The notes under the pieces: model-generated | Seen by the model: only the letters and a program-made list of their open reading frames with translations | Databases searched by the model: none | Told to the model about the DNA's origin: nothing | Part shown: positions 1 through 64,000 of the stretch, in pieces | How positions within the stretch are numbered: the stretch's first letter is position 1 | Layout of the letters: every line of letters starts with the position of its first letter | Made by a program: the position numbers and the translations under genes | NCBI GenBank assembly: GCA_905182815.1 | Contig: CAJJCX010000001.1 | Coordinates: 124,001-188,000, forward strand | DNA length: 64,000 nt | Source of the DNA: an uncultured Candidatus Thioglobus sp. | GTDB taxonomy: Bacteria > Pseudomonadota > Gammaproteobacteria > PS1 > Pseudothioglobaceae | Direction of reading: 5' to 3'

Positions 1-467
1 GACATTGTCAATTTAAATATGTTGAGTCCGGAGCCCAATGAAACCAATGTTTCAGATATTGCGCCTGAAATTGAATAAGTTTTTAACATCAATAATTCAA
101 GAAAATTCTCAGACCAATCGGCGATCATACCAAGGACAGTAGGAGCTACTAATAATAGACGCTTGCTTTTAAAGAAATACACAATCCAAGAGCCAAACAT
201 CGCAGTACTAACAACGGCAAAAATTACGTCCCAAAACTTAAGGAATTGGCTATAGCAAAAAAGTTGAGCCTGGTCCCTTGCCTGAAAAAAACCTTGAACC
301 ATCTCTATATTATAATTAGCAAGACCAAGTGATTTTATCCCAATATCTATGCTGAAGCAGCTACTTAGAGGCACCCAAACAAATGATATGTACAAGATAA
401 ATACTAAAGTAAATCCTATAGCAAAATATAGATTTTTGTGATTCTTTGGATTAATTATTTTGTTCAT
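1..467 (-). CDS. Partial integral membrane protein, function unknown
   Basis: An open frame starts at an ATG whose first base is 467 and runs off the left edge without a stop, so the C-terminus is missing (about 155 residues visible). Three hydrophobic stretches are visible, near residues 13-33, 80-98 and 104-118, so it is probably a multi-pass inner-membrane protein. Between the first two lies a soluble segment with two Cys (CFSID and LFCYSQF). I recognise no domain. A weak AGGTAA precedes the start. Nothing in the neighbourhood suggests a role. Confidence 0.6.
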   Translation of the reverse strand, partial: MNKIINPKNHKNLYFAIGFTLVFILYISFVWVPLSSCFSIDIGIKSLGLANYNIEMVQGFFQARDQAQLFCYSQFLKFWDVIFAVVSTAMFGSWIVYFFKSKRLLLVAPTVLGMIADWSENFLELLMLKTYSISGAISETLVSLGSGLNIFKLTM

Positions 468-683
468 ATTCTTACCTATTAATGAGAATAGTTAATGTCA
501 GCGCTCAATCTGACTTAAGACAAATATACGCTATAACAATCTCAAATTTTTAATTTTTAGACACTATCAGAGGACATTAATCTGAGTAATCAACAATAAC
601 TTATTTCTCAAAAATTAAACTAAATTTTAAATTTAGTCCAAGTTGGCATATAATCCTATTTTTTTCTAGGAAAGACTTGAGTG

Positions 684-914
684 ATGCGATTTGCTAAATA
701 TGAACAACAGTTGAAGTGGCTAGCATTATTCCTAGGCATCCTCAGTACAATTGCAATTATCAATGACTTGTATCCTTACACAATGTTTATTGGACTTCCT
801 TTTTGCTTAATCTGGGTTTACTGTGCTTGGCTTCATACTGAAAAACAACTGAAATGGATTAATATAATCTTTACTGGGCTTTATACATACGGCATAGCTA
901 ATTATTATTTCTAG
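684..914 (+). CDS. Small hydrophobic membrane protein (76 aa), unknown
   Basis: A short frame encodes about three hydrophobic helices (near residues 10-27, 32-50 and 57-75) and little else, so it is probably an inner-membrane protein. An in-frame GTG lies at 681, but ATG at 684 sits 8 nt behind AGGAAAG, the better spacing. It stands alone: a hairpin at 923-955 separates it from the convergent oxidoreductase gene. No family recognised. Confidence 0.5.
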   Translation: MRFAKYEQQLKWLALFLGILSTIAIINDLYPYTMFIGLPFCLIWVYCAWLHTEKQLKWINIIFTGLYTYGIANYYF

Positions 915-922
915 CATTAACA

Positions 923-955
923 AATTTCCCCCTAGCTATAAGTTAGAGGGAAATT
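923..955. terminator. Bidirectional stem-loop between convergent genes
   Basis: Arms AATTTCCC (923-930) and GGGAAATT (948-955) pair perfectly, and the stem extends inward through CTA/TAG with one mismatch. It lies between the stop of the + strand small membrane protein (914) and the stop of the - strand oxidoreductase (977), where a shared terminator is expected. Confidence 0.6.
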
Positions 956-976
956 CGATTTTAACTGGGCTTAAAC

Positions 977-1984
977 TTATTCTACTATCTTCACAATAAC
1001 TTTCCCTTTGGCGCGGCCTGTTGATAGATACTCAAGCGCTTGGATGCTACTCTTAAAATCATACGTTTTGTCTATCACTGGCTTGATTGAGCCAGACTCA
1101 TATAATTGTGCTATCTTTTTCAGCTGAGTGCCACTCGATGACATGAATAGAAACCGATACATTGCGTTCATTTTTGCAGCCGCCTTGGTAACTTTTCTAG
1201 CTTGGAAAGCTAAAATTAAACGTACAAACTTGTTTAGGCCAAACTGTTTTGCAGTAATGCTATCAAGAGCTCCTGATATAGATACTACCCGACCACCATC
1301 TTTTAAAACTTTAAATGCATTAAGTGTGTGTTCGCCTCCTAAAGTATCAAACACAACATCAAACTTAGCACCTTCATCAAGGTAGTTGTGTTTGGTGTAA
1401 TCGATAACCTTATCTGCGCCTAAATCCTTCACCAATTTAACATTTTTAGTGCTTGTGGTAGAGGTCACATTTGCCCCTAGATGTTTTGCAAGTTGAATGG
1501 CAATAGTGCCAACTCCTCCAGATCCAGCGTGTATTAAAATATTTTCTCCAGAGGATAGTTTTGCCACATCTACAAGCGCCTGATATGAGGTAAGACCAGC
1601 CAAAGGTATACTGGCGGATTCATCAAAGCTAAGATTTGAAGGAATGAGGGCAGCGTCGTTGTCATTTGAAATCACATACTCTGCCATAGTTCCAACAAAG
1701 TCCTCTGCTATTCTTGAATATACTTTATCTCCAGCTTTGAAGTTTTTTACATTTTTCCCGACTTTTTCAACAATACCGCTGACATCTCTTCCAATGCCCT
1801 TAGGAAATTGTATCTTTCCCATAGCCTTAAAGTCACCTCTAAGAATCTTATAATCAATTGGATTAAAGCTCGCAGAATGAGTTTTAATAAGTATTTGATT
1901 TTTACCAAAATTAGGAATAGGAACTTCTTGCACCTTTAAGCTTGTGCCTGCATCGCCATATTTTGTCATCATTAGTGATTTCAT
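977..1984 (-). CDS. NADP-dependent MDR-family alcohol dehydrogenase / quinone oxidoreductase
   Basis: 335 residues, the normal size for zinc-independent medium-chain dehydrogenases/reductases. An N-terminal GroES-like domain carries a GRDVSG motif at 65-70, and a Rossmann segment AGSGGVGTIAIQLAKHLG lies at 153-170. No catalytic or structural zinc cysteine cluster is seen, so a quinone or enone reductase is more likely than a classical zinc alcohol dehydrogenase. It is transcribed away from an HxlR regulator across a 109-bp gap containing a palindrome, an arrangement in which the regulator commonly controls the oxidoreductase in response to reactive aldehydes or quinones. The natural substrate cannot be told from sequence. 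Confidence 0.85.
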   Translation of the reverse strand: MKSLMMTKYGDAGTSLKVQEVPIPNFGKNQILIKTHSASFNPIDYKILRGDFKAMGKIQFPKGIGRDVSGIVEKVGKNVKNFKAGDKVYSRIAEDFVGTMAEYVISNDNDAALIPSNLSFDESASIPLAGLTSYQALVDVAKLSSGENILIHAGSGGVGTIAIQLAKHLGANVTSTTSTKNVKLVKDLGADKVIDYTKHNYLDEGAKFDVVFDTLGGEHTLNAFKVLKDGGRVVSISGALDSITAKQFGLNKFVRLILAFQARKVTKAAAKMNAMYRFLFMSSSGTQLKKIAQLYESGSIKPVIDKTYDFKSSIQALEYLSTGRAKGKVIVKIVE

Positions 1985-2033
1985 TTTTTATACCCTTATG
2001 TGTTGAATAAATTGTAAGATAGGTATTTTAGTG

Positions 2034-2050
2034 GTATATTACAAATATAC
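2034..2050. promoter_or_regulatory. Palindrome in the oxidoreductase/HxlR divergent promoter
   Basis: GTATAT (2034-2039) and ATATAC (2045-2050) form a perfect inverted repeat with a 5-nt spacer, inside the 109-bp gap between the divergent MDR gene and HxlR regulator. Winged-helix dimers such as HxlR proteins bind inverted repeats of this kind, so this is the most likely operator. Binding is inference. Confidence 0.4.
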
Positions 2051-2093
2051 AAGTACACATATTTTTAATACTACTATATAAAATCATACTGAT

Positions 2094-2399
2094 ATGAGTA
2101 AAAATATAAATAATGAATCTCCTACAACCGTTGCTATCAAGTTAATTGGTGGCAAATGGAAGCTTTGTATTCTATGGCATTTATCACAAAAAAAAATGCG
2201 TTTTGGTGAACTTCAAAGATCAATTGGGGGTATTACTCAGCAAATGCTTTCTAAGCAATTGAAGGAGATGGCAGAAGACAATCTTGTTAATCGTAAGGTT
2301 TATGAGGTTATCCCTCCAAAAGTAGAGTACTCATTAACCTCTTATGGAAAGTCGGGTATTCCAGTACTTACAAATCTTTGTGAATGGGCGAATAAATAA
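2094..2399 (+). CDS. HxlR-family winged-helix transcriptional regulator
   Basis: 101 residues, typical of HxlR/MarR-like regulators. The segment IGGKWKLCILWHL (18-30) and the recognition part RFGELQRSIGGITQQMLSKQ followed by LKEMAEDNLVNRKVY match the family's winged helix, and the end has the usual LTSYG..L.PVL pattern (here ending LCEWANK). One Cys (residue 25, in KLCIL) lies in the region used for redox or electrophile sensing in some HxlR proteins. It is divergent from the MDR oxidoreductase, its likely target. A hairpin follows the gene at 2464-2486. Confidence 0.88.
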   Translation: MSKNINNESPTTVAIKLIGGKWKLCILWHLSQKKMRFGELQRSIGGITQQMLSKQLKEMAEDNLVNRKVYEVIPPKVEYSLTSYGKSGIPVLTNLCEWANK

Positions 2400-2463
2400 C
2401 CCATCTAAAAGGTCTAGGCTTTAGTGACGATAATTTGGTTTGTGCTGATTTAGGCAGCAATAA

Positions 2464-2486
2464 CCTTCCTTAATAAATAAGGAAGG
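2464..2486. terminator. Stem-loop between convergent HxlR and DoxX genes
   Basis: CCTTCCTTA (464-472 of the 2-kb block) pairs with TAAGGAAGG around a 5-nt AT loop, 9 perfect base pairs. It separates the convergent genes ending at 2399 (+) and 2504 (-). No long T-run follows on either strand, so termination strength is uncertain. Confidence 0.5.
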
Positions 2487-2503
2487 CTAATAAAAAAATT
2501 AAA

Positions 2504-2869
2504 TTAACTCTTTATAGAGGCGCCTAACTGATCTCTATAAAAATAAAGAATATAGGCAGCTAAAACCCCAAGCACGACAGGCGCAAATGCTCCAGGCATG
2601 CTTAACGCAATGTGAGTAATGAAACCTCCTATCATGGTGCATACAAGAAGTGCCGCTCCAAAAACTTGTTTATTTGGTAGCCATATCAATACAACTGCAG
2701 TAACTTCGATTAAACCTGTTACATACCTGAACCATTGACCCCACCCGATCATCTCATACATACCAACCATTTGCGCATCGCCCATAATTTTAAACGCGCC
2801 TGCACTTAAAAAGGCCAGCGACAAAAGAATTTTTACAAGCGGTATTAAATATTTATTTAATTTATTCAT
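2504..2869 (-). CDS. DoxX-family inner-membrane protein
   Basis: 121 residues forming four hydrophobic helices with the DoxX-like pattern: LAFLSAGAFKIMG near the N-terminus, then GMYEMIGWGQWFRYVTGLIEV, a central hydrophobic pair, and YILYFYRDQLG at the end. DoxX-like proteins are small membrane proteins linked to quinone or thiol redox metabolism, mostly without a defined reaction. It is the last of three co-directed genes (3405 to 2504 on the - strand) divergent from a LysR regulator, so it probably belongs to that regulator's operon. Confidence 0.75.
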   Translation of the reverse strand: MNKLNKYLIPLVKILLSLAFLSAGAFKIMGDAQMVGMYEMIGWGQWFRYVTGLIEVTAVVLIWLPNKQVFGAALLVCTMIGGFITHIALSMPGAFAPVVLGVLAAYILYFYRDQLGASIKS

Positions 2870-2937
2870 AATTTACTCCTATGATTTATAGAAAAAACTC
2901 TCTAAAAAGAGAGCCGTGTTATTTTTGATTAGTGCCT

Positions 2938-3201
2938 TTATTCAACCAGTGATGTGATTTTTAACGAAGCGTGATTAACGCCAGCATTCTTTCTACTTTC
3001 AATCATATTAGGCTCTTTTAATTGCTTATCCTCGATTGAATTCATTTCGACAACTGTATATACATTACTTTCGTTGCCCTTTTCATGACCATAGGCTAAA
3101 ACTTTAACGTTATTTTTTTGTCTCGTAGCCTCATTAGATTCGAATGCTTTCTTCCAGATCTCGTAACCCTTAGTCACTTCAAAGTTTGATATTACTTTCA
3201 T
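2938..3201 (-). CDS. Small alpha/beta-barrel-like protein (87 aa)
   Basis: An 87-residue protein beginning MKVISNFEV with a later EIWKKAFESNEATRQKNNVK segment. The alternating strand-helix pattern and size recall dimeric ferredoxin-like barrel proteins (the ABM/DUF3764 type), but this is resemblance by eye, not a domain hit. It sits 68 nt downstream of a 49-residue cysteine protein and 68 nt upstream of the DoxX gene, all on the - strand, so the three are probably one transcript. Confidence 0.6.
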   Translation of the reverse strand: MKVISNFEVTKGYEIWKKAFESNEATRQKNNVKVLAYGHEKGNESNVYTVVEMNSIEDKQLKEPNMIESRKNAGVNHASLKITSLVE

Positions 3202-3255
3202 ATATCCCCTAATTTTTTATTAATAGCCCTCAAAAGAGGGCTACGCTATATTTAC

Positions 3256-3405
3256 TTACTTTGAGTCACCAAACATCGCCTCTTTGTCAGCATCAGTTTT
3301 TGCCTCATATTGCTCTGGCGTTAGCTCATGCCAACCAATACAATCTCCAGTTGGTGATCTACCGCATCCACACGTACCATTTTCTTTTTTAACGTTATCC
3401 ATCAT
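3256..3405 (-). CDS. 49-residue cysteine-motif mini-protein
   Basis: A short frame with a good ribosome binding site (AAAGGA, 5 nt before tandem ATGs at 3405 and 3402). The product begins MMDNVKKENGTCGCGRSPTG, followed by DCIGWHELTPEQYEAKTDAD. It has a CGCGRSPTGxCxGWHxL arrangement with three Cys and one His that could bind a metal. I believe similar short CGCGRSxTGxCxGWH proteins occur in other marine bacteria but cannot name a family. It is the first gene of the operon divergent from LysR. Confidence 0.65.
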   Translation of the reverse strand: MMDNVKKENGTCGCGRSPTGDCIGWHELTPEQYEAKTDADKEAMFGDSK

Positions 3406-3526
3406 TTTTTCCTTTAATGTTATAAAAACCAGATTGTGATTATCAGTTCTGGCGGACTAACTAAAGAAGATGCCTGCGCGCATAAATAGCATCTAATCGT
3501 GTCAATTCTTTATTTACTTATTATTT

Positions 3527-3589
3527 ATTGTTTCTAATAAATAAACAATATAGTAAAATATTAAAACAATGTTTTTATATGTAAACAAT
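3527..3589. promoter_or_regulatory. Phased AAACAAT repeats in the LysR divergent promoter
   Basis: AAACAAT occurs at 3543, 3564 and 3583, spaced 21 and 19 nt (about two helical turns), with an inverted copy ATTGTTT at 3527-3533. The 8-bp arms TATTGTTT and AAACAATA form a perfect inverted repeat across a 9-nt spacer. The array lies 11-73 nt before the LysR start, in the gap shared with the divergent operon, as expected for a LysR-type tetramer binding several half-sites on one DNA face. Confidence 0.5.
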
Positions 3590-3599
3590 AAAATAGGCT

Positions 3600-4497
3600 A
3601 TGGATTTAAATAAACTACTAATTTTTGCAAGAATAGTGGAGCATAAAAGCTTCACTAAAGCTGCGCAGTCATCTAGGTATGGATAAATCCACTATCAGCA
3701 CAAAACTCTCACAGTTAGAAAGTCATCTAGGTGTTCGGTTATTAAATAGAAGCACTCGAACGATTACACTGACTGAGTCTGGTGCAAAATACTATGAATA
3801 TTGCAAGCAGGTAGTTGAAATAGCAGAGGAGGCTGATAGATTTTCATCGTCTTTGGGGGTTGAGGTGTCAGGCGCTCTTCGAATTTCAGCTACAAATACT
3901 TTTTCTCAAACATTAATCGAGTCAGCAATAAAACCATTTATGGATACACACTCAAAGATTAGTGTTGAATTGGTTATTGAAAATCGAACCACTGACTTTT
4001 ATAAAGATAACATTGATGTAGCATTGAGATTGGCAATTGGACCTTTACAAGACTCATCTTTAATTGCAATAAAAATTTTTACTGGAGATATTGGACTTTA
4101 TTGCTCCCCATCCTTTATAAAAGAGAATGGAATAATTCATAATTTCGATCAAATTGATCACGCAAATATGCTTGATCTTAATGTGCCTGGAAGACCTAAA
4201 ATAACAGTTTCAAAGAATGGTATTTCACACACAATTCCCAATAAAAATAATCGGTTTAAAGTAAACGATGGACAGGTTATTAAGGAGGCTGCTATTGCCG
4301 GTATTGGTATTTGTTTTTTACCAAAAAATAGCGCATCTAACGCAGTAAAAAATAAAGAACTTGTGGAGATTTTTTCAGACTGGAAAATTGAGCCAGTCTC
4401 GGTTTATGCGGTCTATGCAAGTAGAGAGTGGATGCCTGAAAAACTCCGCGTATTTTTAAAATACTTAAAAGAACTTGATCAAAATTTATTGAAATAA
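3600..4497 (+). CDS. LysR-family transcriptional regulator (frameshifted)
   Basis: The true start is ATG 3600: MDLNKLLIFARIVEHKSF begins a normal LysR helix-turn-helix domain. The frame breaks near 3670-3680 and resumes one base later at MDKSTISTKLSQLESHLGVR, completing the HTH. Removing one base restores a continuous protein of about 298 residues, the normal LysR size. The effector domain follows (GALRISATNTFSQTLI; end part VYAVYASREWMPEKLRVFL), of the DhmR/AaeR-like group. It is divergent from the cysteine mini-protein/DoxX operon, with repeated AAACAAT elements between them. The shift is probably a sequencing insertion, but real inactivation cannot be excluded. Confidence 0.85.
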
Positions 4498-4531
4498 TTA
4501 GCTCTCATTAAATCAATTATTTCAATAAATT

Positions 4532-4675
4532 ATGAAAAAAACACTCCTACTTCTACTCTCACTATTCTTTCTTAATTCTCCTGCAGTTTTTGCAGACCAT
4601 TTTGCAAATTTCCAAGTTGTAGATATAAGACTTGGGGATAGTTTGCTAGAATTTGGAGTTATTGATGCGCCTTAA
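4532..4675 (+). CDS. Short secreted peptide frame (47 aa), possibly a gene remnant
   Basis: The frame begins MKKTLLLLLSLFFLNSPAVF followed by ADHFANFQVVD, a textbook Sec signal peptide with AFA-type cleavage near residue 21 and then only about 26 mature residues. It overlaps the start of the EamA gene by 11 nt. No clear Shine-Dalgarno precedes it. Mature secreted proteins are rarely this short, so it may be the 5' remnant of a gene cut off when the exporter gene was placed here. No family recognised. Confidence 0.4.
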   Translation: MKKTLLLLLSLFFLNSPAVFADHFANFQVVDIRLGDSLLEFGVIDAP

Positions 4676-5549
4676 CAGCAATATGAAAGGCGCTGCTCTG
4701 ATGACGGCCTGTGTATCTGCATATGTTATCAATGATGCTTTTATGAAACTTCTATTTTCTGAGATTGCTTTATTTCAGGCAGTATTTCTACGAAGTATAA
4801 TTACTGTTCCACCAATTTTGATCATGGTGTGGATCACCAAAGTGGCGATACGCAATCTTTCAAAACAGGATAAGCGTCTCATATTGGTGCGTGTGGGTGC
4901 TGAGATTTTTATAACAATCACTTTCCTGACAGCCCTCAAGCATATGCCGTTAGCCAATGTCACCGCAATTTTACAGGCTTTACCGCTTGCTATAACAATG
5001 GCTGCCGCACTTTTCCTTGCAGAACCTGTTGGGTGGCGACGCTGGAGTGCCATACTTGTTGGCTTTGTTGGTGTTCTAATTGTTGTCCGGCCCGGTCTGG
5101 AAGGTTTTAATATTTATTCGCTTTCAGCTTTTATGGCGATTATTTTTCTTACTGTAAGAGAAATTTCCACCCGTAAACTAACAAGCGAAGTCCCGACCAT
5201 CACCGTGGTTCTATCAACGGCTGTTGGCAGTGCCTTGTTTGCTGGAATTATGATGATTGGTTCAGAGTGGGATACTGTTAGCGCAGTGTCATGGTTGCTC
5301 ATTCTTGGTGCGGCTGTTGCCATTTTGATCGCTACTTTATTGAGTGTCATGGCTATGCGAATTGGCGACATTGGCTTCGTTTCTCCTTTTCGGTATACCT
5401 CTATGCTTGGAGCGATTGGGTTGGGTATTTTGATGTTTGGCGATTGGCCTGACCAACCGACTTTAGTTGGAACCCTTATTATAGTCAGTACAGGCATTTA
5501 TACTTTTCATCGAGAACAAAAGGTTAGTAGAAAAGCAACAACACAATAA
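4665..5549 (+). CDS. EamA/DMT-superfamily transporter
   Basis: 294 residues with about ten hydrophobic helices in two EamA repeats, the usual drug/metabolite transporter size. An internal repeat end reads AEPVGWRRWSAILVGFVGV, typical of EamA domains. Of several possible starts, ATG 4665 has GGAG six nt upstream. The upstream TTG 4653 does not. By eye the gene is richer in G+C than its neighbours and resembles alphaproteobacterial DMT proteins, which suggests horizontal acquisition. Such proteins usually export amino acids or metabolites; the substrate is unknown. Confidence 0.82.
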   Translation: MRLNSNMKGAALMTACVSAYVINDAFMKLLFSEIALFQAVFLRSIITVPPILIMVWITKVAIRNLSKQDKRLILVRVGAEIFITITFLTALKHMPLANVTAILQALPLAITMAAALFLAEPVGWRRWSAILVGFVGVLIVVRPGLEGFNIYSLSAFMAIIFLTVREISTRKLTSEVPTITVVLSTAVGSALFAGIMMIGSEWDTVSAVSWLLILGAAVAILIATLLSVMAMRIGDIGFVSPFRYTSMLGAIGLGILMFGDWPDQPTLVGTLIIVSTGIYTFHREQKVSRKATTQ

Positions 5550-5614
5550 ATTGCTTTCCAGGTTTTGAAATATAAAAGAATATCACGTAATGAAACTGTT
5601 AAAATAGTTAGTAG

Positions 5615-5638
5615 TTAACATCCAAAGTTGGTTGTTAA
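5615..5638. promoter_or_regulatory. Imperfect palindrome upstream of glnK
   Basis: TTAACATCCAA (5615-5625) and TTGGTTGTTAA (5628-5638) are inverted copies with one mismatch and a 2-nt centre. As DNA this suits a dimeric regulator, and as RNA it would form a hairpin in the glnK leader. It does not match the NtrC consensus. Function unknown. Confidence 0.4.
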
Positions 5639-5721
5639 GCAAGAACAATGACGTTTATTTGGGTTTATTCCTAGGTAAGCGTTTTTTTTCGTCAGCTTAA
5701 AGTTGAGTTGAACTGGTATAG

Positions 5722-5758
5722 AAGCCCACTTTCTTTTTTTAAGGAAGTGGGCTTTTTT
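5722..5758 (+). terminator. Intrinsic terminator-like hairpin just before glnK
   Basis: AAGCCCACTT (5722-5731) pairs with AAGTGGGCTT (5745-5754), a perfect 10-bp GC-containing stem running straight into a T-run (5753-5758). It ends only about 24 nt before the glnK ATG. It could end a small RNA made from 5580-5760, or attenuate glnK-amtB. It lies about 170 nt past the EamA stop, far for a simple terminator of that gene. Confidence 0.7.
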
Positions 5759-5782
5759 GATTTTATTATATGGAGTATTAAT

Positions 5783-6127
5783 ATGAAAATGGTAACAGCG
5801 ATTATTCAGCCAAAGCGATTAAGTGACGTAAGAGAAGCTCTTTCTGAGATAGAAGTAACTGGAATTACTGCAACTGAAGTTAAAGGTTTTGGTAGACAAA
5901 AAGGGCACACTGAGCTCTATCGAGGAGCAGAGTTTGTGGTTGAATTTTTACCCAAAGTAAAACTAGAGATTGCCATCACTGATGAGCAGCTCGAGCAGGT
6001 CATTGAGACCATCATTAAAGCATGCAAGATCAATGGTGGGAAGATTGGCGACGGTAAAATTTTTGTATCAAGTCTAGAGCAGGTCATCCGTATCCGTACG
6101 GGCGAAACTGGTCCTGAAGCGGTATAG
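5783..6127 (+). CDS. glnK: PII signal-transduction protein GlnK, lacking the uridylylated tyrosine
   Basis: A 114-residue PII trimer subunit that binds ATP/ADP and 2-oxoglutarate and gates the ammonium channel. ATG 5783 (MKMVTAIIQP) follows GGAG by 7 nt; longer upstream frames run through the terminator hairpin and are rejected. The body VKGFGRQKGHTELYRGAEF aligns without gaps to E. coli GlnK, and the nucleotide-binding GKIGDGKIFV and C-terminal RIRTGE are intact. The T-loop has Phe at position 51 where Tyr51 is uridylylated by GlnD in enteric PII, and Ala at 49 where cyanobacteria phosphorylate Ser. It is probably read only through ligands. amtB follows 12 nt later, the classical glnK-amtB pair. 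Confidence 0.95.
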   Translation: MKMVTAIIQPKRLSDVREALSEIEVTGITATEVKGFGRQKGHTELYRGAEFVVEFLPKVKLEIAITDEQLEQVIETIIKACKINGGKIGDGKIFVSSLEQVIRIRTGETGPEAV

Positions 6128-6139
6128 GGGGAGGTAGCT

Positions 6140-7354
6140 ATGGAAAATCAAATATTAGAATTACAATATGCTATGGATACTTTTTATTTTTTAGTAATGG
6201 GTGCTCTAGTCATGTGGATGGCTGCGGGTTTCTCAATGCTTGAGGCTGGCCTGGTTAGGAGTAAAAATACAGCAGAGATCTTAACTAAGAATATTGGTTT
6301 ATTTGCTATTGCATGTACGATGTACATGGTTTATGGCTATGACGTAATGTATGGCGGTGATGCATTCTTATCAGGGATTAGCGGGCAAGGTGAGTCCTAC
6401 TCAAACGCAGCAGATTTTTACTTTCAAGTAGTGTTTGTTGCAACCTCAATGTCAATCGTCTCTGGAGCAGTGGCAGAGAGAATGAAGCTGTTTGCTTTCT
6501 TTGCTTTTGCAGTAATTTTTACAACAGTCATCTATCCATTAGAAGGTTCATGGACATGGGGCGGAGCAAGCGTTTTCGGTCTATATTCATTAAGTGACTT
6601 TGGATTTTACGACTTTGCCGGTTCTGGAATTGTACATATGGCAGGCGCTTCAGCAGCACTTGCAGGCGTTCTATTGCTTGGGGCGAGAAAAGGTAAGTAT
6701 GACAAAGACGGAAAATCAATGCCAATTTTAGGTGCAAACCTACCTTTAGCAACTCTTGGAACATTTATTTTATGGATGGGTTGGTTTGGCTTTAATGGTG
6801 GCTCGGTATTAGCAATGGCTAGTAAAGAGAGTGCAGATGCAGTTGCAATGGTATTTGTTAATACTAATGCAGCAGCAGCTGGCGGAGTAATTGCAGCGCT
6901 TCTTTTTGCTAAAGTTTGGTTTGGTAAGGCAGACTTAACAATGACACTAAATGGAGCTTTGGCAGGGCTTGTAGCAATTACTGCTGGTCCAGATACGCCA
7001 AGCGTTTTAGTGGCAACACTCATTGGAGCTGGTGGTGGAGTAATAGTCGTCTTGTCAATTGTCTGGTTTGATCGAAAACTCAGAATTGATGATCCAGTTG
7101 GTGCAATTTCAGTTCATGGAGTTGTTGGGTTGTTTGGTCTATTAGTAGTTCCACTTACTAATAATGATGCGACATTTTCTGGACAGTTGATTGGAGCACT
7201 AACCATTTTTGCCTGGGTATTTATCTCCTCTGGAATTCTTTGGTATGTTCTTAAGTCTATTATTGGAATTCGTATTAGTAAAGAAGATGAAGATGAGGGC
7301 GCTGATATTTCTGAGTGCGGCTTAGAGGCGTACCCAGAGTTTGTAACTAAGTAG
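6140..7354 (+). CDS. amtB: Ammonium channel/transporter AmtB
   Basis: 404 residues with about 11 transmembrane helices, the core size of Amt proteins. Family signatures are clear: FSMLEAGLVRSKN in TM1, SGAVAERMKLFAFF, and the pore twin histidines in GIVHMAGASAALAG and SVHGVVGLFG. The C-terminal tail (RISKEDEDEGADISECG, then LEAYPEF) matches the conserved cytoplasmic region that contacts GlnK. The gene is 12 nt behind glnK with SD GGGGGAGG, so the two are co-transcribed and PII probably blocks the channel when nitrogen is plentiful. A stem-loop follows at 7372-7397. Confidence 0.95.
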   Translation: MENQILELQYAMDTFYFLVMGALVMWMAAGFSMLEAGLVRSKNTAEILTKNIGLFAIACTMYMVYGYDVMYGGDAFLSGISGQGESYSNAADFYFQVVFVATSMSIVSGAVAERMKLFAFFAFAVIFTTVIYPLEGSWTWGGASVFGLYSLSDFGFYDFAGSGIVHMAGASAALAGVLLLGARKGKYDKDGKSMPILGANLPLATLGTFILWMGWFGFNGGSVLAMASKESADAVAMVFVNTNAAAAGGVIAALLFAKVWFGKADLTMTLNGALAGLVAITAGPDTPSVLVATLIGAGGGVIVVLSIVWFDRKLRIDDPVGAISVHGVVGLFGLLVVPLTNNDATFSGQLIGALTIFAWVFISSGILWYVLKSIIGIRISKEDEDEGADISECGLEAYPEFVTK

Positions 7355-7371
7355 AGGAGTTTTAAAAACTT

Positions 7372-7397
7372 GCCAGTGGATTTTTTTGTCCACTGGC
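7372..7397. terminator. Strong stem-loop after amtB
   Basis: GCCAGTGGA (7372-7380) and TCCACTGGC (7389-7397) form nine perfect pairs around a TTTTTTTG loop. No T-run follows on the + strand, so it may stabilise the glnK-amtB mRNA end as much as terminate it. On the - strand a short T-run follows. Confidence 0.55.
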
Positions 7398-7474
7398 TAA
7401 CCGCCACGCAAGATTGATAATATTAAAGCGCTCTAGTACAATGACGCTATATTATTTTTACATCTTAATTAGAC

Positions 7475-8464
7475 ATGAAAGATAGTCCAATAAGTTCAAC
7501 CGTTGACTTTGAAAAAGATGGCGTTCAGCATGGCTTTCTAAAGCTTCCGCATTCTCATGACGATTCTGCTTGGGGGTCAATTGTAATACCTATAACTGTT
7601 GCAAAAAATGGCCAGGGTCCAACCATTCTTTTTACTGGCGCAAATCATGGCGATGAATACGAAGGTCCAATAGCTCTGTTTGATTTGGCGAGTCAAATCA
7701 AAGCTGAAGATATTTCTGGGCGCGTCATCATTGTTCCTGGAATGAACTATCCTGCTTTTCAAGCAGGCAAGAGGACATCCCCAATTGATGGCGGCAATAT
7801 GAACCGAGTTTTTCCTGGAGATCCTGAGGGCACTTTTACTGAGAAAATTGCGGACTACTTTAATCGCAACCTTCTTCCGCTTGCTGATTTTGTTCTAGAT
7901 TTTCATTCTGGCGGAAAGACGCTTGATTTTCTGCCTTTTTGTTGTGCTCATGTATTGGAGGACAAAGAGCAGCAGGCTAAATGCATCGCAGCTATGAAGG
8001 CTTTTAATGCGCCACACTCTGTAATGCTTTTAGAGATAGATGCGGTTAATATGTACGACACTGCAGCTGAAAATATGGGTAAAGTTTTTATTAGTACCGA
8101 ACTTGCTGGTGGCGGAACGACCTCTGCCTATACTGTCGGTATTGCTAAAAAAGGAATTCGAAATATTCTTCGTCATGCCGGCATTACTAAAGGTGAGATG
8201 GAAGTCGATGAAACGCTGAATTTAGATATGCCTGATGAGCGCTGTTATGTTTTTAGTGAAACAACGGGACTGGTTGAGCACTGCGTTGATCTTGGTGATA
8301 AAGTAAAGAAAGGTCAGCTTGTTGCTAAAGTCCATAATATAGAGCGAACAGGAACAGAGCCTGTTGAGTATTTTGCTGGAATTGATGGCATATATACGGG
8401 CCGTCATTTTCCAGGACATGTTGTTAATGGTGATTTTCTTGGTATCGTTGCAGTGCCTGTCTAG
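7475..8464 (+). CDS. doeB: DoeB-like N-alpha-acetyl-diaminobutyrate deacetylase (AstE/AspA family)
   Basis: 329 residues of the succinylglutamate desuccinylase/aspartoacylase zinc-hydrolase family. Zinc ligands are visible as HGDE (His58, Glu61) and His144 in DFHSGG. The segments FEKDGVQHGFLKLP, NHGDEYEGPIALFDLA, SPIDGGNMNRVFPG and LLEIDAVNMYDTAAE match what I know of DoeB, which removes acetate from N2-acetyl-L-2,4-diaminobutyrate in ectoine breakdown. A C-terminal barrel-like tail (residues 250-329) resembles the lipoyl-like end of this family. The rest of an ectoine pathway (doeA, doeC, doeD) is absent here, so the substrate could be another N-acyl amino acid. A threonine aldolase follows 60 nt downstream. 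Confidence 0.75.
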   Translation: MKDSPISSTVDFEKDGVQHGFLKLPHSHDDSAWGSIVIPITVAKNGQGPTILFTGANHGDEYEGPIALFDLASQIKAEDISGRVIIVPGMNYPAFQAGKRTSPIDGGNMNRVFPGDPEGTFTEKIADYFNRNLLPLADFVLDFHSGGKTLDFLPFCCAHVLEDKEQQAKCIAAMKAFNAPHSVMLLEIDAVNMYDTAAENMGKVFISTELAGGGTTSAYTVGIAKKGIRNILRHAGITKGEMEVDETLNLDMPDERCYVFSETTGLVEHCVDLGDKVKKGQLVAKVHNIERTGTEPVEYFAGIDGIYTGRHFPGHVVNGDFLGIVAVPV

Positions 8465-8524
8465 GACTTATTCATCTCAAGTAATAAAAAACATTTTTAT
8501 GAATTACACTTTAAGGAGTTTTGA

Positions 8525-9553
8525 ATGAATGCATTATTTGCATCCGATAACGTAACGAGTGCTTGCCCTGAGGTCATGGACGCCGTCATAGCTGCTAATT
8601 CAGGAATTGCTGGATCTTATGGCGATGATGAATGGTCTCTAGCATTAAAAAATAGATTGTCAGAGATTTTTGAAACTGAGGTAGAGGTTTTTCTTGCGGT
8701 GACCGGAACCGCCTCAAATGCTTTAGCGCTCTCTGCTCTTGCGCCAGTCTTTGGAAAAATTTATTGCCATGAGCTATCTCATATTAATACGGATGAGTGC
8801 GGCGCGCCTGAACTTTTTACGGGCGGCGCTAAGTTAATTCCTATGCGCAGTAGTAATGGAAGAATTGATGCCGTTGATCTCGCTGAAACTATAAGAGGGT
8901 CTGGTAATGTCCATGTTACGCAGCCATCAGTGGTTAGCGTTACTATGTCCTGTGAAACGGGCACTGTTTATCAACTGGATGAAATAAAAGCTATTTCTAA
9001 AATAGCCCATGACAATAAAATGAGCGTACATATGGACGGCGCTCGATTTGCAAATGCTCTGGTCTCTCTTGACGTAAGCCCTGCAGAGATGACCTGGAAA
9101 TCTGGAGTGGATGTTCTTACATTAGGCGGCACAAAAAATGGCTGCCTTGCAGCTGAAGCGGTTATATTTTTTAAACCTGAGATGGTTGGTAATTTTCCAT
9201 TTCTTCATAAGAGGTCAGGTCAGCTGCTTTCAAAGATGCGTTTTATCTCTTCACAGCTCGAGGCTTACTTAACCGATGACGTATGGCTTAGAAATGCTCG
9301 CCATGCCAACGCAATGGCAAAAATTCTGAGTGAGGGTTTGGATTCATTTGCAAATATTAAGCTGGCATATCCAACACAGTCCAATGAGGTTTTTGTTCAT
9401 CTTCCGCGTGATGTTATAGATTATTTAAATAGTGCTGGTTACGATATTAATGAAGAGGAGCTTGATGGTAAAGCGGTTCGGTTTGTAACTGCGTGGAATT
9501 CTGAGGTGAAAGATATTAATGATCTTTTAGATACTTTAGCTCAAAAATACTGA
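8525..9553 (+). CDS. ltaE: Low-specificity L-threonine aldolase
   Basis: 342 residues, a PLP fold-type I enzyme that cleaves L-threonine/allo-threonine to glycine and acetaldehyde. The start MNALFASDNVTSACPEVMDA is characteristic. The PLP lysine is Lys204 in LGGTKNG, preceded by the cofactor-binding HMDGARFANAL (169-179). AAGGAG lies 8 nt before the ATG. It is close behind the doeB-like gene and probably shares its transcript. In such a small genome it may be a main route to glycine for one-carbon metabolism (inference). Confidence 0.92.
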   Translation: MNALFASDNVTSACPEVMDAVIAANSGIAGSYGDDEWSLALKNRLSEIFETEVEVFLAVTGTASNALALSALAPVFGKIYCHELSHINTDECGAPELFTGGAKLIPMRSSNGRIDAVDLAETIRGSGNVHVTQPSVVSVTMSCETGTVYQLDEIKAISKIAHDNKMSVHMDGARFANALVSLDVSPAEMTWKSGVDVLTLGGTKNGCLAAEAVIFFKPEMVGNFPFLHKRSGQLLSKMRFISSQLEAYLTDDVWLRNARHANAMAKILSEGLDSFANIKLAYPTQSNEVFVHLPRDVIDYLNSAGYDINEEELDGKAVRFVTAWNSEVKDINDLLDTLAQKY

Positions 9554-9599
9554 AATTGATAAAGGATTAAATCTTTTATAGATAAAGAGCCTAGCCTTG

Positions 9600-9605
9600 T
9601 ATAAT
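9600..9605 (+). promoter_or_regulatory. Candidate -10 element for ppiD and its long leader
   Basis: TATAAT at 9600-9605, with TG directly before it, lies in the gap between ltaE and ppiD. The matching -35 is poor. Transcription from here would give a leader of about 165 nt before ATG 9779. I see no known RNA in that leader, only short AT-rich inverted repeats near 9674-9692. Confidence 0.35.
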
Positions 9606-9778
9606 GCATCTGAACAAGTTTAGTGAGATGGGTAATATTGTAAGATCCTCCTAGCTAGTAAATTAATAATTAAGGGTTAACTATTAACTCTTTAAAGGGA
9701 GCTCAATTTGTATTTTTGAGTTTAAGTTTAAATGTTTGATGGCGTTATGTCTCAACACTATTGGTAGATAAAATAATT

Positions 9779-11625
9779 ATGTTAAGTGCAATAAGAAATA
9801 AATCTAAAGGTTGGGTCGCGTATCTCGTAGTAGGTCTTATAACAGTTCCATTTGCGTTATTTGGCATACAGGACTATGTAAGTAGCTCTGCAAATACTTC
9901 GATTGCAACAGTTGATGGTGAAGATATTGACGTAAACGTTTATTATCAAGAATTAAATACACAGCAAAGAAACTTACAGCAGCAGCTTGGTGCTGCGTAT
10001 TCGCAAGAGATTGATAATGCGATCAAGCAGACACTTCTTGATTCAATGATTAACGAAAAACTCATTGAGAATTTTGCGAATTCTTTAGGTATTGTGACTC
10101 TAGATGATGAGGTTCGCTCTGTTATTGAGATGAACCAAGCATTTATTGTTGATGGTAAGTTTTCTGAAGACCGTTATAGTCAGCTTTTAAGACTAAATAG
10201 TTATTCACCAGCTGGCTATGAAATTGCTCAATCAAAGGCACTAACGCGTGACCAAATTAAGCGTAATCTGAGCGGCTCTGCGTTTATTTCAACAACTCAA
10301 ATTAAGCAGCTTGATGATCTTGCATCTCAGGAGAGAGAGGTTTCATATATTGCTCTTAATACTTCAGATTTTGAGAGTCAGGTTTCTGTTTCAAAAAGTG
10401 AAATTTCAGACTATTTCAATGAAAATAGATCAAACTTTATTGAAGGCCAAAAAGTCAAAGTTGATTTTGTGGAGCTTTCATTAGGAGATATGGAGGAGCC
10501 TGCAACTCCAGACGAGGAGACTCTCCAAAGTCTTTATGATGATAATGCTGAGCTTTATACGAATCCAGAAAGAAGGCGCACCCAACATATACTTGTTGAG
10601 AGTGAAGATCTTGCGAATGAGCTACTTAGATCAAATTAATCAGGGTGCTAATTTTGATGAACTTGCAGCTGCTAATTCAGTAGACACCTCTTCTAATGAG
10701 AAGGGCGGTGATCTTGGATTTAATGAGAAAGGCCTAATAGGCGCTGAGTTTGATGAGGCTGCATTTTCTATGAATATAGGCGATGTCAGTGAGGTTGTCG
10801 CTACGGACTATGGTTTTTTCCATATTATTAAGCTTACTGATATTGAGGCCGAAACAGTCCAGTCTTTTGACGCTGTTACCGAGCAGTTAGTCGCTCTTAA
10901 TAAGAACAATGTTAGTAAAAAAATGTTGTTTGATTTATTGGAAGAATTTACAAGCCTAGCTTATGAAGAGTCTCTTGATATGGTTGCTGATCAGTTTGGC
11001 CTAAAACTTCAAACAAGTGACTACTTTGCAAATGGAAGTCAGGCGTACGATGATGCGTTTGTATCTGCTGCGTTTAGTGAGGCAGTTATTGATGAGGGCG
11101 AGAATTCAGAGGTAATTGAGCTTAGCGCTGAAAAGTTTGTCGTTCTTGCTCTTTCATCTTTGCAGCCTGAGCGCGAAAAAGAATTAGATGAGGTTGAGGA
11201 TCAAGTTGCATTGATTTTAAATAACATTGCTGCAAAAATATTGATTGAAAATTTATCACTTTCAATTGCCACTGCGCTAGTGAGTGGTGACGAGTTGATG
11301 ACTAATAAGCTATTAACTGATAATGGGCTAGAGTGGAATAACGAGGGCTGGATTTCAAGAGCTACAGAGCTGCCTTTTAACGTAACAAGTTTCGCTTTTT
11401 CAATACCTAAACCTATTGATTCAGAGCACACTTATAGTGCTCGAAATGTTAATAATTTAACTTCTTTAGTTATTGATGTAAGTGGTGTTAGACTTCCAGA
11501 GGAAGTTGCAGATAGCGGAGTTGCAGAACTTTACCTTAGTCAAGAAAACAGTGAAATGTTTGTCATCTTTGATTGAGCAGCTAAGAGAGAACGCTGAGAT
11601 AAGAATATTTTCTGATCTTCTTTAA
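9779..11625 (+). CDS. ppiD: Peptidyl-prolyl isomerase / periplasmic chaperone PpiD (frameshifted)
   Basis: An inner-membrane-anchored SurA/PpiD protein that helps outer-membrane and secreted proteins fold. The start MLSAIRNKSKGWVAYLVVGL followed by ITVPFALFGIQDY is the standard PpiD membrane anchor. The SurA-like N-terminal region follows, then a parvulin domain (QHILVESEDLANELL; later GGDLGFNEKGLIGAEFDEAAF). The frame breaks twice: near 10630, where removing one T restores ANELLDQINQG, and near 11563, where one base gives the natural ending SLIEQLRENAEIRIF...SDLL, stop at 11625. The restored length is about 615 residues, normal for PpiD. The TTG at 9761 is less likely as start. Confidence 0.88.
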
Positions 11626-11654
11626 ATTATCTCTATCAATTAAAGCTTGATCCT

Positions 11655-12440
11655 TTAAAGGTCAGGCCCTTTTTCGTAAAAGTTGTAACCTGCGTCAACA
11701 TAGGTGACTTCACCTGTGATTCCAGATGCTAGGTCTGAACATAAAAATGCAGCAGCATTTCCAACCTCTTGAATACTTACATTTCTTTTAAGGGCAGAGC
11801 TTTCAGCCGCGTGATCAAGCAGCTTACCAAAACCTTTAATGCCGCTTGCAGCAAGCGTTTTTATCGCGCCAGCAGATACTGCATTAACCCGAATACCTTT
11901 CTCACCCCCAAGGCCGCAGCCATGTACCTAACGTTAGCTTCAAGTGATGCCTTTGCAACGCCCATGACGTTATAGTTTGGAATTGCCCTAAGAGCACCTA
12001 AATAGCTAAGTGTTAATAAGGCGCCATTTTCATTAAGCATTGGGAGTGCGCGCTTTTGCAATAGCCGTAAAGCTGTATGATGAGATTTCATGAGCTTTAA
12101 GGAAGCCTTCACGCGTTGTCACTTCAACATAATTACCATCTAGCTCTGCTCTATCTGCAAACGCAACTGAGTGAACGATGATGTCAAAATTAGCCCAAGA
12201 CTTCTTAAGTTCAGCAAAGGTCTCATTAATTTGTTCATCACTAGAGACGTCACAGGGAATGACAATTGAGGAGTTACAGATCTCAGCGCATTTTTCGACG
12301 CGACTTTTGAGTTTGTCAGTTTGATAGGTAAAGGCAACTTCGCAGCCATTTGCCGCCATAGATTCAGCAATACCCCATGCAATTGAGCGATTAGATGCAA
12401 CGCCAATGATTAGTGCTTTTTTACCTGTTAAAAACCCCAT
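11655..12440 (-). CDS. fabI: Enoyl-[acyl-carrier-protein] reductase (NADH) FabI (frameshifted)
   Basis: The last reductive step of fatty-acid elongation, a short-chain dehydrogenase. [20 protein letters not shown] opens the NADH-binding domain. The catalytic Tyr-x6-Lys is seen in [11 protein letters not shown], and the substrate loop reads [20 protein letters not shown] after correcting the frame. Two breaks interrupt it: near 12050 (AIAKA to ALPMLNENG, one extra base) and near 11908 (ALG to EKGIRVN, a G-run length error). The natural end is [13 protein letters not shown] at 11655. The restored length is about 261 residues, exactly FabI size. GGAG precedes ATG 12440. FabI is normally essential, so the shifts are probably sequence errors. 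Convergent with ppiD. Confidence 0.9.
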
Positions 12441-12567
12441 AAAATCTCCGCAATATTTATAATACAATTACTGATAAATTATAAACACATTGATTACAGT
12501 GGTGATGTTTACTTAGCCATTGCTGGTCAAGATTTAAAGTAAACTTTTTAATAAATCTAATTTTTTT

Positions 12568-13041
12568 ATGTTATTACTAATGAAGCACAAACTTTACTAC
12601 CTCTTATTTCTAGTATTGGTATCGCTTGATCAGGTTTCAAAACAAATTTTCATGTCCTCTTATGATTTAGGGCAGTCAGTTGCCGTTAACTCATATCTTA
12701 GCTGGACGTATCTTCAAAATACAGGCGCCGCTTTTAGTATTATGGCTGATGGCGGAATTATCCAAAAAACCTTTCTGCTGTCGGTATCTGTTTTAGTTTC
12801 TATTTGGGTCATTTTTTGGATTCAAAGAACCTCATCTCTTCATCTGCAAAAATTATTTGGTCAGTTCCTTTTGCTATCTGGCGCCGTTGGAAACCTAATC
12901 GACAGAGCCCAGTTCGGTTTTGTTGTTGACTTTATTGATGTGCACGTTAATGGCTACTACTGGCCGGTCTTTAATCTAGCGGATAGCTTTATTTTCCTGG
13001 GCGTTATACTTCTTTTGTTTGAGAGGAAATCAACTGCTTAG
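12568..13041 (+). CDS. lspA: Lipoprotein signal peptidase II
   Basis: 157 residues with four membrane helices. It cleaves signal peptides of diacylated prolipoproteins. The aspartic-protease motifs are present: GNLIDR followed by VVDFIDVHV, and PVFNLADSFI carrying the second catalytic Asp, plus the early WTYLQNTGAAFSI. The start could be ATG 12568 or ATG 12580 (MKHKLYYLLF); neither has a clear SD. Divergent from fabI. Lipoproteins in the window (44-kb cytochrome, 37- and 39.7-kb genes) are its expected substrates. Confidence 0.93.
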   Translation: MLLLMKHKLYYLLFLVLVSLDQVSKQIFMSSYDLGQSVAVNSYLSWTYLQNTGAAFSIMADGGIIQKTFLLSVSVLVSIWVIFWIQRTSSLHLQKLFGQFLLLSGAVGNLIDRAQFGFVVDFIDVHVNGYYWPVFNLADSFIFLGVILLLFERKSTA

Positions 13042-13111
13042 GGGGATTATCTTTGGGTAATGATCTTAACTGGTAGAATATTAACTTACGTTTTATACAA
13101 ACTACTTTTTC

Positions 13112-13671
13112 ATGAAGAAGCCTTCTACTTTCATTACTTTTGCTCACCAGCATTTCTGTAAGTGCAGAGCTCAGAAGATGTCTGATGAAGGTGAAACCTT
13201 AAAGTCTGACAGCTCAGAGTGGTCATGCGTGCTTGATAGATAAAGAACTCCCTAGTCTGGGAAGTTAAAAGTGCAGACGAGGGATTGCAATACGCACTTA
13301 ATACCTACACTTGGTTTGATGGGCAGAGCGGAAGAGATAGCGGGACCTTTACTAAGAATTGTTATTGGGGTAAAAACTGCAATACAAAATCTTTTATCGA
13401 GGATATTAATAAGCGCGAGCTTTGTAGCTTTACTGATTGGCGCCTGCCAACCAGAAATGAATTAAACTCGATCGTTGATTATTATGGCGATAGTGATGCG
13501 CTCATAAATACTGATTTTTTCCCAAACACTCAGATAGATACTTACTGGACCTCAACCTCGTTAAAAGACAATCCATCGCTTGCTTATGAGATCCCCTTCT
13601 TTTTTGGCGGCTCAACAGCTCGAGATAAAACGATCGATACTTTTGTAAGACTTGTAAGAAGTGCTGACTAG
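13112..13671 (+). CDS. Secreted DUF1566 (Lcl C-terminal) protein (frameshifted)
   Basis: The clear part is 13285-13671: NTYTWFDGQSG, CYWGKNCNTKSF, CSFTDWRLPTRNEL, YWTSTS and FVRLVRS, all standard DUF1566 blocks. Upstream, ATG 13112 would start a Lys-Leu-rich signal peptide, and LVWEVKSADEGLQYA is readable in another frame at about 13250-13285, so the 5' part carries at least two frame breaks. DUF1566 proteins are exported, disulphide-containing, and of unknown function. The stop overlaps the recJ start by 11 nt. Confidence 0.65.
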
Positions 13672-15353
13672 AGAGCTCGATAACGAACTGTTTGAGTCGT
13701 ACTCTGACGACATACCTCTAATTCTTAAGAGGGTCTATGCTGCTAGGTCTGTCTCTGAGTCACAGCTTTCAATGGCGCTTCCAGGACTCCTTAAGCCGAG
13801 CTTTGATCAGTTAAATATTGCTCTCGATCTTCTTGAGAAATGCATTCTTGAAGACCAGCCGTATACTCATCGTTGGAGATTTTGATGCCGACGGCGCAAC
13901 AGCAAGCGCCGTAGCAATTAAGGCTCTGCGCTTAATGGGAGCAAAGCATGTTGACTTTTTAGTTCCGAACCGCTTTAAGCATGGATACGGTTTAAGCCCA
14001 GAGATTGTTCAGGAGGCAAAGACTGACAAAGACCCAAATCTAATTATTACTGTTGACAACGGCATATCCAGTAACGAGGGCGCGGCGCTCGCAAGGTCAT
14101 TTGATATTGATGTCATCATTACCGATCACCACCTTCCCCCTAAAGTTCTTCCTGAGGCCAACTCAATCATTAACCCGAATTTAAGGGGCTGCGACTTCCC
14201 TTCTAAAAACTTAGCGGGCGTTGGCGTTTGTTTTTATTTGTTTTCAGCGCTTAAGACTCACCTGGTTGCTAAGGGTTATTTTGAAGCGCACAACATCCAA
14301 GTTCCAGATCTTCGTGAGCTTCTTGATCTTGTTGCTCTTGGAACCGTTGCAGACGTCGTAAAACTGGATCAAAACAATCGAATTCTAGTGAATGAGGGAA
14401 TTAAACGCATTCGCCAAAAACTCTGCTCAAAAGGCATTCTAGCGATACTTGAGTTAACCAAGCGTCCTATTGAAACGCTTGCAGGCTTCAGACCTCGGAT
14501 TTACAGTCGCTCCACGAATTAATGCAGCAGGGCGCTTAAGTGACATATCACAGGGAATCCGATGCCTCTTATCAGAGGATATGAATGATGCCAGAAGGTA
14601 CGCCCAAACGCTTGAAGAGTTTAATATTAAAAGGCGTGAGGAGCAGACCCGAATGCAGGATGAGGCGCTAGCCATTGTTGAAGGTCAGACCATCGATGAG
14701 AGTCAGTTTGCAATCGTTCTCTATGACGAGACATGGCATGAGGGCATTGTCGGCATCGTTGCGGGAAGCTCAAAGAAACGTATCAGTGCCCGTGCGCCGT
14801 ATTTGCAAAATCAGGCAGCGTACTAAAGGGCTCAATCCGCTCAATACCTGACGTACACATCAAAGATTTGCTTGACCTGGTTGATCGCGATAATCCAGGA
14901 CTGATTGATAAGTTTGGGGGGCACGCGATGGCCGCCGGTTTGGCGCTTTCGCCAGAGAACTTTGAAAGTTTAGTGAGGCCTTTTCTGAGGCGATTAAAAA
15001 ACATCTCGAGGGTAAGAAACCAATTATCGAGCTGATGACTGATGGCGAGCTTGAGGCTTCTGAGATAACGCTTAAGAACGCAGAGCTGCTTCGAAGCGCT
15101 TCTCCCTGGGGTCAGGGCTTTGAAGAGCCCATTTTTTATGGTGACTTTGAGCTTGTGGAGCAAAGAATTGTTGGTGAAAAACACCTCAAGTGCAATCTTA
15201 AAGTTGCTTGGCGCAAGTTCAGTTTTTGAGGGATTGCTTTTTTTCAAGGAAAAGCTTGAATCAAAGAAGGTTAGGGTTGCTTATAAGCTTAAATGTTAAT
15301 TCATTTAGAGGGAATGAATCCTTCAGCTTATGATTGAGTCAATCGCCAATTAA
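13661..15353 (+). CDS. recJ: Single-stranded-DNA exonuclease RecJ (multiple frameshifts)
   Basis: A 5'-3' ssDNA exonuclease in recombination and mismatch repair. Reading across frames gives the DHH-family motifs ILIVGDFDADG, ITVDNGIS, ITDHHLPP, the NLAGVGVCFYL region, then VAPRINAAGRLSD, DETWHEGIVGIVAG, LKGSIRSIPDVHIKD, FGGHAMAAGLALSP and the OB end LNVNSFRGNESFQLMIESIA. About seven frame changes are needed (near 13858, 14480, 14795, 14970, 15195, 15290, 15325). Most are one extra base; the one near 14970 is a missing base. The start is GTG 13661, overlapping the DUF1566 stop. The restored length is about 560 residues, normal. The density of shifts is high even for this window, so true decay is possible but not required. 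Confidence 0.85.
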
Positions 15354-15461
15354 TGGCTAAAATTCACAACCACAAATTCCCCCAACCCCCCATAGGGTTC
15401 AAAGTCAGTATATATGCAATGAAGGTGTAAATATTAATGAACAGATATGCTATCTATTTAG

Positions 15462-16832
15462 CTATCGATCAACATTTGATTCAAGGTAAGAGGTAATACT
15501 TGGAGAGGCAGAAAGGATTGCTCTATATAAATTTTTGGCTTCTGAGTTGGTTCTGTTGTTAAAAAAATCAAAGTAACATTTTTGTGTTTTAGCGATTTCA
15601 ATATCAGTAGTCGAGACGACAAAGGATAATTTGTCCCACCAAAAACCTGGAAGTTTGCCGCAATATTCAATGGCAGGCTTTGCAAATTCTTTTAATGGAT
15701 CCATTTGCACATCCTCATCTTCAGCTACGCTAACCACTAGGGTTAATTGATTATCATTTTCACGCATTGATACGAGTGTTTTAAGCCCAATACTTTGATC
15801 TAATGAACTAGTGTTGATTATTCCATTTATATGCGCTTTGTGAAGTTCATCATCATGAAGTTTTTTAGAGTCCTTGGGAGTAGACTTTGCTTCAAAGACT
15901 CCATCTAAATAGTTGATTGAAAAGACTATATCTGGCCCTGCAACTTTTGATTCATATATCTTGCCAATAAGTTTTAGCTCCATTTTATTTTTGGCCAGAG
16001 AATCTTTATATAGTTTTTCAGCTTTTTCTTTGGCGGACTTATTTTTTTGAAGCTCTTCATTGTCTTTACAGTTAAAGACATACATGATGCCCCCAGCCCA
16101 ATCTTCAACATCAATCCAGAATTCAGCAGAATTATCAAGATTAATATTTTTATAATTTAATGGTTTTGTTTTTGGGTGCTTTCTAAGTTCTATAAACAAA
16201 GGCCTTCTTGGAGCTTCATCGCTACCGATGGTGTGAGTAAAGTAAGCCATCTTTCCTACAAGATGACCGTCTTTTGTAAGCTTTATATTGATTTCATCGT
16301 TAAAATATCTGGAATCACTTGAGAGTCCTCCCATACTCTTTGACCAGGCGCCTTTAAAGTCAGTAAGTAGCCCCCTAAAAGTTATTGAGCCATAGGCCAT
16401 ATCCCAACTTTCAATCTCTCCTTCGGCTTTGTTCTCATAGACAACTCGCTTAAGGTTAAAGCCACAAATTATTTCATCTTGAATAAAGGCTAAGCGATAA
16501 TTTTTAAAGTTTCTAGTAAAGTCTGAAGCCTTCTCTTCTGGAGATATTTCCAGAAGCTCTTGCAAAATCTCATCACTAAATATAATGTCATAAATTTCAA
16601 TGCTAGGTGGTGAACTTGTCTGCACATTTTCAATTAAATGTTTTGATGCAACTTCTCCTGGACAGCTGATACCTCTTTTATTGGCTTCCTCAATAATATA
16701 TTCAGGTGGAGAAGCACTATCAAGCCATCCACACAATGCCTCATCTGGCCAGTCATCAAGATACCCAGCATTGACATTACCAATAATGCAGCTGAGTATT
16801 AGAAAACTAGTAAGGATTTTGATTATTGTCAT
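15462..16832 (-). CDS. Secreted protein of unknown function (456 aa)
   Basis: An N-terminal signal peptide (about residues 1-22, cleavage after VNA) is followed by WPDEALCGWLDSASPPEYI, a tryptophan/cysteine-containing start with IEEANKRGISCPG. The rest is mixed alpha/beta with paired Cys (ICGFNL, FNCKDNEEL, IEYCGKL, KCYFDFF) and no catalytic motif that I recognise. A short coiled segment rich in Lys/Glu lies around 263-290. It is intact, unlike neighbouring recJ. I believe the LCxWLDxxxPPEYxxxEAxxRGxxC opening recurs in exported proteins of related marine bacteria, but cannot confirm it. Confidence 0.7.
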   Translation of the reverse strand: MTIIKILTSFLILSCIIGNVNAGYLDDWPDEALCGWLDSASPPEYIIEEANKRGISCPGEVASKHLIENVQTSSPPSIEIYDIIFSDEILQELLEISPEEKASDFTRNFKNYRLAFIQDEIICGFNLKRVVYENKAEGEIESWDMAYGSITFRGLLTDFKGAWSKSMGGLSSDSRYFNDEINIKLTKDGHLVGKMAYFTHTIGSDEAPRRPLFIELRKHPKTKPLNYKNINLDNSAEFWIDVEDWAGGIMYVFNCKDNEELQKNKSAKEKAEKLYKDSLAKNKMELKLIGKIYESKVAGPDIVFSINYLDGVFEAKSTPKDSKKLHDDELHKAHINGIINTSSLDQSIGLKTLVSMRENDNQLTLVVSVAEDEDVQMDPLKEFAKPAIEYCGKLPGFWWDKLSFVVSTTDIEIAKTQKCYFDFFNNRTNSEAKNLYRAILSASPSITSYLESNVDR

Positions 16833-16873
16833 TTAGTTAAATGAATATAAGATTCTTTAAATTTCTTTGGGAA

Positions 16874-18031
16874 TCACGAAAAGAGGTAGTCAAAAACTCT
16901 TGGCAGTTTTGGTTCAAAGAATACCTTGCTTGCAATGAGGTCGTGATCCAGCCCTAAAGATTTTTCAATACAGGCGGCACACACCGATCGGTAATCAATT
17001 GTTGACATTAAATCCCTCTGCTCATACTGCTCATTTTTTGCAAGACCCGGCCAGTCAGATATAACTCTTGATTTAGAGATTGCGCCGCCTGCAATTATTC
17101 CAGCAGAGCCGTACCCATGATCTGTTCCCCTTGTACCGTTGACAGCAACCGTCCTTCCAAACTCAGTGATAGTAAGAATAATGCTATTATCCCATGCGCC
17201 TCCGAGTCCTCTTTTGTAAGCGGCAATAACCCCGTCAATTTTTGCTAAATCAATCCCATGGTCATTACCGTTCCCGTCATCTTGAGAAGCGTGCGAGTCA
17301 AATCCACTCAACCTAATAACTGAGGCTGTAGGTCCATCTTTTTTTGCCATAGCCTTGCCCGCATACTCCGCTAAACTTTGAGGATCTCTTGGCATATTTT
17401 CTAAAGTAAGTAAACTTTTTTGCTTAACTTTTTCAAATACATCACTTCCCAGCTTTCCATGCGCCGCAGTCAGTTTTTCAACTAAATTAATATTTATTTT
17501 GCTAGAATTGTTAATTTTTGCTGGAAAAAAATTATCGTTTTCACCATACCCTCTAAGTATCAGCGGCATTTCTAGTGAAAGGGCTCTACCTGGAATCTTT
17601 GCAAGCTCCAAAGATCGTCCAAGCCAGCCTGTCTTTTCAGAAAACGGAGTCAAGCCGCCTCCTTGAATTAAATTCTGACCTTCAAAGTGCGATCTTTTTT
17701 TATACGGGAAAGAGGTTGCATGAACAATTGAGGCGTTATTGGATGCCATCAAGGAGGAAAGATTTTTGAGAGAGGGGTGAAGGCCAAAAAATGAATTCAG
17801 TTTTAAATAATTTTCAGGGACAAGTATGCCTCTCATCTTTTCAAAATTTGGGTCACCAAAGGCTGGAACAGCACTTAACCCGTCCATCCCACCTTCAAGA
17901 ATAATGACCGAGATTTTCCCAGGCGGCTTGTCTTGAGTAAATCCTTGAAGTGGAATACCTGCTAAGAACAGAGACGCTCCAGAGGCCTTTAAAAAATCTC
18001 TTCTTGTTAATTTATAGTTAGGCATTTTCAA
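16874..18031 (-). CDS. DUF1501 family protein with Tat signal
   Basis: 385 residues. The N-terminus TRRDFLKASGASLFLAGI is a twin-arginine signal, so the protein is exported folded. The body has LEGGMDGLSAVPAFGDPNF, GGGLTPFSEKTGWLGRSLE, GFDSHASQDDG and TITEFGRTVAVNGTRGTDHG, the conserved features of DUF1501, related to the alkaline-phosphatase/sulfatase fold. The start overlaps the end of the DUF1800 gene by 14 nt. DUF1800-DUF1501 pairs are common in proteobacteria and planctomycetes; their reaction is not established. Confidence 0.9.
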   Translation of the reverse strand: MKMPNYKLTRRDFLKASGASLFLAGIPLQGFTQDKPPGKISVIILEGGMDGLSAVPAFGDPNFEKMRGILVPENYLKLNSFFGLHPSLKNLSSLMASNNASIVHATSFPYKKRSHFEGQNLIQGGGLTPFSEKTGWLGRSLELAKIPGRALSLEMPLILRGYGENDNFFPAKINNSSKININLVEKLTAAHGKLGSDVFEKVKQKSLLTLENMPRDPQSLAEYAGKAMAKKDGPTASVIRLSGFDSHASQDDGNGNDHGIDLAKIDGVIAAYKRGLGGAWDNSIILTITEFGRTVAVNGTRGTDHGYGSAGIIAGGAISKSRVISDWPGLAKNEQYEQRDLMSTIDYRSVCAACIEKSLGLDHDLIASKVFFEPKLPRVFDYLFS

Positions 18032-19484
18032 GTCCCATGAGTTCAGGGCTACACATTAGTGCAATAAATTGATTCTTTTTAGACCTTGAAGACATTCCAT
18101 GAAGACTCTCAACTAGCTTCCGTGTCTCTTTACTTGCTCCAATTCGATCCATAATGACACTCGTTGATTGTATTTGGCTATCCGAAGTCCAAATAGAGTC
18201 AGCAAACCTAATTCGCCGCTCAAACATTTCGCCAGACATCCACTCCTCTTTTTTACTTGAGTAACCATTGGGTTGTCTTTCTGCCCATAAATTTTGTCCT
18301 AGCTCATCAAATATTTGCATAGGCTGCATATTAAACTTCAAGCTATTATTTGAAGTATTAATCTCATTCCAGCCCATAAAGTATGTGGCATTGCTCAGCC
18401 TTAAAACTTGAAAAAGCCAAGTCATCGGCAACTGAAATTTTGGCTCCTTCGATGCAATAGCTCTCTCTATAACCGCTGTATGGATTTGGTCTAGGTTACC
18501 ATTGCTCTGTCTCCAGGCACTTGCAATGTAATTGACATCCGTTTTATTGGGAACATCGCTAACAAAATGCTCGGCTAACTTTGTTGAGAGGTGCATTACC
18601 GTATGCTCATGAGCGGCCAGAAAATCTGTCAACTGTTTGAGGCCGCCTTTTCCTGTACCTATCGTTTTTCCAAGGACCATCTTATTGCCTGGCTCGGCCC
18701 AATTCCTTTTATACATGTCCCAAAGGTTAGTTGTGCCACCTTGATCCATTAAAGAACTCAAAGGGTTACCTTTAATGTCAATGCCCCAACCAGCTAGAAC
18801 CTTCGCTGCATTTCTAATGTCGGTCTCTGTATAGTTTGCGCTTGGTGAAACGGTGTGAAGTTCTAGTAGCTCTCTTCCAAGGTTGTCATTCAGACCAGCC
18901 TGCTCTCCGTTTGCTTTGGCCCACCTAACTTGATTTGAATTGGGTCCGGCACTAATATGGTTATCCAGGTAGCTCAACATTCCTGGGTGTGTGGTGACCT
19001 TGTATAGCATGGTTGAAAATGAGTCATTAAAATTTGCTAATATTGCCTCCTCCATTGCATGCCCAATTACCTCCCTAGAATCAAAACTACCTATTGTAAA
19101 GTGGTTTGCCCAGAACGACATAAGACGAAGGCGAAGCTGGTCAGAGCCATAGACATTGCGATGTGAGAATCTAAGAATGTCTTTTTTATACATTAAGTTA
19201 TCCCTATCATTTGCACGTTGAGCAGCTTCGGTAAAGCCACCTTCTTTCTTTCTTTCTCTTTTGGTTGTTTCCCAGTGGATTCTTAGTTTTACTGCTTTCT
19301 CATCTAGGCTCGGTTGGAATATTTTTGGCCAGGGCTTAACGTCAGATCCAACATTACCAATACCAAGGGAAGGGGAGGGGGATTGGAGTTGTTTAATTGC
19401 CCATCGTTTAATGTCTGTGGGCAATGTTTCTTCTGGCCGAAACATGAGTCCAAGTTTTTGGGCAATTCTAAAGTGTTCGTTCAT
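18018..19484 (-). CDS. DUF1800 family protein
   Basis: 488 residues matching DUF1800: MSFWANHFTIG, MLSYLDNHISAGPN, NDNLGRELLELHTVSPSANYT followed by ETDIRNAAKVLAGWGID, and KLAEHFVSDVP. No signal peptide is evident, so export may be together with its DUF1501 partner or it may stay cytoplasmic (inference). The downstream DUF1501 gene starts inside its last codons (14-nt overlap), indicating translational coupling. The 151-nt gap upstream is AT-rich with no clear promoter. Confidence 0.9.
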   Translation of the reverse strand: MNEHFRIAQKLGLMFRPEETLPTDIKRWAIKQLQSPSPSLGIGNVGSDVKPWPKIFQPSLDEKAVKLRIHWETTKRERKKEGGFTEAAQRANDRDNLMYKKDILRFSHRNVYGSDQLRLRLMSFWANHFTIGSFDSREVIGHAMEEAILANFNDSFSTMLYKVTTHPGMLSYLDNHISAGPNSNQVRWAKANGEQAGLNDNLGRELLELHTVSPSANYTETDIRNAAKVLAGWGIDIKGNPLSSLMDQGGTTNLWDMYKRNWAEPGNKMVLGKTIGTGKGGLKQLTDFLAAHEHTVMHLSTKLAEHFVSDVPNKTDVNYIASAWRQSNGNLDQIHTAVIERAIASKEPKFQLPMTWLFQVLRLSNATYFMGWNEINTSNNSLKFNMQPMQIFDELGQNLWAERQPNGYSSKKEEWMSGEMFERRIRFADSIWTSDSQIQSTSVIMDRIGASKETRKLVESLHGMSSRSKKNQFIALMCSPELMGLENA

Positions 19485-19635
19485 TTAATTTTCACTAAGT
19501 ACTAGAATCCTTAAAAGAGAAGCAAGATAGAATTAAAAAGTAAGAGTAGTTTTTTATACTGAAATTATAGCTCAATATTAACTGAGGTTAAAAATTTTCA
19601 GAGAAGAATTTTTTAGTCAATCTTAAATAACTTTA

Positions 19636-20061
19636 TTACATTATTTCAACAGCATCAACTCTAAATTCAAATATGATTTGTTCACTAAATGCATCCTCAG
19701 AAAGTGCTAAAGGAAGTGGAGACGCTTTATAAACAGCTTTTTCAATTGAGTTTTTAAATGAGTTTAGTTTTGGATTGGCATCTATATTCATTATCGAATC
19801 TCCACAGTTATCAACATCCACAGTATTGACGTTTCCATTTCTATCTTGAGTGATAAAAACATAACAAGACCAATCACTTCTTGCGCCTGAGTAACGCCAG
19901 TATGTGTTTATTTTTGTAATAACACTTTCAACCCAAGTATTTCGTGAGATGTTTAACTGATCGTCAAGCATTAACGATTCATTACTATCAGCTTGGACAT
20001 TTAGAATAAAGACAAAGCATATTGTTAGGAGTAGTTTTTTCACTAATTTATTATATGGCAA
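19636..20061 (-). CDS. Secreted TolA C-terminal-like (TonB_2) protein
   Basis: 141 residues: a signal peptide (about 1-24, ending VQA), then a short domain with ITKINTYWRYSGARSDWSCY, VFITQDRNGNVNTVDVDNCG, and EKAVYKASPLPLALSEDAFS. This is the TolA C-terminal pattern (W..P...C.V.V..D..G.V..V....CG....D...A..KASPLP), here as a stand-alone periplasmic domain without the TolA anchor and helix. It may contact the outer-membrane Tol-Pal system. Single gene, no obvious operon. Confidence 0.72.
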   Translation of the reverse strand: MPYNKLVKKLLLTICFVFILNVQADSNESLMLDDQLNISRNTWVESVITKINTYWRYSGARSDWSCYVFITQDRNGNVNTVDVDNCGDSIMNIDANPKLNSFKNSIEKAVYKASPLPLALSEDAFSEQIIFEFRVDAVEIM

Positions 20062-20082
20062 ATTAAACTAAAAAAAAGCTAT

Positions 20083-20113
20083 AAAAAAAGGCCCTAAGAT
20101 TAGGACCTTTTTT
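20083..20113. terminator. Bidirectional intrinsic terminator
   Basis: An A7 run, GGCCCTAA, a 2-nt turn, TTAGGACC and a T7 run form a hairpin with one C-A mismatch, with poly-A/poly-T flanks on both strands. It terminates the - strand gene ending at 20134. Confidence 0.75.
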
Positions 20114-20133
20114 GATCTAAACGACTTTTAGTA

Positions 20134-20502
20134 TCAGCGAGATTTCCAGAAGAATAGAGCTCCCAGAATTACATCTGGCCCTAAATTAGCAATAAGATTT
20201 ACTGCATCTGAAGGAAATGCACCAACACTAATTTGGTAGCCACTTACAAGTGCGTATATTAAATGCCATACTGCAAAAAACTTACCCACATTTTTAAGAT
20301 TGTCACCAGCCCAAGTTGGCATCTGCCAGCTTATATATGCAACCGCTAACACCATTAATGACATGCCTCGCATTATATCAACTGCCCCAGCAGTAGCCTC
20401 AACGTTAAAGCCTCCCATCATTGAAGCAGGAGCCAATAAAGCAGCTGCGCCAAATATTCCCATTATTACAGCTTGAATTCTAAACACTAAAGATAAAGTC
20501 AT
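20134..20502 (-). CDS. Four-helix membrane protein (122 aa), DUF4345/DoxX-like
   Basis: The product starts MTLSLVFRIQAVIMGIFG and has four hydrophobic helices with a short AVDIMRGMSLMVLAVAYISW segment. The size and pattern recall DUF4345/DoxX-like proteins, without certainty. ATG 20502 is preferred over ATG 20514 because GGAGAG lies 6 nt ahead of it. A terminator follows at 20083-20113, so it is monocistronic. No role can be assigned. Confidence 0.6.
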   Translation of the reverse strand: MTLSLVFRIQAVIMGIFGAAALLAPASMMGGFNVEATAGAVDIMRGMSLMVLAVAYISWQMPTWAGDNLKNVGKFFAVWHLIYALVSGYQISVGAFPSDAVNLIANLGPDVILGALFFWKSR

Positions 20503-20580
20503 TTTTCTCTCCATAAAAGTTTAAGAAACCACAATAAAACTTCATCATCTTAATATATAGTATAATATTTTAAAAAGTAG

Positions 20581-21751
20581 TTATGAAAATTTTCCTAATA
20601 GAACTTCATTTCCAGCTGAAGGTTTAGCTGGCATATTTAGAGCAAGAAGTAGTGATAAGATTGCCATTCCAGCGCCTGCAAGAAAGACTAGAGACGGCGA
20701 ATAGAGCCAAATAAGCCAAATACAACTGGTATAAAAACGGCCGCTATATGATTGATTGAAAAGGACACTCCCGCGCTTGATGCAAAATCTGCAGGGTCAG
20801 CAATTTTTTGAAAATAGGTTTTAAGGGCAATAGCAATCGAGAAGAATAAGTGATCAGCAATGTATAAAAATACTGCAAAGGTACTACTTTCAACTACTGC
20901 ATATCCAATAAATATAAAGACCAGTCCAATATACTCAAAGATTAGAGAATTGCGCTCACCAAATTTATGAATCAGCCTTCCAATCTTTGGAGCCAAGACC
21001 ACATTAATTGCTGCATTTGCCAATAATAGTAATGATATTTCACCAACACTAAATTCAAATTTTTCGACCATCAAAAAGGCTGCAAAAACGACAAAAATTT
21101 GTCTTCTTGCGCCTCCCATAAATTGAAGGGCATAGTAAAGCCAATACCTCTTCCTCAAAACAATTTTTTTGGTTTGGGTTACCTTTTGTGGAAAAGAGGA
21201 AAGTGCTGCCAACAGAAAGAGCTCCAATGTACTGCAAAACTTCCACCAACGATATAAAGCCAAAAATAATCAATATTGAACTGTTCAAACATAATCCAAA
21301 CTAAAGCAAATCCCGCAATTGAGGCAGCTGAGCGCGTAGCAATGACCCTGCCTAAAAACTCCGCTGTCTTATCTTTTCAATCCATTGAAGGGTCAGTGAG
21401 CTAGAGATTGTCTCAAAGTAATGAAAGCCAATTGACATGACAATTGTTGCTAAATAAAAGGTCATATTTATTTCAACCAGGCCCGTTACCATAACTCCAA
21501 GACCCATTAAAGCTATGGAGATATAGGCTAGTTTTTGCTCTCTGACAAAGGCTAAAACAAAAATGACAGTAAAGGCTAGAAATCCTGGGACCTCTCTTAG
21601 GCTTTGCAATATCCCCATCTCTGCACCATTGAAAGTCGATTTTTTCTATGGCAAAGTTATTAAGCAGGTTGAGCCAGACAGCCCAACTTATTCCTGCACC
21701 AATAGTCATAATGAGGATCAGTAATTCGGGAGATTTGCGAGCAATTTTCAT
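20581..21751 (-). CDS. Major facilitator superfamily transporter (frameshifted)
   Basis: Fragments in successive frames make one 12-helix MFS protein of about 388 residues: MKIARKSPELLILIMTIGAG at 21751, then GILQSLREVPGFLAFTVIFV, later GEISLLLLANAAINVVLAPK, then IADPADFASSAGVSFSINH, and finally SLVFLAGAGMAILSLLLALN ending at 20581. At least four frame changes are needed (near 21640, 21360, 21180-21250 and 20695). The order of helices and loops is normal, which argues for sequence errors rather than rearrangement. Substrate unknown. Confidence 0.7.
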
Positions 21752-21866
21752 AGCGTGTTAATATACCTTTAAAGTAAGCTTTCAAAAGTTATTTAAAGTC
21801 TTAATTTTGACTTAGACAACGGCGCTATCAAGGTAAAATTGATTTTTTTGTTTTTAATATTGTAGT

Positions 21867-23759
21867 ATGCCAAACGTAACTCTGCCTGACGGCACAGTCA
21901 AATCTTACGAGCAAGCGCTTACCGTTGCTCAGGTTGCATCCTCAATAGGCTCTGGTCTCGCTAAGGCTGCTATTGCTGGTGAAATTGATGGCCAAATGGT
22001 TGACACGTCTTTCCTTATTGAGAGTGACGCAGCGCTTGCAATTATTACTAATAAAGACGAGAGGGCGCTTGAAGTTATTCGTCATTCTACTGCCCACCTA
22101 TTAGCGCAAGCCACTCAGCAGCTCTATCCAAAGGCCCAGGTAACTATTGGCCCTGTCATTGATAATGGGTTCTATTATGACTTTGCTTATAAAGATGGTT
22201 TTTCAGAGCAAGACCTTGCAAAGATTGAAAAAAAGATGAACGCGATTGTTAAGCAAAACTTACCGATTGAGAGAATGGAAATGAGCCGTGAAGAGGCGGT
22301 TAAATTTTTCAAGTCAAAGGGTGAATATTACAAAGCAGAGATTATTGAATCGATTCCTTCTAATGAGGCTTTATCGCTATACAAGCAGGGTGACTTTGTA
22401 GACCTTTGTCGCGGCCCTCATGTGCCCTCAACCAGCAAACTTAAAGCGTTCAAGCTTATGAAGCTGGCCGGCGCTTATTGGCGTGGTGACTCGAACAATG
22501 AAATGCTTCAAAGGGTTTACGGAACGGCTTGGGAAAATAAGGATGACCTAGAAACTCATCTGCATCGTTTGGAAGAGGCTGAGAAAAGAGACCACAGGAA
22601 GATTGGTAAGACTCAAGATCTTTTTCATACTCAGGAGGAGTCTCCAGGAATGGTTTTTTGGCACCCTAAGGGTTGGACTCTGTATCAAATAATTGTCCAG
22701 TATATGAGCCAAGTTTTCAAAGACAATGACTATCATGAGGTCCACACGCCTGAGGTGATGGATAGATCAATGTGGGAAAAGTCAGGTCACTGGGATAAGT
22801 TTGGTGATGCAATGTTTACCACGCACTCAGAGAATCGTGACTACGCGATTAAGCCAATGAACTGTCCTGGCCATGTTCAGATTTATAAGCAAGGTCTTAA
22901 GTCTTATCGTGATCTACCGTTGCGCTTAGCTGAGTTTGGGTCGTGTCATCGCAATGAGCCTTCTGGAACACTTCACGGACTCATGAGGGTTCGAAATTTT
23001 GTTCAGGATGATGCTCATATTTTTTGCACAATCGATCAGATACAAGACGAAGTCTCTAAATTTATTGATCTTACGTTTAAAGTTTATAAACAGTTTGGTT
23101 TTGAAAACATTGATATTAAACTCTCAACCAGACCCGAAGAGCGAGTCGGCTCTGACGAGGATTGGGATAAAGCAGAAGCATCGTTGTCTGAAGCATTAGA
23201 TGCAAAAGGAATCAATTGGGAGCTTCAAGAGGGGGAAGGCGCCTTTTATGGCCCTAAAGTAGAATTTGTTTTGAAAGACTGCTTAGATCGTGAATGGCAG
23301 TGCGGCACAATACAGGCCGACTTTTCCATGCCGGGTAGGCTTGATGCACAGTATATTGCTGAAGATGGCACTAAACAAGTACCCGTTATGCTTCATAGAG
23401 TAATCGTTGGCTCAATTGAGCGATTTACAGGAATGTTAATTGAACATTACGAAGGCGCATTTCCATCATGGCTTTCGCCAATTCAAGCCGTTATTCTTAA
23501 TATTTCTGAAAAACAAGAAGAATTTAGTAAAAATGTAGAGAAGAATCTAAAAAAACAAGGACTTAGAGTCATTTCAGACTTGCGTAATGAGAAGATAGGC
23601 TTTAAAATACGCGAGCACTCGATGCAACGCTATCCTTATATTTTAGTTGTTGGTGATCGAGAAGTAGAAAATAACCAGGTGTCTGTTCGCCGAAGGGGTG
23701 GAGAGGATCTTGGTTCAATGTCTTTAGAGGCGTTGATTGAATTAATAAATCAGGAGTAA
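21867..23759 (+). CDS. thrS: Threonyl-tRNA synthetase
   Basis: 630 residues, intact. It charges tRNA-Thr. Domains in order: N-terminal TGS (1-60), editing domain with HSTAH (His73, His77), class II catalytic core with [19 protein letters not shown] near residue 360 (motif 2) and [19 protein letters not shown] (motif 3), and anticodon-binding domain from about 530. No SD is visible before ATG 21867. It is the first gene of the thrS-infC-rpmI-rplT-pheS-pheT-ihfA block, and its stop is 3 nt before the infC start. Confidence 0.97.
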
Positions 23760-23761
23760 TT

Positions 23762-24364
23762 ATTAAAAGACCAAATAAGGTAACGACAAGGATTAACGAA
23801 AAAATTGTTTCACCAACACTCAGAGTCATCAATGACAAGGGTGAACAAATGGGAGTCCTTAGTAACGTAGAAGCTCTTGAATTAGCAGTAAGCGTAGGTT
23901 TAGACTTAGTTGAAGTTTCACCAAGTGCAGATCCACCAGTTTGTCGTGTTATGGATTTTGGTAAGTTTCAATATGAATTAAAGAAGCAAAAGAACGACGC
24001 TAAGAAGAAACAGAAAAAAACTCAAGTTAAGATGATTAAGTATCGTCCAGGAACTGAGGAAGGAGATTATCAGATCAAGTTTAGGAACTTGACAAAATTT
24101 TTAGGAAACGGAGACAAAGTAAAGGTCGTTATTTGGTTTCGTGGACGAGAAGTGCAGCATAGAGAGATTGGTGCGCTTATGTTAGATAGAATTGAAAAGG
24201 ATACTGAAGAATTTGCCGTTGTAGAGCAACGTGCAAAAATGGAGGGTCGCCAGCTTGGCATGATGCTAGCACCCATATCGAAGAAAAGTAAGGCGCCTGT
24301 CGCCCGAAAAATTGAACCCGAAAAGGGTGAAGGAGTAAATGATGCCGAAGTTAAAGACAAATAG
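23762..24364 (+). CDS. infC: Translation initiation factor IF-3 with ATT start codon
   Basis: About 200 residues. IF-3 binds the 30S subunit and checks start codons. No ATG lies at the expected N-terminus: the conserved opening [20 protein letters not shown] is reached only from ATT 23762, five nt after CAGGAG. AUU initiation is known in E. coli infC, where it makes IF-3 autoregulated, and appears preserved. The body ([42 protein letters not shown]) is complete. A gene model starting at ATG 23849 would lose 29 residues. The 3' end overlaps rpmI by 23 nt. Confidence 0.93.
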
Positions 24365-24539
24365 AGGTGCTGCAAAGCGCTTCAAAAAGACCGCTAGCGG
24401 TCAGTACAAAAGTAAACACTCGCACTTGAGGCATATTCTGACCAAGAAGAGTACTTCTAGAAAACGCTCATTGCGTTCACCAGACTTCATTGAGAAGGCT
24501 GATGTTCCAATGGTCAAAAGAATGTTACCGTACAGCTAA
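24342..24539 (+). CDS. rpmI: 50S ribosomal protein L35
   Basis: 65 residues starting [20 protein letters not shown], the L35 signature. ATG 24342 is chosen over ATG 24339 because mature L35 starts MPK and AGGAG ends 6 nt upstream. It starts inside the end of infC, so the two are translationally coupled. Confidence 0.96.
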
Positions 24540-24554
24540 ACTAGGAGTATTACT

Positions 24555-24914
24555 ATGGCAAGAGTTTCAAGAGGTGTGCAGGCGCACGCCAAACATAAAA
24601 AAATATTAAAGAAAGCCAAAGGTTACTATGGCGCTCGTTCAAAAGTCTATCGCGTTGCTAAGCAGGCGGTAATTAAAGCTGGACAGTATGCCTATCGTGA
24701 CCGTCGTCAACGTCGTCGTCAGTTCCGTAGATTATGGATTGTACGTATCAACGCTGAGGCAAGGAATAATGGCTTAAGCTACTCACAATTTATCAATGGC
24801 CTTAATAAAGCTGGTGTTGAGATTGATCGTAAAGTTCTTTCTGATATTGCCATCTTTGATAAAGATGCCTTTGCAAAAATTGCAGATCAGGCAAAAACTG
24901 GTTTATCTGAGTAG
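24555..24914 (+). CDS. rplT: 50S ribosomal protein L20
   Basis: 119 residues, the usual L20 length, starting [19 protein letters not shown] with the basic core [18 protein letters not shown] and [20 protein letters not shown]. It assembles early on 23S rRNA and in E. coli represses rpmI-rplT translation. It is 15 nt after rpmI with AGGAG upstream. Confidence 0.97.
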
Positions 24915-24927
24915 TAAAATCTTACTA

Positions 24928-25991
<1,064 letters not shown>

Positions 25992-26007
25992 TGCAAAGGA
26001 ATAAGTC

Positions 26008-28371
26008 ATGAATATTTCAACTAGATGGATAAGAGAGTGGGCTAACCCAGACGTTAGTGATAGTGAACTTTCTGAGAAGCTAACCATGGCAGGTCTCGAA
26101 GTAGACAGGATTGCCCCCGTTGCCCCTCCATTTGAAGGCTTAGTTGTTGGCCATGTTGTTAGTTGCGATAAACATCCAAACGCGGACAAGCTTAGCCTAT
26201 GTGAAATTGATATTGGTGATGGCAGCAATCTGCAAATAATTTGCGGCGCTCCTAACGTAAGAAAAGATTTAAAGGTCGTTGTTGCAACCGTTGGCTCGGT
26301 GCTTCCAAGTCAACTCAAAATTAAACGCGCAAAACTTAGAGGCGTTGAATCCAACGGTATGCTTTGCTCAGAATCAGAAATTGGCCTTTCAGAAAGCCAT
26401 GAAGGGATTATAGAGCTAGATATGGCTGCTACTCTTGGCGAGAATATTCGATCTGTTCTTGATCTTGATGATCAAATCATTGAGCTGGACATTACGCCTA
26501 ACAGGGGCGACTGTTTCAGTGTGCTTGGCGTTGCAAGAGAGGTTTGTGTGAACTACAACCTATCAATGCCATCAACAAATTATAAGGCAGAGCAAAAAGG
26601 CTCCAGGTCATTTACTTCGAAAGTCGCAAATCCTAGTGAGTGTGCAAAATACCTAACAAGAGTCATTGAGGGTGTTGACAATAGCGCAGAAACTCCAAAA
26701 TGGATGGCTCAAAAACTATTAAGAGCCTCTCAGCAATTACATTCGCCAATAGTAGACATTACAAATTATGTGTTACTAGAGCTTGGCCAGCCGATGCATG
26801 CCTTTGACCTTAAAACAATCAACGGCGACATTGAGGTTAGATCTGCACATAAAAATGAAAAACTTGAACTCTTAAATGGACAAACGGTTTCATTAACTGA
26901 AAAAACCCTGGTCATAGCGGATGAAAAATCAGCAATTGCAATTGCTGGAGTTATGGGCGGAATGAAGACCGCTACTCTTGAAAATTCATCTGAAATTTTA
27001 TTTGAGAGTGCCTTTTTTGATCCAATATCTATTGCAGGTATAGCAAGGTCATATGGGCTTCATACTGAAGCTTCTCTGCGCTTTGAAAGAGGAGTCGACT
27101 TTAATATTACTCGACAGGCTATTGAAAGAGCTACTGAGTTAGTGCTTGAGATTTGCGGCGGCACCGCTTCACAGATTAATGAATGTGTTGACTCGAAGTC
27201 ACTTCCAGTTCTAGAGCCAATTGAAATTTCTAATGATAAGATTTCAAGAGTTTTGGGTTTTGATCTAGAGCCGTCTTGGATTGAGTCTAAGTTTAAATTT
27301 CTTGAATTTGAATTCACAACCAATAGTGATAATTCGTGGACGATTAAACCGCCAAGTTTTCGCTTTGATATTCGAATTCCTGCCGACATAATTGAAGAGC
27401 TAGCGAGGCTTTATGGGTATGACAAGATTCCAGTTCAAAGGCTCTCGATTAATGCCAATATATCAGCGTCATCACAAGCAACAATAAGCTCAAATGACTT
27501 TTCAAGCTCCTTAGTCAATCGAGGCTATAAAGAAGTCATTACCTATAGCTTTATCTCAAACGAGATGCATGAGTTGGTTGATCCTAACTCAACAAAAATA
27601 TTGCTAAAGAATCCAATCTCCGATGATATGGCGGTTATGCGCTCAAGTTTGTGGTCTGGATTAATCCAATCTGCTAAATCAAACATTAGAAGAGGTCACC
27701 ATAACGCTAGATTCTTTGAATTAGGTCAATGCTTTACAGGGACTTTGGTTGAAGACCAAGTTCAAAAAATTGCTGGTATTATTTGTGGCAATCGCCATGA
27801 GTCGCAGTGGGCTGGAAGCGAAAGAGAGGTTGATTTTTTTGATGCAAAAGCGGATGTCCAGGCGCTATTATTTCATAGCAAGAATGTATACACCTTTGAA
27901 GCAGCTGAGCATCCTGCCCTTCAAATGGGACAGACAGCTAAAATTATTAAAGATAATAAAATTATTGGCTGGCTTGGCGCACTATCCCCTAAAATTCAAA
28001 AGTCACTATCAATGCCAAATTCTTTTCTTTTTGAGGTTAATCAAAAGGACATTGAGCAGGGCGAAATTTCATGCTATGAGCCTTTTTCATCTTTTCAAGC
28101 ATCGCAAAGGGATATTGCAATTGTGGTATCTAAAGAGATTACTGCCGATCAACTTATCAATTCAATCAGGTCTTTAAAACAGGACGACCTTGTTGACGTT
28201 AACTTGTTTGATGTCTATGAAGGTGAGCATATCGATGAGGGCAGTAAGAGTGTTGCTTTGAACCTTACCTATCAATCGATAGAAGTTACATTAACTGATG
28301 AACAATTGGCCGAAAAAGTTAGTAAAATAGTGGCTCATTTAGAATCAAAATTTTCCGCTAAACTTAGATAA
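26008..28371 (+). CDS. pheT: Phenylalanyl-tRNA synthetase beta subunit
   Basis: 787 residues, intact, normal for bacterial PheT. Domains in order: EMAP-II-like tRNA-binding fold (about 40-150, CDKHPNADKLSLCEIDIG), B3/B4 editing and structural part (PTKYTLE-type region, here PIVDITNYVLLELGQPMHAF), B5, the pseudo-catalytic core (YKEVITYSFIS, NPISDDMAVMRSSLWSGL), and the ferredoxin-like anticodon domain (SFQASQRDIAIVV to the end). It begins 16 nt after pheS with AAGGAA. Confidence 0.96.
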   Translation: MNISTRWIREWANPDVSDSELSEKLTMAGLEVDRIAPVAPPFEGLVVGHVVSCDKHPNADKLSLCEIDIGDGSNLQIICGAPNVRKDLKVVVATVGSVLPSQLKIKRAKLRGVESNGMLCSESEIGLSESHEGIIELDMAATLGENIRSVLDLDDQIIELDITPNRGDCFSVLGVAREVCVNYNLSMPSTNYKAEQKGSRSFTSKVANPSECAKYLTRVIEGVDNSAETPKWMAQKLLRASQQLHSPIVDITNYVLLELGQPMHAFDLKTINGDIEVRSAHKNEKLELLNGQTVSLTEKTLVIADEKSAIAIAGVMGGMKTATLENSSEILFESAFFDPISIAGIARSYGLHTEASLRFERGVDFNITRQAIERATELVLEICGGTASQINECVDSKSLPVLEPIEISNDKISRVLGFDLEPSWIESKFKFLEFEFTTNSDNSWTIKPPSFRFDIRIPADIIEELARLYGYDKIPVQRLSINANISASSQATISSNDFSSSLVNRGYKEVITYSFISNEMHELVDPNSTKILLKNPISDDMAVMRSSLWSGLIQSAKSNIRRGHHNARFFELGQCFTGTLVEDQVQKIAGIICGNRHESQWAGSEREVDFFDAKADVQALLFHSKNVYTFEAAEHPALQMGQTAKIIKDNKIIGWLGALSPKIQKSLSMPNSFLFEVNQKDIEQGEISCYEPFSSFQASQRDIAIVVSKEITADQLINSIRSLKQDDLVDVNLFDVYEGEHIDEGSKSVALNLTYQSIEVTLTDEQLAEKVSKIVAHLESKFSAKLR

Positions 28372-28376
28372 AAAAT

Positions 28377-28667
28377 ATGTCCCTTACCAAACAAGATATT
28401 GCCAACACCCTCGTTAAGAAAACCGAACTAACACAAACTCAAGCGTTGGCATTAACCAATCAGTTTTTTGACCAAATTATTGAGACTCTTAAAACCGGTG
28501 AAGAGATTAAATTATCAAGCTTTGGTAATTTTGTAGTTCGAGAAAAAACGTCGCGACCTGGAAGAAATCCAAAAACTGGCGAAGAGGTTATGATCAGTGC
28601 TCGAAAGGTTGTAACGTTTAAGGCTGGCCCTAAGCTAAAGTTAGCAACGCAGCTCGGTAAAAAGTAA
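28377..28667 (+). CDS. ihfA: Integration host factor alpha subunit
   Basis: 96 residues of the HU/IHF DNA-bending family. LTKQDIANTLVKKTELTQTQ and the arm GNFVVREKTSRPGRNPKTGE with AxVVTFKAGPKLK are diagnostic. The position directly after pheT (5-nt gap) is the gammaproteobacterial arrangement and identifies the alpha subunit. It heterodimerises with IhfB, which is not in this window. Convergent with the hypothetical gene ending at 28670. Confidence 0.95.
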   Translation: MSLTKQDIANTLVKKTELTQTQALALTNQFFDQIIETLKTGEEIKLSSFGNFVVREKTSRPGRNPKTGEEVMISARKVVTFKAGPKLKLATQLGKK

Positions 28668-28669
28668 GT

Positions 28670-29116
28670 CTAGTCGCTTATTGCGATCATAAATCCTTTT
28701 AATATTGGAATGACGCTCAGCATTACAAGTTGCTGAGCATTTTCATCAGCTGTCTTTCCGCTCGCAACTCTTTTTTTGAGTGCAGGTGCGTAGTCATCAT
28801 CGATAGAAAATGATACAAATAATAGCTCCTTGTCATCATCTGACGCACCATCATTTTGAATCATCTCAACGTCATAAATTGAATTTGGCTCTTCCGTTAG
28901 CTTGTTAACAAAAAGAATGGTTTCATTGAAGTGTAGAAAAAACCTTTGGGCAGGACAGCTTGAAGATTTTTTAAGCTCTAACTCGCCTTCTGACATAGCT
29001 CCCGCTATTTGGTCATAGTGCTGCTCGGTTAGTCTTACATATCTGGTATCAAGGTAATCACCAAGATCATTGTCGCCTTCGTATTCTTTTATATATTGAA
29101 TTAACTCTTTAAGCAT
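28670..29116 (-). CDS. Hypothetical acidic protein (148 aa)
   Basis: ATG 29116 (MLKELIQYIKEYEGDNDLGD) is preferred over the longer frame from 29179, whose extra N-terminus looks like untranslated AT-rich leader. The product is acidic, with DYLDTRYVRLTEQHYDQIAG, a single Cys (SSCPAQRFF) and no signal peptide or membrane helix, so it is probably cytoplasmic. I recognise no family. It is convergent with ihfA with a 2-nt gap. Confidence 0.55.
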   Translation of the reverse strand: MLKELIQYIKEYEGDNDLGDYLDTRYVRLTEQHYDQIAGAMSEGELELKKSSSCPAQRFFLHFNETILFVNKLTEEPNSIYDVEMIQNDGASDDDKELLFVSFSIDDDYAPALKKRVASGKTADENAQQLVMLSVIPILKGFMIAISD

Positions 29117-29298
29117 AAATTGGTAAATGAGAAAAGTAAGTGGGAATTTTATCGAAAAACCACTACAAAGTTGAGTCAAAAGTATATTAATTGAGCAGAT
29201 TTATTACTCATTTAAATTAGATACTTTCTAATTATTGCTTTAGTATATTTTTGTCATACTGTATCCTACTCGTTAGATTAATTATAGATAAGTAAAAA

Positions 29299-29724
29299 AT
29301 GGCAGACCAGAAATACTTTTATCAAGATGGCTATTCAGCGCAAGAAGAAAAAAAATTAAAGCGTTATGAAGAGTGGGCTCAGAAATCTCTAGAAGAGGTT
29401 AAAGAGGGGGTCATTGATGGCTCGTTAAACGAAGAGCAATACGGCGCTTTTTCAATAGAGTTTTGGAAGGATGAGTCTCTTGTATGGTCATGCTTAGAGG
29501 CAGAGCATGATATTGAGATAGTTTTCAACCATGTCCGTAAGTTTTTATGGCGCGACAAAGAGTTTGTTCTCGGCGCCATGAGTGAAAGATGGTACTACCC
29601 TATGACAAGTATAGAATTTCAGGACCAAGAATTTAATTACTTTGACTACATTCATGAATCCCTAAAGAATGATGAGGATGTTGTTAGTGCTTTTAGTAAA
29701 TTAAAGAATCTCGAGACTTCATGA
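29299..29724 (+). CDS. Hypothetical acidic aromatic protein (141 aa)
   Basis: Starts MADQKYFYQDGYSAQEEKKL and is rich in Glu, Asp, Trp and Tyr (SIEFWKDESLVWSCLEAEHD, ERWYYPMTSIEF, EFNYFDYIHESLK). There is no signal peptide or membrane segment. It is intact with normal codon use, so probably real. No family recognised. Convergent with the next hypothetical gene. Confidence 0.55.
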   Translation: MADQKYFYQDGYSAQEEKKLKRYEEWAQKSLEEVKEGVIDGSLNEEQYGAFSIEFWKDESLVWSCLEAEHDIEIVFNHVRKFLWRDKEFVLGAMSERWYYPMTSIEFQDQEFNYFDYIHESLKNDEDVVSAFSKLKNLETS

Positions 29725-29753
29725 TTTCAAAAGCAAAGTAGTTTCGTTTTTTT

Positions 29754-30011
29754 CTAACCTAGACCTTTTACGTGCTCATCAGTCTTCTTGTAAAGATACT
29801 CTAGATTTTTTTTATGGATTCGATCAATAATCCTTTGGTCATTATCAACATGATGAAGAATGTCATGGATTAAGCCATACACTGATTTCATATTTTTACG
29901 ATCTTTACTCTTTAGATTGTAGTCAGACACATCGAGCCATCTGCCATCTTGTGAGGTAATTATCTTATCTATCTGCGTGATAACTTCACTAATGTCTGTA
30001 TTTAATCCCAT
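29754..30011 (-). CDS. Hypothetical helical protein (85 aa)
   Basis: Starts MGLNTDISEVITQIDKIITS and continues as predicted helices (KNMKSVYGLIHDILHHVDND, RIHKKNLEYLYKKTDEHV). It is charged and soluble. The HDILHHVDND stretch carries His and Asp but no known motif. No family recognised and no useful context. Confidence 0.5.
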   Translation of the reverse strand: MGLNTDISEVITQIDKIITSQDGRWLDVSDYNLKSKDRKNMKSVYGLIHDILHHVDNDQRIIDRIHKKNLEYLYKKTDEHVKGLG

Positions 30012-30090
30012 GTAATTATTTTACTGTTATAGTCAAATTTTTAGTTGGCTGTTTTAGAAAATATCTCTGCGCTAGATAGCAGTTTTAATA

Positions 30091-30285
30091 TTAAACTTTA
30101 AGGTGTTTTTTTTGCTTTTCTTTTATCCAGCGGACTCGTTTACGCCAAAGTCTGTAAGATCCTGGCTTGAGATTACTTTGCATGATGCGTTTGACCTCAG
30201 GCTCTTTAATGCCAAATTCTCTTTCAATATCTGAAAAGGTTGCCTCATCACTCCAGGCCATTTCTATTAATGCATTTATATTCAT
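30091..30285 (-). CDS. TIGR03643-type small protein (64 aa)
   Basis: MNINALIEMAWSDEATFSDI, then EREFGIKEPEVKRIMQSNLK and SYRLWRKRVRWIKEKQKKH. The MAWSDxxxFxxIxxxFGxxExEVxxxMxxxLKxxSxxLWRKRV pattern is that of the small TIGR03643/DUF2805 family, a helix-turn-helix-like fold of unknown role. The upstream extension to 30384 overlaps the AI-2E gene and is not used. It starts 14 nt after the AI-2E stop and is probably co-transcribed. Confidence 0.78.
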   Translation of the reverse strand: MNINALIEMAWSDEATFSDIEREFGIKEPEVKRIMQSNLKPGSYRLWRKRVRWIKEKQKKHLKV

Positions 30286-30298
30286 AGTTAAGAGGTTT

Positions 30299-31384
30299 TT
30301 ATTTAGAGGCTTGGTCAGAGCTACCAAATTGAATTTGATAAATCTCAAATATAGTAATCGACATTGCGGCAATGATTGGCCCAATAAAGAGCCCTAGAAT
30401 ACCAAACTTAATTATCCCAGCTAGGGTTGAAAGTACAGTGATAAGCGTATGATTTAATGCACTTTTATGATTCATAGAGCTTGATAATTTCATAATAATA
30501 ATGGGCCTAAGAAAATTATCAATGAGTGTGCCCGCTAAAATTGCTCCAAAAAAGATAATGATTAATGCGTTTACCGATTCCCCTGTTGCAAATAAGTAGA
30601 TCGACAACGGAAGCCAGACTAGGACTCCTCCTAGTATCGGAATAAAGCTTGCTAGAGCCATTGCAACTCCAAAAAATAAGGCCGGCAATCCAACAATCAT
30701 TACCCCTATTGCAAAAGCAACTCCCTGGGTTATTGAGATTAAAAAGACGCTGCCTACTAGAGTTAAAGACAATCCAGAAAATTGGTTAAGAAGCAAATCA
30801 TCAATTTTTTTATCTAGAGGAGATACTTTTTTAATCTTATCAATGAATGATGGGCCATCAATATAAAAGTAGTAAAGAGAAAAGATTGTAATGATAACGA
30901 AAAAGATAAACTGACTAGACAGCGTAGTAATGCTTTTCAAAATTACAATCGAAAAGTCTTTAACGGCAATTGCAATAGATTCAAGGTTGTTGCGAAGAGA
31001 GCTATCAAGAAACTCACGTATCGAGTCTGATAGAGGCAGCCCCATAATTATTTCGTCAGTTATTCTGCTGATTTCACTCATCTGAAAGTCATTTTGCAGT
31101 TTGTTAATAAGAGCAGTAACCTCTATTCCACTAACCAGCAGGATGTATCCAAGGGGCAGTATTAGAAGCGTAGTCACAAGCAGCGTCATTATTATTGCAG
31201 CACGATTTTTTGAGTATTTTTGAGACAGATTTACAAAGCTACTGAAAGTTGATATGCAGATCAATAAGGACAGGAAAAGGTAGGCAATGAAGGGAGTAAA
31301 TAGCCAAACTAAGGCAAGAATAGCAAGCGCTAAAAGAATTAATACTAGGCCATTACCATGACTTTTATTGATGCTTCCTTCCAA
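30299..31384 (-). CDS. AI-2E family (PerM-like) transporter
   Basis: About 361 residues with seven to eight membrane helices and the family's end pattern GILGLFIGPIIAAMSITIFE, LVGSVFLISITQGVAFAIG and GVLVWLPLSIYLF. AI-2E/PerM proteins export small molecules; the autoinducer role is shown only for a few. The first in-frame GTG (31390) overlaps the AGGAG sequence, so TTG 31384, 5 nt behind it, is the better start. The TIGR03643 gene lies directly downstream. Confidence 0.85.
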   Translation of the reverse strand: MEGSINKSHGNGLVLILLALAILALVWLFTPFIAYLFLSLLICISTFSSFVNLSQKYSKNRAAIIMTLLVTTLLILPLGYILLVSGIEVTALINKLQNDFQMSEISRITDEIIMGLPLSDSIREFLDSSLRNNLESIAIAVKDFSIVILKSITTLSSQFIFFVIITIFSLYYFYIDGPSFIDKIKKVSPLDKKIDDLLLNQFSGLSLTLVGSVFLISITQGVAFAIGVMIVGLPALFFGVAMALASFIPILGGVLVWLPLSIYLFATGESVNALIIIFFGAILAGTLIDNFLRPIIIMKLSSSMNHKSALNHTLITVLSTLAGIIKFGILGLFIGPIIAAMSITIFEIYQIQFGSSDQASK

Positions 31385-31595
31385 AACCACTCCTTTAGGA
31401 TATATAACTTATTGAGAATTATAGACACTCAAATGCATATCTTAAAGTAGTTATAGGATTTTGTGCGGAGATTTAGTTTGAAAAGACTTAGTGCAAGCAT
31501 TTGCAATTAAATCGCAGCTAAGATTTAGAGTTCATTTATTCATTCTTTTGTCGTCATAAGATATACTATATTCTTTTAATAAACGACAATTAATT

Positions 31596-32081
31596 ATGCA
31601 AACAGCTTATCTTGCCGGTGGTTGCTTTTGGTGCGTAGAAGCAATCTTTCAGCGCGTTAACGGCGTCAAAGAAGTAAAAAATGGCTATTGTAATGGATCG
31701 ACTCAAAACCCAACTTATGAGGCAATATGTACGGGCCAAACTGGACACGCAGAAGTCTTAAAAATTGACTACGATGAGAGCGAAGTTACCTATGAATCTT
31801 TATTAGAGGTTTTTGTTGAGACTCACAATCCAATGACCCTAAATCAGCAGGGCGCAGACAAAGGAACGCAGTACCGATCGGCTATCTTTTATACCAGTGA
31901 TTCACAGAAGCAAATTGCAACTTCAGTTATTGGAAACATAAAGGGCGCAGTAACTGAAATTACAGAGCTTGATGTATTTTATCCTGCAGAGGCTTATCAC
32001 CAAGACTACTTCAACAACAATGCTAATCAGCCCTACTGTCAAATGGTAATTTTGCCAAAAATTAATAAGTACTTTAAGTAA
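31596..32081 (+). CDS. msrA: Peptide-methionine (S)-S-oxide reductase
   Basis: 161 residues. It repairs oxidised methionine in proteins. The catalytic motif GGCFWCVEA (nucleophile Cys10) is near the N-terminus. GTQYRSAIFY and AEAYHQDYFNNN are further family blocks. It lies 7 nt before the MoeB/ThiF-like gene, probably co-transcribed. Confidence 0.96.
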   Translation: MQTAYLAGGCFWCVEAIFQRVNGVKEVKNGYCNGSTQNPTYEAICTGQTGHAEVLKIDYDESEVTYESLLEVFVETHNPMTLNQQGADKGTQYRSAIFYTSDSQKQIATSVIGNIKGAVTEITELDVFYPAEAYHQDYFNNNANQPYCQMVILPKINKYFK

Positions 32082-32088
32082 TAAATTA

Positions 32089-32835
32089 ATGAAAGATCAG
32101 GAGCTATTAAGATACTCTAAGCAAATCATGTTGCCTCAGATTGATATTGAGGGGCAACAGAAAATTATGGACTCTACAGTACTAATTATTGGTATGGGTG
32201 GTCTTGGATCCCCTACAGCTCTTTATTTAGCAGCTGCGGGAGTTGGCCATATAATAATTGCTGATTTTGACCAGGTAGAGCTTTCAAATCTCCAACGTCA
32301 GATCATTCACCAAACTAAAGACATCGGTGAAGACAAGGTCAATTCTGCTAAAAATAAATTGATTGAGCTTAATCCAGAAATTAAAGTAACGATTGCAAAC
32401 GAGCTAGTTCATACGGGTAACCTTTCTTCATTAGTTAAAGATGTTGACCTTGTCCTTGACGGAACAGACAACTTTGAAAGTCGCTTTGAAATTAACAAGG
32501 CCTGCGTTGAGTTTGAAAAGCCTCTTGTTTCAGCTGCAGTGATTCGCTTTGAAGGTCAGGTCTCTGTTTTTAAGGGTTATGAGGAAGATCAGCCATGCTA
32601 CCAGTGCCTCTACTCTGAAGAGGGAGATGACAATGAGAGTTGCGTTCAAAATGGTGTTTTAGCGCCAGTAGCTGGACTCATTGGGACTATTCAGGCTTTG
32701 CAGGCTATCAAGGTTATATTGAGCTTAGGGGATGAGCTATGCGGAACACTTCTACTCGTTGACGGGTTGGATTTAAGTTTTAGAAAGGTTAAAATTGGTA
32801 AAGATTTAAAGTGTCCTATATGTAACGCAAGTTAG
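32089..32835 (+). CDS. MoeB/ThiF/HesA-family adenylyltransferase
   Basis: 248 residues of the E1-like family that adenylates the C-terminus of a ubiquitin-fold sulfur carrier (MoaD or ThiS). ATP-binding GMGGLGSPTALYLAAAGVG, catalytic Arg in NLQRQIIHQ, and Asp in DGTDNFESRF are present. Zinc cysteines form a CYQC...CPIC pair of CxxC motifs. The sequence cannot decide between molybdopterin and thiamine pathways, and no partner gene is adjacent. Downstream of msrA. Confidence 0.88.
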   Translation: MKDQELLRYSKQIMLPQIDIEGQQKIMDSTVLIIGMGGLGSPTALYLAAAGVGHIIIADFDQVELSNLQRQIIHQTKDIGEDKVNSAKNKLIELNPEIKVTIANELVHTGNLSSLVKDVDLVLDGTDNFESRFEINKACVEFEKPLVSAAVIRFEGQVSVFKGYEEDQPCYQCLYSEEGDDNESCVQNGVLAPVAGLIGTIQALQAIKVILSLGDELCGTLLLVDGLDLSFRKVKIGKDLKCPICNAS

Positions 32836-32868
32836 GCCTAATTTTTTATATTTTCGGAGATCTAAAAA

Positions 32869-33138
32869 ATGATTAACTTTATAAGCATCCTTTTGTCAGT
32901 TGGCTTTGGGTATCTTTTCTTTAAAATTGCAAGACCAAAAGTAGAGTCTGGATCTAAATCTATTTATTACGCACGAACTTTTTTTGCTTGGAGCCTATTC
33001 GCTTCGACTTCCTTTTATATTCGCCCTTTTGTTGTTGATCAGAGTGTCAATAATATAATTTATTGGCTTATGATGTCAGCTCCATTTGCTATTTTTGCAA
33101 CAATCGCTGGCTATCTTTATGGAAGGTTTAGTAAGTAA
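32869..33138 (+). CDS. Small membrane protein (89 aa), unknown
   Basis: Three hydrophobic helices (about 2-19, 34-51, 62-83) with a basic middle loop (ARPKVESGSKSIYYA) and a polar tail. The SD GGAGATC lies 9 nt ahead. No family recognised. It may be the last gene of the msrA transcript (34-nt gap). Confidence 0.5.
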   Translation: MINFISILLSVGFGYLFFKIARPKVESGSKSIYYARTFFAWSLFASTSFYIRPFVVDQSVNNIIYWLMMSAPFAIFATIAGYLYGRFSK

Positions 33139-33148
33139 TCTTTATGAT

Positions 33149-34343
33149 CTAAAGTTCACTATTTAAAGAGCTAATACAAGAAATATAATTATCCCATCTA
33201 GTGCTTGAAAATTCCGTGCCATTCTCTACTTGAGGACCTATACTTCCAAGATAGCCACCTAATAGTGCTTTGTTATACAACTGAATATTAATTTCAGATA
33301 AACCTAAAGTAGATCTACATAAGTTATGAGTTTCCCCAGTTATTGTTATCTCTACACCAGTAGATTCCTCTAAGAGCTCTTCCATTAATTCGGCTTCAAA
33401 TTCATCAATTTCTCTTTCTATGGCTTCAGAGGCAAGTTTTGCTTTGTAAGCAGCTGTTGACTTCGCAGCAGCAGCTTTTTCATCCGCTAGTTTTTGAAGA
33501 AATGCGTCAAGTGCAGCTTGTCTTGCCATCTCTTCTTGTATTTCAGCCATCATTTCTTGGGCAGCTAATTCTGCGTCAACTTGTGCTTCAAAGGCAGCAA
33601 GTTCACTTTCAAGCTTAAGTTCAGCTCTCTTGTTCTTTAATCGTTCATCGCGTGCTACCTTACTTGGTATGCAGCAGTTGATGCTGCAGCAGCAGCTTTA
33701 TCCGCAGCTAGTTTTGCTTGGAAGGCATCAAGAGCAGCTTGTCTTGCCATCTCTGCTTCTATTTCAGCCATCATTTCTTGAGCAGCTAATTCAGCCTCAA
33801 GTTGTGCTTCAAAGTTAGCCAATTCTTTTTCGTATTGAGCTGGTCCATAAGCGCAGCAATCCTTGCATCATTTGCACGTTTAGATTGATAAGCAGCTGTT
33901 GACTTCGCAGCAGCAGCTTTATCCGCAGCTAGTTTTGCTTGGAAGGCATCAAGGGCAGCTTGTCTTGCCATCTCTGCTTCTATTTCAGCCATCATTTCTT
34001 GAGCAGCTAATTCAGCCTCAAGTTGTGCTTCGAAGGCAGCAAGTTCTGCTTCTATAAGACTATCTTGATAGGCAGCAGTTGACGCTGCAGCAGCAGCTTT
34101 ATCCGCAGCTAGTTTTGCTTGGAAGGCATCAAGGGCAGCTTGTCTTGCTGTCTCTGTTTCTTTTTCTTGGAGGGCAAGTTTAGCAACAAGTTCGGCTTCA
34201 AATGCAGCAAGCTCTGCATCGAGAAGTGCAGCTTGCTCAGCTGACGCTGATGCAGCAGCAGCCTTTTCATCTGCTAGTTCATAATTATAATAAACACTAA
34301 CTAATCCAACAGATATTACTAAAAAAAGTAGAATTTTTTTCAT
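33149..34343 (-). CDS. Anchored Ala/Glu-rich coiled-coil repeat protein (frameshifted)
   Basis: One gene in three frames, about 398 residues when joined. A hydrophobic N-terminal anchor (MKKILLFLVISVGLVSVYYN) is followed by repeated units of about 45-60 residues carrying ARQAALDAFQAKLAADKAAA and a linker AELAAFEAQLEAELAAQEMM. Four RQAALDAF copies are visible. A compact C-terminal domain follows from about residue 320 (TGVEITITGETHNLCRST; two more Cys in SCISSL). Frame breaks are near 33835 and 33650. It resembles TolA-like or periplasm-spanning coiled coils, but I assign no function. The DNA repeats may also cause copy-number errors in assembly. Confidence 0.65.
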
Positions 34344-34483
34344 TCTGATATTGTAGTATATTATTAAGTTAAGTGATGCTTATTAATCTATTGTCTGCTA
34401 TATTTTTTAAAGACTAATACATAATTAACTTTTATCACTCTGACTTGTATAATGCAGTTTATATATTTACCCCAAAGAAATTT

Positions 34484-34834
34484 ATGAAAACTCAATTATC
34501 AGGAAAGGTTTTGTTTAATGAAGAGTGCAGTATCTGTAACTTTGAAATTAAGCACTACAAAAAACGCTCACAGCTAGAATATGAAAACTGCAGTCAGAAG
34601 GGTGATAAGTACTTAAAAGCACTTTATGTTGAATTTCCAGATGGCTCAGAAATAAAAGGCGTTGAAGCTTTTATCTATGTGTGGAGTAATACCAAAGGCT
34701 ATAACTGGCTCGCAAAATTTGTAAGCACTCCAGGAGTCTTTGCTGTTGCGAAGTTAGTTTATGCTTTCCTTGCATTTATACTGTACTGGCGATTTAAGCT
34801 CTTTAATCAAAAGTTTAAAAGAGAAGTCCTTTAA
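34484..34834 (+). CDS. DCC-family thiol-disulfide oxidoreductase-like protein (DUF393)
   Basis: 116 residues from ATG 34484 (MKTQLSGKVLFNEECSICNF). The CxxC (EECSICNFEI) stands in the place of the DxxCxxC motif of the DCC/DUF393 family. Later blocks YLKALYVEFPDGSEIKGVEA and YNWLAKFVSTPGVFAVAKLV fit, and the end is a hydrophobic YAFLAFILYWRFKLF. The upstream in-frame ATG would include a TATAAT (34449-34454), so it is not used. It probably acts in thiol redox. The MATE gene follows by 23 nt. Confidence 0.72.
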   Translation: MKTQLSGKVLFNEECSICNFEIKHYKKRSQLEYENCSQKGDKYLKALYVEFPDGSEIKGVEAFIYVWSNTKGYNWLAKFVSTPGVFAVAKLVYAFLAFILYWRFKLFNQKFKREVL

Positions 34835-34857
34835 CGGCATCAATTAAACCCTAAAAA

Positions 34858-36186
34858 ATGCAAACTAATTCTACAGGCCTTTCACATAAGAGAGTCTTAG
34901 GTGTGGCTATTCCAATAGTCTTGGCAAACGCTACAATCCCAATTTTGGGCGCTGTCGATACTGCAGTTGTTGGGCAATTGGGTCTGGCAGCCCCAATAGG
35001 CGCTGTTGGCATTGGCGCAATAATCATTACTGCAATTTATTGGCTGTTCGGTTTCTTGCGAATGGGCACAACAGGTCTTACCGCTCAAGCTATCGGCTCT
35101 GGCGATAAACCTGAAACATCTGCCCTTTTAGTTCGAGGAATTATTATTGGTCTCGTAGCTGGTCTGGTATTAATTATTGCACAGGTACCTATATTTTTAG
35201 GGGCTCTCCAGTTATCTCCAGCCTCTATGGAGGTAGAAAGCTTAGCGCAAAAATATTTACAGATTAGGGTCTATAGTGCGCCTGCTGCTATAGCTCTTTT
35301 TGGTATTACTGGCTGGCTTATTGCTAAAGAAAAAACCCGAGCAGTTTTGCTGCTTCAGCTGGCTTACTCAATGGAATCAATATTAGCATTAGATTTAGTG
35401 TTTGTTTTAAAGCTTGGATGGGGCGTTGAAGGGGTTGCTATTGCAACTCTAATAGCAGAATGGTCAGGCCTTATATTTGGACTCTGGCTTGCAAGAGAGG
35501 GCTTTAATAATGGCTACTGGAAAAACTGGATTCAGATATTTGATAGAGCGCGCCTAATTCAAATGGCCAAAGTGAATAGTGACATAATGATTCGCTCAAT
35601 TTTGCTTAGAAATTAGTTTCGTTAGTTTTTTGTTTCTAGGCTCAAGTTTTGATGATGCGACGCTAGCTGCCAACCAGGTACTGATTCAATTTTTAAATAT
35701 TACTGCTTACGCTCTTGATGGGTTCGCCTTTGCAGCAGAGGCTTTGGTAGGGCAAGGCTCTTGGCGCTAAAAATAGACCTCTTTTTAGAAGAGCAGTAAT
35801 AATGACAAGTCAATGGGGTCTTGGCTCAGTGATTCTAATGGCGCTAGCATTTTTTGTTTTTGGTAATAGCTATTATTAATGTCATGACAACTGCAGAGGA
35901 TGTGAGGAGCTGTTAGCTATGAGTATCTACCTTGGATGGTGCTTGCGCCTCTTGGCTGGGGCTGCGGCATGGATGCTAGATGGCATTTTTATTGGCGCTA
36001 CAAGGACCGCAGATATGCGCAATATGATGTTTATTTCTTTTTGTATCTATCTGATTGCATTGGCCATTCTTGCTTCCTAAATATGGCAATCATGGGCTTT
36101 GGGCTTCATTGATTATTTTTTCAATAGCAAGGGGCGTTACTTTGGGATTTAAATACCCAGCTCTAGAAAAATCTTCGGAACATTAG
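34858..36186 (+). CDS. MATE-family multidrug/metabolite exporter (frameshifted)
   Basis: The first 253 residues are clean: SHKRVLGVAIPIVLANATIP, ILGAVDTAVVGQLG and FGFLRMGTTGLTAQAIGSGD are DinF/NorM-type MATE blocks. After 35616 the protein continues in other frames (DDATLAANQVLIQFLNITAY, AFAAEALVGQ, then MVLAPLAGAAAWMLDGIFIG) to a stop at 36186. At least four frame breaks lie in the last 570 nt. The restored length is about 440 residues, normal. It overlaps the convergent pirin stop by 3 nt. Confidence 0.75.
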
Positions 36187-37060
36187 TCTAAGTAACCAAA
36201 CTTACCGCTATTGAAGTCATCAATTGTTTGTTTTATCTCTTCATTGGTGTTCATAACGAATGGACCATATGAGGCAATAGGCTCATCAATAGGCTCACCG
36301 CTTAGAATAAGAATGGTTGCATCCTCATCTGCCCTGACAGTAAACTCTTTACCGTCATTCTCAAAAAGTACAAAATGGTTTGCTGGAGCCTTTTCAATGT
36401 TATTGACAGTGATGCTGCCTTTGATAACTAAGAGGCCAGTATTATGGTTTTTATCAAAACTAAACTCGTTCCCTTTGCCTTTATTAAGATGAACATTAAA
36501 AAGACTTAAGGGGCTGAAAGTAGAAGCAGGGCCCTTATTTTTTTCAAATTCACCAGCAATAATATCAATTGATCCTACGTTATTTTCTAGCTCAACTTTG
36601 GTGAGATCATTCTTGTTAAGATTCTGATATTTAGGAGTTGTCATTTTATCTTTAGCAGGCAGGTTAACCCAGAGCTGAACCATCTGCATTTCGCCGCCTT
36701 TTTTACCAAAGTTTTTCTCGTGATATTCTTTGTGAAGAATGCCAGAGCCTGAGGTCATCCACTGCACATCACCCTTCACATAATTCCGCCGCCGCCACTA
36801 CTATCGTGATGCTCAACCTTTCCTTTGTAAGCAATCGTAACCGTTTCAATGCCTCTGTGAGGGTGCGAGCCAACACCTCTTGGCGCGCCATTATTTGGCG
36901 GAAAGTAATGCGTTGGACCATAGTCCATTAATAGAAATGGACTCAAACGCTTCATTGTGAGAGGCTCCTCTCTTCCAAGAATTCCATGAACCCTAAAGCC
37001 GTCCCCTACAAAATGAAGATTACCTGGGGCTATTACTGCCTCTATTGTTCTAAATGCCAT
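36183..37060 (-). CDS. Pirin family protein (frameshifted)
   Basis: A bicupin of about 292 residues. The N-terminal cupin has GILGREEPLTMKRLSPFLLM, GSHPHRGIETVTIAYKGKV and EHHDSSGGGG, giving the metal-binding His-x-His...Glu...His set. The frame breaks near 36777 and continues with GDVQWMTSGSGILHKEYHE, then the C-terminal pirin part (SPLSLFNVHLNKGKG, PIDEPIASYGPFVMNTNEEI). Some pirins have quercetinase activity; the role here is unknown. Convergent with the MATE gene. Confidence 0.88.
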
Positions 37061-37207
37061 TTTATTAGTTGTATTCTTAAAAGATAAAATTATAGATGTA
37101 TTCTATTAATCACTCTGTTTATTTATTGAAACAGTGTGTTTTGCCTTTCATAAAAAAAGCACTTTTATAGTTTATGCTTTAACTCAATTCAGCGTATATT
37201 TCCCATT

Positions 37208-39686
37208 ATGTGCTGTAAAAATATTTGTCTTATTTCAACACTTTCATTACTTCTTGCCGGTTGTTTTGGAGGCAGTGATGGGACAGCAGCAGCTGTTGTT
37301 GCTTCAACTCCAAGTTTTCTGGATTCAGGCACATCTCTTACCTATAACTCAACAAATGCAACCACTTTAGCCAATACTACTGAGTTCAAAAATTTTAGAT
37401 ATTCTAGTGGTTCTAGCTCACAAAATCCATTGGAGGTTGTTAATGCTCATAAAGCTTATGGCTATGGTTTAACTGGAGCTGGAGAAACTATTGCTATTGT
37501 AGATTCAGGTTTTTGGACTGGACATCAAGATTAGTGGCGTAAACTATTACAACATGGAACTTAAGATCTGCTCTCAGGATCCAGCACAAGTGATGATCAT
37601 GGCTATTTGTCTCAAGGATGGCTGCTGGTGAGGATGATGGAACAGGCATGCAGGGAGTTGCCCCAAGTGCAAGCCTTCACTTGTCCGATTTCTATAATAA
37701 AAATGGAAGTACACATTGCCCTGGAAACTGGGCTTTAGCAACCGATAATGCAAGTATGCTATTGCTCAAAATAATAGCTGGGGATTAAACACTAATTACT
37801 CAACCTTAACAACTTATATGTCTGACAATAGTGCTGATGCAAGTACTGCGTACTCTGCATATTGGAATGCAGCAGGATATACGGCTAATAAAGCAAGCTG
37901 GGACCAATACATTACAGCGCTAAATAATTTTCAATCACATGGGGTAATTGTAAGGTCTATAAGTAATACAACCTCTGAGCTAAGTATAGATGCTGCATAC
38001 CAGAGCAATATCCTCAGCTTGAGAGGCATGGATTTCTGCTGTAAATATTGAGATCACAGGTTCTAGCTGGGAATGAAACTTATACTAGGAAATCTGCCCC
38101 GTGCGGTGTAACTGGAAAATATTGTCTTGGTGCTGATGGCTGGCAAGTTAATGGTGCAGGCTATAGTGTCCAGTGGAGATGGAAATATTGGCTTGGGAAA
38201 AGTGGAACCTCTTTTGTAGCCCCAATGATTTCTGGCGGTGTTGCCTTTTAGCTGAGGCATTCCCAAATCATACGCCAGGAACAGCTAACAGATAGGCTGC
38301 TCGCATCTGCTGATAATTCATTTTTTACGCATGATGCAGCGGTTACTTTGGGAATGGGGTTTCACATGGGTATGATGACGAATTTGGCCATGGAGTTATG
38401 GATATTTATGCAGCTCTCCAGCCTATTACTTCTTCGTGCATACACATCATGAGTTTATATACTGGGAATACTTTAGATGAGTAATACTTCCTTTCAGATT
38501 AGGTAACTCAGTCGACTCTTATACTTCTAGTGCATTGGGTGATTCAATATCTCAAGGCTTAGTTGGTGAGATTGGTTATACCTATGATGATCTAGATGGC
38601 GGCTTTAAGTATGATTTAGACTCTCATATTGCTAATACCTACAAAGAAAGCCCCACCTTCAATTAGTCTTTCTAGTGAACTTAATAAGTCTTTCAAGCCC
38701 TTTGAATAGTTTACTTCACTCTTTCCATACCTATAATGATAATTTTAATCAAGAGGCTGGAAGCTTATAAGTAAATAATAATTTGAACATCTCAGTAACT
38801 ATTGGATCAAGTTCTTACCCTGTTCAGAACTTTCTTTGACTTTAATAGTGATTTGCATCAATTTATCAAGTTACCAAACACCATACTTGGAGGCTAATGA
38901 AGGTGGTATTGGAGTTAATGCTAAGTTACCAGCTATCTAATTCTCGATTTCTTTTAGGAGCAACTGTTCCTATAGAGCAAGTAATGGTCAAACTATAGGC
39001 TCTAGAAAAAGTCTTGTAAGTTCATTAGAGTTGGGAGATTCTTCAAGCTCAGATCAATAACTTTGATGGCTGGAATTACCGAAGATAAAGACAGTCTTTT
39101 AGGGTCAAAGGGTTCCAGTGCATTTTCTCTTGAAGGATCAAACTCAATCACAACTTTTACAGCCCTTAAAGCTCAAAAGCAGTTTCATGATAATTTTTCT
39201 TTAACTGGTATTGCAACATTTGGAAATACTAATATGTCGAGTCCAAGTAATAGCTTTGTCGACTCTGCGAGTGATGTTAAAGTCTTCAAGTATTGCTTTA
39301 ATTGCTAATATGAATAATCTTTCTAAAGATGATAGTTTTTCTTTTTATATTAATCAGCCTAGCCGCGTAGAAAATGGCTCAATGGCAATTAAAATAGCAA
39401 GCTTGGCAGATTCTAGTAAAACATATACTCAGACTATGAAAAATATTAATCTTGAGTCATCAGCAAGACAAGTTAATATGGGTTTCTCTTATCGTAAAGA
39501 CTTTCTGAAGATTTAGCCTTTTCGCTTAAGCACTTAATTACCAATAATTTGAATCATAGTAATACATCAAACAAGCTTCATTCAAGCTATGTTGGAATGG
39601 ACTATAAAGACTTAAAGCTTGGTATAAGCTCTAATCCAAATGACTCCTCAATAGAAAAACAGATCTCATATGCTATTGCTTTATAA
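37208..39686 (+). pseudogene. Subtilisin-like (S8) autotransporter protease, heavily disrupted
   Basis: The 5' end is a lipoprotein-type signal (LISTLSLLLAGC) then AYGYGLTGAGETIAIVDSGF containing the catalytic Asp. Fragments in changing frames supply the His (DHG near 37600), GMQGVAPSASLHLSDF, and GTSFVAPMISGG with the catalytic Ser, then GYDDEFGHGVMDIYAAL. From about 38500 to 39686 short fragments look like an autotransporter barrel (FSFYINQPSRVENGSMAI near the end). At least eight frame changes are needed. Order is conserved, so a once-complete gene of about 820 residues is clear. Whether it has decayed or was badly assembled cannot be decided here. Confidence 0.7.
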
Positions 39687-40065
39687 ATTCAAATATAAGA
39701 TTCTTCTGTCTTTTTTAGTAATCGCGCTAAGCTCGTGCTCAGTTATTTCTGAGGAGCTCTCGTGTAAGTTCTCTGAGATAGATTGTTATCGCTTTGACTA
39801 TTCATCCATTGATAATTTTAAAGATTCAGTCGATTAGTATTCACAGCAGTGGAGTTTGTCTGACCCTACGAATGCCTTAACTAAAATAACTCCAAAAGAG
39901 GGACTATCTATTAACTCCTCAGTTGAAGCTGAAAATCTAATTCTAGAAAGCCCTGAAAGTATTTATGCTCTGGGTATTTATATTAAGAATAATCAAAAGC
40001 CAAGAGAATGGTTATTTGTTGCTGAACAGGCTTATTTGCGAAGCTGGAATAGCTTAGGCAGATAA
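39670..40065 (+). pseudogene. Lipoprotein gene interrupted by an in-frame amber codon
   Basis: ATG 39670 opens a signal with a lipobox (IALSSC) and mature part VISEELSCKFSEIDCYRFDY. A TAG at 39835-39837 stops it after 55 residues. The very same frame then continues with YSQQWSLSDPTNALTKITPK to a stop at 40065, with coherent codon use. So the break is a base substitution, unlike the frameshifts elsewhere. It overlaps the end of the protease gene by 17 nt, and the two may act together. No family recognised. Confidence 0.55.
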
Positions 40066-40177
40066 ATCAAATAACTTCTTAGAATTGAATTTTAATAAAT
40101 CTAATCATTAAAATAATAACTGACAACGTTAGAGTTCATAAATTAGAATATAAGTATTAAATTAAAAATTCTTTATT

Positions 40178-40898
40178 TTGAAAAAAAATATTCTTGTCTT
40201 TAAACATATGACTTCTCAGAATCCTGGGATCTTTCGAGATTTTGCTGATATTCAGAATGTTCGTTTTCATGAGATTGATCTTCATGCTGGCGACAAAATT
40301 CCTAATTTAGAAAAGTTTGATGGTCTCTGGGTGATGGGAGGCTCGATGAACGTATGGGAAGAGGAGGAGTTTCCTTGGTTGATTGAGGAGAAAGAAGCTA
40401 TTCGCCATGCGGTTGAAGATTTAAATATGCCATTTTTAGGTATCTGTCTTGGGCATCAGCTCCTTGCGGTAGCAATGGGTGGTAAGGCGGTCAATACTGG
40501 AAGGTATGAGGTAGGCCTATTTGAAATTGAGCCCACCCAAGCAGGACTAAATCACCCACTCCTTCATAACCTTAATGCATTCTGAAAAATGGGTTAATGC
40601 GCACTTAGTAGAGGTAATCGAGCCACCTAAGAACTCTGTTATATTAGCAACCTCTAAGGCTTGTCAAAACCACATTATGCAGGTAGGCGAGAATGCCTAT
40701 TCATGCCAGTTTCATCCTGAGGTCTGCAGTCACACTTTGGATGGCTGGATGAAAATTCCTGGCGTACCTAACTTTTTTGAAGAGTTAAGTGTTAATGGTC
40801 TTGAAGATTTAACGAGCAGTATTACTGATAATTTAGAGGTTAATAATAAAGCTTCATTTACCCTGTTTAAAAATTGGTGTAATTTAGTGTTTGACTAA
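40178..40898 (+). CDS. Class I glutamine amidotransferase-like protein (frameshifted)
   Basis: About 239 residues of the GMP-synthase-like GATase fold: WVMGGSMNVWEEEEFPWLIE, the nucleophile elbow GICLGHQLLAVAMGG (Cys about 89), and the catalytic FHPEVCSHTLDGW. The frame breaks near 40575-40580, between LLHNL and AHLVEVIEPPKNSVILATS. The likely start is TTG 40178. Stand-alone proteins of this type hydrolyse gamma-glutamyl compounds, which would suit the methylamine region, but the link is speculative. Confidence 0.8.
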
Positions 40899-40990
40899 AT
40901 CAACTTACTATTTTATGCATTAGATATATTGTTGTTGCATTGCAATAGAATCAATGTCAAAATCTAGAATCAATTTCATTTTTTATAACT

Positions 40991-41335
40991 ATGACTGCTA
41001 AAAATTGCTCTAAGTGCAATCAATCATTTGGTTGTGGTGCTGGGACAGGCAACTGCTGGTGTATGAGTTTTCCTGCAATTATGTCTCCAACCCTAGAGCA
41101 AGACTGTTTTTGTCCATCTTGCCTTGGAGATGCAATTAACAATAAAATTGAGTCACTTATAGATGAGAATGGTATGGAGAGTTTTCAAAAACTTGCTGAG
41201 CCATATCGCGCTCAACCTAAGCTCATTAAGAATGTGGACTTCACTATTGAAGACGAATTGTATGTATTTAGTAAATGGTATCTAATAAAGCAGGGGAGTT
41301 GCTGTAAAAATGGCTGTAAGAACTGCCCTTATTAA
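40991..41335 (+). CDS. Cysteine-rich CWC / DUF5522 two-domain protein
   Basis: 114 residues. The N-terminal part (CSKCNQSFGCGAGTGNCWCM, then CFCPSCL) is the Cys-rich CWC zinc-binding pattern, and the C-terminal part VFSKWYLIKQGSCCKNGCKN ending CPY is the DUF5522 pattern. Fusion of these two small domains is common in proteobacteria. Probably a metal-binding cytoplasmic protein; function unknown. The decarboxylase gene starts 10 nt after. Confidence 0.82.
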   Translation: MTAKNCSKCNQSFGCGAGTGNCWCMSFPAIMSPTLEQDCFCPSCLGDAINNKIESLIDENGMESFQKLAEPYRAQPKLIKNVDFTIEDELYVFSKWYLIKQGSCCKNGCKNCPY

Positions 41336-41345
41336 AACTTGAACT

Positions 41346-42710
41346 ATGCATAAATTTGATGATAAAGCCTCCAAGATATTATTAAATGTCCTTTCTCATA
41401 CCATTGAGCGCTTAAGTATGGACCCGCCAACTTTAGATTATCCAAAGTCGGTTAATTTTTTTGAAAAAAATGCCAAAAGCCTTATCTCAGAAATGGGAAA
41501 CTCTATTGACACTGTTTTTGATCAATATAAAAATACTATAGAGCAAAGCATTATTTCAGTGGACTCACCAAGGAACTTGGCCTTTATACCTGCCGCGCCT
41601 ACCAAAGCCTCTATGATTTTTGATTTAGTGGTTTCTGCTGGATCCCTTTGCGGAGTTTCTTGGCAAGAAGCGAGCGGGGCGGTCTGGGCAGAAAACCAAG
41701 TCATACGATGGATCGCTGATCTTGTTGGACTTCCTGAGAGTGCTGGAGGCTGCTTTGTTGCTGGAGGAACTAACGGAAACTTATCTTCATTGGTCGTTGC
41801 AAGAGAGGAGTTTCGTAAAAAGAATCCCGGCACGTTGAAACGCTTGGCTATTTTGTGCTCTGATCAAACCCACTCTTCAGTAAAAAGTACCGCCCTAGTA
41901 ATGGACTGTGAAGTCATAGTTGTTGCCACAACTGATTCATATCAATTAACCCCTGAGCTTATCGAAAATGAACTTAGAGAGCATTCAAAAACGTATGAGA
42001 GTCTTGATATATTTGCTGTTGTTGCAACAGCTGGCACGACAAATTTGGGGGTGATAGACGACATCAATGGTCTATCTGATTACGCAAAAAAGAACAAAAT
42101 ATGGCTTCATGTCGATGGCGCTTATGGAGGCGCAGGCTTGCTTTCAGATAACGTTAAAGATTTATTTAATGGAGTTGAAAATGCGGACTCATTTATCGTT
42201 GATCCCCATAAGTGGCTTTTTGCTCCGCTTGACTGCGCGGCGGTCATTTATAGAGATAAAAGTTTAGCAGCCGAAGTGCACGCTCAAAAGGCGAGTTATT
42301 TGGATATTCTTCATGACGATGAGGAGGGTGACAACCCTTCAGATTATGCCTTTCATTTGTCAAGGAGAGCGAGAGGTTTGCCGCTATGGTTTTCTTTATC
42401 CGTATACGGAGTAGAGGCATATCGAAATGCTGTAGAGAGTTCACTTAATATTGCGAGCTACACGTCAGGCGTAATTAAGGAGTCGTCACATTTATCCTTG
42501 TTGATTGAGCCTACGCTTTCAATCGTTGCTTTTGAGAGAATAGGTTGGGACTGGTCAGATTATAAGAGTTGGTCAAAAAAGCAACTTAAAAAACAAATCT
42601 GCTTTGTTGTTCCATCTTCCGTAAGAGGTAAGCCAGTTTTGAGGTTTGCTTTTGTAAACCCGGGAACCACAGAGGCAATCGTAGATGAGATCTTATTGAG
42701 CCTAAAGTAA
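41346..42710 (+). CDS. PLP-dependent group II decarboxylase
   Basis: 454 residues of the aromatic amino acid/glutamate/diaminobutyrate decarboxylase group. His176 (SDQTHSSVK) stacks on PLP, Asp257 lies in HVDGAYGG, and the Schiff-base Lys289 is in VDPHKWLF. The N-terminal SPRNLAFIPAAPTKASMIFD is family-typical. The substrate cannot be read from sequence; aromatic L-amino acids, or 2,4-diaminobutyrate given the DoeB-like gene, are possibilities. Intact. Confidence 0.85.
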   Translation: MHKFDDKASKILLNVLSHTIERLSMDPPTLDYPKSVNFFEKNAKSLISEMGNSIDTVFDQYKNTIEQSIISVDSPRNLAFIPAAPTKASMIFDLVVSAGSLCGVSWQEASGAVWAENQVIRWIADLVGLPESAGGCFVAGGTNGNLSSLVVAREEFRKKNPGTLKRLAILCSDQTHSSVKSTALVMDCEVIVVATTDSYQLTPELIENELREHSKTYESLDIFAVVATAGTTNLGVIDDINGLSDYAKKNKIWLHVDGAYGGAGLLSDNVKDLFNGVENADSFIVDPHKWLFAPLDCAAVIYRDKSLAAEVHAQKASYLDILHDDEEGDNPSDYAFHLSRRARGLPLWFSLSVYGVEAYRNAVESSLNIASYTSGVIKESSHLSLLIEPTLSIVAFERIGWDWSDYKSWSKKQLKKQICFVVPSSVRGKPVLRFAFVNPGTTEAIVDEILLSLK

Positions 42711-42726
42711 ACCTTCGCAATAATAT

Positions 42727-42792
42727 TTACTTTATTGGTTTATCTTTTTTTGGTTTTTTCTTTTCTTTTCTAGAGTCTTTTCCCTTAGCCAT
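42727..42792 (-). CDS. 21-residue lysine-rich micro-protein
   Basis: A very short frame, MAKGKDSRKEKKKPKKDKPI followed by K and a TAA stop, is preceded by an excellent SD (AAGGGAGGAAAC, 4-5 nt spacing). The composition (11 Lys, no hydrophobic core) suggests an RNA- or membrane-associated peptide. I have an impression that similar MAKGKDxxKExKKPKK peptides occur in many proteobacteria, but cannot verify it. It lies between the decarboxylase and phosphorylase genes, opposite in strand. Confidence 0.55.
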   Translation of the reverse strand: MAKGKDSRKEKKKPKKDKPIK

Positions 42793-42893
42793 GTTTCCTC
42801 CCTTTAATGGCAAATATCTTACAGTATTTTCGATTGCATCTTTAGAGCCTTATTAATATAATACTGGTATGACAAAAAACAATCCTATTACAT

Positions 42894-43820
42894 ATGACTG
42901 ATAGATCTGAGATCGTAATTGTTAATGAGCGTCTCTACCACTTGGGAGTAAAAAAAGGAGACCTTGCGCAGAATGTCTTTATCGTTGGAGACCCGGCGCG
43001 TGCAATTCGCGTTTCTAAAGAGTTTGATACGATTGAGCGAGAGATTTCAAATAGAGAATATCTAACGTTTACAGGGACATATAAGGGCATTCCAGTTTCT
43101 GTAATTGGCACTGGGATTGGCACAGACAACGTCGAAATTGCCTTGGTTGAAGCCTTCATTGCCCATGAGTTTAACCTTAAAGATAACACCCGTAAAAGTG
43201 ACTGTCCGCCGATGACATTTATAAGGCTTGGAACGTCTGGTGGCGTTCACCCAGATATAGCTCCTGATACACTTGCAATCTCATCCTATGCGCTTGGTTT
43301 AGATAATACTGGGCTCTACTATGATGAGGCTCCAGTAGATGAAATAGTTGAAAGAATTGAGATTAAAGCAAAACAAATTTTGACTGATGCAGCGCTTAAA
43401 GACTCAAGATTTAGAGGAAAAATTATTCCCTATGCATCAAAAGCATCTACTGAAATTACAGAGGCATTGGCAAAACAAGCAGCGAAGCAAAATGTTAAAT
43501 TTGAAGTCGGGATAACGGTTTCCTCTCCAGGCTTTTATGGCCCGTCCTCGCGCTTTATTGAGGGCCTAAAATATACCTTTCCTGACATTAAGGGCAGCCT
43601 TTCAAAGCTTGAAGTCGATGGTCTTCGGGTGCTTAATATGGAGATGGAGTCCAGTCTATTTTTTCACTTATGTGGCCAGATGGGGTATCGAGCTGGGACA
43701 ATTTGTACGGTGATTAGCGCCTCTACATCGAGCGATGATGTGGTGGACTATGACGCTGCTATAGGAAGCGCAATTAAAATTGGCCTGAAGACGCTAGTTG
43801 ACCTTAATAAAGCAAGCTAA
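42894..43820 (+). CDS. Uridine phosphorylase-like nucleoside phosphorylase
   Basis: 308 residues of the PNP/UDP family. It cleaves a nucleoside with phosphate to base and pentose-1-phosphate. NVFIVGDPARAIRVSKEFD, VIGTGIGTDNVEIALVEAF, RLGTSGGVHPDI and VLNMEMESSLFFHLCGQMGY (ribose-binding MEME-like motif) are clear. The length and order match the longer uridine-phosphorylase branch (eukaryote-like) rather than E. coli Udp (253 residues). Intact. Confidence 0.83.
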   Translation: MTDRSEIVIVNERLYHLGVKKGDLAQNVFIVGDPARAIRVSKEFDTIEREISNREYLTFTGTYKGIPVSVIGTGIGTDNVEIALVEAFIAHEFNLKDNTRKSDCPPMTFIRLGTSGGVHPDIAPDTLAISSYALGLDNTGLYYDEAPVDEIVERIEIKAKQILTDAALKDSRFRGKIIPYASKASTEITEALAKQAAKQNVKFEVGITVSSPGFYGPSSRFIEGLKYTFPDIKGSLSKLEVDGLRVLNMEMESSLFFHLCGQMGYRAGTICTVISASTSSDDVVDYDAAIGSAIKIGLKTLVDLNKAS

Positions 43821-43887
43821 TTTAGAAGCTTAATAACTACATTTAAAATTCACTTAACTTATATTTCTTTAGAGTAGACTCACCCCT

Positions 43888-44289
43888 ATGAAAATATTTA
43901 TCATTGCCATAATTGCGATTTTAGCCGGGTGTAGTTCTGGAGAAAAGGAAAAGAGCTCAGAGCTAAATATAGCGCTTGGAGAAGACGTTTTTAATAAAAA
44001 CTGTGTCAGCTGTCACGGCTCAAAAGGAGTCGGCCTTGCCAAGGATTGGAAAGTTAAAGATGAGAACGGTAACTATCCAGCGCCGCCACTGAACGGCACG
44101 GCGCATACTTGGCATCATTCACCTTCTGATCTGCTTTATACAATTAATAAGGGCGGGGGAGAGATGGGAGGAATGATGCCTGGATTCGAACAAAGACTTT
44201 CTGAAGAAGAAAAATTAGCACTAATAGATTATATTTATAGTTTATGGCCAAGTGAAATTCAAACAAAATATGACAAGCGGTTTAAGTAG
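43888..44289 (+). CDS. Lipoprotein cytochrome c
   Basis: 133 residues. The signal ends at a lipobox (AILAGC15), so the protein is probably outer- or inner-membrane anchored facing the periplasm. The single haem site is CVSCH (Cys39, Cys42, His43), and Met in GGEMGGMMPGF is the probable sixth ligand. The end DYIYSLWP is typical of class I cytochromes. The acceptor or donor is unknown. The stop lies inside a tandem 32-bp repeat. Confidence 0.88.
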   Translation: MKIFIIAIIAILAGCSSGEKEKSSELNIALGEDVFNKNCVSCHGSKGVGLAKDWKVKDENGNYPAPPLNGTAHTWHHSPSDLLYTINKGGGEMGGMMPGFEQRLSEEEKLALIDYIYSLWPSEIQTKYDKRFK

Positions 44290-44344
44290 TTAAAAATTCT
44301 ATATAAATACAATTTAAGTAGTTAAAAATTCTACCTAAATACCA
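44281..44344. repeat. 32-bp tandem duplication at the cytochrome c 3' end
   Basis: Two adjacent units begin TTTAAGTAGTTAAAAATTCT at 44281 and 44313 and differ at only a few positions in their last third. The first unit contains the last codons and stop of the cytochrome gene, so the second is a copy of the gene end. Probably a slippage duplication. Confidence 0.85.
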
Positions 44345-44430
44345 TTTTTTCGAACGATTCCCATCAATATCCTCAAATTCAGCGCATTATTTTCTATAAA
44401 ATAATATTTTTTCAGTTTTGGATTTTAATT

Positions 44431-44864
44431 ATGAGTAATAGATTTCATCTGGCTGTTGAGGCCGGAGATTTGTCGGTAACTGTTGTATGGTATCAAGAGG
44501 TTCTTGGATGCAAGTTAGATACTGTCGGAGTTAGGCTCAGAGGAAGGGCTATGGCAAGATGTTGACTTTTGGGGAAATGAATTAACGCTTCATAGCTCAA
44601 CTCCAAGAAAAGCAAAAAATGTAGATATGAATAGACATGATGTTGCGATGGGTAATGTTGTTGTTCCTCATTTCGGCGTCCACCTAGAAATGGATCAGTA
44701 CAAGCAGGTTCGTGAAAATGTTCTTAATAATAATGGCTTCCTTAGATAAGCCATATATCCGTTTTGAAGGAACAGATTACCAGCAGGAAACATTCTTTGT
44801 TAAAGATCCAAATCATAATGTCTTAGAGATTAAACACATGGTTAATTCTAGAGACTCTCAATAA
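44431..44864 (+). CDS. VOC-family (glyoxalase/dioxygenase-like) protein (frameshifted)
   Basis: Across frames it reads FHLAVEAGDLSVTVVWYQEV followed by LGCKLD, then WQDVDFWGNELTLHSSTPR, VVVPHFGVHLEMDQYKQV and ETFFVKDPNHNVLEIKHMVN. This is the two-repeat VOC pattern with His near the N-terminus, His in GVHLEM and Glu in LEIK as metal ligands. Two or three frame breaks lie near 44545 and 44740. About 140 residues when restored. Substrate unknown. Confidence 0.7.
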
Positions 44865-44875
44865 GGAGTATAAAG

Positions 44876-45007
44876 TTGAATGATGACCAAGTAGAAAAAA
44901 TACTAAAAGAGCTCAGAGATATTCGCGGCGTTATGAATAAGGCCTATCAATTATTTTGGGGCGCAAGCATATTACTTTTGTTAATTCTTGTTGTGGATTT
45001 TATTTAA
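44876..45007 (+). CDS. Small membrane protein (43 aa)
   Basis: TTG 44876 with AAGGAG 7 nt upstream starts NDDQVEKILKELRDIRGVMN, an amphipathic helix, followed by one transmembrane helix (ASILLLLILVVDFI) to the end. Such helix-plus-anchor micro-proteins often bind larger membrane complexes. It lies 11 nt after the VOC stop and 4 nt before def, so it is probably part of the same transcript. No family recognised. Confidence 0.55.
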   Translation: MNDDQVEKILKELRDIRGVMNKAYQLFWGASILLLLILVVDFI

Positions 45008-45011
45008 ATAA

Positions 45012-45584
45012 ATGATTAGACACATAGTGCAAATTGGAAATCCAGCTCTGCGCGTGATTGCAAATGTTGTTGAAGAAAGTAAGATTGCTTCAAAGGAAAT
45101 TCAAAGTCTTATTGATGATCTTATTGAAACAATGAGAGATGCAAATGGCGCCGGCTTAGCGTCAACTCAAATTGCAGTTCCTTATCGAATATGCGTTATA
45201 GAAGTCAATAAAAACCCTCGCTATCCCTACAAGCCAGATATTCCATTGACGGTTTTAATTAACCCTAAAGTAACCTTTTTAACAGAAGAAAGAATCAATG
45301 TTTATGAGGGCTGCCTGTCGGTTCCAAACTTAAGAGGAAGGGTTGATCGGTGCCCTGAAGTTCTAATTGAAGGTCTTGATCGAGATAGTCAAAACCTCAG
45401 TTTTGTTGCAAAGGGTATAAGCGCTGGAACCTTTCAGCACGAGCTTGATCATCTTGATGGTCTTGTCTTTACCGATCGAATGAAGGATGCTAGTTCCCTG
45501 ACAACTATTGATGAGTTTGTAGAAAATCAAGAAGAAGAATTTAAGCAACAAGTCATCAGTATCGTTAAAAATTATGGCAGTTAA
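45012..45584 (+). CDS. def: Peptide deformylase
   Basis: 190 residues. It removes the formyl group from nascent proteins. The three family motifs are present: GAGLASTQI (46-54), EGCLSVP (99-105, metal ligand Cys101) and QHELDHLDG (142-150, two His and Glu). It differs slightly from the consensus GxGLAAxQ (Ser for the second Ala). It starts 4 nt after the 43-residue membrane protein. The fmt partner is not in the window. Confidence 0.94.
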   Translation: MIRHIVQIGNPALRVIANVVEESKIASKEIQSLIDDLIETMRDANGAGLASTQIAVPYRICVIEVNKNPRYPYKPDIPLTVLINPKVTFLTEERINVYEGCLSVPNLRGRVDRCPEVLIEGLDRDSQNLSFVAKGISAGTFQHELDHLDGLVFTDRMKDASSLTTIDEFVENQEEEFKQQVISIVKNYGS

Positions 45585-45830
45585 GTTAAGTCATAGATCA
45601 CTATGAGCTTTAACTAAGCCAATTCTACTAGACTTACCAAATTAATTATCTTCCGTAAGTATTTGTTATTTATTAACTTACTTTAAAAACCTTCTGTAAT
45701 TGACTTAATTTAGAGATAAATTTGATAGATTTGTCGTTTTGAATTGTTTATACTCGATAGTGTAAGAGCAAAAAGTTCTTATAAGTAAAAAGGAGAGAGT
45801 TTACTTACAACAAAAAAAGGAGAAATTGTT

Positions 45831-47240
45831 TTGGAAGATCAAATCTTAGCTTTAACGGCAGAGTTAGCTGCTGTCAAAAGTGCGGCTCAGGTCACAAACA
45901 CCATGTTTGCTGAAGCGTACTATTACTTAACAATTCCTTTGATGGTTCTTATTCATGCTGGTTTCCTTCTCTATGAGATGGGTCAAACTCGTGTGGCAAA
46001 TGTACTATCATCAGGAATCAAAAACTTACTCGCGTTCGCGTTTACAATCGTAACGTTTTATCTGTTCGGTTGGTGGTTCTATTGGGCCTTACCAACGTTT
46101 CCAGTTACGTCCCTGGCAGCAGGTGCCGGTTACATGGAAATTTCAGGTTTAGCGTATGCAAGTTCTATAGCGTTACCATGGGGCGACTCAGCTCAGTATA
46201 TGGGTCCAAATATGGGTGATCATGCTTCAGGCGTATTCTGGGGTGCTTTTGCTTTATTTGCTGCAACGACTGCGTCTATTGCTTCTGGCGCGCTAATCGA
46301 GAGAATACAAACTGTAGGTTGGGTAATCTGTGCGATTGTCCTTGGTTCTTTTGCCTGGGTTGTAGCTGCTGCTTGGGGCTGGCATGCCGATGGTTGGTTA
46401 GTAACAGAGTTCGGTTTTCATGACTTTGGTGCTGCTGGACTGGTTCACGCGGTTGCTGGATTCTTTGCGCTTGGTATCCTATTAAATTTAGGTCCTCGTG
46501 TTGGAAAATTCAACGCAGATGGTTCTGCAAATAAAATTGCGGGTCATAACATCCCACTAACAATCACTGGCTTAATGCTAATTATTGTTGGTTTCTTCGG
46601 CTTCCTAATGGCATGTATCATTTTGCCTGGTGAGGGTTGGAGTTGGTATGCTGATCAAGGAACTACCATTTATGGAACGCCAATGACGCTTTCAGCACTA
46701 GCATTTAATGTTGCTCTAGCTGCTTCAGGCGGAATTATCGGTGCATGGGTATTTACTAAAGACCCTTTCTGGATGATGTCTGGCTGTCTAGCGGGTATTA
46801 TTTCAGTCGCTTCTGGCCTTGATGTTTACTTCGGTTCACACGTAATCATTATTTCACTTGTTGCGGGCATGATTTTAAAACCATGTGCAGACTGGCTAGA
46901 GGGCTTAGGTATCGATGATGCTGTTGGCGCTGTTACGGTTCATGGAACAATTGGCCTGTTTGGCCTTGTTGTTCTTGGTGTGTTCGGTTCTGGTATACCA
47001 GGACTTGGTGCAGCTGCTCCAGAAGGCACAGTTGCAATTAGCCTATTTGGCCAGATTGTTGGCGCTGTAGTTATGTTCTTGCTTGGATTCGTTCCTGGAT
47101 ACGTTGTGTCCTGGTTGGTAAACAAAGCTGGAATGTTACGTATTCCAGATGCTGTCCAAATCAAAGGTCTTGACGCAGTCAAGGTTCCTGCTCAGGCTTA
47201 TCCTGAGTCAATGGTTAGTGCTGAATCTGATTCTAAATAA
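45831..47240 (+). CDS. amt: Second ammonium transporter (Amt family)
   Basis: 469 residues, clearly longer than and distinct from AmtB at 6.1 kb. FLLYEMGQTRVANVLSSGIK in TM1, GALIERIQTVGWVI, and pore histidines in GLVHAVAGFFALG and TVHGTIGLFG are present. The start is TTG 45831 with AAGGAG upstream. It lacks the GlnK-contacting tail seen in AmtB and has no PII gene beside it, so it may be regulated or specialised differently (inference: possibly methylammonium). A TATACT-containing promoter lies near 45749-45754. A 58-residue protein follows 11 nt later and a strong terminator after that. Confidence 0.93.
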   Translation: MEDQILALTAELAAVKSAAQVTNTMFAEAYYYLTIPLMVLIHAGFLLYEMGQTRVANVLSSGIKNLLAFAFTIVTFYLFGWWFYWALPTFPVTSLAAGAGYMEISGLAYASSIALPWGDSAQYMGPNMGDHASGVFWGAFALFAATTASIASGALIERIQTVGWVICAIVLGSFAWVVAAAWGWHADGWLVTEFGFHDFGAAGLVHAVAGFFALGILLNLGPRVGKFNADGSANKIAGHNIPLTITGLMLIIVGFFGFLMACIILPGEGWSWYADQGTTIYGTPMTLSALAFNVALAASGGIIGAWVFTKDPFWMMSGCLAGIISVASGLDVYFGSHVIIISLVAGMILKPCADWLEGLGIDDAVGAVTVHGTIGLFGLVVLGVFGSGIPGLGAAAPEGTVAISLFGQIVGAVVMFLLGFVPGYVVSWLVNKAGMLRIPDAVQIKGLDAVKVPAQAYPESMVSAESDSK

Positions 47241-47251
47241 GGAGAAATAAT

Positions 47252-47428
47252 ATGGGATATTTTGCTGAATCTTTTGCAGAACTCTACAATGCCGATGGCT
47301 GGATTGATATGGGTATGTATATTGGTGCGGGCAGTTCTATGCCTGGATGGTATACGGTCATTGCATCGGTTATGTTAGTAGCGATTTTAGTCAAAGGAAA
47401 CAATGACGAACAAGATCACTACAAATAG
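47252..47428 (+). CDS. 58-residue single-helix protein in the amt operon
   Basis: ATG 47252 with AAGGAG 7 nt upstream. MGYFAESFAELYNADGWIDM, a Gly/Met-rich turn, then a membrane helix (WYTVIASVMLVAILVK) and an acidic-basic tail GNNDEQDHYK. It is between amt and its terminator, so is certainly co-transcribed. It may be an accessory subunit of this Amt. I recognise no family. Confidence 0.7.
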   Translation: MGYFAESFAELYNADGWIDMGMYIGAGSSMPGWYTVIASVMLVAILVKGNNDEQDHYK

Positions 47429-47451
47429 TAATCTGTAAAAAGTAATAAACT

Positions 47452-47487
47452 AAAAAGGGCGGTATGTAAATACCGCCCTTTTTTTTA
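47452..47487. terminator. Strong intrinsic terminator shared by amt and sucB
   Basis: GGGCGGTAT (47457-47465) and ATACCGCCC (47470-47478) pair perfectly around GTAA, with A-run before and T8 after. It works in both directions, ending the amt operon (+) and sucAB (-). Confidence 0.92.
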
Positions 47488-47505
47488 TCTGAAATAGCTA
47501 GCTTT

Positions 47506-48621
47506 TTAAACTTTCAGTAATAGCCTAGCTGGATCCTCTAAAGCATCTTTGATTGAGATCAAAAACTGAACGGCTTCTTTGCCATCGATAATTCTGTGAT
47601 CATAGGAGAGCGCAAGATACATCATCGGCCTGATGACTATTTCGCCGTTAACAACGACTGCGCGCTCTTGCGTTTTATGCATTCCAAGGATTGCGCTCTG
47701 AGGTGAGTTCAAGATTGGCGTTGAAAGCAGCGAGCCAAAAACGCCGCCATTGGATATGGTGAACGTGCCGCCGCTCATCTCTTCAATTCCTAAGGTTCCG
47801 TCCTGCGCTCTAACTGCGTAATCAACGATGCCTTTCTCGATGTCGTGCATTCCCATCTTGTGCGCATCACGAAGCACAGGAACAACCAGTCCTCGATCTG
47901 AAGAGACAGCTACTGAAACGTCGCAGTATGCGTGATAGACAATGTCATCGCCATCAAGGTATGCGTTTACTGTTGGGAATTTTTTTAGTGACTCGACTGC
48001 CGCTTTAACAAAGAACGACATAAAGCCTAATTTAACGGAGTACTTCTTCTCAAAAGCCTCTTTGTAGCTTTTTCTCATAGCCAGTATCTCAGTCATATCA
48101 ACTTCATTAAAGGTTGTCAGCATGGCTGTATTTTGAGTCGCAGAGTGAAGTCTTTTGGCTATTGTTTTGCGAATGCGGTTCATTGGAACTCTTTCTTCCA
48201 TTCGATTACTCGTTGGCTTAGATGCGCTTGGCTCAGGAGAGTTTATAGGCTCCTCTTGAACATTCTCCTGAAGGTTTATTTCAGGAGGCTCTTCACTAGC
48301 TTCAACTGGAGATTCTTTTGCTTCCTCTATTGGAGCTTCTTTAATAATTTCTTTAGGCGCTTCAGTTTTTTCAGCCGTCATTTCAGCGTCATCATCTAAA
48401 AGAGCAAGAACCTGCTGAGCGTTAACTGTTTCACCTTCCTCCGCTAAGATTTCAGTGAGAATACCTGCCTCTTCAGCGGGAACCTCTAAAACAACTTTGT
48501 CTGTTTCAATTTCAACGATGACGTCATCAACCTCAACATAGTCTCCAGGTTTTTTATGCCATAAAGCGACAGTCGCTTCGTTTATAGATTCTGGGAGGAC
48601 GGGTACTTTTACTTCTTTCAT
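47506..48621 (-). CDS. sucB: 2-oxoglutarate dehydrogenase E2 (dihydrolipoyl succinyltransferase)
   Basis: 371 residues. It transfers succinyl from E1 to CoA in the TCA cycle. The N-terminal lipoyl domain has [17 protein letters not shown] (lipoylated Lys in TDK), then a long Glu/Pro-rich linker, a short E1/E3-binding motif ([16 protein letters not shown]), and the catalytic domain ending with [16 protein letters not shown] (active His and Asp). Start ATG 48621 overlaps the sucA stop (ATGA), indicating coupling. Intact. The E3 gene is not adjacent. Confidence 0.95.
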
Positions 48622-51322
48622 TTTTTAATGCTCCTAGCAGTACCCATAGTTTGAATACCTAACGCTTTTTCAATGATATAGCTTTGGTTAATGTTGTGCT
48701 GCCTAATGCTGCCCTCTGCAGGAGCAGAGTAAAGGTCTCTCGCAACGACATGAAGGGTTTGTCCTTTAACAATGCTTTGCATAAAGTTATGCCTGGAAGT
48801 GTACCACGCGCCCTGATTAATTGGCTCTTCTTGGCACCAAACGATATCTTTTGCATTTGGAAATTTCTCAAGCTCTTTGATAAGCTGCTCTTCTGGGAAT
48901 GGGTAGAGCTGCTCAAGTCTCAGTATTGCAACGTTATTAAGCTGCTCATCTTGACGACGCGTTAATAATTCATAAAATAGTCTTGCCGCTACACATAATA
49001 ACGCGGTCAACTTTTTTAGGCTTGATGTTGTCATATTGCTCTTCGTAAACATCTCTAAATCTGCCTTCAGTAAACTTATGCAGTGGTGAAGCCGCTAGAG
49101 GGTTTCTTAAAAGACTTTTTGGCGACATAATAATTAGAGGTGCTCTAAATTTTCTTAATATTTGACGTCTCATCAAATGAAATATTTGCGACGCGGTTGA
49201 TGGCACGCAGACCTGCATATTGTGACTCGCACAAAGCTGAAGAAAGCGCTCAAGCCTTGCAGATGAGTGCTCAGGCCCTTGACCTTCAAGTCCATGAGGG
49301 AGAAGCATAACTAGGTTAGATAGGCGCCCCCATTTAGCCTCAGCTGAGGCAATAAATTGATCAATAATCGCTTGAGCGCCATTAACGAAGTCGCCAAACT
49401 GAGCTTCCCAAATAACCAGTGACTCAGGGTTTGCAGTGGCGTAACCGTACTCAAAACCAAGGGCCGCCTCTTCAGATAGAATTGAGTCAAATATTTGAAC
49501 TCTTCCTTGCTTGTCACTAATGTTTTGCAGCGGCGTGTAGTCCTCGTTTGCTAGTTGATTATGAAGCACTGCGTTACGATGAAAAAATGTTCCTCTTCCA
49601 GTGTCCTGACCTGTAAGCCTAATTGGCGTTCCAAAGTCAGTAAGACTTGCGTAGGATAGAGTTTCAGCAAAGCCCCAGTCTGCATTAATTTTTCCATCAG
49701 CCATCTTTTGTCTTTCGGACATCATCTTCTTAACGCGCGGGTGAATCTCAAAGTGACTCGGGACTTTTTGAAGTTTTTTGTTTAAGTCTTTAATTTGCTT
49801 TTTACTGATAGCGGACTCATAAGGGTCGAGCCAAGTAGCATCAAAGTAATCTTCCCATAGCATTTCCCAGGCTCTCTTGTTTTTATCTTTGGGCTGAATA
49901 ATATTGTAAGCAACTCTCTCACCTTCTTTTAGTTCTTGACGGTAATCGCTGATCATTGCATCAACTTCTTTTTGCTCAATGACGCCTTGCTTCATTAGAG
50001 TGGTCGCATAGTTTGCGCGCGTAGTCGGTTTCTTTCGAATTGCTTCATACATTAAGGGCTGAGTCACTGCTGGCTCATCGGCCTCATTGTGGCCATGTCT
50101 TCGATAGCACATCAAGTCGATAACCACATCTTTTTTATACCTCATACGGTAATCGAGCGCCAACTTGGTGATAAAGCTAACCATTTCTGGATCTTCAGCG
50201 TTCACATGAAATACCGGCGCATTAATCATCTTGACAACGTCAGTACAATAATCCGTTGACCTTGCGTCATCCTGCTTGGAGGTAGTAAAGCCAATTTGAT
50301 TGTTGATAATAATATGAACCGTGCCCATCGTTCTGTAGCCTCTTGACTGAGACATGTTTAAGGTCTCCATCACGATTCCTTGGCCAGAAAAAGCGGCATC
50401 TCCGTGGATAAGCACGGGGAGAATTTGTTGACGCTCAGCGTCCTCAATCTTGTCCTGGTGATAGCGCGCATAGCCCTCAATCACTGGGTTCACTAATTCA
50501 AGGTGAGAAGGGTTAAACATGAGCGCAAGATGCACATCCTCTTTGCTCGTTTTAATGTCTGAGGAAAAACCCTGGTGATATTTAACGTCACCCGTTTGAT
50601 TCTTTCCAAGTCCAAGCTCTCCCGCAAACTCTTTAAATAAGCTTTCAGCCCTCTTACCCATAATATTAATTAGGACATTAAGGCGTCCTCTATGAGCCAT
50701 GCCTAGGCATATCCTTTTCATTGAGTGCTCTCCTGAGTGCTCAATTAAAACGTTTAATAGTGGGACTAAGGTGTCACTCCCCTCTAAAGAGAAGCGTTTT
50801 TGACCGACATACTTATTATGTAGAAATTTTTCGAATACTTCGGCTGCAGTTAGCCTTTGAAGTAAGCCATTTTTTATAGTCCGCTGAATTTTCTTTTTCA
50901 AGAGACATGGTTTCAATTTTAGTTTGAACCCACTTCCGCTCTTCAAGGTTGGGAATGTTCATATACTCAACACCGAGACTGCTGCAATAAGTTTTATTAA
51001 GAGAAGTAAAAAGATCTCTCAAGGTGCTGCAGTTTGGGCCTTGGTATGAGCCCATATCAAAAGTCTTGTCAAGGTCAGAATCACTTAAGCCAAACTCTTC
51101 AAGAGTGAATGGAGGCGTTGAGTGGTGCCTTGGCCTCTCTAAAGGGTCTAGCCCTGCTCTTAGGTGGCCTGAAAATCGAAAGGCATAAATTAAACGAAGA
51201 ACTCCAAGCTGAGCAGCACTTTGACTGACAACTTTAGTATTGGAAGTTGATTCAAAATTGTTTTCACCATAATCAATAAAGCGGTTAATCACATCATCGT
51301 GTGAGCTAGAATTATTATTCAT
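48618..51322 (-). CDS. sucA: 2-oxoglutarate dehydrogenase E1 (frameshifted)
   Basis: About 900 residues when joined. It is the thiamine-diphosphate E1 of the TCA complex. The N-terminal part [13 protein letters not shown], the ThDP core [59 protein letters not shown] and the C-terminal [15 protein letters not shown] are clear. Breaks are near 50880, where an A6 run reads as A5, and near 48985, where one base joins CSGK to LFYELLTRR. Both are simple extra bases in an essential-type gene. Confidence 0.93.
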
Positions 51323-51735
51323 TATTTGGAAGAATTAAGTGATGGAAGAGGGGGAGATTTAAATTTATTTTTGACTGAACAAGGTCAGTTGTATTGCTAA
51401 TTAATAGCCTGCAATTTGGCACTTGCTTTGACATCAAAATATTCACAATTTGTGACTTAAATATTTAACTTGAAATTATATAGAGAATGGGGCCTGTGAG
51501 TAGTTAATTATTAAAATTAATAATTACTATTCTTGCAATAAATTTTAGAATTCAAAATGAATTCTAGTTTGCATTTAAATTTTTTTTCTAATGGGTGAGC
51601 TATTAATAGAATATTGTTATAAGAATGATGATTAATCTAGATTGAATTTCTTAAAATTGAAATTATTTAAGGCATTGGTTAATCCGACTTAAAATTCTTA
51701 AAGAACTATCATTAATAATTCTTCTAACTAGCTTA
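51323..51735. promoter_or_regulatory. 413-nt divergent intergenic region between sucA and bmt
   Basis: Very AT-rich, with no coding frame. It must hold promoters for sucA (-) and bmt (+). I see TTGGCAC followed by TTTGAC near 51416-51431, only partly like a sigma-54 site, and short inverted repeats such as TTAAG/CTTAA at 51667-51691. No element is convincing. Confidence 0.4.
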
Positions 51736-52752
51736 ATGAATAATTTTTTAAAAATTCTTCAAGACAAAGATCATATCCTTGCTGATGGCGCAACGGGTAC
51801 GAACTTATTTGAAATGGGGCTCGAGACAGGAGACCCACCTGAGCCTTGGAATTTAGATTATAGAGACAGAATCCGCTCCCTTCACCAAGGCTTTGTTGAT
51901 GCAGGCTCTGATTTATTTTTAACCAATAGTTTTGGCGGCACTTCTTTTCGGCTCAAACTCCACAATCTTGAAAGCAGGGTATTTGAATTAAATAAAGCTG
52001 CTGGAACTGTTGCAAGAGAGGTTGCAGATCGTGCAGATCGCTTAGTCATTGTTGCAGGGTCAATGGGGCCAACGGGTGAAATGATTGAGCCTCACGGCTT
52101 AATGACCTCTGCTGAGGCAACTGAGGCTTTTAAGGCGCAAGCTGAAGGTCTTGCTGAAGGAGGCGTTGACGTTTTGTGGCTGGAAACTATGTACTCAATG
52201 GAAGAGTTGGAGGCTGCTCTTGATGCCGTTAAAGATATTGGCTTGCCAGTCTGCGCGACTATGAGTTTTGATACTGCAGGTAAAACAATGATGGGCATTA
52301 CTCCTGCAAATCTTGCTCTAAGAGCAAAAGGAGCTTAACCTTTCAGGGTTTGGGGCAAATTGCGGTGTTGGAGCGCCTGACTTGTTAGCAACAATTAATG
52401 ACATATCTCGAAATGTGGAATCAGGTACGGTTGTAATTTCAAAAGCAAACTGCGGCATTCCTCAGTTTCATGATGGAAAAATTCTTTATTCTGGAACAGA
52501 GAAACTAATGGCTGAGTACGTTCAAATTGCAATGAACTCTGGCGCAAAAATTATCGGTGGCTGCTGCGGAACAACGTATGCACATGTTCGGGCAATGCGT
52601 AAAGCAATGGACCAGCATCAAGTAACCGCGCCTCCAACTTTAGCTGAAATTGAAAGGCGGTTGGAGTTATGTCTAATGGGTCTAGAGCTATCTTTGAAGG
52701 TGATGATTCAAAACCCACTAAAGAGCGCAGGAGCAGACGCTCAAGGTCTTAA
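51736..52752 (+). CDS. bmt: Betaine-homocysteine S-methyltransferase-type enzyme (frameshifted)
   Basis: About 338 residues. It transfers a methyl group from glycine betaine (or a related donor) to homocysteine, giving methionine. LADGATGTNLFEMGLETGDP, NSFGGTSFRLKLH and WLETMYSMEELEAAL are family blocks. Zinc ligands are Cys in KANCGIP and the pair in GGCCGTTYAH. Breaks are near 52325 and 52665. The restored end is MSNGSRAIFEGDDSKP with a basic Arg/Ser tail. It stands beside the methylamine region, consistent with use of methylated osmolytes. Mammalian-type BHMT and bacterial homologues cannot be told apart fully from this alone. Confidence 0.85.
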
Positions 52753-52845
52753 AAGCAACAATTCATTTAATTAATTAGTTGTTTTTGTGATAAGATAATT
52801 TTCTTTATAGTGTAATTTTATTTATTCTAAGTAAATTATTAATTC

Positions 52846-53496
52846 ATGGCTTCAATTAAAAATACTGCGCAAAAAGAACAAAGCGTCTCCATAGTAAACA
52901 AAAATCTTCCTAGTTTTGGAACCGATAAGCAACTAGAGGCTTCGATTGGAAAGCAAGTCAGAATCTCTCGAAAAAATGCTGGCGTTACTTTGCAGCAACT
53001 CTCAAAGCAGTCACTTCTTTCTGCAAGCATGCTCTCAAAAATTGAGAATGGTCAAATTAGCGCTTCTTTAAAAACAATTCAGCTGATCTGTCACGCCCTT
53101 AATATTTCAATTACGTCACTATTTAAACAGCATGACAAAGACGTAGAGCCAACCTTTATTAAGTCAGGTAATGGTTTAACAATTGAGAGGGCAGGATCAG
53201 ATGAGAGTAGGCACTACCAATTACTCGGTCACAACGTCAGCGGCTCTCTTAAGGTAGAGCCTTGCCTTATTACGGTAACTTCAAGAGATTATGATTTTCC
53301 TGACTTTCAGCATAAAGGGGTTGAGTTTATTTATATGCTCAAAGGTGAAATGGATTATTACTATGGAACTGAGATATATCACTTCCAGAAGGGTGACTCG
53401 ATATACTTTGATTCTGATAAGCCGCACGGCCCTAAAAAAATCATTAGTGATGAGTGCCAGTTTCTAACGGTTATTTGCTCAAATAATTCTGATTAG
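52846..53496 (+). CDS. XRE-cupin transcriptional regulator
   Basis: 216 residues. The helix-turn-helix ASIGKQVRISRKNAGVTLQQ, SKQSLLSASMLSKIENGQIS is followed by a C-terminal cupin (FIYMLKGEMDYYYGTE, GDSIYFDSDKPHGPKKI). This PuuR-like architecture often senses amines or amino acids through the cupin. It directly precedes the GS-like/mgs operon with a 383-nt gap containing the strong promoter, so it is the best candidate regulator of that operon (inference). Confidence 0.88.
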   Translation: MASIKNTAQKEQSVSIVNKNLPSFGTDKQLEASIGKQVRISRKNAGVTLQQLSKQSLLSASMLSKIENGQISASLKTIQLICHALNISITSLFKQHDKDVEPTFIKSGNGLTIERAGSDESRHYQLLGHNVSGSLKVEPCLITVTSRDYDFPDFQHKGVEFIYMLKGEMDYYYGTEIYHFQKGDSIYFDSDKPHGPKKIISDECQFLTVICSNNSD

Positions 53497-53648
53497 GTTG
53501 GCTTTAAGTTTTAATAATTTAAACTTTCTTTTTCTAAAATTATCCTTCCCTAAACCCTCTCTAAATTAAAACTTTTTTCTTGTTTTTCTGTAATTATTTA
53601 GAAGAAAATCAACACTTTATTATATTTCTTTAAAATCAATAAAATTTC

Positions 53649-53678
53649 TTGACAATGGAATATCATTAGGCGTATACT
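53649..53678 (+). promoter_or_regulatory. Sigma-70 promoter of the GS-like/mgs operon
   Basis: TTGACA (53649-53654) and TATACT (53673-53678), 18 nt apart, form a near-consensus promoter. Transcription should start near 53685, giving a 195-nt leader. The sequence GTATACTCAAA at the -10 is repeated at the tdm promoter. Confidence 0.75.
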
Positions 53679-53686
53679 CAAACTTT

Positions 53687-53860
53687 AATTTGCTGTTACT
53701 CCATCTATTTGGAGTCAAAAAGAGTCATTTATATAGTAATTTATTTGACCTCTATTACTAAAACGGCAGCAAATTCATTAGTGTTTCTGTTTTGGTTTAT
53801 ATCTTACGAATCAAAATAAAAGCATGCATAGGGGGTAAATCTTTAATAGAGATTTTTTTT
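53687..53860 (+). ncRNA. Structured 5' leader, candidate riboswitch or attenuator
   Basis: Almost the first transcribed bases (53687-53695, AATTTGCTG) pair perfectly with 53767-53775 (CAGCAAATT), closing a domain. Two G-U pairs can extend this stem inward. Inside are a 6-bp hairpin (698-703 with 710-715, ACTCCA/TGGAGT) and a 7-bp hairpin (734-740 with 754-760, TAGTAAT/ATTACTA). Downstream, AAATCT (53837-53842) pairs with AGATTT (53850-53855) running into a T8 tract, 9 nt before the GGAGAG ribosome site. A closed multi-stem domain plus a terminator-like hairpin is the layout of a riboswitch. It matches no class I know. All folding is by eye. Confidence 0.5.
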
Positions 53861-53879
53861 ATTTTTTCGGAGAGATTAA

Positions 53880-55355
53880 ATGACAGATTTAGAACAGCAC
53901 GTTAACGAGCCCGGTCGCGACAAACTTGTAAAAGAAGTCAAGGCTAAGATCGAAGCATTGGGCGTTACATATGTATATTATCAATTTGTTTCAGTTACAG
54001 GACGCATTGTAGGTAAAGGTATTCCTGCCCGCCATTGGGAGAGATTAGCTGAAAAAGGATTTCAACTAGTATATGGCTCAACAGCCAACTTATTTGTAGA
54101 TCGTCATGGAGACTATATTGGTTACGGCCCTGAGTCTTCTGAGCTTGTAGGTCTTCCAGATCCTGACACATTTTGTCAGCTTCCATGGGACAAAAGAGTA
54201 GCGCGCGTTTTTTGTAGACTTTATAGAAACCGTGAAGAGCGTGAAAATCCAGGTGAAGCATTAACGTCAGATTGTCGTGGTAACTTATATAGACAACACA
54301 AAGAATTCCAAGACCAGTATGGGTTAGATATGCGCTGCGGCACGGAGCCAGAAATGATGTGGCTAAAGCGCGGTGAAGATGGTCAGCCAAACGGCGGAGT
54401 AACAAAGCCGAACTGTTACCACATTGACCAGTTTGAAGAGTTACGCCCTGTCTTTATGAAAGTTATAGAATACTCAGAGCAAATGGGTCTTGACATTATT
54501 CAAGGTGACCACGAAGATGCCCCGGGACAATTAGAGCTTAATACCCAGTTTGATGACGTATTAAGAAATGCCGACCGATTGACGACTTATCGTCAAATTT
54601 GTGCGCAAGTTGCTCGTGAGTTTGGTTTAATTGCATGCTTTATGAGTAAGCCTTTTATGGGAGTATCTGCATCAGGTTGTCACCATAATATGTCTTTATG
54701 GGAAGGCGGCAAAGATGTATTCCATCCAGAAATTGCTGGCGAAGGAGAGCTTCCAGGAATGCCTGGCAACTTTATGTATAAAGAGGGCGGCAAGAACACA
54801 TTTATGCCGGACCCTTCAATCGATGAAAAGATGCCTGGTCCAATTGGCCTTCAGTCAATCGGCGGTGTTATTAAGCATTTACCCGCACTAACTTCAATTG
54901 GCTCTTCTACAGTGAATTCTTATCGCCGTCTTTGGGATACTGGCTTTTGGGCGCCAATTTTTGCAGATTGGGGTTATCAAAACCGTACATGTGCACTTCG
55001 CGTTTCTGCGCCAGGTCGTTTTGAATACCGCTCTGTTGACTCAATGGTTAATCCTTACTTAATGGGATCAGCGCTATTAAAAGCGATGGGTGACGGTATT
55101 GATAATAACCTTGATGCAGGTGAGCCTGAAGAGCGCAATATCTATGCAGCTATGGAGGCAGGAAAGCAAGTTAAGAAGCTTCCTATGTCTTTAGGTGAGG
55201 CATTAAATGAGTTAGAAAATGATGAGGTAATTAAATCATCGATGCCAAATGAAATGTATAAAGTTTTTCATCATTATAAGACAGATGAATGGGAAAAATT
55301 TAATGCCACAGTTACAGATTGGGATTTAGAGACTTATATAGACTGCTTGCCATAG
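53880..55355 (+). CDS. gmaS: Glutamine synthetase-family ligase, probable gamma-glutamylmethylamide synthetase
   Basis: 491 residues. The GS catalytic features are present: metal-binding Glu156/Glu158 in GTEPEMM, Glu212 and Glu219 in HEDAPGQLEL, His in GCHHNMSLW (near 268), and the substrate/phosphate Arg region NRTCALRVSAPGRFEYRSVD. Being followed by mgsABC, it most likely joins methylamine to glutamate with ATP. It is longer than known GMA synthetases (about 440 residues) and its N-terminus (YVYYQFVSVTGRIVGKGIPA) differs from the ones I remember, so another amine is possible. It is not a type I GS. SD GGAGAG lies 5 nt ahead. Intact. Confidence 0.7.
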   Translation: MTDLEQHVNEPGRDKLVKEVKAKIEALGVTYVYYQFVSVTGRIVGKGIPARHWERLAEKGFQLVYGSTANLFVDRHGDYIGYGPESSELVGLPDPDTFCQLPWDKRVARVFCRLYRNREERENPGEALTSDCRGNLYRQHKEFQDQYGLDMRCGTEPEMMWLKRGEDGQPNGGVTKPNCYHIDQFEELRPVFMKVIEYSEQMGLDIIQGDHEDAPGQLELNTQFDDVLRNADRLTTYRQICAQVAREFGLIACFMSKPFMGVSASGCHHNMSLWEGGKDVFHPEIAGEGELPGMPGNFMYKEGGKNTFMPDPSIDEKMPGPIGLQSIGGVIKHLPALTSIGSSTVNSYRRLWDTGFWAPIFADWGYQNRTCALRVSAPGRFEYRSVDSMVNPYLMGSALLKAMGDGIDNNLDAGEPEERNIYAAMEAGKQVKKLPMSLGEALNELENDEVIKSSMPNEMYKVFHHYKTDEWEKFNATVTDWDLETYIDCLP

Positions 55356-55384
55356 GGCTAAGTTTTCTTAAGGTTGTTTTAGAG

Positions 55385-55410
55385 TGCCCACTTAACGGTG
55401 GGCAATTTTT
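55385..55410 (+). terminator. Attenuator-like hairpin between the GS-like gene and mgsA
   Basis: TGCCCAC (55385-55391) pairs with GTGGGCA (55398-55404), followed by T5. It would reduce read-through from the ligase gene into mgsABC, giving unequal amounts. Confidence 0.7.
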
Positions 55411-55431
55411 CGGGAAAAGGGAGATTATTTT

Positions 55432-56370
55432 ATGTGCGGAATAGCAGGAATTATTCATAAAAAAGCTGGAAAAGGCGTAAACATTGGTCAGCAGATGACA
55501 TCAATGCTTCAGGCTTTAAAGCATAGAGGTCCAGACTCAACTGGATATGCAATGTACGGTAAAGATAATGGAAATCAAGTATTAAGATTTAAAGTTGCTG
55601 AAGCTGCTGATCTTGAAGGTAGCTATGATATTCATGCTACTATCAAAGATCGCTTGGAGACAGTTAACTCAAGACTTACTGAGTTAGGTGTTAAGGTTGT
55701 AAAAAAAGAGAGTCCAACTGAGTATGCCCATCGTTATGAAGTAGAGTTTTCAGGTGACATGAAAAAAGTTGCCGACTTTGTTGAAGATGTTGAAGGCGTT
55801 GAGATTTTATCTATTGGTAACTCACTTGAGTTAGTTAAAGACTTAGGAGATGCTTCGGTTGTTTCTAATCAGTATGGCTTAAATGACTTTAATGGTACTC
55901 ACGGAATTGGACACACTAGAATGGCGACAGAGTCTGACGTAGATATTCGCTCTGCTCACCCTTACTGGGCTTATCCTTTTAGTGACGTTGCAGTTGTTCA
56001 TAATGGGCAGCTCACAAACTACTGGACAAATAGACGCTCACTTGAGCGCTCTGGCCACCGTTTTTCATCGAACTGCGACTCAGAACTTATTGCTGTTTAT
56101 CTTGCAGATAGAATGAGTCAAGGTGACGATTTAGAAACTGCTATGAAAGGTTCAATAGACTACCTTGATGGCGTTTTCACTTATTTGGTTGCAACAAAAG
56201 ATCAACTTGGTATGGCCAAGGATGTTATGGCTGCTAAACCAATGGTTGTATACGAAGGCGAAGATATGATTGCGCTAGCTTCTGAAGAGGTTGCAATTAG
56301 AACTTTATTTGATCATCGTATTGAAACATTTGACCCATATCACGGAGAGGTAAAAGTATGGCAGAACTAA
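55432..56370 (+). CDS. mgsA: N-methylglutamate synthase subunit A (class II amidotransferase domain)
   Basis: 312 residues. The mature protein starts at Cys2 (MCGIAGIIHKKAGKG), the nucleophile of class II (Ntn) glutamine amidotransferases. KHRGPDSTGYAMYG, GIGHTRMATESDVDIRSAHP and VVHNGQLTNYW are the rest of the fold, which is split by an extra segment (about residues 60-140) seen in GlxB/MgsA-type proteins. It corresponds to the GltB N-terminal domain as a separate subunit. SD GGGAG lies 7 nt ahead. It overlaps mgsB by 13 nt. Confidence 0.85.
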   Translation: MCGIAGIIHKKAGKGVNIGQQMTSMLQALKHRGPDSTGYAMYGKDNGNQVLRFKVAEAADLEGSYDIHATIKDRLETVNSRLTELGVKVVKKESPTEYAHRYEVEFSGDMKKVADFVEDVEGVEILSIGNSLELVKDLGDASVVSNQYGLNDFNGTHGIGHTRMATESDVDIRSAHPYWAYPFSDVAVVHNGQLTNYWTNRRSLERSGHRFSSNCDSELIAVYLADRMSQGDDLETAMKGSIDYLDGVFTYLVATKDQLGMAKDVMAAKPMVVYEGEDMIALASEEVAIRTLFDHRIETFDPYHGEVKVWQN

Positions 56371-57200
56371 GGAAGGAAACGTCCCAAGAAATGGGACTTC
56401 ATGACGAGCAATTAAAAGGAAGAACTCAGAAAAAATTCTTCTCGATTGACGAAAGTGAAAATTTAACATATTTCCACTCATTTGATGTTGACACTTCTAA
56501 GAGTGCAACGATTGATGCACTTGACATGACGCCAAGAGAGATTAATCGTGAAATCAGAGAGTTAATGGAAAAAGGTATTGGTGATATTACAGTTGATAAC
56601 CCTATGTCTAGGCATGGTGTTGGTGTTGGTATCTTAAACAGACTTAACTTAACTTTCTCAGATAGTTTAGGCTATTTTGGTTGCGGCTTGATTGATGGAC
56701 CTAATGTTCATATTAAAGGTCGTGTTGGTTGGTCTTGTGCAGAAAACATGATGGCTGGAACTGTTGTCATTGACAAAAATGCTGGCTCTACGTTTGGCGC
56801 TGCTATTCGTGGCGGAGATCTTGTTTGTAAAGGCAGTGTTGGCGCTCGTACTGGTATTGATCAGAAGGGCGGCACAATTATTGTTGGCGGTAAGACAGGC
56901 GCGTTTTCTGGATTCATGATGCAGCGTGGTCGTATGATTGTTTTGGGTGATGCTGGAATGAACTTAGGTGATTCTATGTATGACGGCACTATTTATGTCG
57001 GCGGTGAAGTTGAAGAGCTTGGTGTTGACTGTGTGCAGGCTGACATGACAGAGCTTGATGTTCGTTACTTAACAGAGAAATTGGCCCTTTATGGCATGAA
57101 GACTCCTAGAGGCGTTGAGAAAATGCAAAAGCATGTTTCTGGAAAAATGTTATGGAACTACGCTAACTTAGAGCCTAATGAAAAGAAACTAATTCTTTAA
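56358..57200 (+). CDS. mgsB: N-methylglutamate synthase subunit B (GXGXG domain)
   Basis: 280 residues. The C-terminal 200 residues form the glutamate-synthase GXGXG beta-helix: GVGVGILNRLNLTFSDSLGY, GRVGWSCAENMMAGTVVIDK, GGTIIVGGKTGAFSGFMMQR, MYDGTIYVGGEVEELG. It is structural, bridging the amidotransferase and FMN subunits. It starts inside mgsA (ATG 56358 with GGAGAGG ahead), so the two are coupled. Confidence 0.86.
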   Translation: MAELRKETSQEMGLHDEQLKGRTQKKFFSIDESENLTYFHSFDVDTSKSATIDALDMTPREINREIRELMEKGIGDITVDNPMSRHGVGVGILNRLNLTFSDSLGYFGCGLIDGPNVHIKGRVGWSCAENMMAGTVVIDKNAGSTFGAAIRGGDLVCKGSVGARTGIDQKGGTIIVGGKTGAFSGFMMQRGRMIVLGDAGMNLGDSMYDGTIYVGGEVEELGVDCVQADMTELDVRYLTEKLALYGMKTPRGVEKMQKHVSGKMLWNYANLEPNEKKLIL

Positions 57201-57235
57201 TAGCGCTTTTAACAAATTAAATAAAAGGAAATATT

Positions 57236-58570
57236 ATGAGTGATTCGGAAAAACATAGACTAGGAAAAAGTTTTATCTTCCCTAAAGCAGTGATGGATGA
57301 TATTCACATCAAGTCTGATTTGGGAAGATACAGAATGAGAGGTTTCTCTCTATTTAAAAAAATTCCAACATGGGATGACTTAACTTTTATGCCAGGAACG
57401 TTAACTCGTTTTGTTATTGAGGGTTATAGAGAAAAATGTTTAACTAAAACAATTATTGGGCCAGAGGCTCCAAGACCATTAGAGCTCGACATTCCAATTT
57501 ACATTACTGGAATGAGCTTTGGTGCGTTGAGTTATGAAGCTAAAACTGCTCTAGCTCGAGGCGCTACGATGGCCGGAACTGCTACTTGTTCAGGTGAAGG
57601 CGGAATGATTCCAGATGAGAGGCGCTACTCAAGTAAGTGGTTTTATCAGTGTATCCAGTCTCGTTATGGCTTTAACCCACAACATTTACGTTTAGCTGAT
57701 AGTGTTGAGTTTTTTATTGGTCAAGGCTGTAAGGTTGGTTTAGGTGGACACCTAATGGGTCAAAAAGTTACAGACCAGGTTGCTGAAATGCGTTCTTTAC
57801 CTGCTGGTATTGATCAGCGCTCTCCTGCGAGACATCCAGACTGGCTTGGACCAGATGACTTGGCGCTAAAGATTGAAGAGATTCGTGAAGCGACAGATGG
57901 TCAGATTCCTATTCAGCTTAAACTTGGTGCAGCGCGTGTATACGATGATGTGCGTATGGCTGCTAAGACTGGTTGTGATAGTATTTATATTGATGGAATG
58001 GAAGGCGGTACTGCTGCTGGACCACATATTGCAACAGAAGAAACTGGAGTTCCAGGAATTGCAGCAATTCGTCAAGCTCGAAGAGCAATTGATGATGTTG
58101 GGATGAGCGGCAGAATTTCTTTAGTTTATGCTGGTGGTATTCGAAATGGTGGTGACGTTGCTAAAGCGGTTGCACTTGGTGCTGACGCGGTTGCGATTGG
58201 TCACTCATCGCTTATGGCGCTTAACTGTAATAGAGATATTCCTGAAGCTGATTATGAAGCTGAAATGGGCGTTAAAGCCGGTGAATGTTATCACTGTCAT
58301 ACTGGGCGCTGTCCGGTTGGTGTGGCAACTCAAGATCCTGAGCTTAGAAAGCGTCTGGATCCGGATGAAGCATCAGAGCGTGTATACAACTTCTTACATA
58401 CACTAGCAATCGAGACACAAATGATGGCTCGTGCCTGTGGCAAGACAAATATACACTCATTAGAGCCAGAAGATTTAGCTGCGCTTACTATGGAGGCTTC
58501 AGCTTGTGCACAAGTTCCTATTGCAGGTTCACAGCACACGGTTGGCCGTCCTGATATGACACGTTTTTAA
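57236..58570 (+). CDS. mgsC: N-methylglutamate synthase subunit C (FMN/FeS glutamate synthase domain)
   Basis: 444 residues of the FMN-binding glutamate-synthase barrel: ITGMSFGALSYEAKTALARG, CSGEGGMIPDER, IQLKLGAARVYDDVRMAAKT, DSIYIDGMEGGTAAGPHIAT and GADAVAIGHSSLMALNC. The iron-sulfur ligands are Cys351, Cys354 and Cys359 (ECYHCHTGRCPVGVATQ). In GltB the first two are five residues apart; here they are two. The reaction is glutamate plus methylamine (released from gamma-glutamylmethylamide) to N-methylglutamate, by analogy with MgsABC. AAGGAA lies upstream. Confidence 0.87.
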   Translation: MSDSEKHRLGKSFIFPKAVMDDIHIKSDLGRYRMRGFSLFKKIPTWDDLTFMPGTLTRFVIEGYREKCLTKTIIGPEAPRPLELDIPIYITGMSFGALSYEAKTALARGATMAGTATCSGEGGMIPDERRYSSKWFYQCIQSRYGFNPQHLRLADSVEFFIGQGCKVGLGGHLMGQKVTDQVAEMRSLPAGIDQRSPARHPDWLGPDDLALKIEEIREATDGQIPIQLKLGAARVYDDVRMAAKTGCDSIYIDGMEGGTAAGPHIATEETGVPGIAAIRQARRAIDDVGMSGRISLVYAGGIRNGGDVAKAVALGADAVAIGHSSLMALNCNRDIPEADYEAEMGVKAGECYHCHTGRCPVGVATQDPELRKRLDPDEASERVYNFLHTLAIETQMMARACGKTNIHSLEPEDLAALTMEASACAQVPIAGSQHTVGRPDMTRF

Positions 58571-58584
58571 GATAAGGAGTTATT

Positions 58585-58971
58585 ATGAGTAAAAATGAAG
58601 AAACATTTGTAGTTGGTGCTGACGGCTTAGATACCGATCGCGAGCAAATGATTGGACAACATATCGGTTATAGATATGATGTAAACCTTGTTCCTGATCT
58701 TAAGTTTATAACGCCTTTTTTACAAAAATATATTGAAAAAATGGGCTGGAAAGATCTTAACTGGTTAGAAGATATTCATATGGGTTATGAGGGCGATCAA
58801 GCTGCTGTTTTTGATAGAAATATTAATGGTTGGGTCACTATTCCGGACAATATAAAACTTCCAAATAACCAGCAAGAGCGAGATATGATTGCTCGTGAAT
58901 TATTGGTTAAGTTTCAAATGTCAGAAAACCACCCAATGGTTGACCTTAATAACGCTTACCGTAAATTCTAA
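58585..58971 (+). CDS. Unknown protein of the mgs operon (128 aa)
   Basis: Starts MSKNEETFVVGADGLDTDRE and is acidic, with no signal peptide, membrane helix or Cys. Conserved-looking blocks include GWKDLNWLEDIHMGYEGDQA and FDRNINGWVTIPDNIKLPNN. It is 14 nt after mgsC with AAGGAG ahead, and a terminator follows at 59039, so it is the last gene of the ligase-mgsABC transcript. I do not recognise it. Its place suggests a subunit or chaperone of N-methylglutamate synthase. Confidence 0.75.
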   Translation: MSKNEETFVVGADGLDTDREQMIGQHIGYRYDVNLVPDLKFITPFLQKYIEKMGWKDLNWLEDIHMGYEGDQAAVFDRNINGWVTIPDNIKLPNNQQERDMIARELLVKFQMSENHPMVDLNNAYRKF

Positions 58972-59038
58972 CTACTGTAAGTGGTTTCTAAAGGGGTTAG
59001 TTTAGAGCAAGGCTCTGAATCTTAACTCCTTAGTTTTT

Positions 59039-59063
59039 CGGCATTCCACCCCCTGGAGTGCCG
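59039..59063 (+). terminator. Terminator of the GS-like/mgs operon
   Basis: CGGCATTCCA and TGGAGTGCCG (one G-U) pair over 10 positions around CCCCC, followed shortly by TATAAACTATTTTTTT. It separates this operon from tdm. Confidence 0.78.
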
Positions 59064-59119
59064 TATAAACTATTTTTTTAGCTTGTAATTCATTTCATCG
59101 AAGCATGAATATTTTCAAA

Positions 59120-59147
59120 TTGACCTATAAATTATTCTATGTATACT
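59120..59147 (+). promoter_or_regulatory. Promoter of tdm
   Basis: TTGACC (59120-59125) and TATACT (59142-59147), 16 nt apart. The start would be near 59154, only about 22 nt before ATG, with no clear SD. GTATACTCAAA (59141-59151) is identical to the -10 region of the ligase promoter. Confidence 0.6.
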
Positions 59148-59175
59148 CAAATTATCTGTTAAATTATTGTACTAA

Positions 59176-61476
59176 ATGAGAGCTTCTAATATTAAATATG
59201 ATGGAGATTGTGAAACCTACCAAATACTTGGGGGTGAGGCAATTTCAATTGACTTAAAGAGTGGTGATTCAGTTGAAGTAGTTGATGTTGAGGGAGATCA
59301 AAGATGCAATGTTCTTGCATTTGACTCTAAAAAGTCGTCGGCCTTATCTTCTCTTAATTGGAAGTCAAAGCCAAACAGTAACTCTAATAAAATTTCCTCA
59401 GGTGATTGCTCTGGAATGCTTAAAGCGATTCTTGATGGCAAGAAAATAAAGTCAAAAGATTTTCATGCTGCAGAGCTTTTTTCTGAGTCCAGTCCCGCAG
59501 ATACCCGCCAATCCTTTAATATTAATAATGACCTCTTGTGTGTCTTTGATGCAGAGGGTGGACCAATGCTGGTTGATCAGCAAAATTCTCCCACAGAAAT
59601 TTTAATCAATGTCTCTCGTTCAAATCCGACGATTCCATCAGAGCGCCTCCCAGAACCTTTAGCAAAAATAACAAAAGAAATTCGAGTTAAAGATAGTTCA
59701 GCAGTTGCCTATAAAGTAAAGGCAGGAGAATACATTCAAGTCATCGACGTTGAGGGGCAGCAGTGCTCTGACTTTCAAGCTTTTATTGAAGACGACTTAA
59801 ATAATAATATAGAGCTTTGCCTTGACCCAACGGTGACAAGATCTCAAATGCAGGCAAGTTATCCTGCGCCAGGTACTCATGATAAGTTTTATAATCAAAA
59901 CTCAGTTCCTCTTGTCGAAGTCATTCAAGATACAGTTTGTCGCCATGATACATTTGGCTTGGCCTGTAACGCTAAATATTATGAAGATCGTGGTTTTCCC
60001 GGTCATATAAGCTGCACTGATAACTTCAATTTATCTCTCGCAGAGTATGGAGTTAAGCCAAGACGAAACTGGGCAGCGGTTAATCTCTTTTTTAATACAG
60101 CGATAGAAGAGTGCCACTCACTCACCTCTGATGTCTCTTGGTCTAGACCCGGAGATTACGTTTTATTAAGGGCTGTCAACGACCTTGTATGCGTCTCCTC
60201 AGCTTGTCCAGATGACACGACTTCAGCAAATGGATGGAATCCTTCCGATATACATGTTAGGATCTATGATAAATCTAATACTTTCCCATCGGCAACGGCT
60301 TTTAGGCCTGACCCACAATCGATACCGACTATGACTAAAGAAACTGGTTTTCATAAAAATACCTCTAAATTAACGAAAAACTTTGATAACTATAACGGCT
60401 ACTGGCTCCCACTCGAGTATGAGAATTTAGGTGCGATTAAAGAGTATTGGCAGTGCCGTGAAGCGGTCGCCATGATTGATCTTGCACCACTAAGAAAGTT
60501 TGAAGTTTATGGCCAAGATGCTGAAGTCCTAATGCAATATGCGATTACCAAGGATGTTCGCAAGCTAGCGGTTGGCCAAGTTGTTTATTCTGCGATGTGT
60601 TATGACAACGGCTGCATGATTGATGATGGAACCTTATTCCGCCTTGATGACAATAACTTTCGATGGATTGGTGGCTCTGATGATGGCGGCAAACATCTCA
60701 GGAAAATTGCTGAGGATCGTGGATTAGATGTTAGAGTTAAATCTTCAACTGATCAGCTCCACAATGTTGCGGTTCAGGGCCCTAAAAGTCGCGAGACTTT
60801 ATCAAAAATTATTTGGATACCTAAATTACAAACCACGATTGAAGACCTTAAATGGTTTCGATTTACGATTGGTAGAATTGGCGGTGAGTTTGGGATCCCT
60901 GTGATGGTTTCTAGGACTGGATATTCGGGCGAACTTGGGTACGAAGTTTTTGCACATCCAAATGATTGTGAATCTGTGTGGGACTCAATTGCAGAGGCTG
61001 GTGAGGAATTTGGTATATGTCCTTTGGGATTAAATGCTCTTGATATGCTTAGAATAGAGGCAGGTTTAATTTTTGCAGGCTATGAATTTTGTGATCAAAC
61101 TGACCCATTTGAAGCGGGTATTGCGTTTACGGTTCCACTGAAAACAAAAGAGGAAGATTTTTCCGGAAAAGAAGCATTAATTCTTCGTAAGAATTCTCCA
61201 CAAAGAGTTCTTGTTGGGTTAGAATTAACTTCAAATGAGGTTGCACTCCATGGCGATGGGGTGTATATTGGAAAGCAACAGGTTGGAGTAGTAACAAGTG
61301 CAACACGCTCTCCAATATTAAAAAAGAATATTGCACTTTGTAGAATTTCAGTATCAGAGTCAGAAATTGGTAATGATGTTGAAGTAGGAAAATTAGATGG
61401 ACACCAAAAGCGCCTTTCAGCAAAAATTGTTCGCTTTCCGTTTTATGATCCTGAAAAGACTCGAGTAAGAATGTAG
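59176..61476 (+). CDS. tdm: Trimethylamine N-oxide demethylase Tdm (DUF1989-GcvT fusion)
   Basis: 766 residues, two parts. Residues 1-370 contain a DUF1989 region: GEYIQVIDVEGQQCSDFQAF (184-203), then Cys264, His277, Cys280 (GFPGHISCTDNF) and Cys344 (SSACPDD), the Cys/His set expected for the metal site. Residues about 400-766 form a GcvT-like folate domain (CREAVAMIDLAPLRKFEVYG, GYSGELGYEVFAHP, LNALDMLRIEAGLIFAGYEF). This fusion is the known architecture of Tdm, which converts TMAO to dimethylamine and formaldehyde, the latter captured as methylene-THF. A GDSVEVVDVEGDQ half-repeat at 30-42 hints at internal duplication. Context (mgs, ABC transporter) supports the call. Confidence 0.8.
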   Translation: MRASNIKYDGDCETYQILGGEAISIDLKSGDSVEVVDVEGDQRCNVLAFDSKKSSALSSLNWKSKPNSNSNKISSGDCSGMLKAILDGKKIKSKDFHAAELFSESSPADTRQSFNINNDLLCVFDAEGGPMLVDQQNSPTEILINVSRSNPTIPSERLPEPLAKITKEIRVKDSSAVAYKVKAGEYIQVIDVEGQQCSDFQAFIEDDLNNNIELCLDPTVTRSQMQASYPAPGTHDKFYNQNSVPLVEVIQDTVCRHDTFGLACNAKYYEDRGFPGHISCTDNFNLSLAEYGVKPRRNWAAVNLFFNTAIEECHSLTSDVSWSRPGDYVLLRAVNDLVCVSSACPDDTTSANGWNPSDIHVRIYDKSNTFPSATAFRPDPQSIPTMTKETGFHKNTSKLTKNFDNYNGYWLPLEYENLGAIKEYWQCREAVAMIDLAPLRKFEVYGQDAEVLMQYAITKDVRKLAVGQVVYSAMCYDNGCMIDDGTLFRLDDNNFRWIGGSDDGGKHLRKIAEDRGLDVRVKSSTDQLHNVAVQGPKSRETLSKIIWIPKLQTTIEDLKWFRFTIGRIGGEFGIPVMVSRTGYSGELGYEVFAHPNDCESVWDSIAEAGEEFGICPLGLNALDMLRIEAGLIFAGYEFCDQTDPFEAGIAFTVPLKTKEEDFSGKEALILRKNSPQRVLVGLELTSNEVALHGDGVYIGKQQVGVVTSATRSPILKKNIALCRISVSESEIGNDVEVGKLDGHQKRLSAKIVRFPFYDPEKTRVRM

Positions 61477-61640
61477 TTATTTTCAGGCAAAAGAATGTTT
61501 TAGATTAGTAATTAAGTCTAAAGCTGTAAGTATGGTTTTTAAGGCAGTATTTGTTAAAAAAATCATTTTAAGGTTGAATTTTTTGAGATTTTTTTTAATT
61601 ATCTTAAATATATTTGATTAAACAATAAAAGGAGAAATAA

Positions 61641-62598
61641 ATGAATAAGTTTACAAGTAAAGTAGCTGCTGCTGCTTTAACGATGACTTTAGCTTCTGTA
61701 TCGGGTCAAGCTCTTGCAGCTGACTCTTCAAAGCCAATCGTTATACCAATTCACAACTGGTCAAGCCAAGTGGTTATGTCCTACGTTATTGGTGGTATTT
61801 TTGAGTCTATGGGTAACAACGTATCTTACGTTCCTGCTGACTCGTCAGGTGTATATGAATCGATTCGTCTTGGAGACGTTACTATATCTCACGAAGTTTG
61901 GGAAGGAGCCTTTGGCAACGCTTACTATACAGCCATGGAGAAGGGCGGTCTAATAGAAGCTGGTACCCATTCTGCCTTGACTATTGAAGATATGGGCGTT
62001 CCTAACTTCGTAATAGAGAAAAATCTATGTCCTGGACTTCCAAATTGGGAAGCTCTTAAAGGTTGTGGATCAGTTTTTGCCACTGCCGATTCTGGTGGTA
62101 AAGGTGTTTTCTTAGACGGTCCTTGGCACGTTGATGCTGCAACCGGAAAGAATCTATTTGAAGATCGTATTGGAGCTCTTGGTTTAGATGATGAATACAC
62201 TTATAAACAAACTGGTAGTGCAGACGCCCTTTGGGCCGCTATTGATTCTGCAGAAGCTGCTGGAGAAGGTGTAATTATATTTAACTGGACACCTAACTTT
62301 ACGGATAGTGATGGTTTTTACTTCATAGAGTTTCCTCCATACTTCTATGGTTGCCGTGAAACAGAAGGTGGTGACGGGGCTTGTGGATCTCCTAGAGGCT
62401 GGTTGAAGAAAGCGGCGAACTATAAGTTCCCAAAGACTCATCCAAGTGCGTATACAGACATACACTAAGATTGACTTCTCGACTGGAATGATCGGTCAGA
62501 TGGCTGCTCTAGTTGATATTGATAAGATGTCTCATGAAGATGCTGCAGCTAAGTGGCTTGCAGATAACGAGGATGTTTGGCAGGCTTTCACCAAATAA
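61641..62598 (+). CDS. tmoX: TMAO/glycine betaine-type ABC binding protein (frameshifted)
   Basis: About 318 residues. A signal peptide ends ALA near residue 26. HNWSSQVVMSYVIGGIFESM, ISHEVWEGAFGNAYY, GVFLDGPWHVDAATGKNLF and FNWTPNFTDSDGFYFIEF supply Trp/Tyr residues of the quaternary-amine cage. One extra base near 62455 breaks the frame; the restored end KIDFSTGMIGQMAALVDIDK, then WLADNEDVWQAFTK is the family C-terminus. By position after tdm it is likely TmoX (TMAO), though glycine betaine or choline cannot be excluded. AAGGAG lies 7 nt ahead. Confidence 0.78.
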
Positions 62599-62648
62599 CC
62601 CTTTAATCTAGAGCGCTCTTTATTCGAATAGAATAAAGGATGCTTGTC

Positions 62649-62699
62649 AAATACCCTTGCCCTCTCAATTAATAATAAAGAGGGGGTAGGGGTATTTTT
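62649..62699 (+). terminator. Hairpin between binding protein and ATPase genes
   Basis: AAATACCC (62649-62656) with GGGTATTT (62690-62697) and CCCTCT with AGAGGG form a two-part stem with an internal loop, ending in a T-run. It lies between tmoX and tmoW and should make the binding protein more abundant than ATPase and permease. Confidence 0.75.
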
Positions 62700-62748
62700 A
62701 TATATACTTGTAGTGTTTTATTTGTTTCAAAGAATTTAGGAAGATATT

Positions 62749-63799
62749 ATGTCTGATCAGCAACCTGTAATTAAATGCGATTCCGTTTATAAAATATTTG
62801 GCAAAAATGCCGAAAAAATGCTTCAAAATGCAAATGGTAAGGTTGTTGCTGAAGAATTTCAAAAAGCTGGCTGTGTAGTCGGAGTTAATAATGCCTCTTT
62901 CGAGGTTAATAAGGGTGAGATGCTTGTGGTTATGGGTCTTTCAGGCTCGGGCAAGTCGACCTTGCTTCGTTGTATTTCAAGACTAACCGATGCCACTGCA
63001 GGGAATATTTATATTGAGGGCGAGGACTTATTGGCTTTAAACAGTAAAGAGCTTATCGAGCTTAGACGAAACAAAATGGGTATGGTATTCCAGAGTTTCG
63101 CATTACTTACCCCATAAAACGGTTTTAGAGAATATAGCGTTTCCTTTACAGGTTAAAGGTAGTAGTACAAAAGATAGTATTTCAAGAGCCATGGAGATGG
63201 TTGACCTTGTTGGCTTAACTGGTCGTGAGAATTATTTCCCTAGAGAGCTCTCTGGTGGTCAGCAGCAACGAGTTGGAATCGCACGCTCTCTAGCTGTTGA
63301 ACCCGATATTTGGTTCTTGGATGAGCCTTTTTCGGCGCTAGATCCGCTAATTCGTAAAGAGATGCAGGATGAATTCTTGCGTCTTCAAGCAGTATTGAAC
63401 AAAACTATTTTGTTTGTTACTCATGATTTTGATGAAGCCATTCGGCTTGCTGATCGTGTGGCTATTATGAAAGATGGCATTATCGAGCAATTGGATACAC
63501 CAGCCAATATTGTCCTTAACCCTGCCACCGAATACGTGCGCAAGTTTACAGAGGATGTTCCAAGGGAGAAGGTTCTTAAAATTAAATCAGTGATGGAGCC
63601 TGTTGGCGATGAAACAGACTTTAGTGATTTAAGGGTCTCCGAAGATGCCCTTATTGAAACTGTTGCCGAAGCTGTGCTCGGCGACCCTAAATCAGTTCCC
63701 GTACTCAATGCAAATGATGATATTGTTGGTGTTGTACATTCATCTAAAGTAATTCATGTGTTATTTGGTGAAAATTCAACACTAGAAAGCAACGCTTAA
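62749..63799 (+). CDS. tmoW: Quaternary-amine ABC transporter ATPase (frameshifted)
   Basis: About 350 residues. Walker [11 protein letters not shown]-loop VFQSFALL, signature [10 protein letters not shown], Walker B IWFLDEPF and H-loop FVTHDFDEA are all present, and a C-terminal part (about 260-350, ending [12 protein letters not shown]) resembles CBS regulatory domains of ProV/OpuAA. The N-terminal segment [17 protein letters not shown] is typical of ProV-type proteins. One extra base near 63108 ends the first frame after FALL and, if removed, gives [14 protein letters not shown]. The permease starts 10 nt later. Confidence 0.85.
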
Positions 63800-63809
63800 G
63801 GCTAGCACC

Positions 63810-64000
63810 ATGAACTTTATCAATTATTTATCTGAACGCCCTAAACTGACGCAATTGGGCATTGTCCTCATTGTGTTTTTTATTCTCATGTCAATGACAG
63901 GGCAGTACCATGATTTGATAGTAGAGCGTCATCTATTTGCCAAGTCTGTTGTTAAGGGAGAAATACAATCTTCGGCTGGTTTTGCTGAATCCATGTCAAT
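63810..64000 (+). CDS. tmoV: Quaternary-amine ABC transporter permease (partial)
   Basis: ATG 63810 (MNFINYLSERPKLTQLGIVL) opens a frame that runs off the right edge after 63 residues. A hydrophobic helix (about 17-31) is followed by a polar segment. By position behind the ATPase it is the membrane permease of the transporter. Only the N-terminus is seen, so family assignment rests on context. Confidence 0.65.
   Translation, partial: MNFINYLSERPKLTQLGIVLIVFFILMSMTGQYHDLIVERHLFAKSVVKGEIQSSAGFAESMS

Follow-up and report, generated by a model that had tools for sequence, protein, structure and literature searches.

What does a long, apparently structured leader do in front of a GS-like gene of Pseudothioglobus: does it sense a ligand, end transcription early, or serve the mRNA in some other way? 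Pseudothioglobus is a member of a widespread marine lineage, and the use of methylated amines is important for carbon and nitrogen in the ocean. The question arises in the 64,000-nt stretch of DNA analyzed here (the window), where a glutamine-synthetase-like (GS-like) ligase of 491 aa (53880..55355, + strand, as are the leader elements, the regulator gene, and the subunit and demethylase genes below) is encoded by the first gene behind the leader. The first-pass annotation had proposed an undescribed riboswitch or attenuator at this place, and the leader does indeed sit before the GS-like/mgs operon as it stated. The best NCBIfam match of the ligase is the type III glutamate-ammonia ligase (309 bits versus a cut-off of 469.6); since its scores stay under the cut-off, the substrate of the ligase is inferred from context. 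Next come three glutamate-synthase-like subunits (55432..58570; mgs-like, a name also taken from context) and a trimethylamine N-oxide (TMAO) demethylase family protein (59176..61476; NF053776, 1111.4 bits, cut-off 1100). Because the latter product, a fusion of DUF1989 and GcvT, passes the NCBIfam cut-off for TMAO demethylase, the operon probably has to do with TMAO and methylamines. Genes for an OpuAC-type binding protein and pieces of an ABC ATPase lie further downstream, and directly upstream of the leader lies the gene of an XRE-cupin regulator (52846..53496).

Several genes of the region appear broken. The betaine-homocysteine methyltransferase-like gene at 51736-52774 is split over two frames near 52336-52382, the ABC ATPase gene is split near 63117-63191, and the ORFs at 48618-51322 are apparently split too; assembly indel errors are one explanation. 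Between the GS-like gene and its downstream neighbor, a G+C-rich hairpin, GCCCACTTAACGGTGGGC, is followed by AATTTTT (55386-55410). In relatives, its stems have changed yet remain complementary, as in GCCCGCC/GGCGGGC, and it is possible that this element serves as a partial terminator or a processing site.

The leader itself is preceded by a promoter (53649..53678) that the first-pass annotation had placed correctly and described as near-consensus, which fits the TTGACA box at 53649-53654, the TATACT box at 53673-53678, the 18-nt spacer, and the match to 11 of 12 consensus positions. Transcription is predicted to start 7 nt past the -10 box. From there, the elements follow in the order of a domain clamped by a helix we call P1, a long A/U-rich hairpin (P4), a G tract, a weak A/U hairpin, a U-rich stretch, and the Shine-Dalgarno sequence. 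Folding of 53685-53885 was more stable than all of 200 dinucleotide shuffles (z -2.92).

The closing helix P1 is formed by AATTTGCTG (53687..53695) and CAGCAAATT (53767..53775), whose perfect complementarity, claimed earlier, holds by reading and by folding and amounts to 9 bp. The search for ligase homologues covered 83 family genomes and wider genome contigs (the best 80 of 346). At >85.5% protein identity there were 26 distinct leaders, from which L054 (no promoter match) and L049 (no leader) were removed; the remaining 24 make up alignment A2. P1 is present in all 24. On A2, 207 of its 216 cells are standard pairs, and when the partners are slid by one to three columns only 28-51% are paired. 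Four of the nine pairs have changed on both sides; while this count alone is matched by 61 of 500 shuffles, the number of doubly changed cells, 22 versus 6.9 in shuffles, was reached by none of the 500. Counted over a tree built from the coding sequences of the ligase, changes in the P1 columns sum to no fewer than 11 for the 5′ arm and 24 for the 3′ arm, the mean pairwise identity of the arms being 0.80 and 0.71, respectively (here and below, identities are means on A2 in which a gap against a letter counts as a mismatch). RNAalifold, run on the 24 leaders with no given structure, recovers P1 together with the core of P4. P1 shows the compensatory changes in homologous leaders that had been proposed as a check; the second inner hairpin of the first-pass annotation (53734-53760) does no better than shuffles in the six nearest leaders.

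How widespread is this leader? A close ligase homologue with its start is held by 24 of the 29 genomes of the genus, and the leader precedes it in every one (24/24). Of the other five, four have no close match, and in one (G023), which meets a contig end there, the homologue begins with residue 191. Two loci (L034 and L035) are missing the ligase gene's 5′ end. We built a model, R1, from the 24 leaders of A2; as it was afterward matched against these same leaders, it is informative only for the absence of other matches. R1 gave one strong match per genome, always before the ligase gene, and, among the candidates scored (30 or 88 per genome in the 83 family genomes), nothing else strong, although at this depth a faint or diverged second copy may escape. 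The order-level search covered the same 83 genomes. Sub-threshold matches comprised one in G062 (E 0.024, 27.1 bits) and others down to ∼19 bits, partly on the leader's opposite strand. R1 gave nothing at E below 5 in 66 loci, mostly the surroundings of homologues in other groups (one locus, L087, which has 48 nt ahead of the gene, was left out), and viral contigs gave no relative. In other clades, six Pseudomonadales-like leaders and nine others fold unrelatedly (1/15 and 2/15 pairs doubly changed), and we do not take them as the same RNA. The Pseudomonadales-like leaders (L055, L056, L058, L060, L070, and L094; 2891-3000) have a predicted fold of their own, with 1/15 pairs and weak covariation. 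A literature search, conducted mostly outside subscription journals, returned no description of the leader. With helices kept by compensatory change, the structured leader is real, lacks an Rfam match, and is confined to one genus among the genomes searched.

The lack of an Rfam match agrees with the earlier view of an undescribed class: across the whole window, no family scores as high as its gathering threshold. Within 53490-53900, and up to E = 5, the matches were snoR17 (E 2.2, 18.7 versus 60 bits) and CncR1 (E 3.8, 11.3 versus 76 bits), both of which we take as chance. What lies inside P1 bears more directly on the ligand-sensing function that the first-pass annotation had attached to the leader, with glutamine, methylamines, or SAM as a metabolite bound by an aptamer in the P1 domain. 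Two internal hairpins had been drawn. Folding bears out the first, P2 (ACTCC/GGAGT, 53698..53715), while the second (53734-53760) is not kept as drawn in close relatives: in the six nearest leaders 82% of its cells are paired, which 377 of 500 shuffles equal. A different helix, P3 (AGAGTCA/TGACCTCT, 53721..53753), outlasts it there, being 97.6% paired with one doubly changed pair; these leaders vary little, however, and 87 of 500 shuffles equal the structure to which it belongs. When the P1 domains were folded with conflicting pairs excluded and P1 itself not enforced, two or more inner hairpins appeared near the window and in many other leaders; three leaders of one subclade (L052, L053, and L076) instead carry a single long hairpin inside P1.

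In riboswitch aptamers, the nucleotides in and around the ligand pocket are the most conserved (PMC7266159). The interior of P1, however, has an identity of 0.40 versus 0.52 at fourfold synonymous sites of the ligase, a value we read as "not conserved" rather than "faster than neutral" since misalignment depresses it. Taken with the single long hairpin of one subclade, this argues that there is no conserved aptamer core of unpaired nucleotides. The length of the leader, its junction-like domain, and the methylated-amine context of the genes do speak for a metabolite riboswitch. Against this stand not only the changing architecture but also the single strong match per genome, before one gene only, the absence of an Rfam match at gathering score, and the two loci (L049 and L054) without such a leader. 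As the interior changes freely, in the manner of a structural cap, the riboswitch reading is not supported by the compared sequences, and of all the readings considered here it is the one to which we give the least credence. The case illustrates that one sequence can be enough to detect a true RNA fold, while the ligand-sensing story built on it fails when homologues are compared.

Downstream of P1, the long hairpin P4 (53781..53825) has a core in which 87.7% of cells are paired and 5/13 pairs have changed on both sides, while its outer part is only 67.1% paired; identity is 0.71 and 0.76 in the arms and 0.41 in the loop. P4 is followed by a conserved G tract (53831..53835, identity 0.69), with AGGGGGNAAATCTT exact in 18 of the 24 aligned leaders. 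As a genome-wide marker this motif proved uninformative, one-mismatch copies occurring in 72 of 83 genomes; G010, a genome in which the search gave no close ligase match, also has an exact copy. A leader peptide was noted by eye as a 4-codon frame (ATG..AGG GGG TAA) and dropped, because only the six nearest leaders show it.

One possibility, which we regard as doubtful though worth keeping in mind, is that a protein or small RNA reads the leader as a riboregulator, the 3′ block (P4, AGGGGG, the AATCTT hairpin, the U tract, and the Shine-Dalgarno sequence) serving for recognition and switching and P1 acting as a folding clamp. In its favor, the G tract, the A/U hairpin (identity 0.71), and the U tract (0.89) are all more conserved than the fourfold sites, the P4 core covaries, and in the RNAalifold consensus the U tract and the Shine-Dalgarno sequence form a weak helix made mostly of G-U pairs. 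Yet when the G-tract region, the one examined for a mutually exclusive antiterminator, was matched with upstream pyrimidines, the best duplex ranked within the top 5% of shuffles in only 3 of 24 leaders, and at differing places. Sequestration of the Shine-Dalgarno sequence by the AATCTT arm was similarly rejected, as their pairing averages 0.02 with no consistent fold, and the Shine-Dalgarno bases are on average 0.48 unpaired, with values that scatter widely. Moreover, nearness to the ribosome site alone may account for part of the conservation, which in the Shine-Dalgarno region is 0.97. The narrower version, a riboregulator confined to the genus and governing the catabolism of TMAO and methylamines, whose conserved G tract and U-rich hairpin would be read by a protein or small RNA while the filling of the clamp evolves freely, we consider unlikely.

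The A/U hairpin AAATCTTTAATAGAGATTT (53837-53855) merges into T8 at 53853-53860, and the whole terminator-like, albeit weak, element ends as T8-A-T6 (53837..53867) just before the Shine-Dalgarno GGAGAG (53869..53874). The first-pass annotation was right about a hairpin and T8 run ahead of the ribosome site; the gap is 8 nt rather than the claimed 9, and the stem is weak. Apart from a single C-G pair, which is lost in L016, it contains A-U and G-U pairs, and it reaches -2.9 kcal/mol, ranking 178th of 336 hairpin-plus-T sites in the window, whose eight strongest (none a proven terminator) range from -13 to -22. A terminator scan asking for three G-C pairs found no site in 53480-53900, and the hairpin is absent from the RNAalifold consensus of the 24 leaders. 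Hence the U run of an intrinsic terminator is there, the strong G+C-rich stem is not.

That the hairpin and its U run are kept across leaders, and that the AATCTT arm pairs by preference within this local hairpin (mean 0.64), would fit a transcription attenuator in which the A/U hairpin and U8 stop some of the transcripts, to an extent set by the folding upstream. With so weak a stem, lying outside the consensus, and with the G tract and the AATCTT arm showing no consistent pairing with upstream pyrimidines and the Shine-Dalgarno region, respectively, this part of the earlier proposal looks improbable to us. Instead of terminating transcription, the element with T8-A-T6 may offer a U-rich site ahead of the Shine-Dalgarno sequence. 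A further reading works at the level of DNA: the palindrome AAATCTT-AAGATTT would be the operator of the XRE-cupin regulator, and the leader RNA incidental. It draws on the conserved sequence of the palindrome with little compensatory change (one of eight pairs changed on both sides) and on the adjacent regulator gene. As this reading leaves the covariation of P1 and P4 unexplained and puts an operator ∼150 nt downstream of the predicted start, we think it has very little chance of being correct.

A more plausible place for DNA-level control is the promoter. Pairwise identity among the 24 leaders is 0.98 over TTTCTTGACA (53645-53654) and 0.86 over the next 10 spacer bases, conservation that is perhaps beyond the needs of a sigma-70 site. 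On these grounds, 53645-53664 is a candidate operator of the XRE-cupin regulator. The regulator gene adjoins all 25 loci with this promoter; it was not found within 3 kb of the same-family locus L054, which is also without a promoter match. The nearest leader outside the genus, L049, retains promoter and regulator while lacking P1, its best 5′ helix having 5 bp. Given the regulator gene at 25/25 promoter loci and the high conservation of the -35 box and early spacer, control at the promoter is the simplest source of regulation.

The explanation we favor, held tentatively and at somewhat less than even confidence, is a lineage-specific structured 5′ UTR of ∼195 nt in which the clamp, the A/U hairpin, and the U-rich ribosome site stabilize the mRNA or help its translation, with control residing mainly at the promoter. 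P1 would act as a 5′-terminal clamp shielding the end of the mRNA from pyrophosphate removal and RNase E, the U-rich stretch would favor ribosome binding, and on/off control would be exerted mainly at the promoter, probably through the adjacent XRE-cupin protein. A clamp of this kind is expected to keep its pairing while its filling drifts. P1 begins at nt 1 to 4 of the predicted transcript in 23 of the 24 leaders, the start being taken from the -10 box. Counting against the clamp, the mean pairing probability of P1 is at least 0.5 in only 13 of 24 full-leader ensembles, 8 of the 24 leaders fail to reach a z below -1 versus shuffles, and the conserved G tract is unexplained by a role in stability. 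Whatever its mode of action, a covarying leader before this operon marks where to seek post-transcriptional control.

Known systems resemble the leader in different respects. With riboswitches that have an expression platform it shares its length, a closing helix, a U-run hairpin before the ribosome-binding site, and a metabolic operon; it differs in having no conserved aptamer nucleotides, a weak terminator, and a restriction to one gene and one genus among the genomes searched. The glnA and Downstream-peptide (glutamine) RNA motifs sit upstream of nitrogen-metabolism genes, as does this leader; unlike them, it lies in a window without any Rfam family at gathering score. The promoter side recalls PuuR-puuA, in which an XRE-cupin repressor stands beside the gene of a GS-like gamma-glutamyl ligase. 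Here, too, an XRE-cupin regulator adjoins a GS-like ligase gene; PuuR is even its best NCBIfam match, yet at 41.8 bits, far under the cut-off of 211, so that we do not file it as PuuR. The ompA-type 5′ stem-loop, lastly, protects the 5′ end of an mRNA against RNase E and against the removal of pyrophosphate. The 5′-terminal stem-loops of ompA and papA (compare PMC3997798 and PMC7509114) similarly place a helix at the extreme 5′ end with the ribosome site downstream, while P1 closes a domain of ∼70 nt rather than being a simple hairpin. PMC3997798 reports that a 5′-appended hairpin stabilizes bla mRNA and impedes RppH, and that rpsO and lacZ mRNAs gain no stabilization from sequestering of the 5′ end. 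By analogy with these cases, the kept pairing at the 5′ end and the U-rich ribosome site of the Pseudothioglobus leader would suit a protective 5′ clamp.
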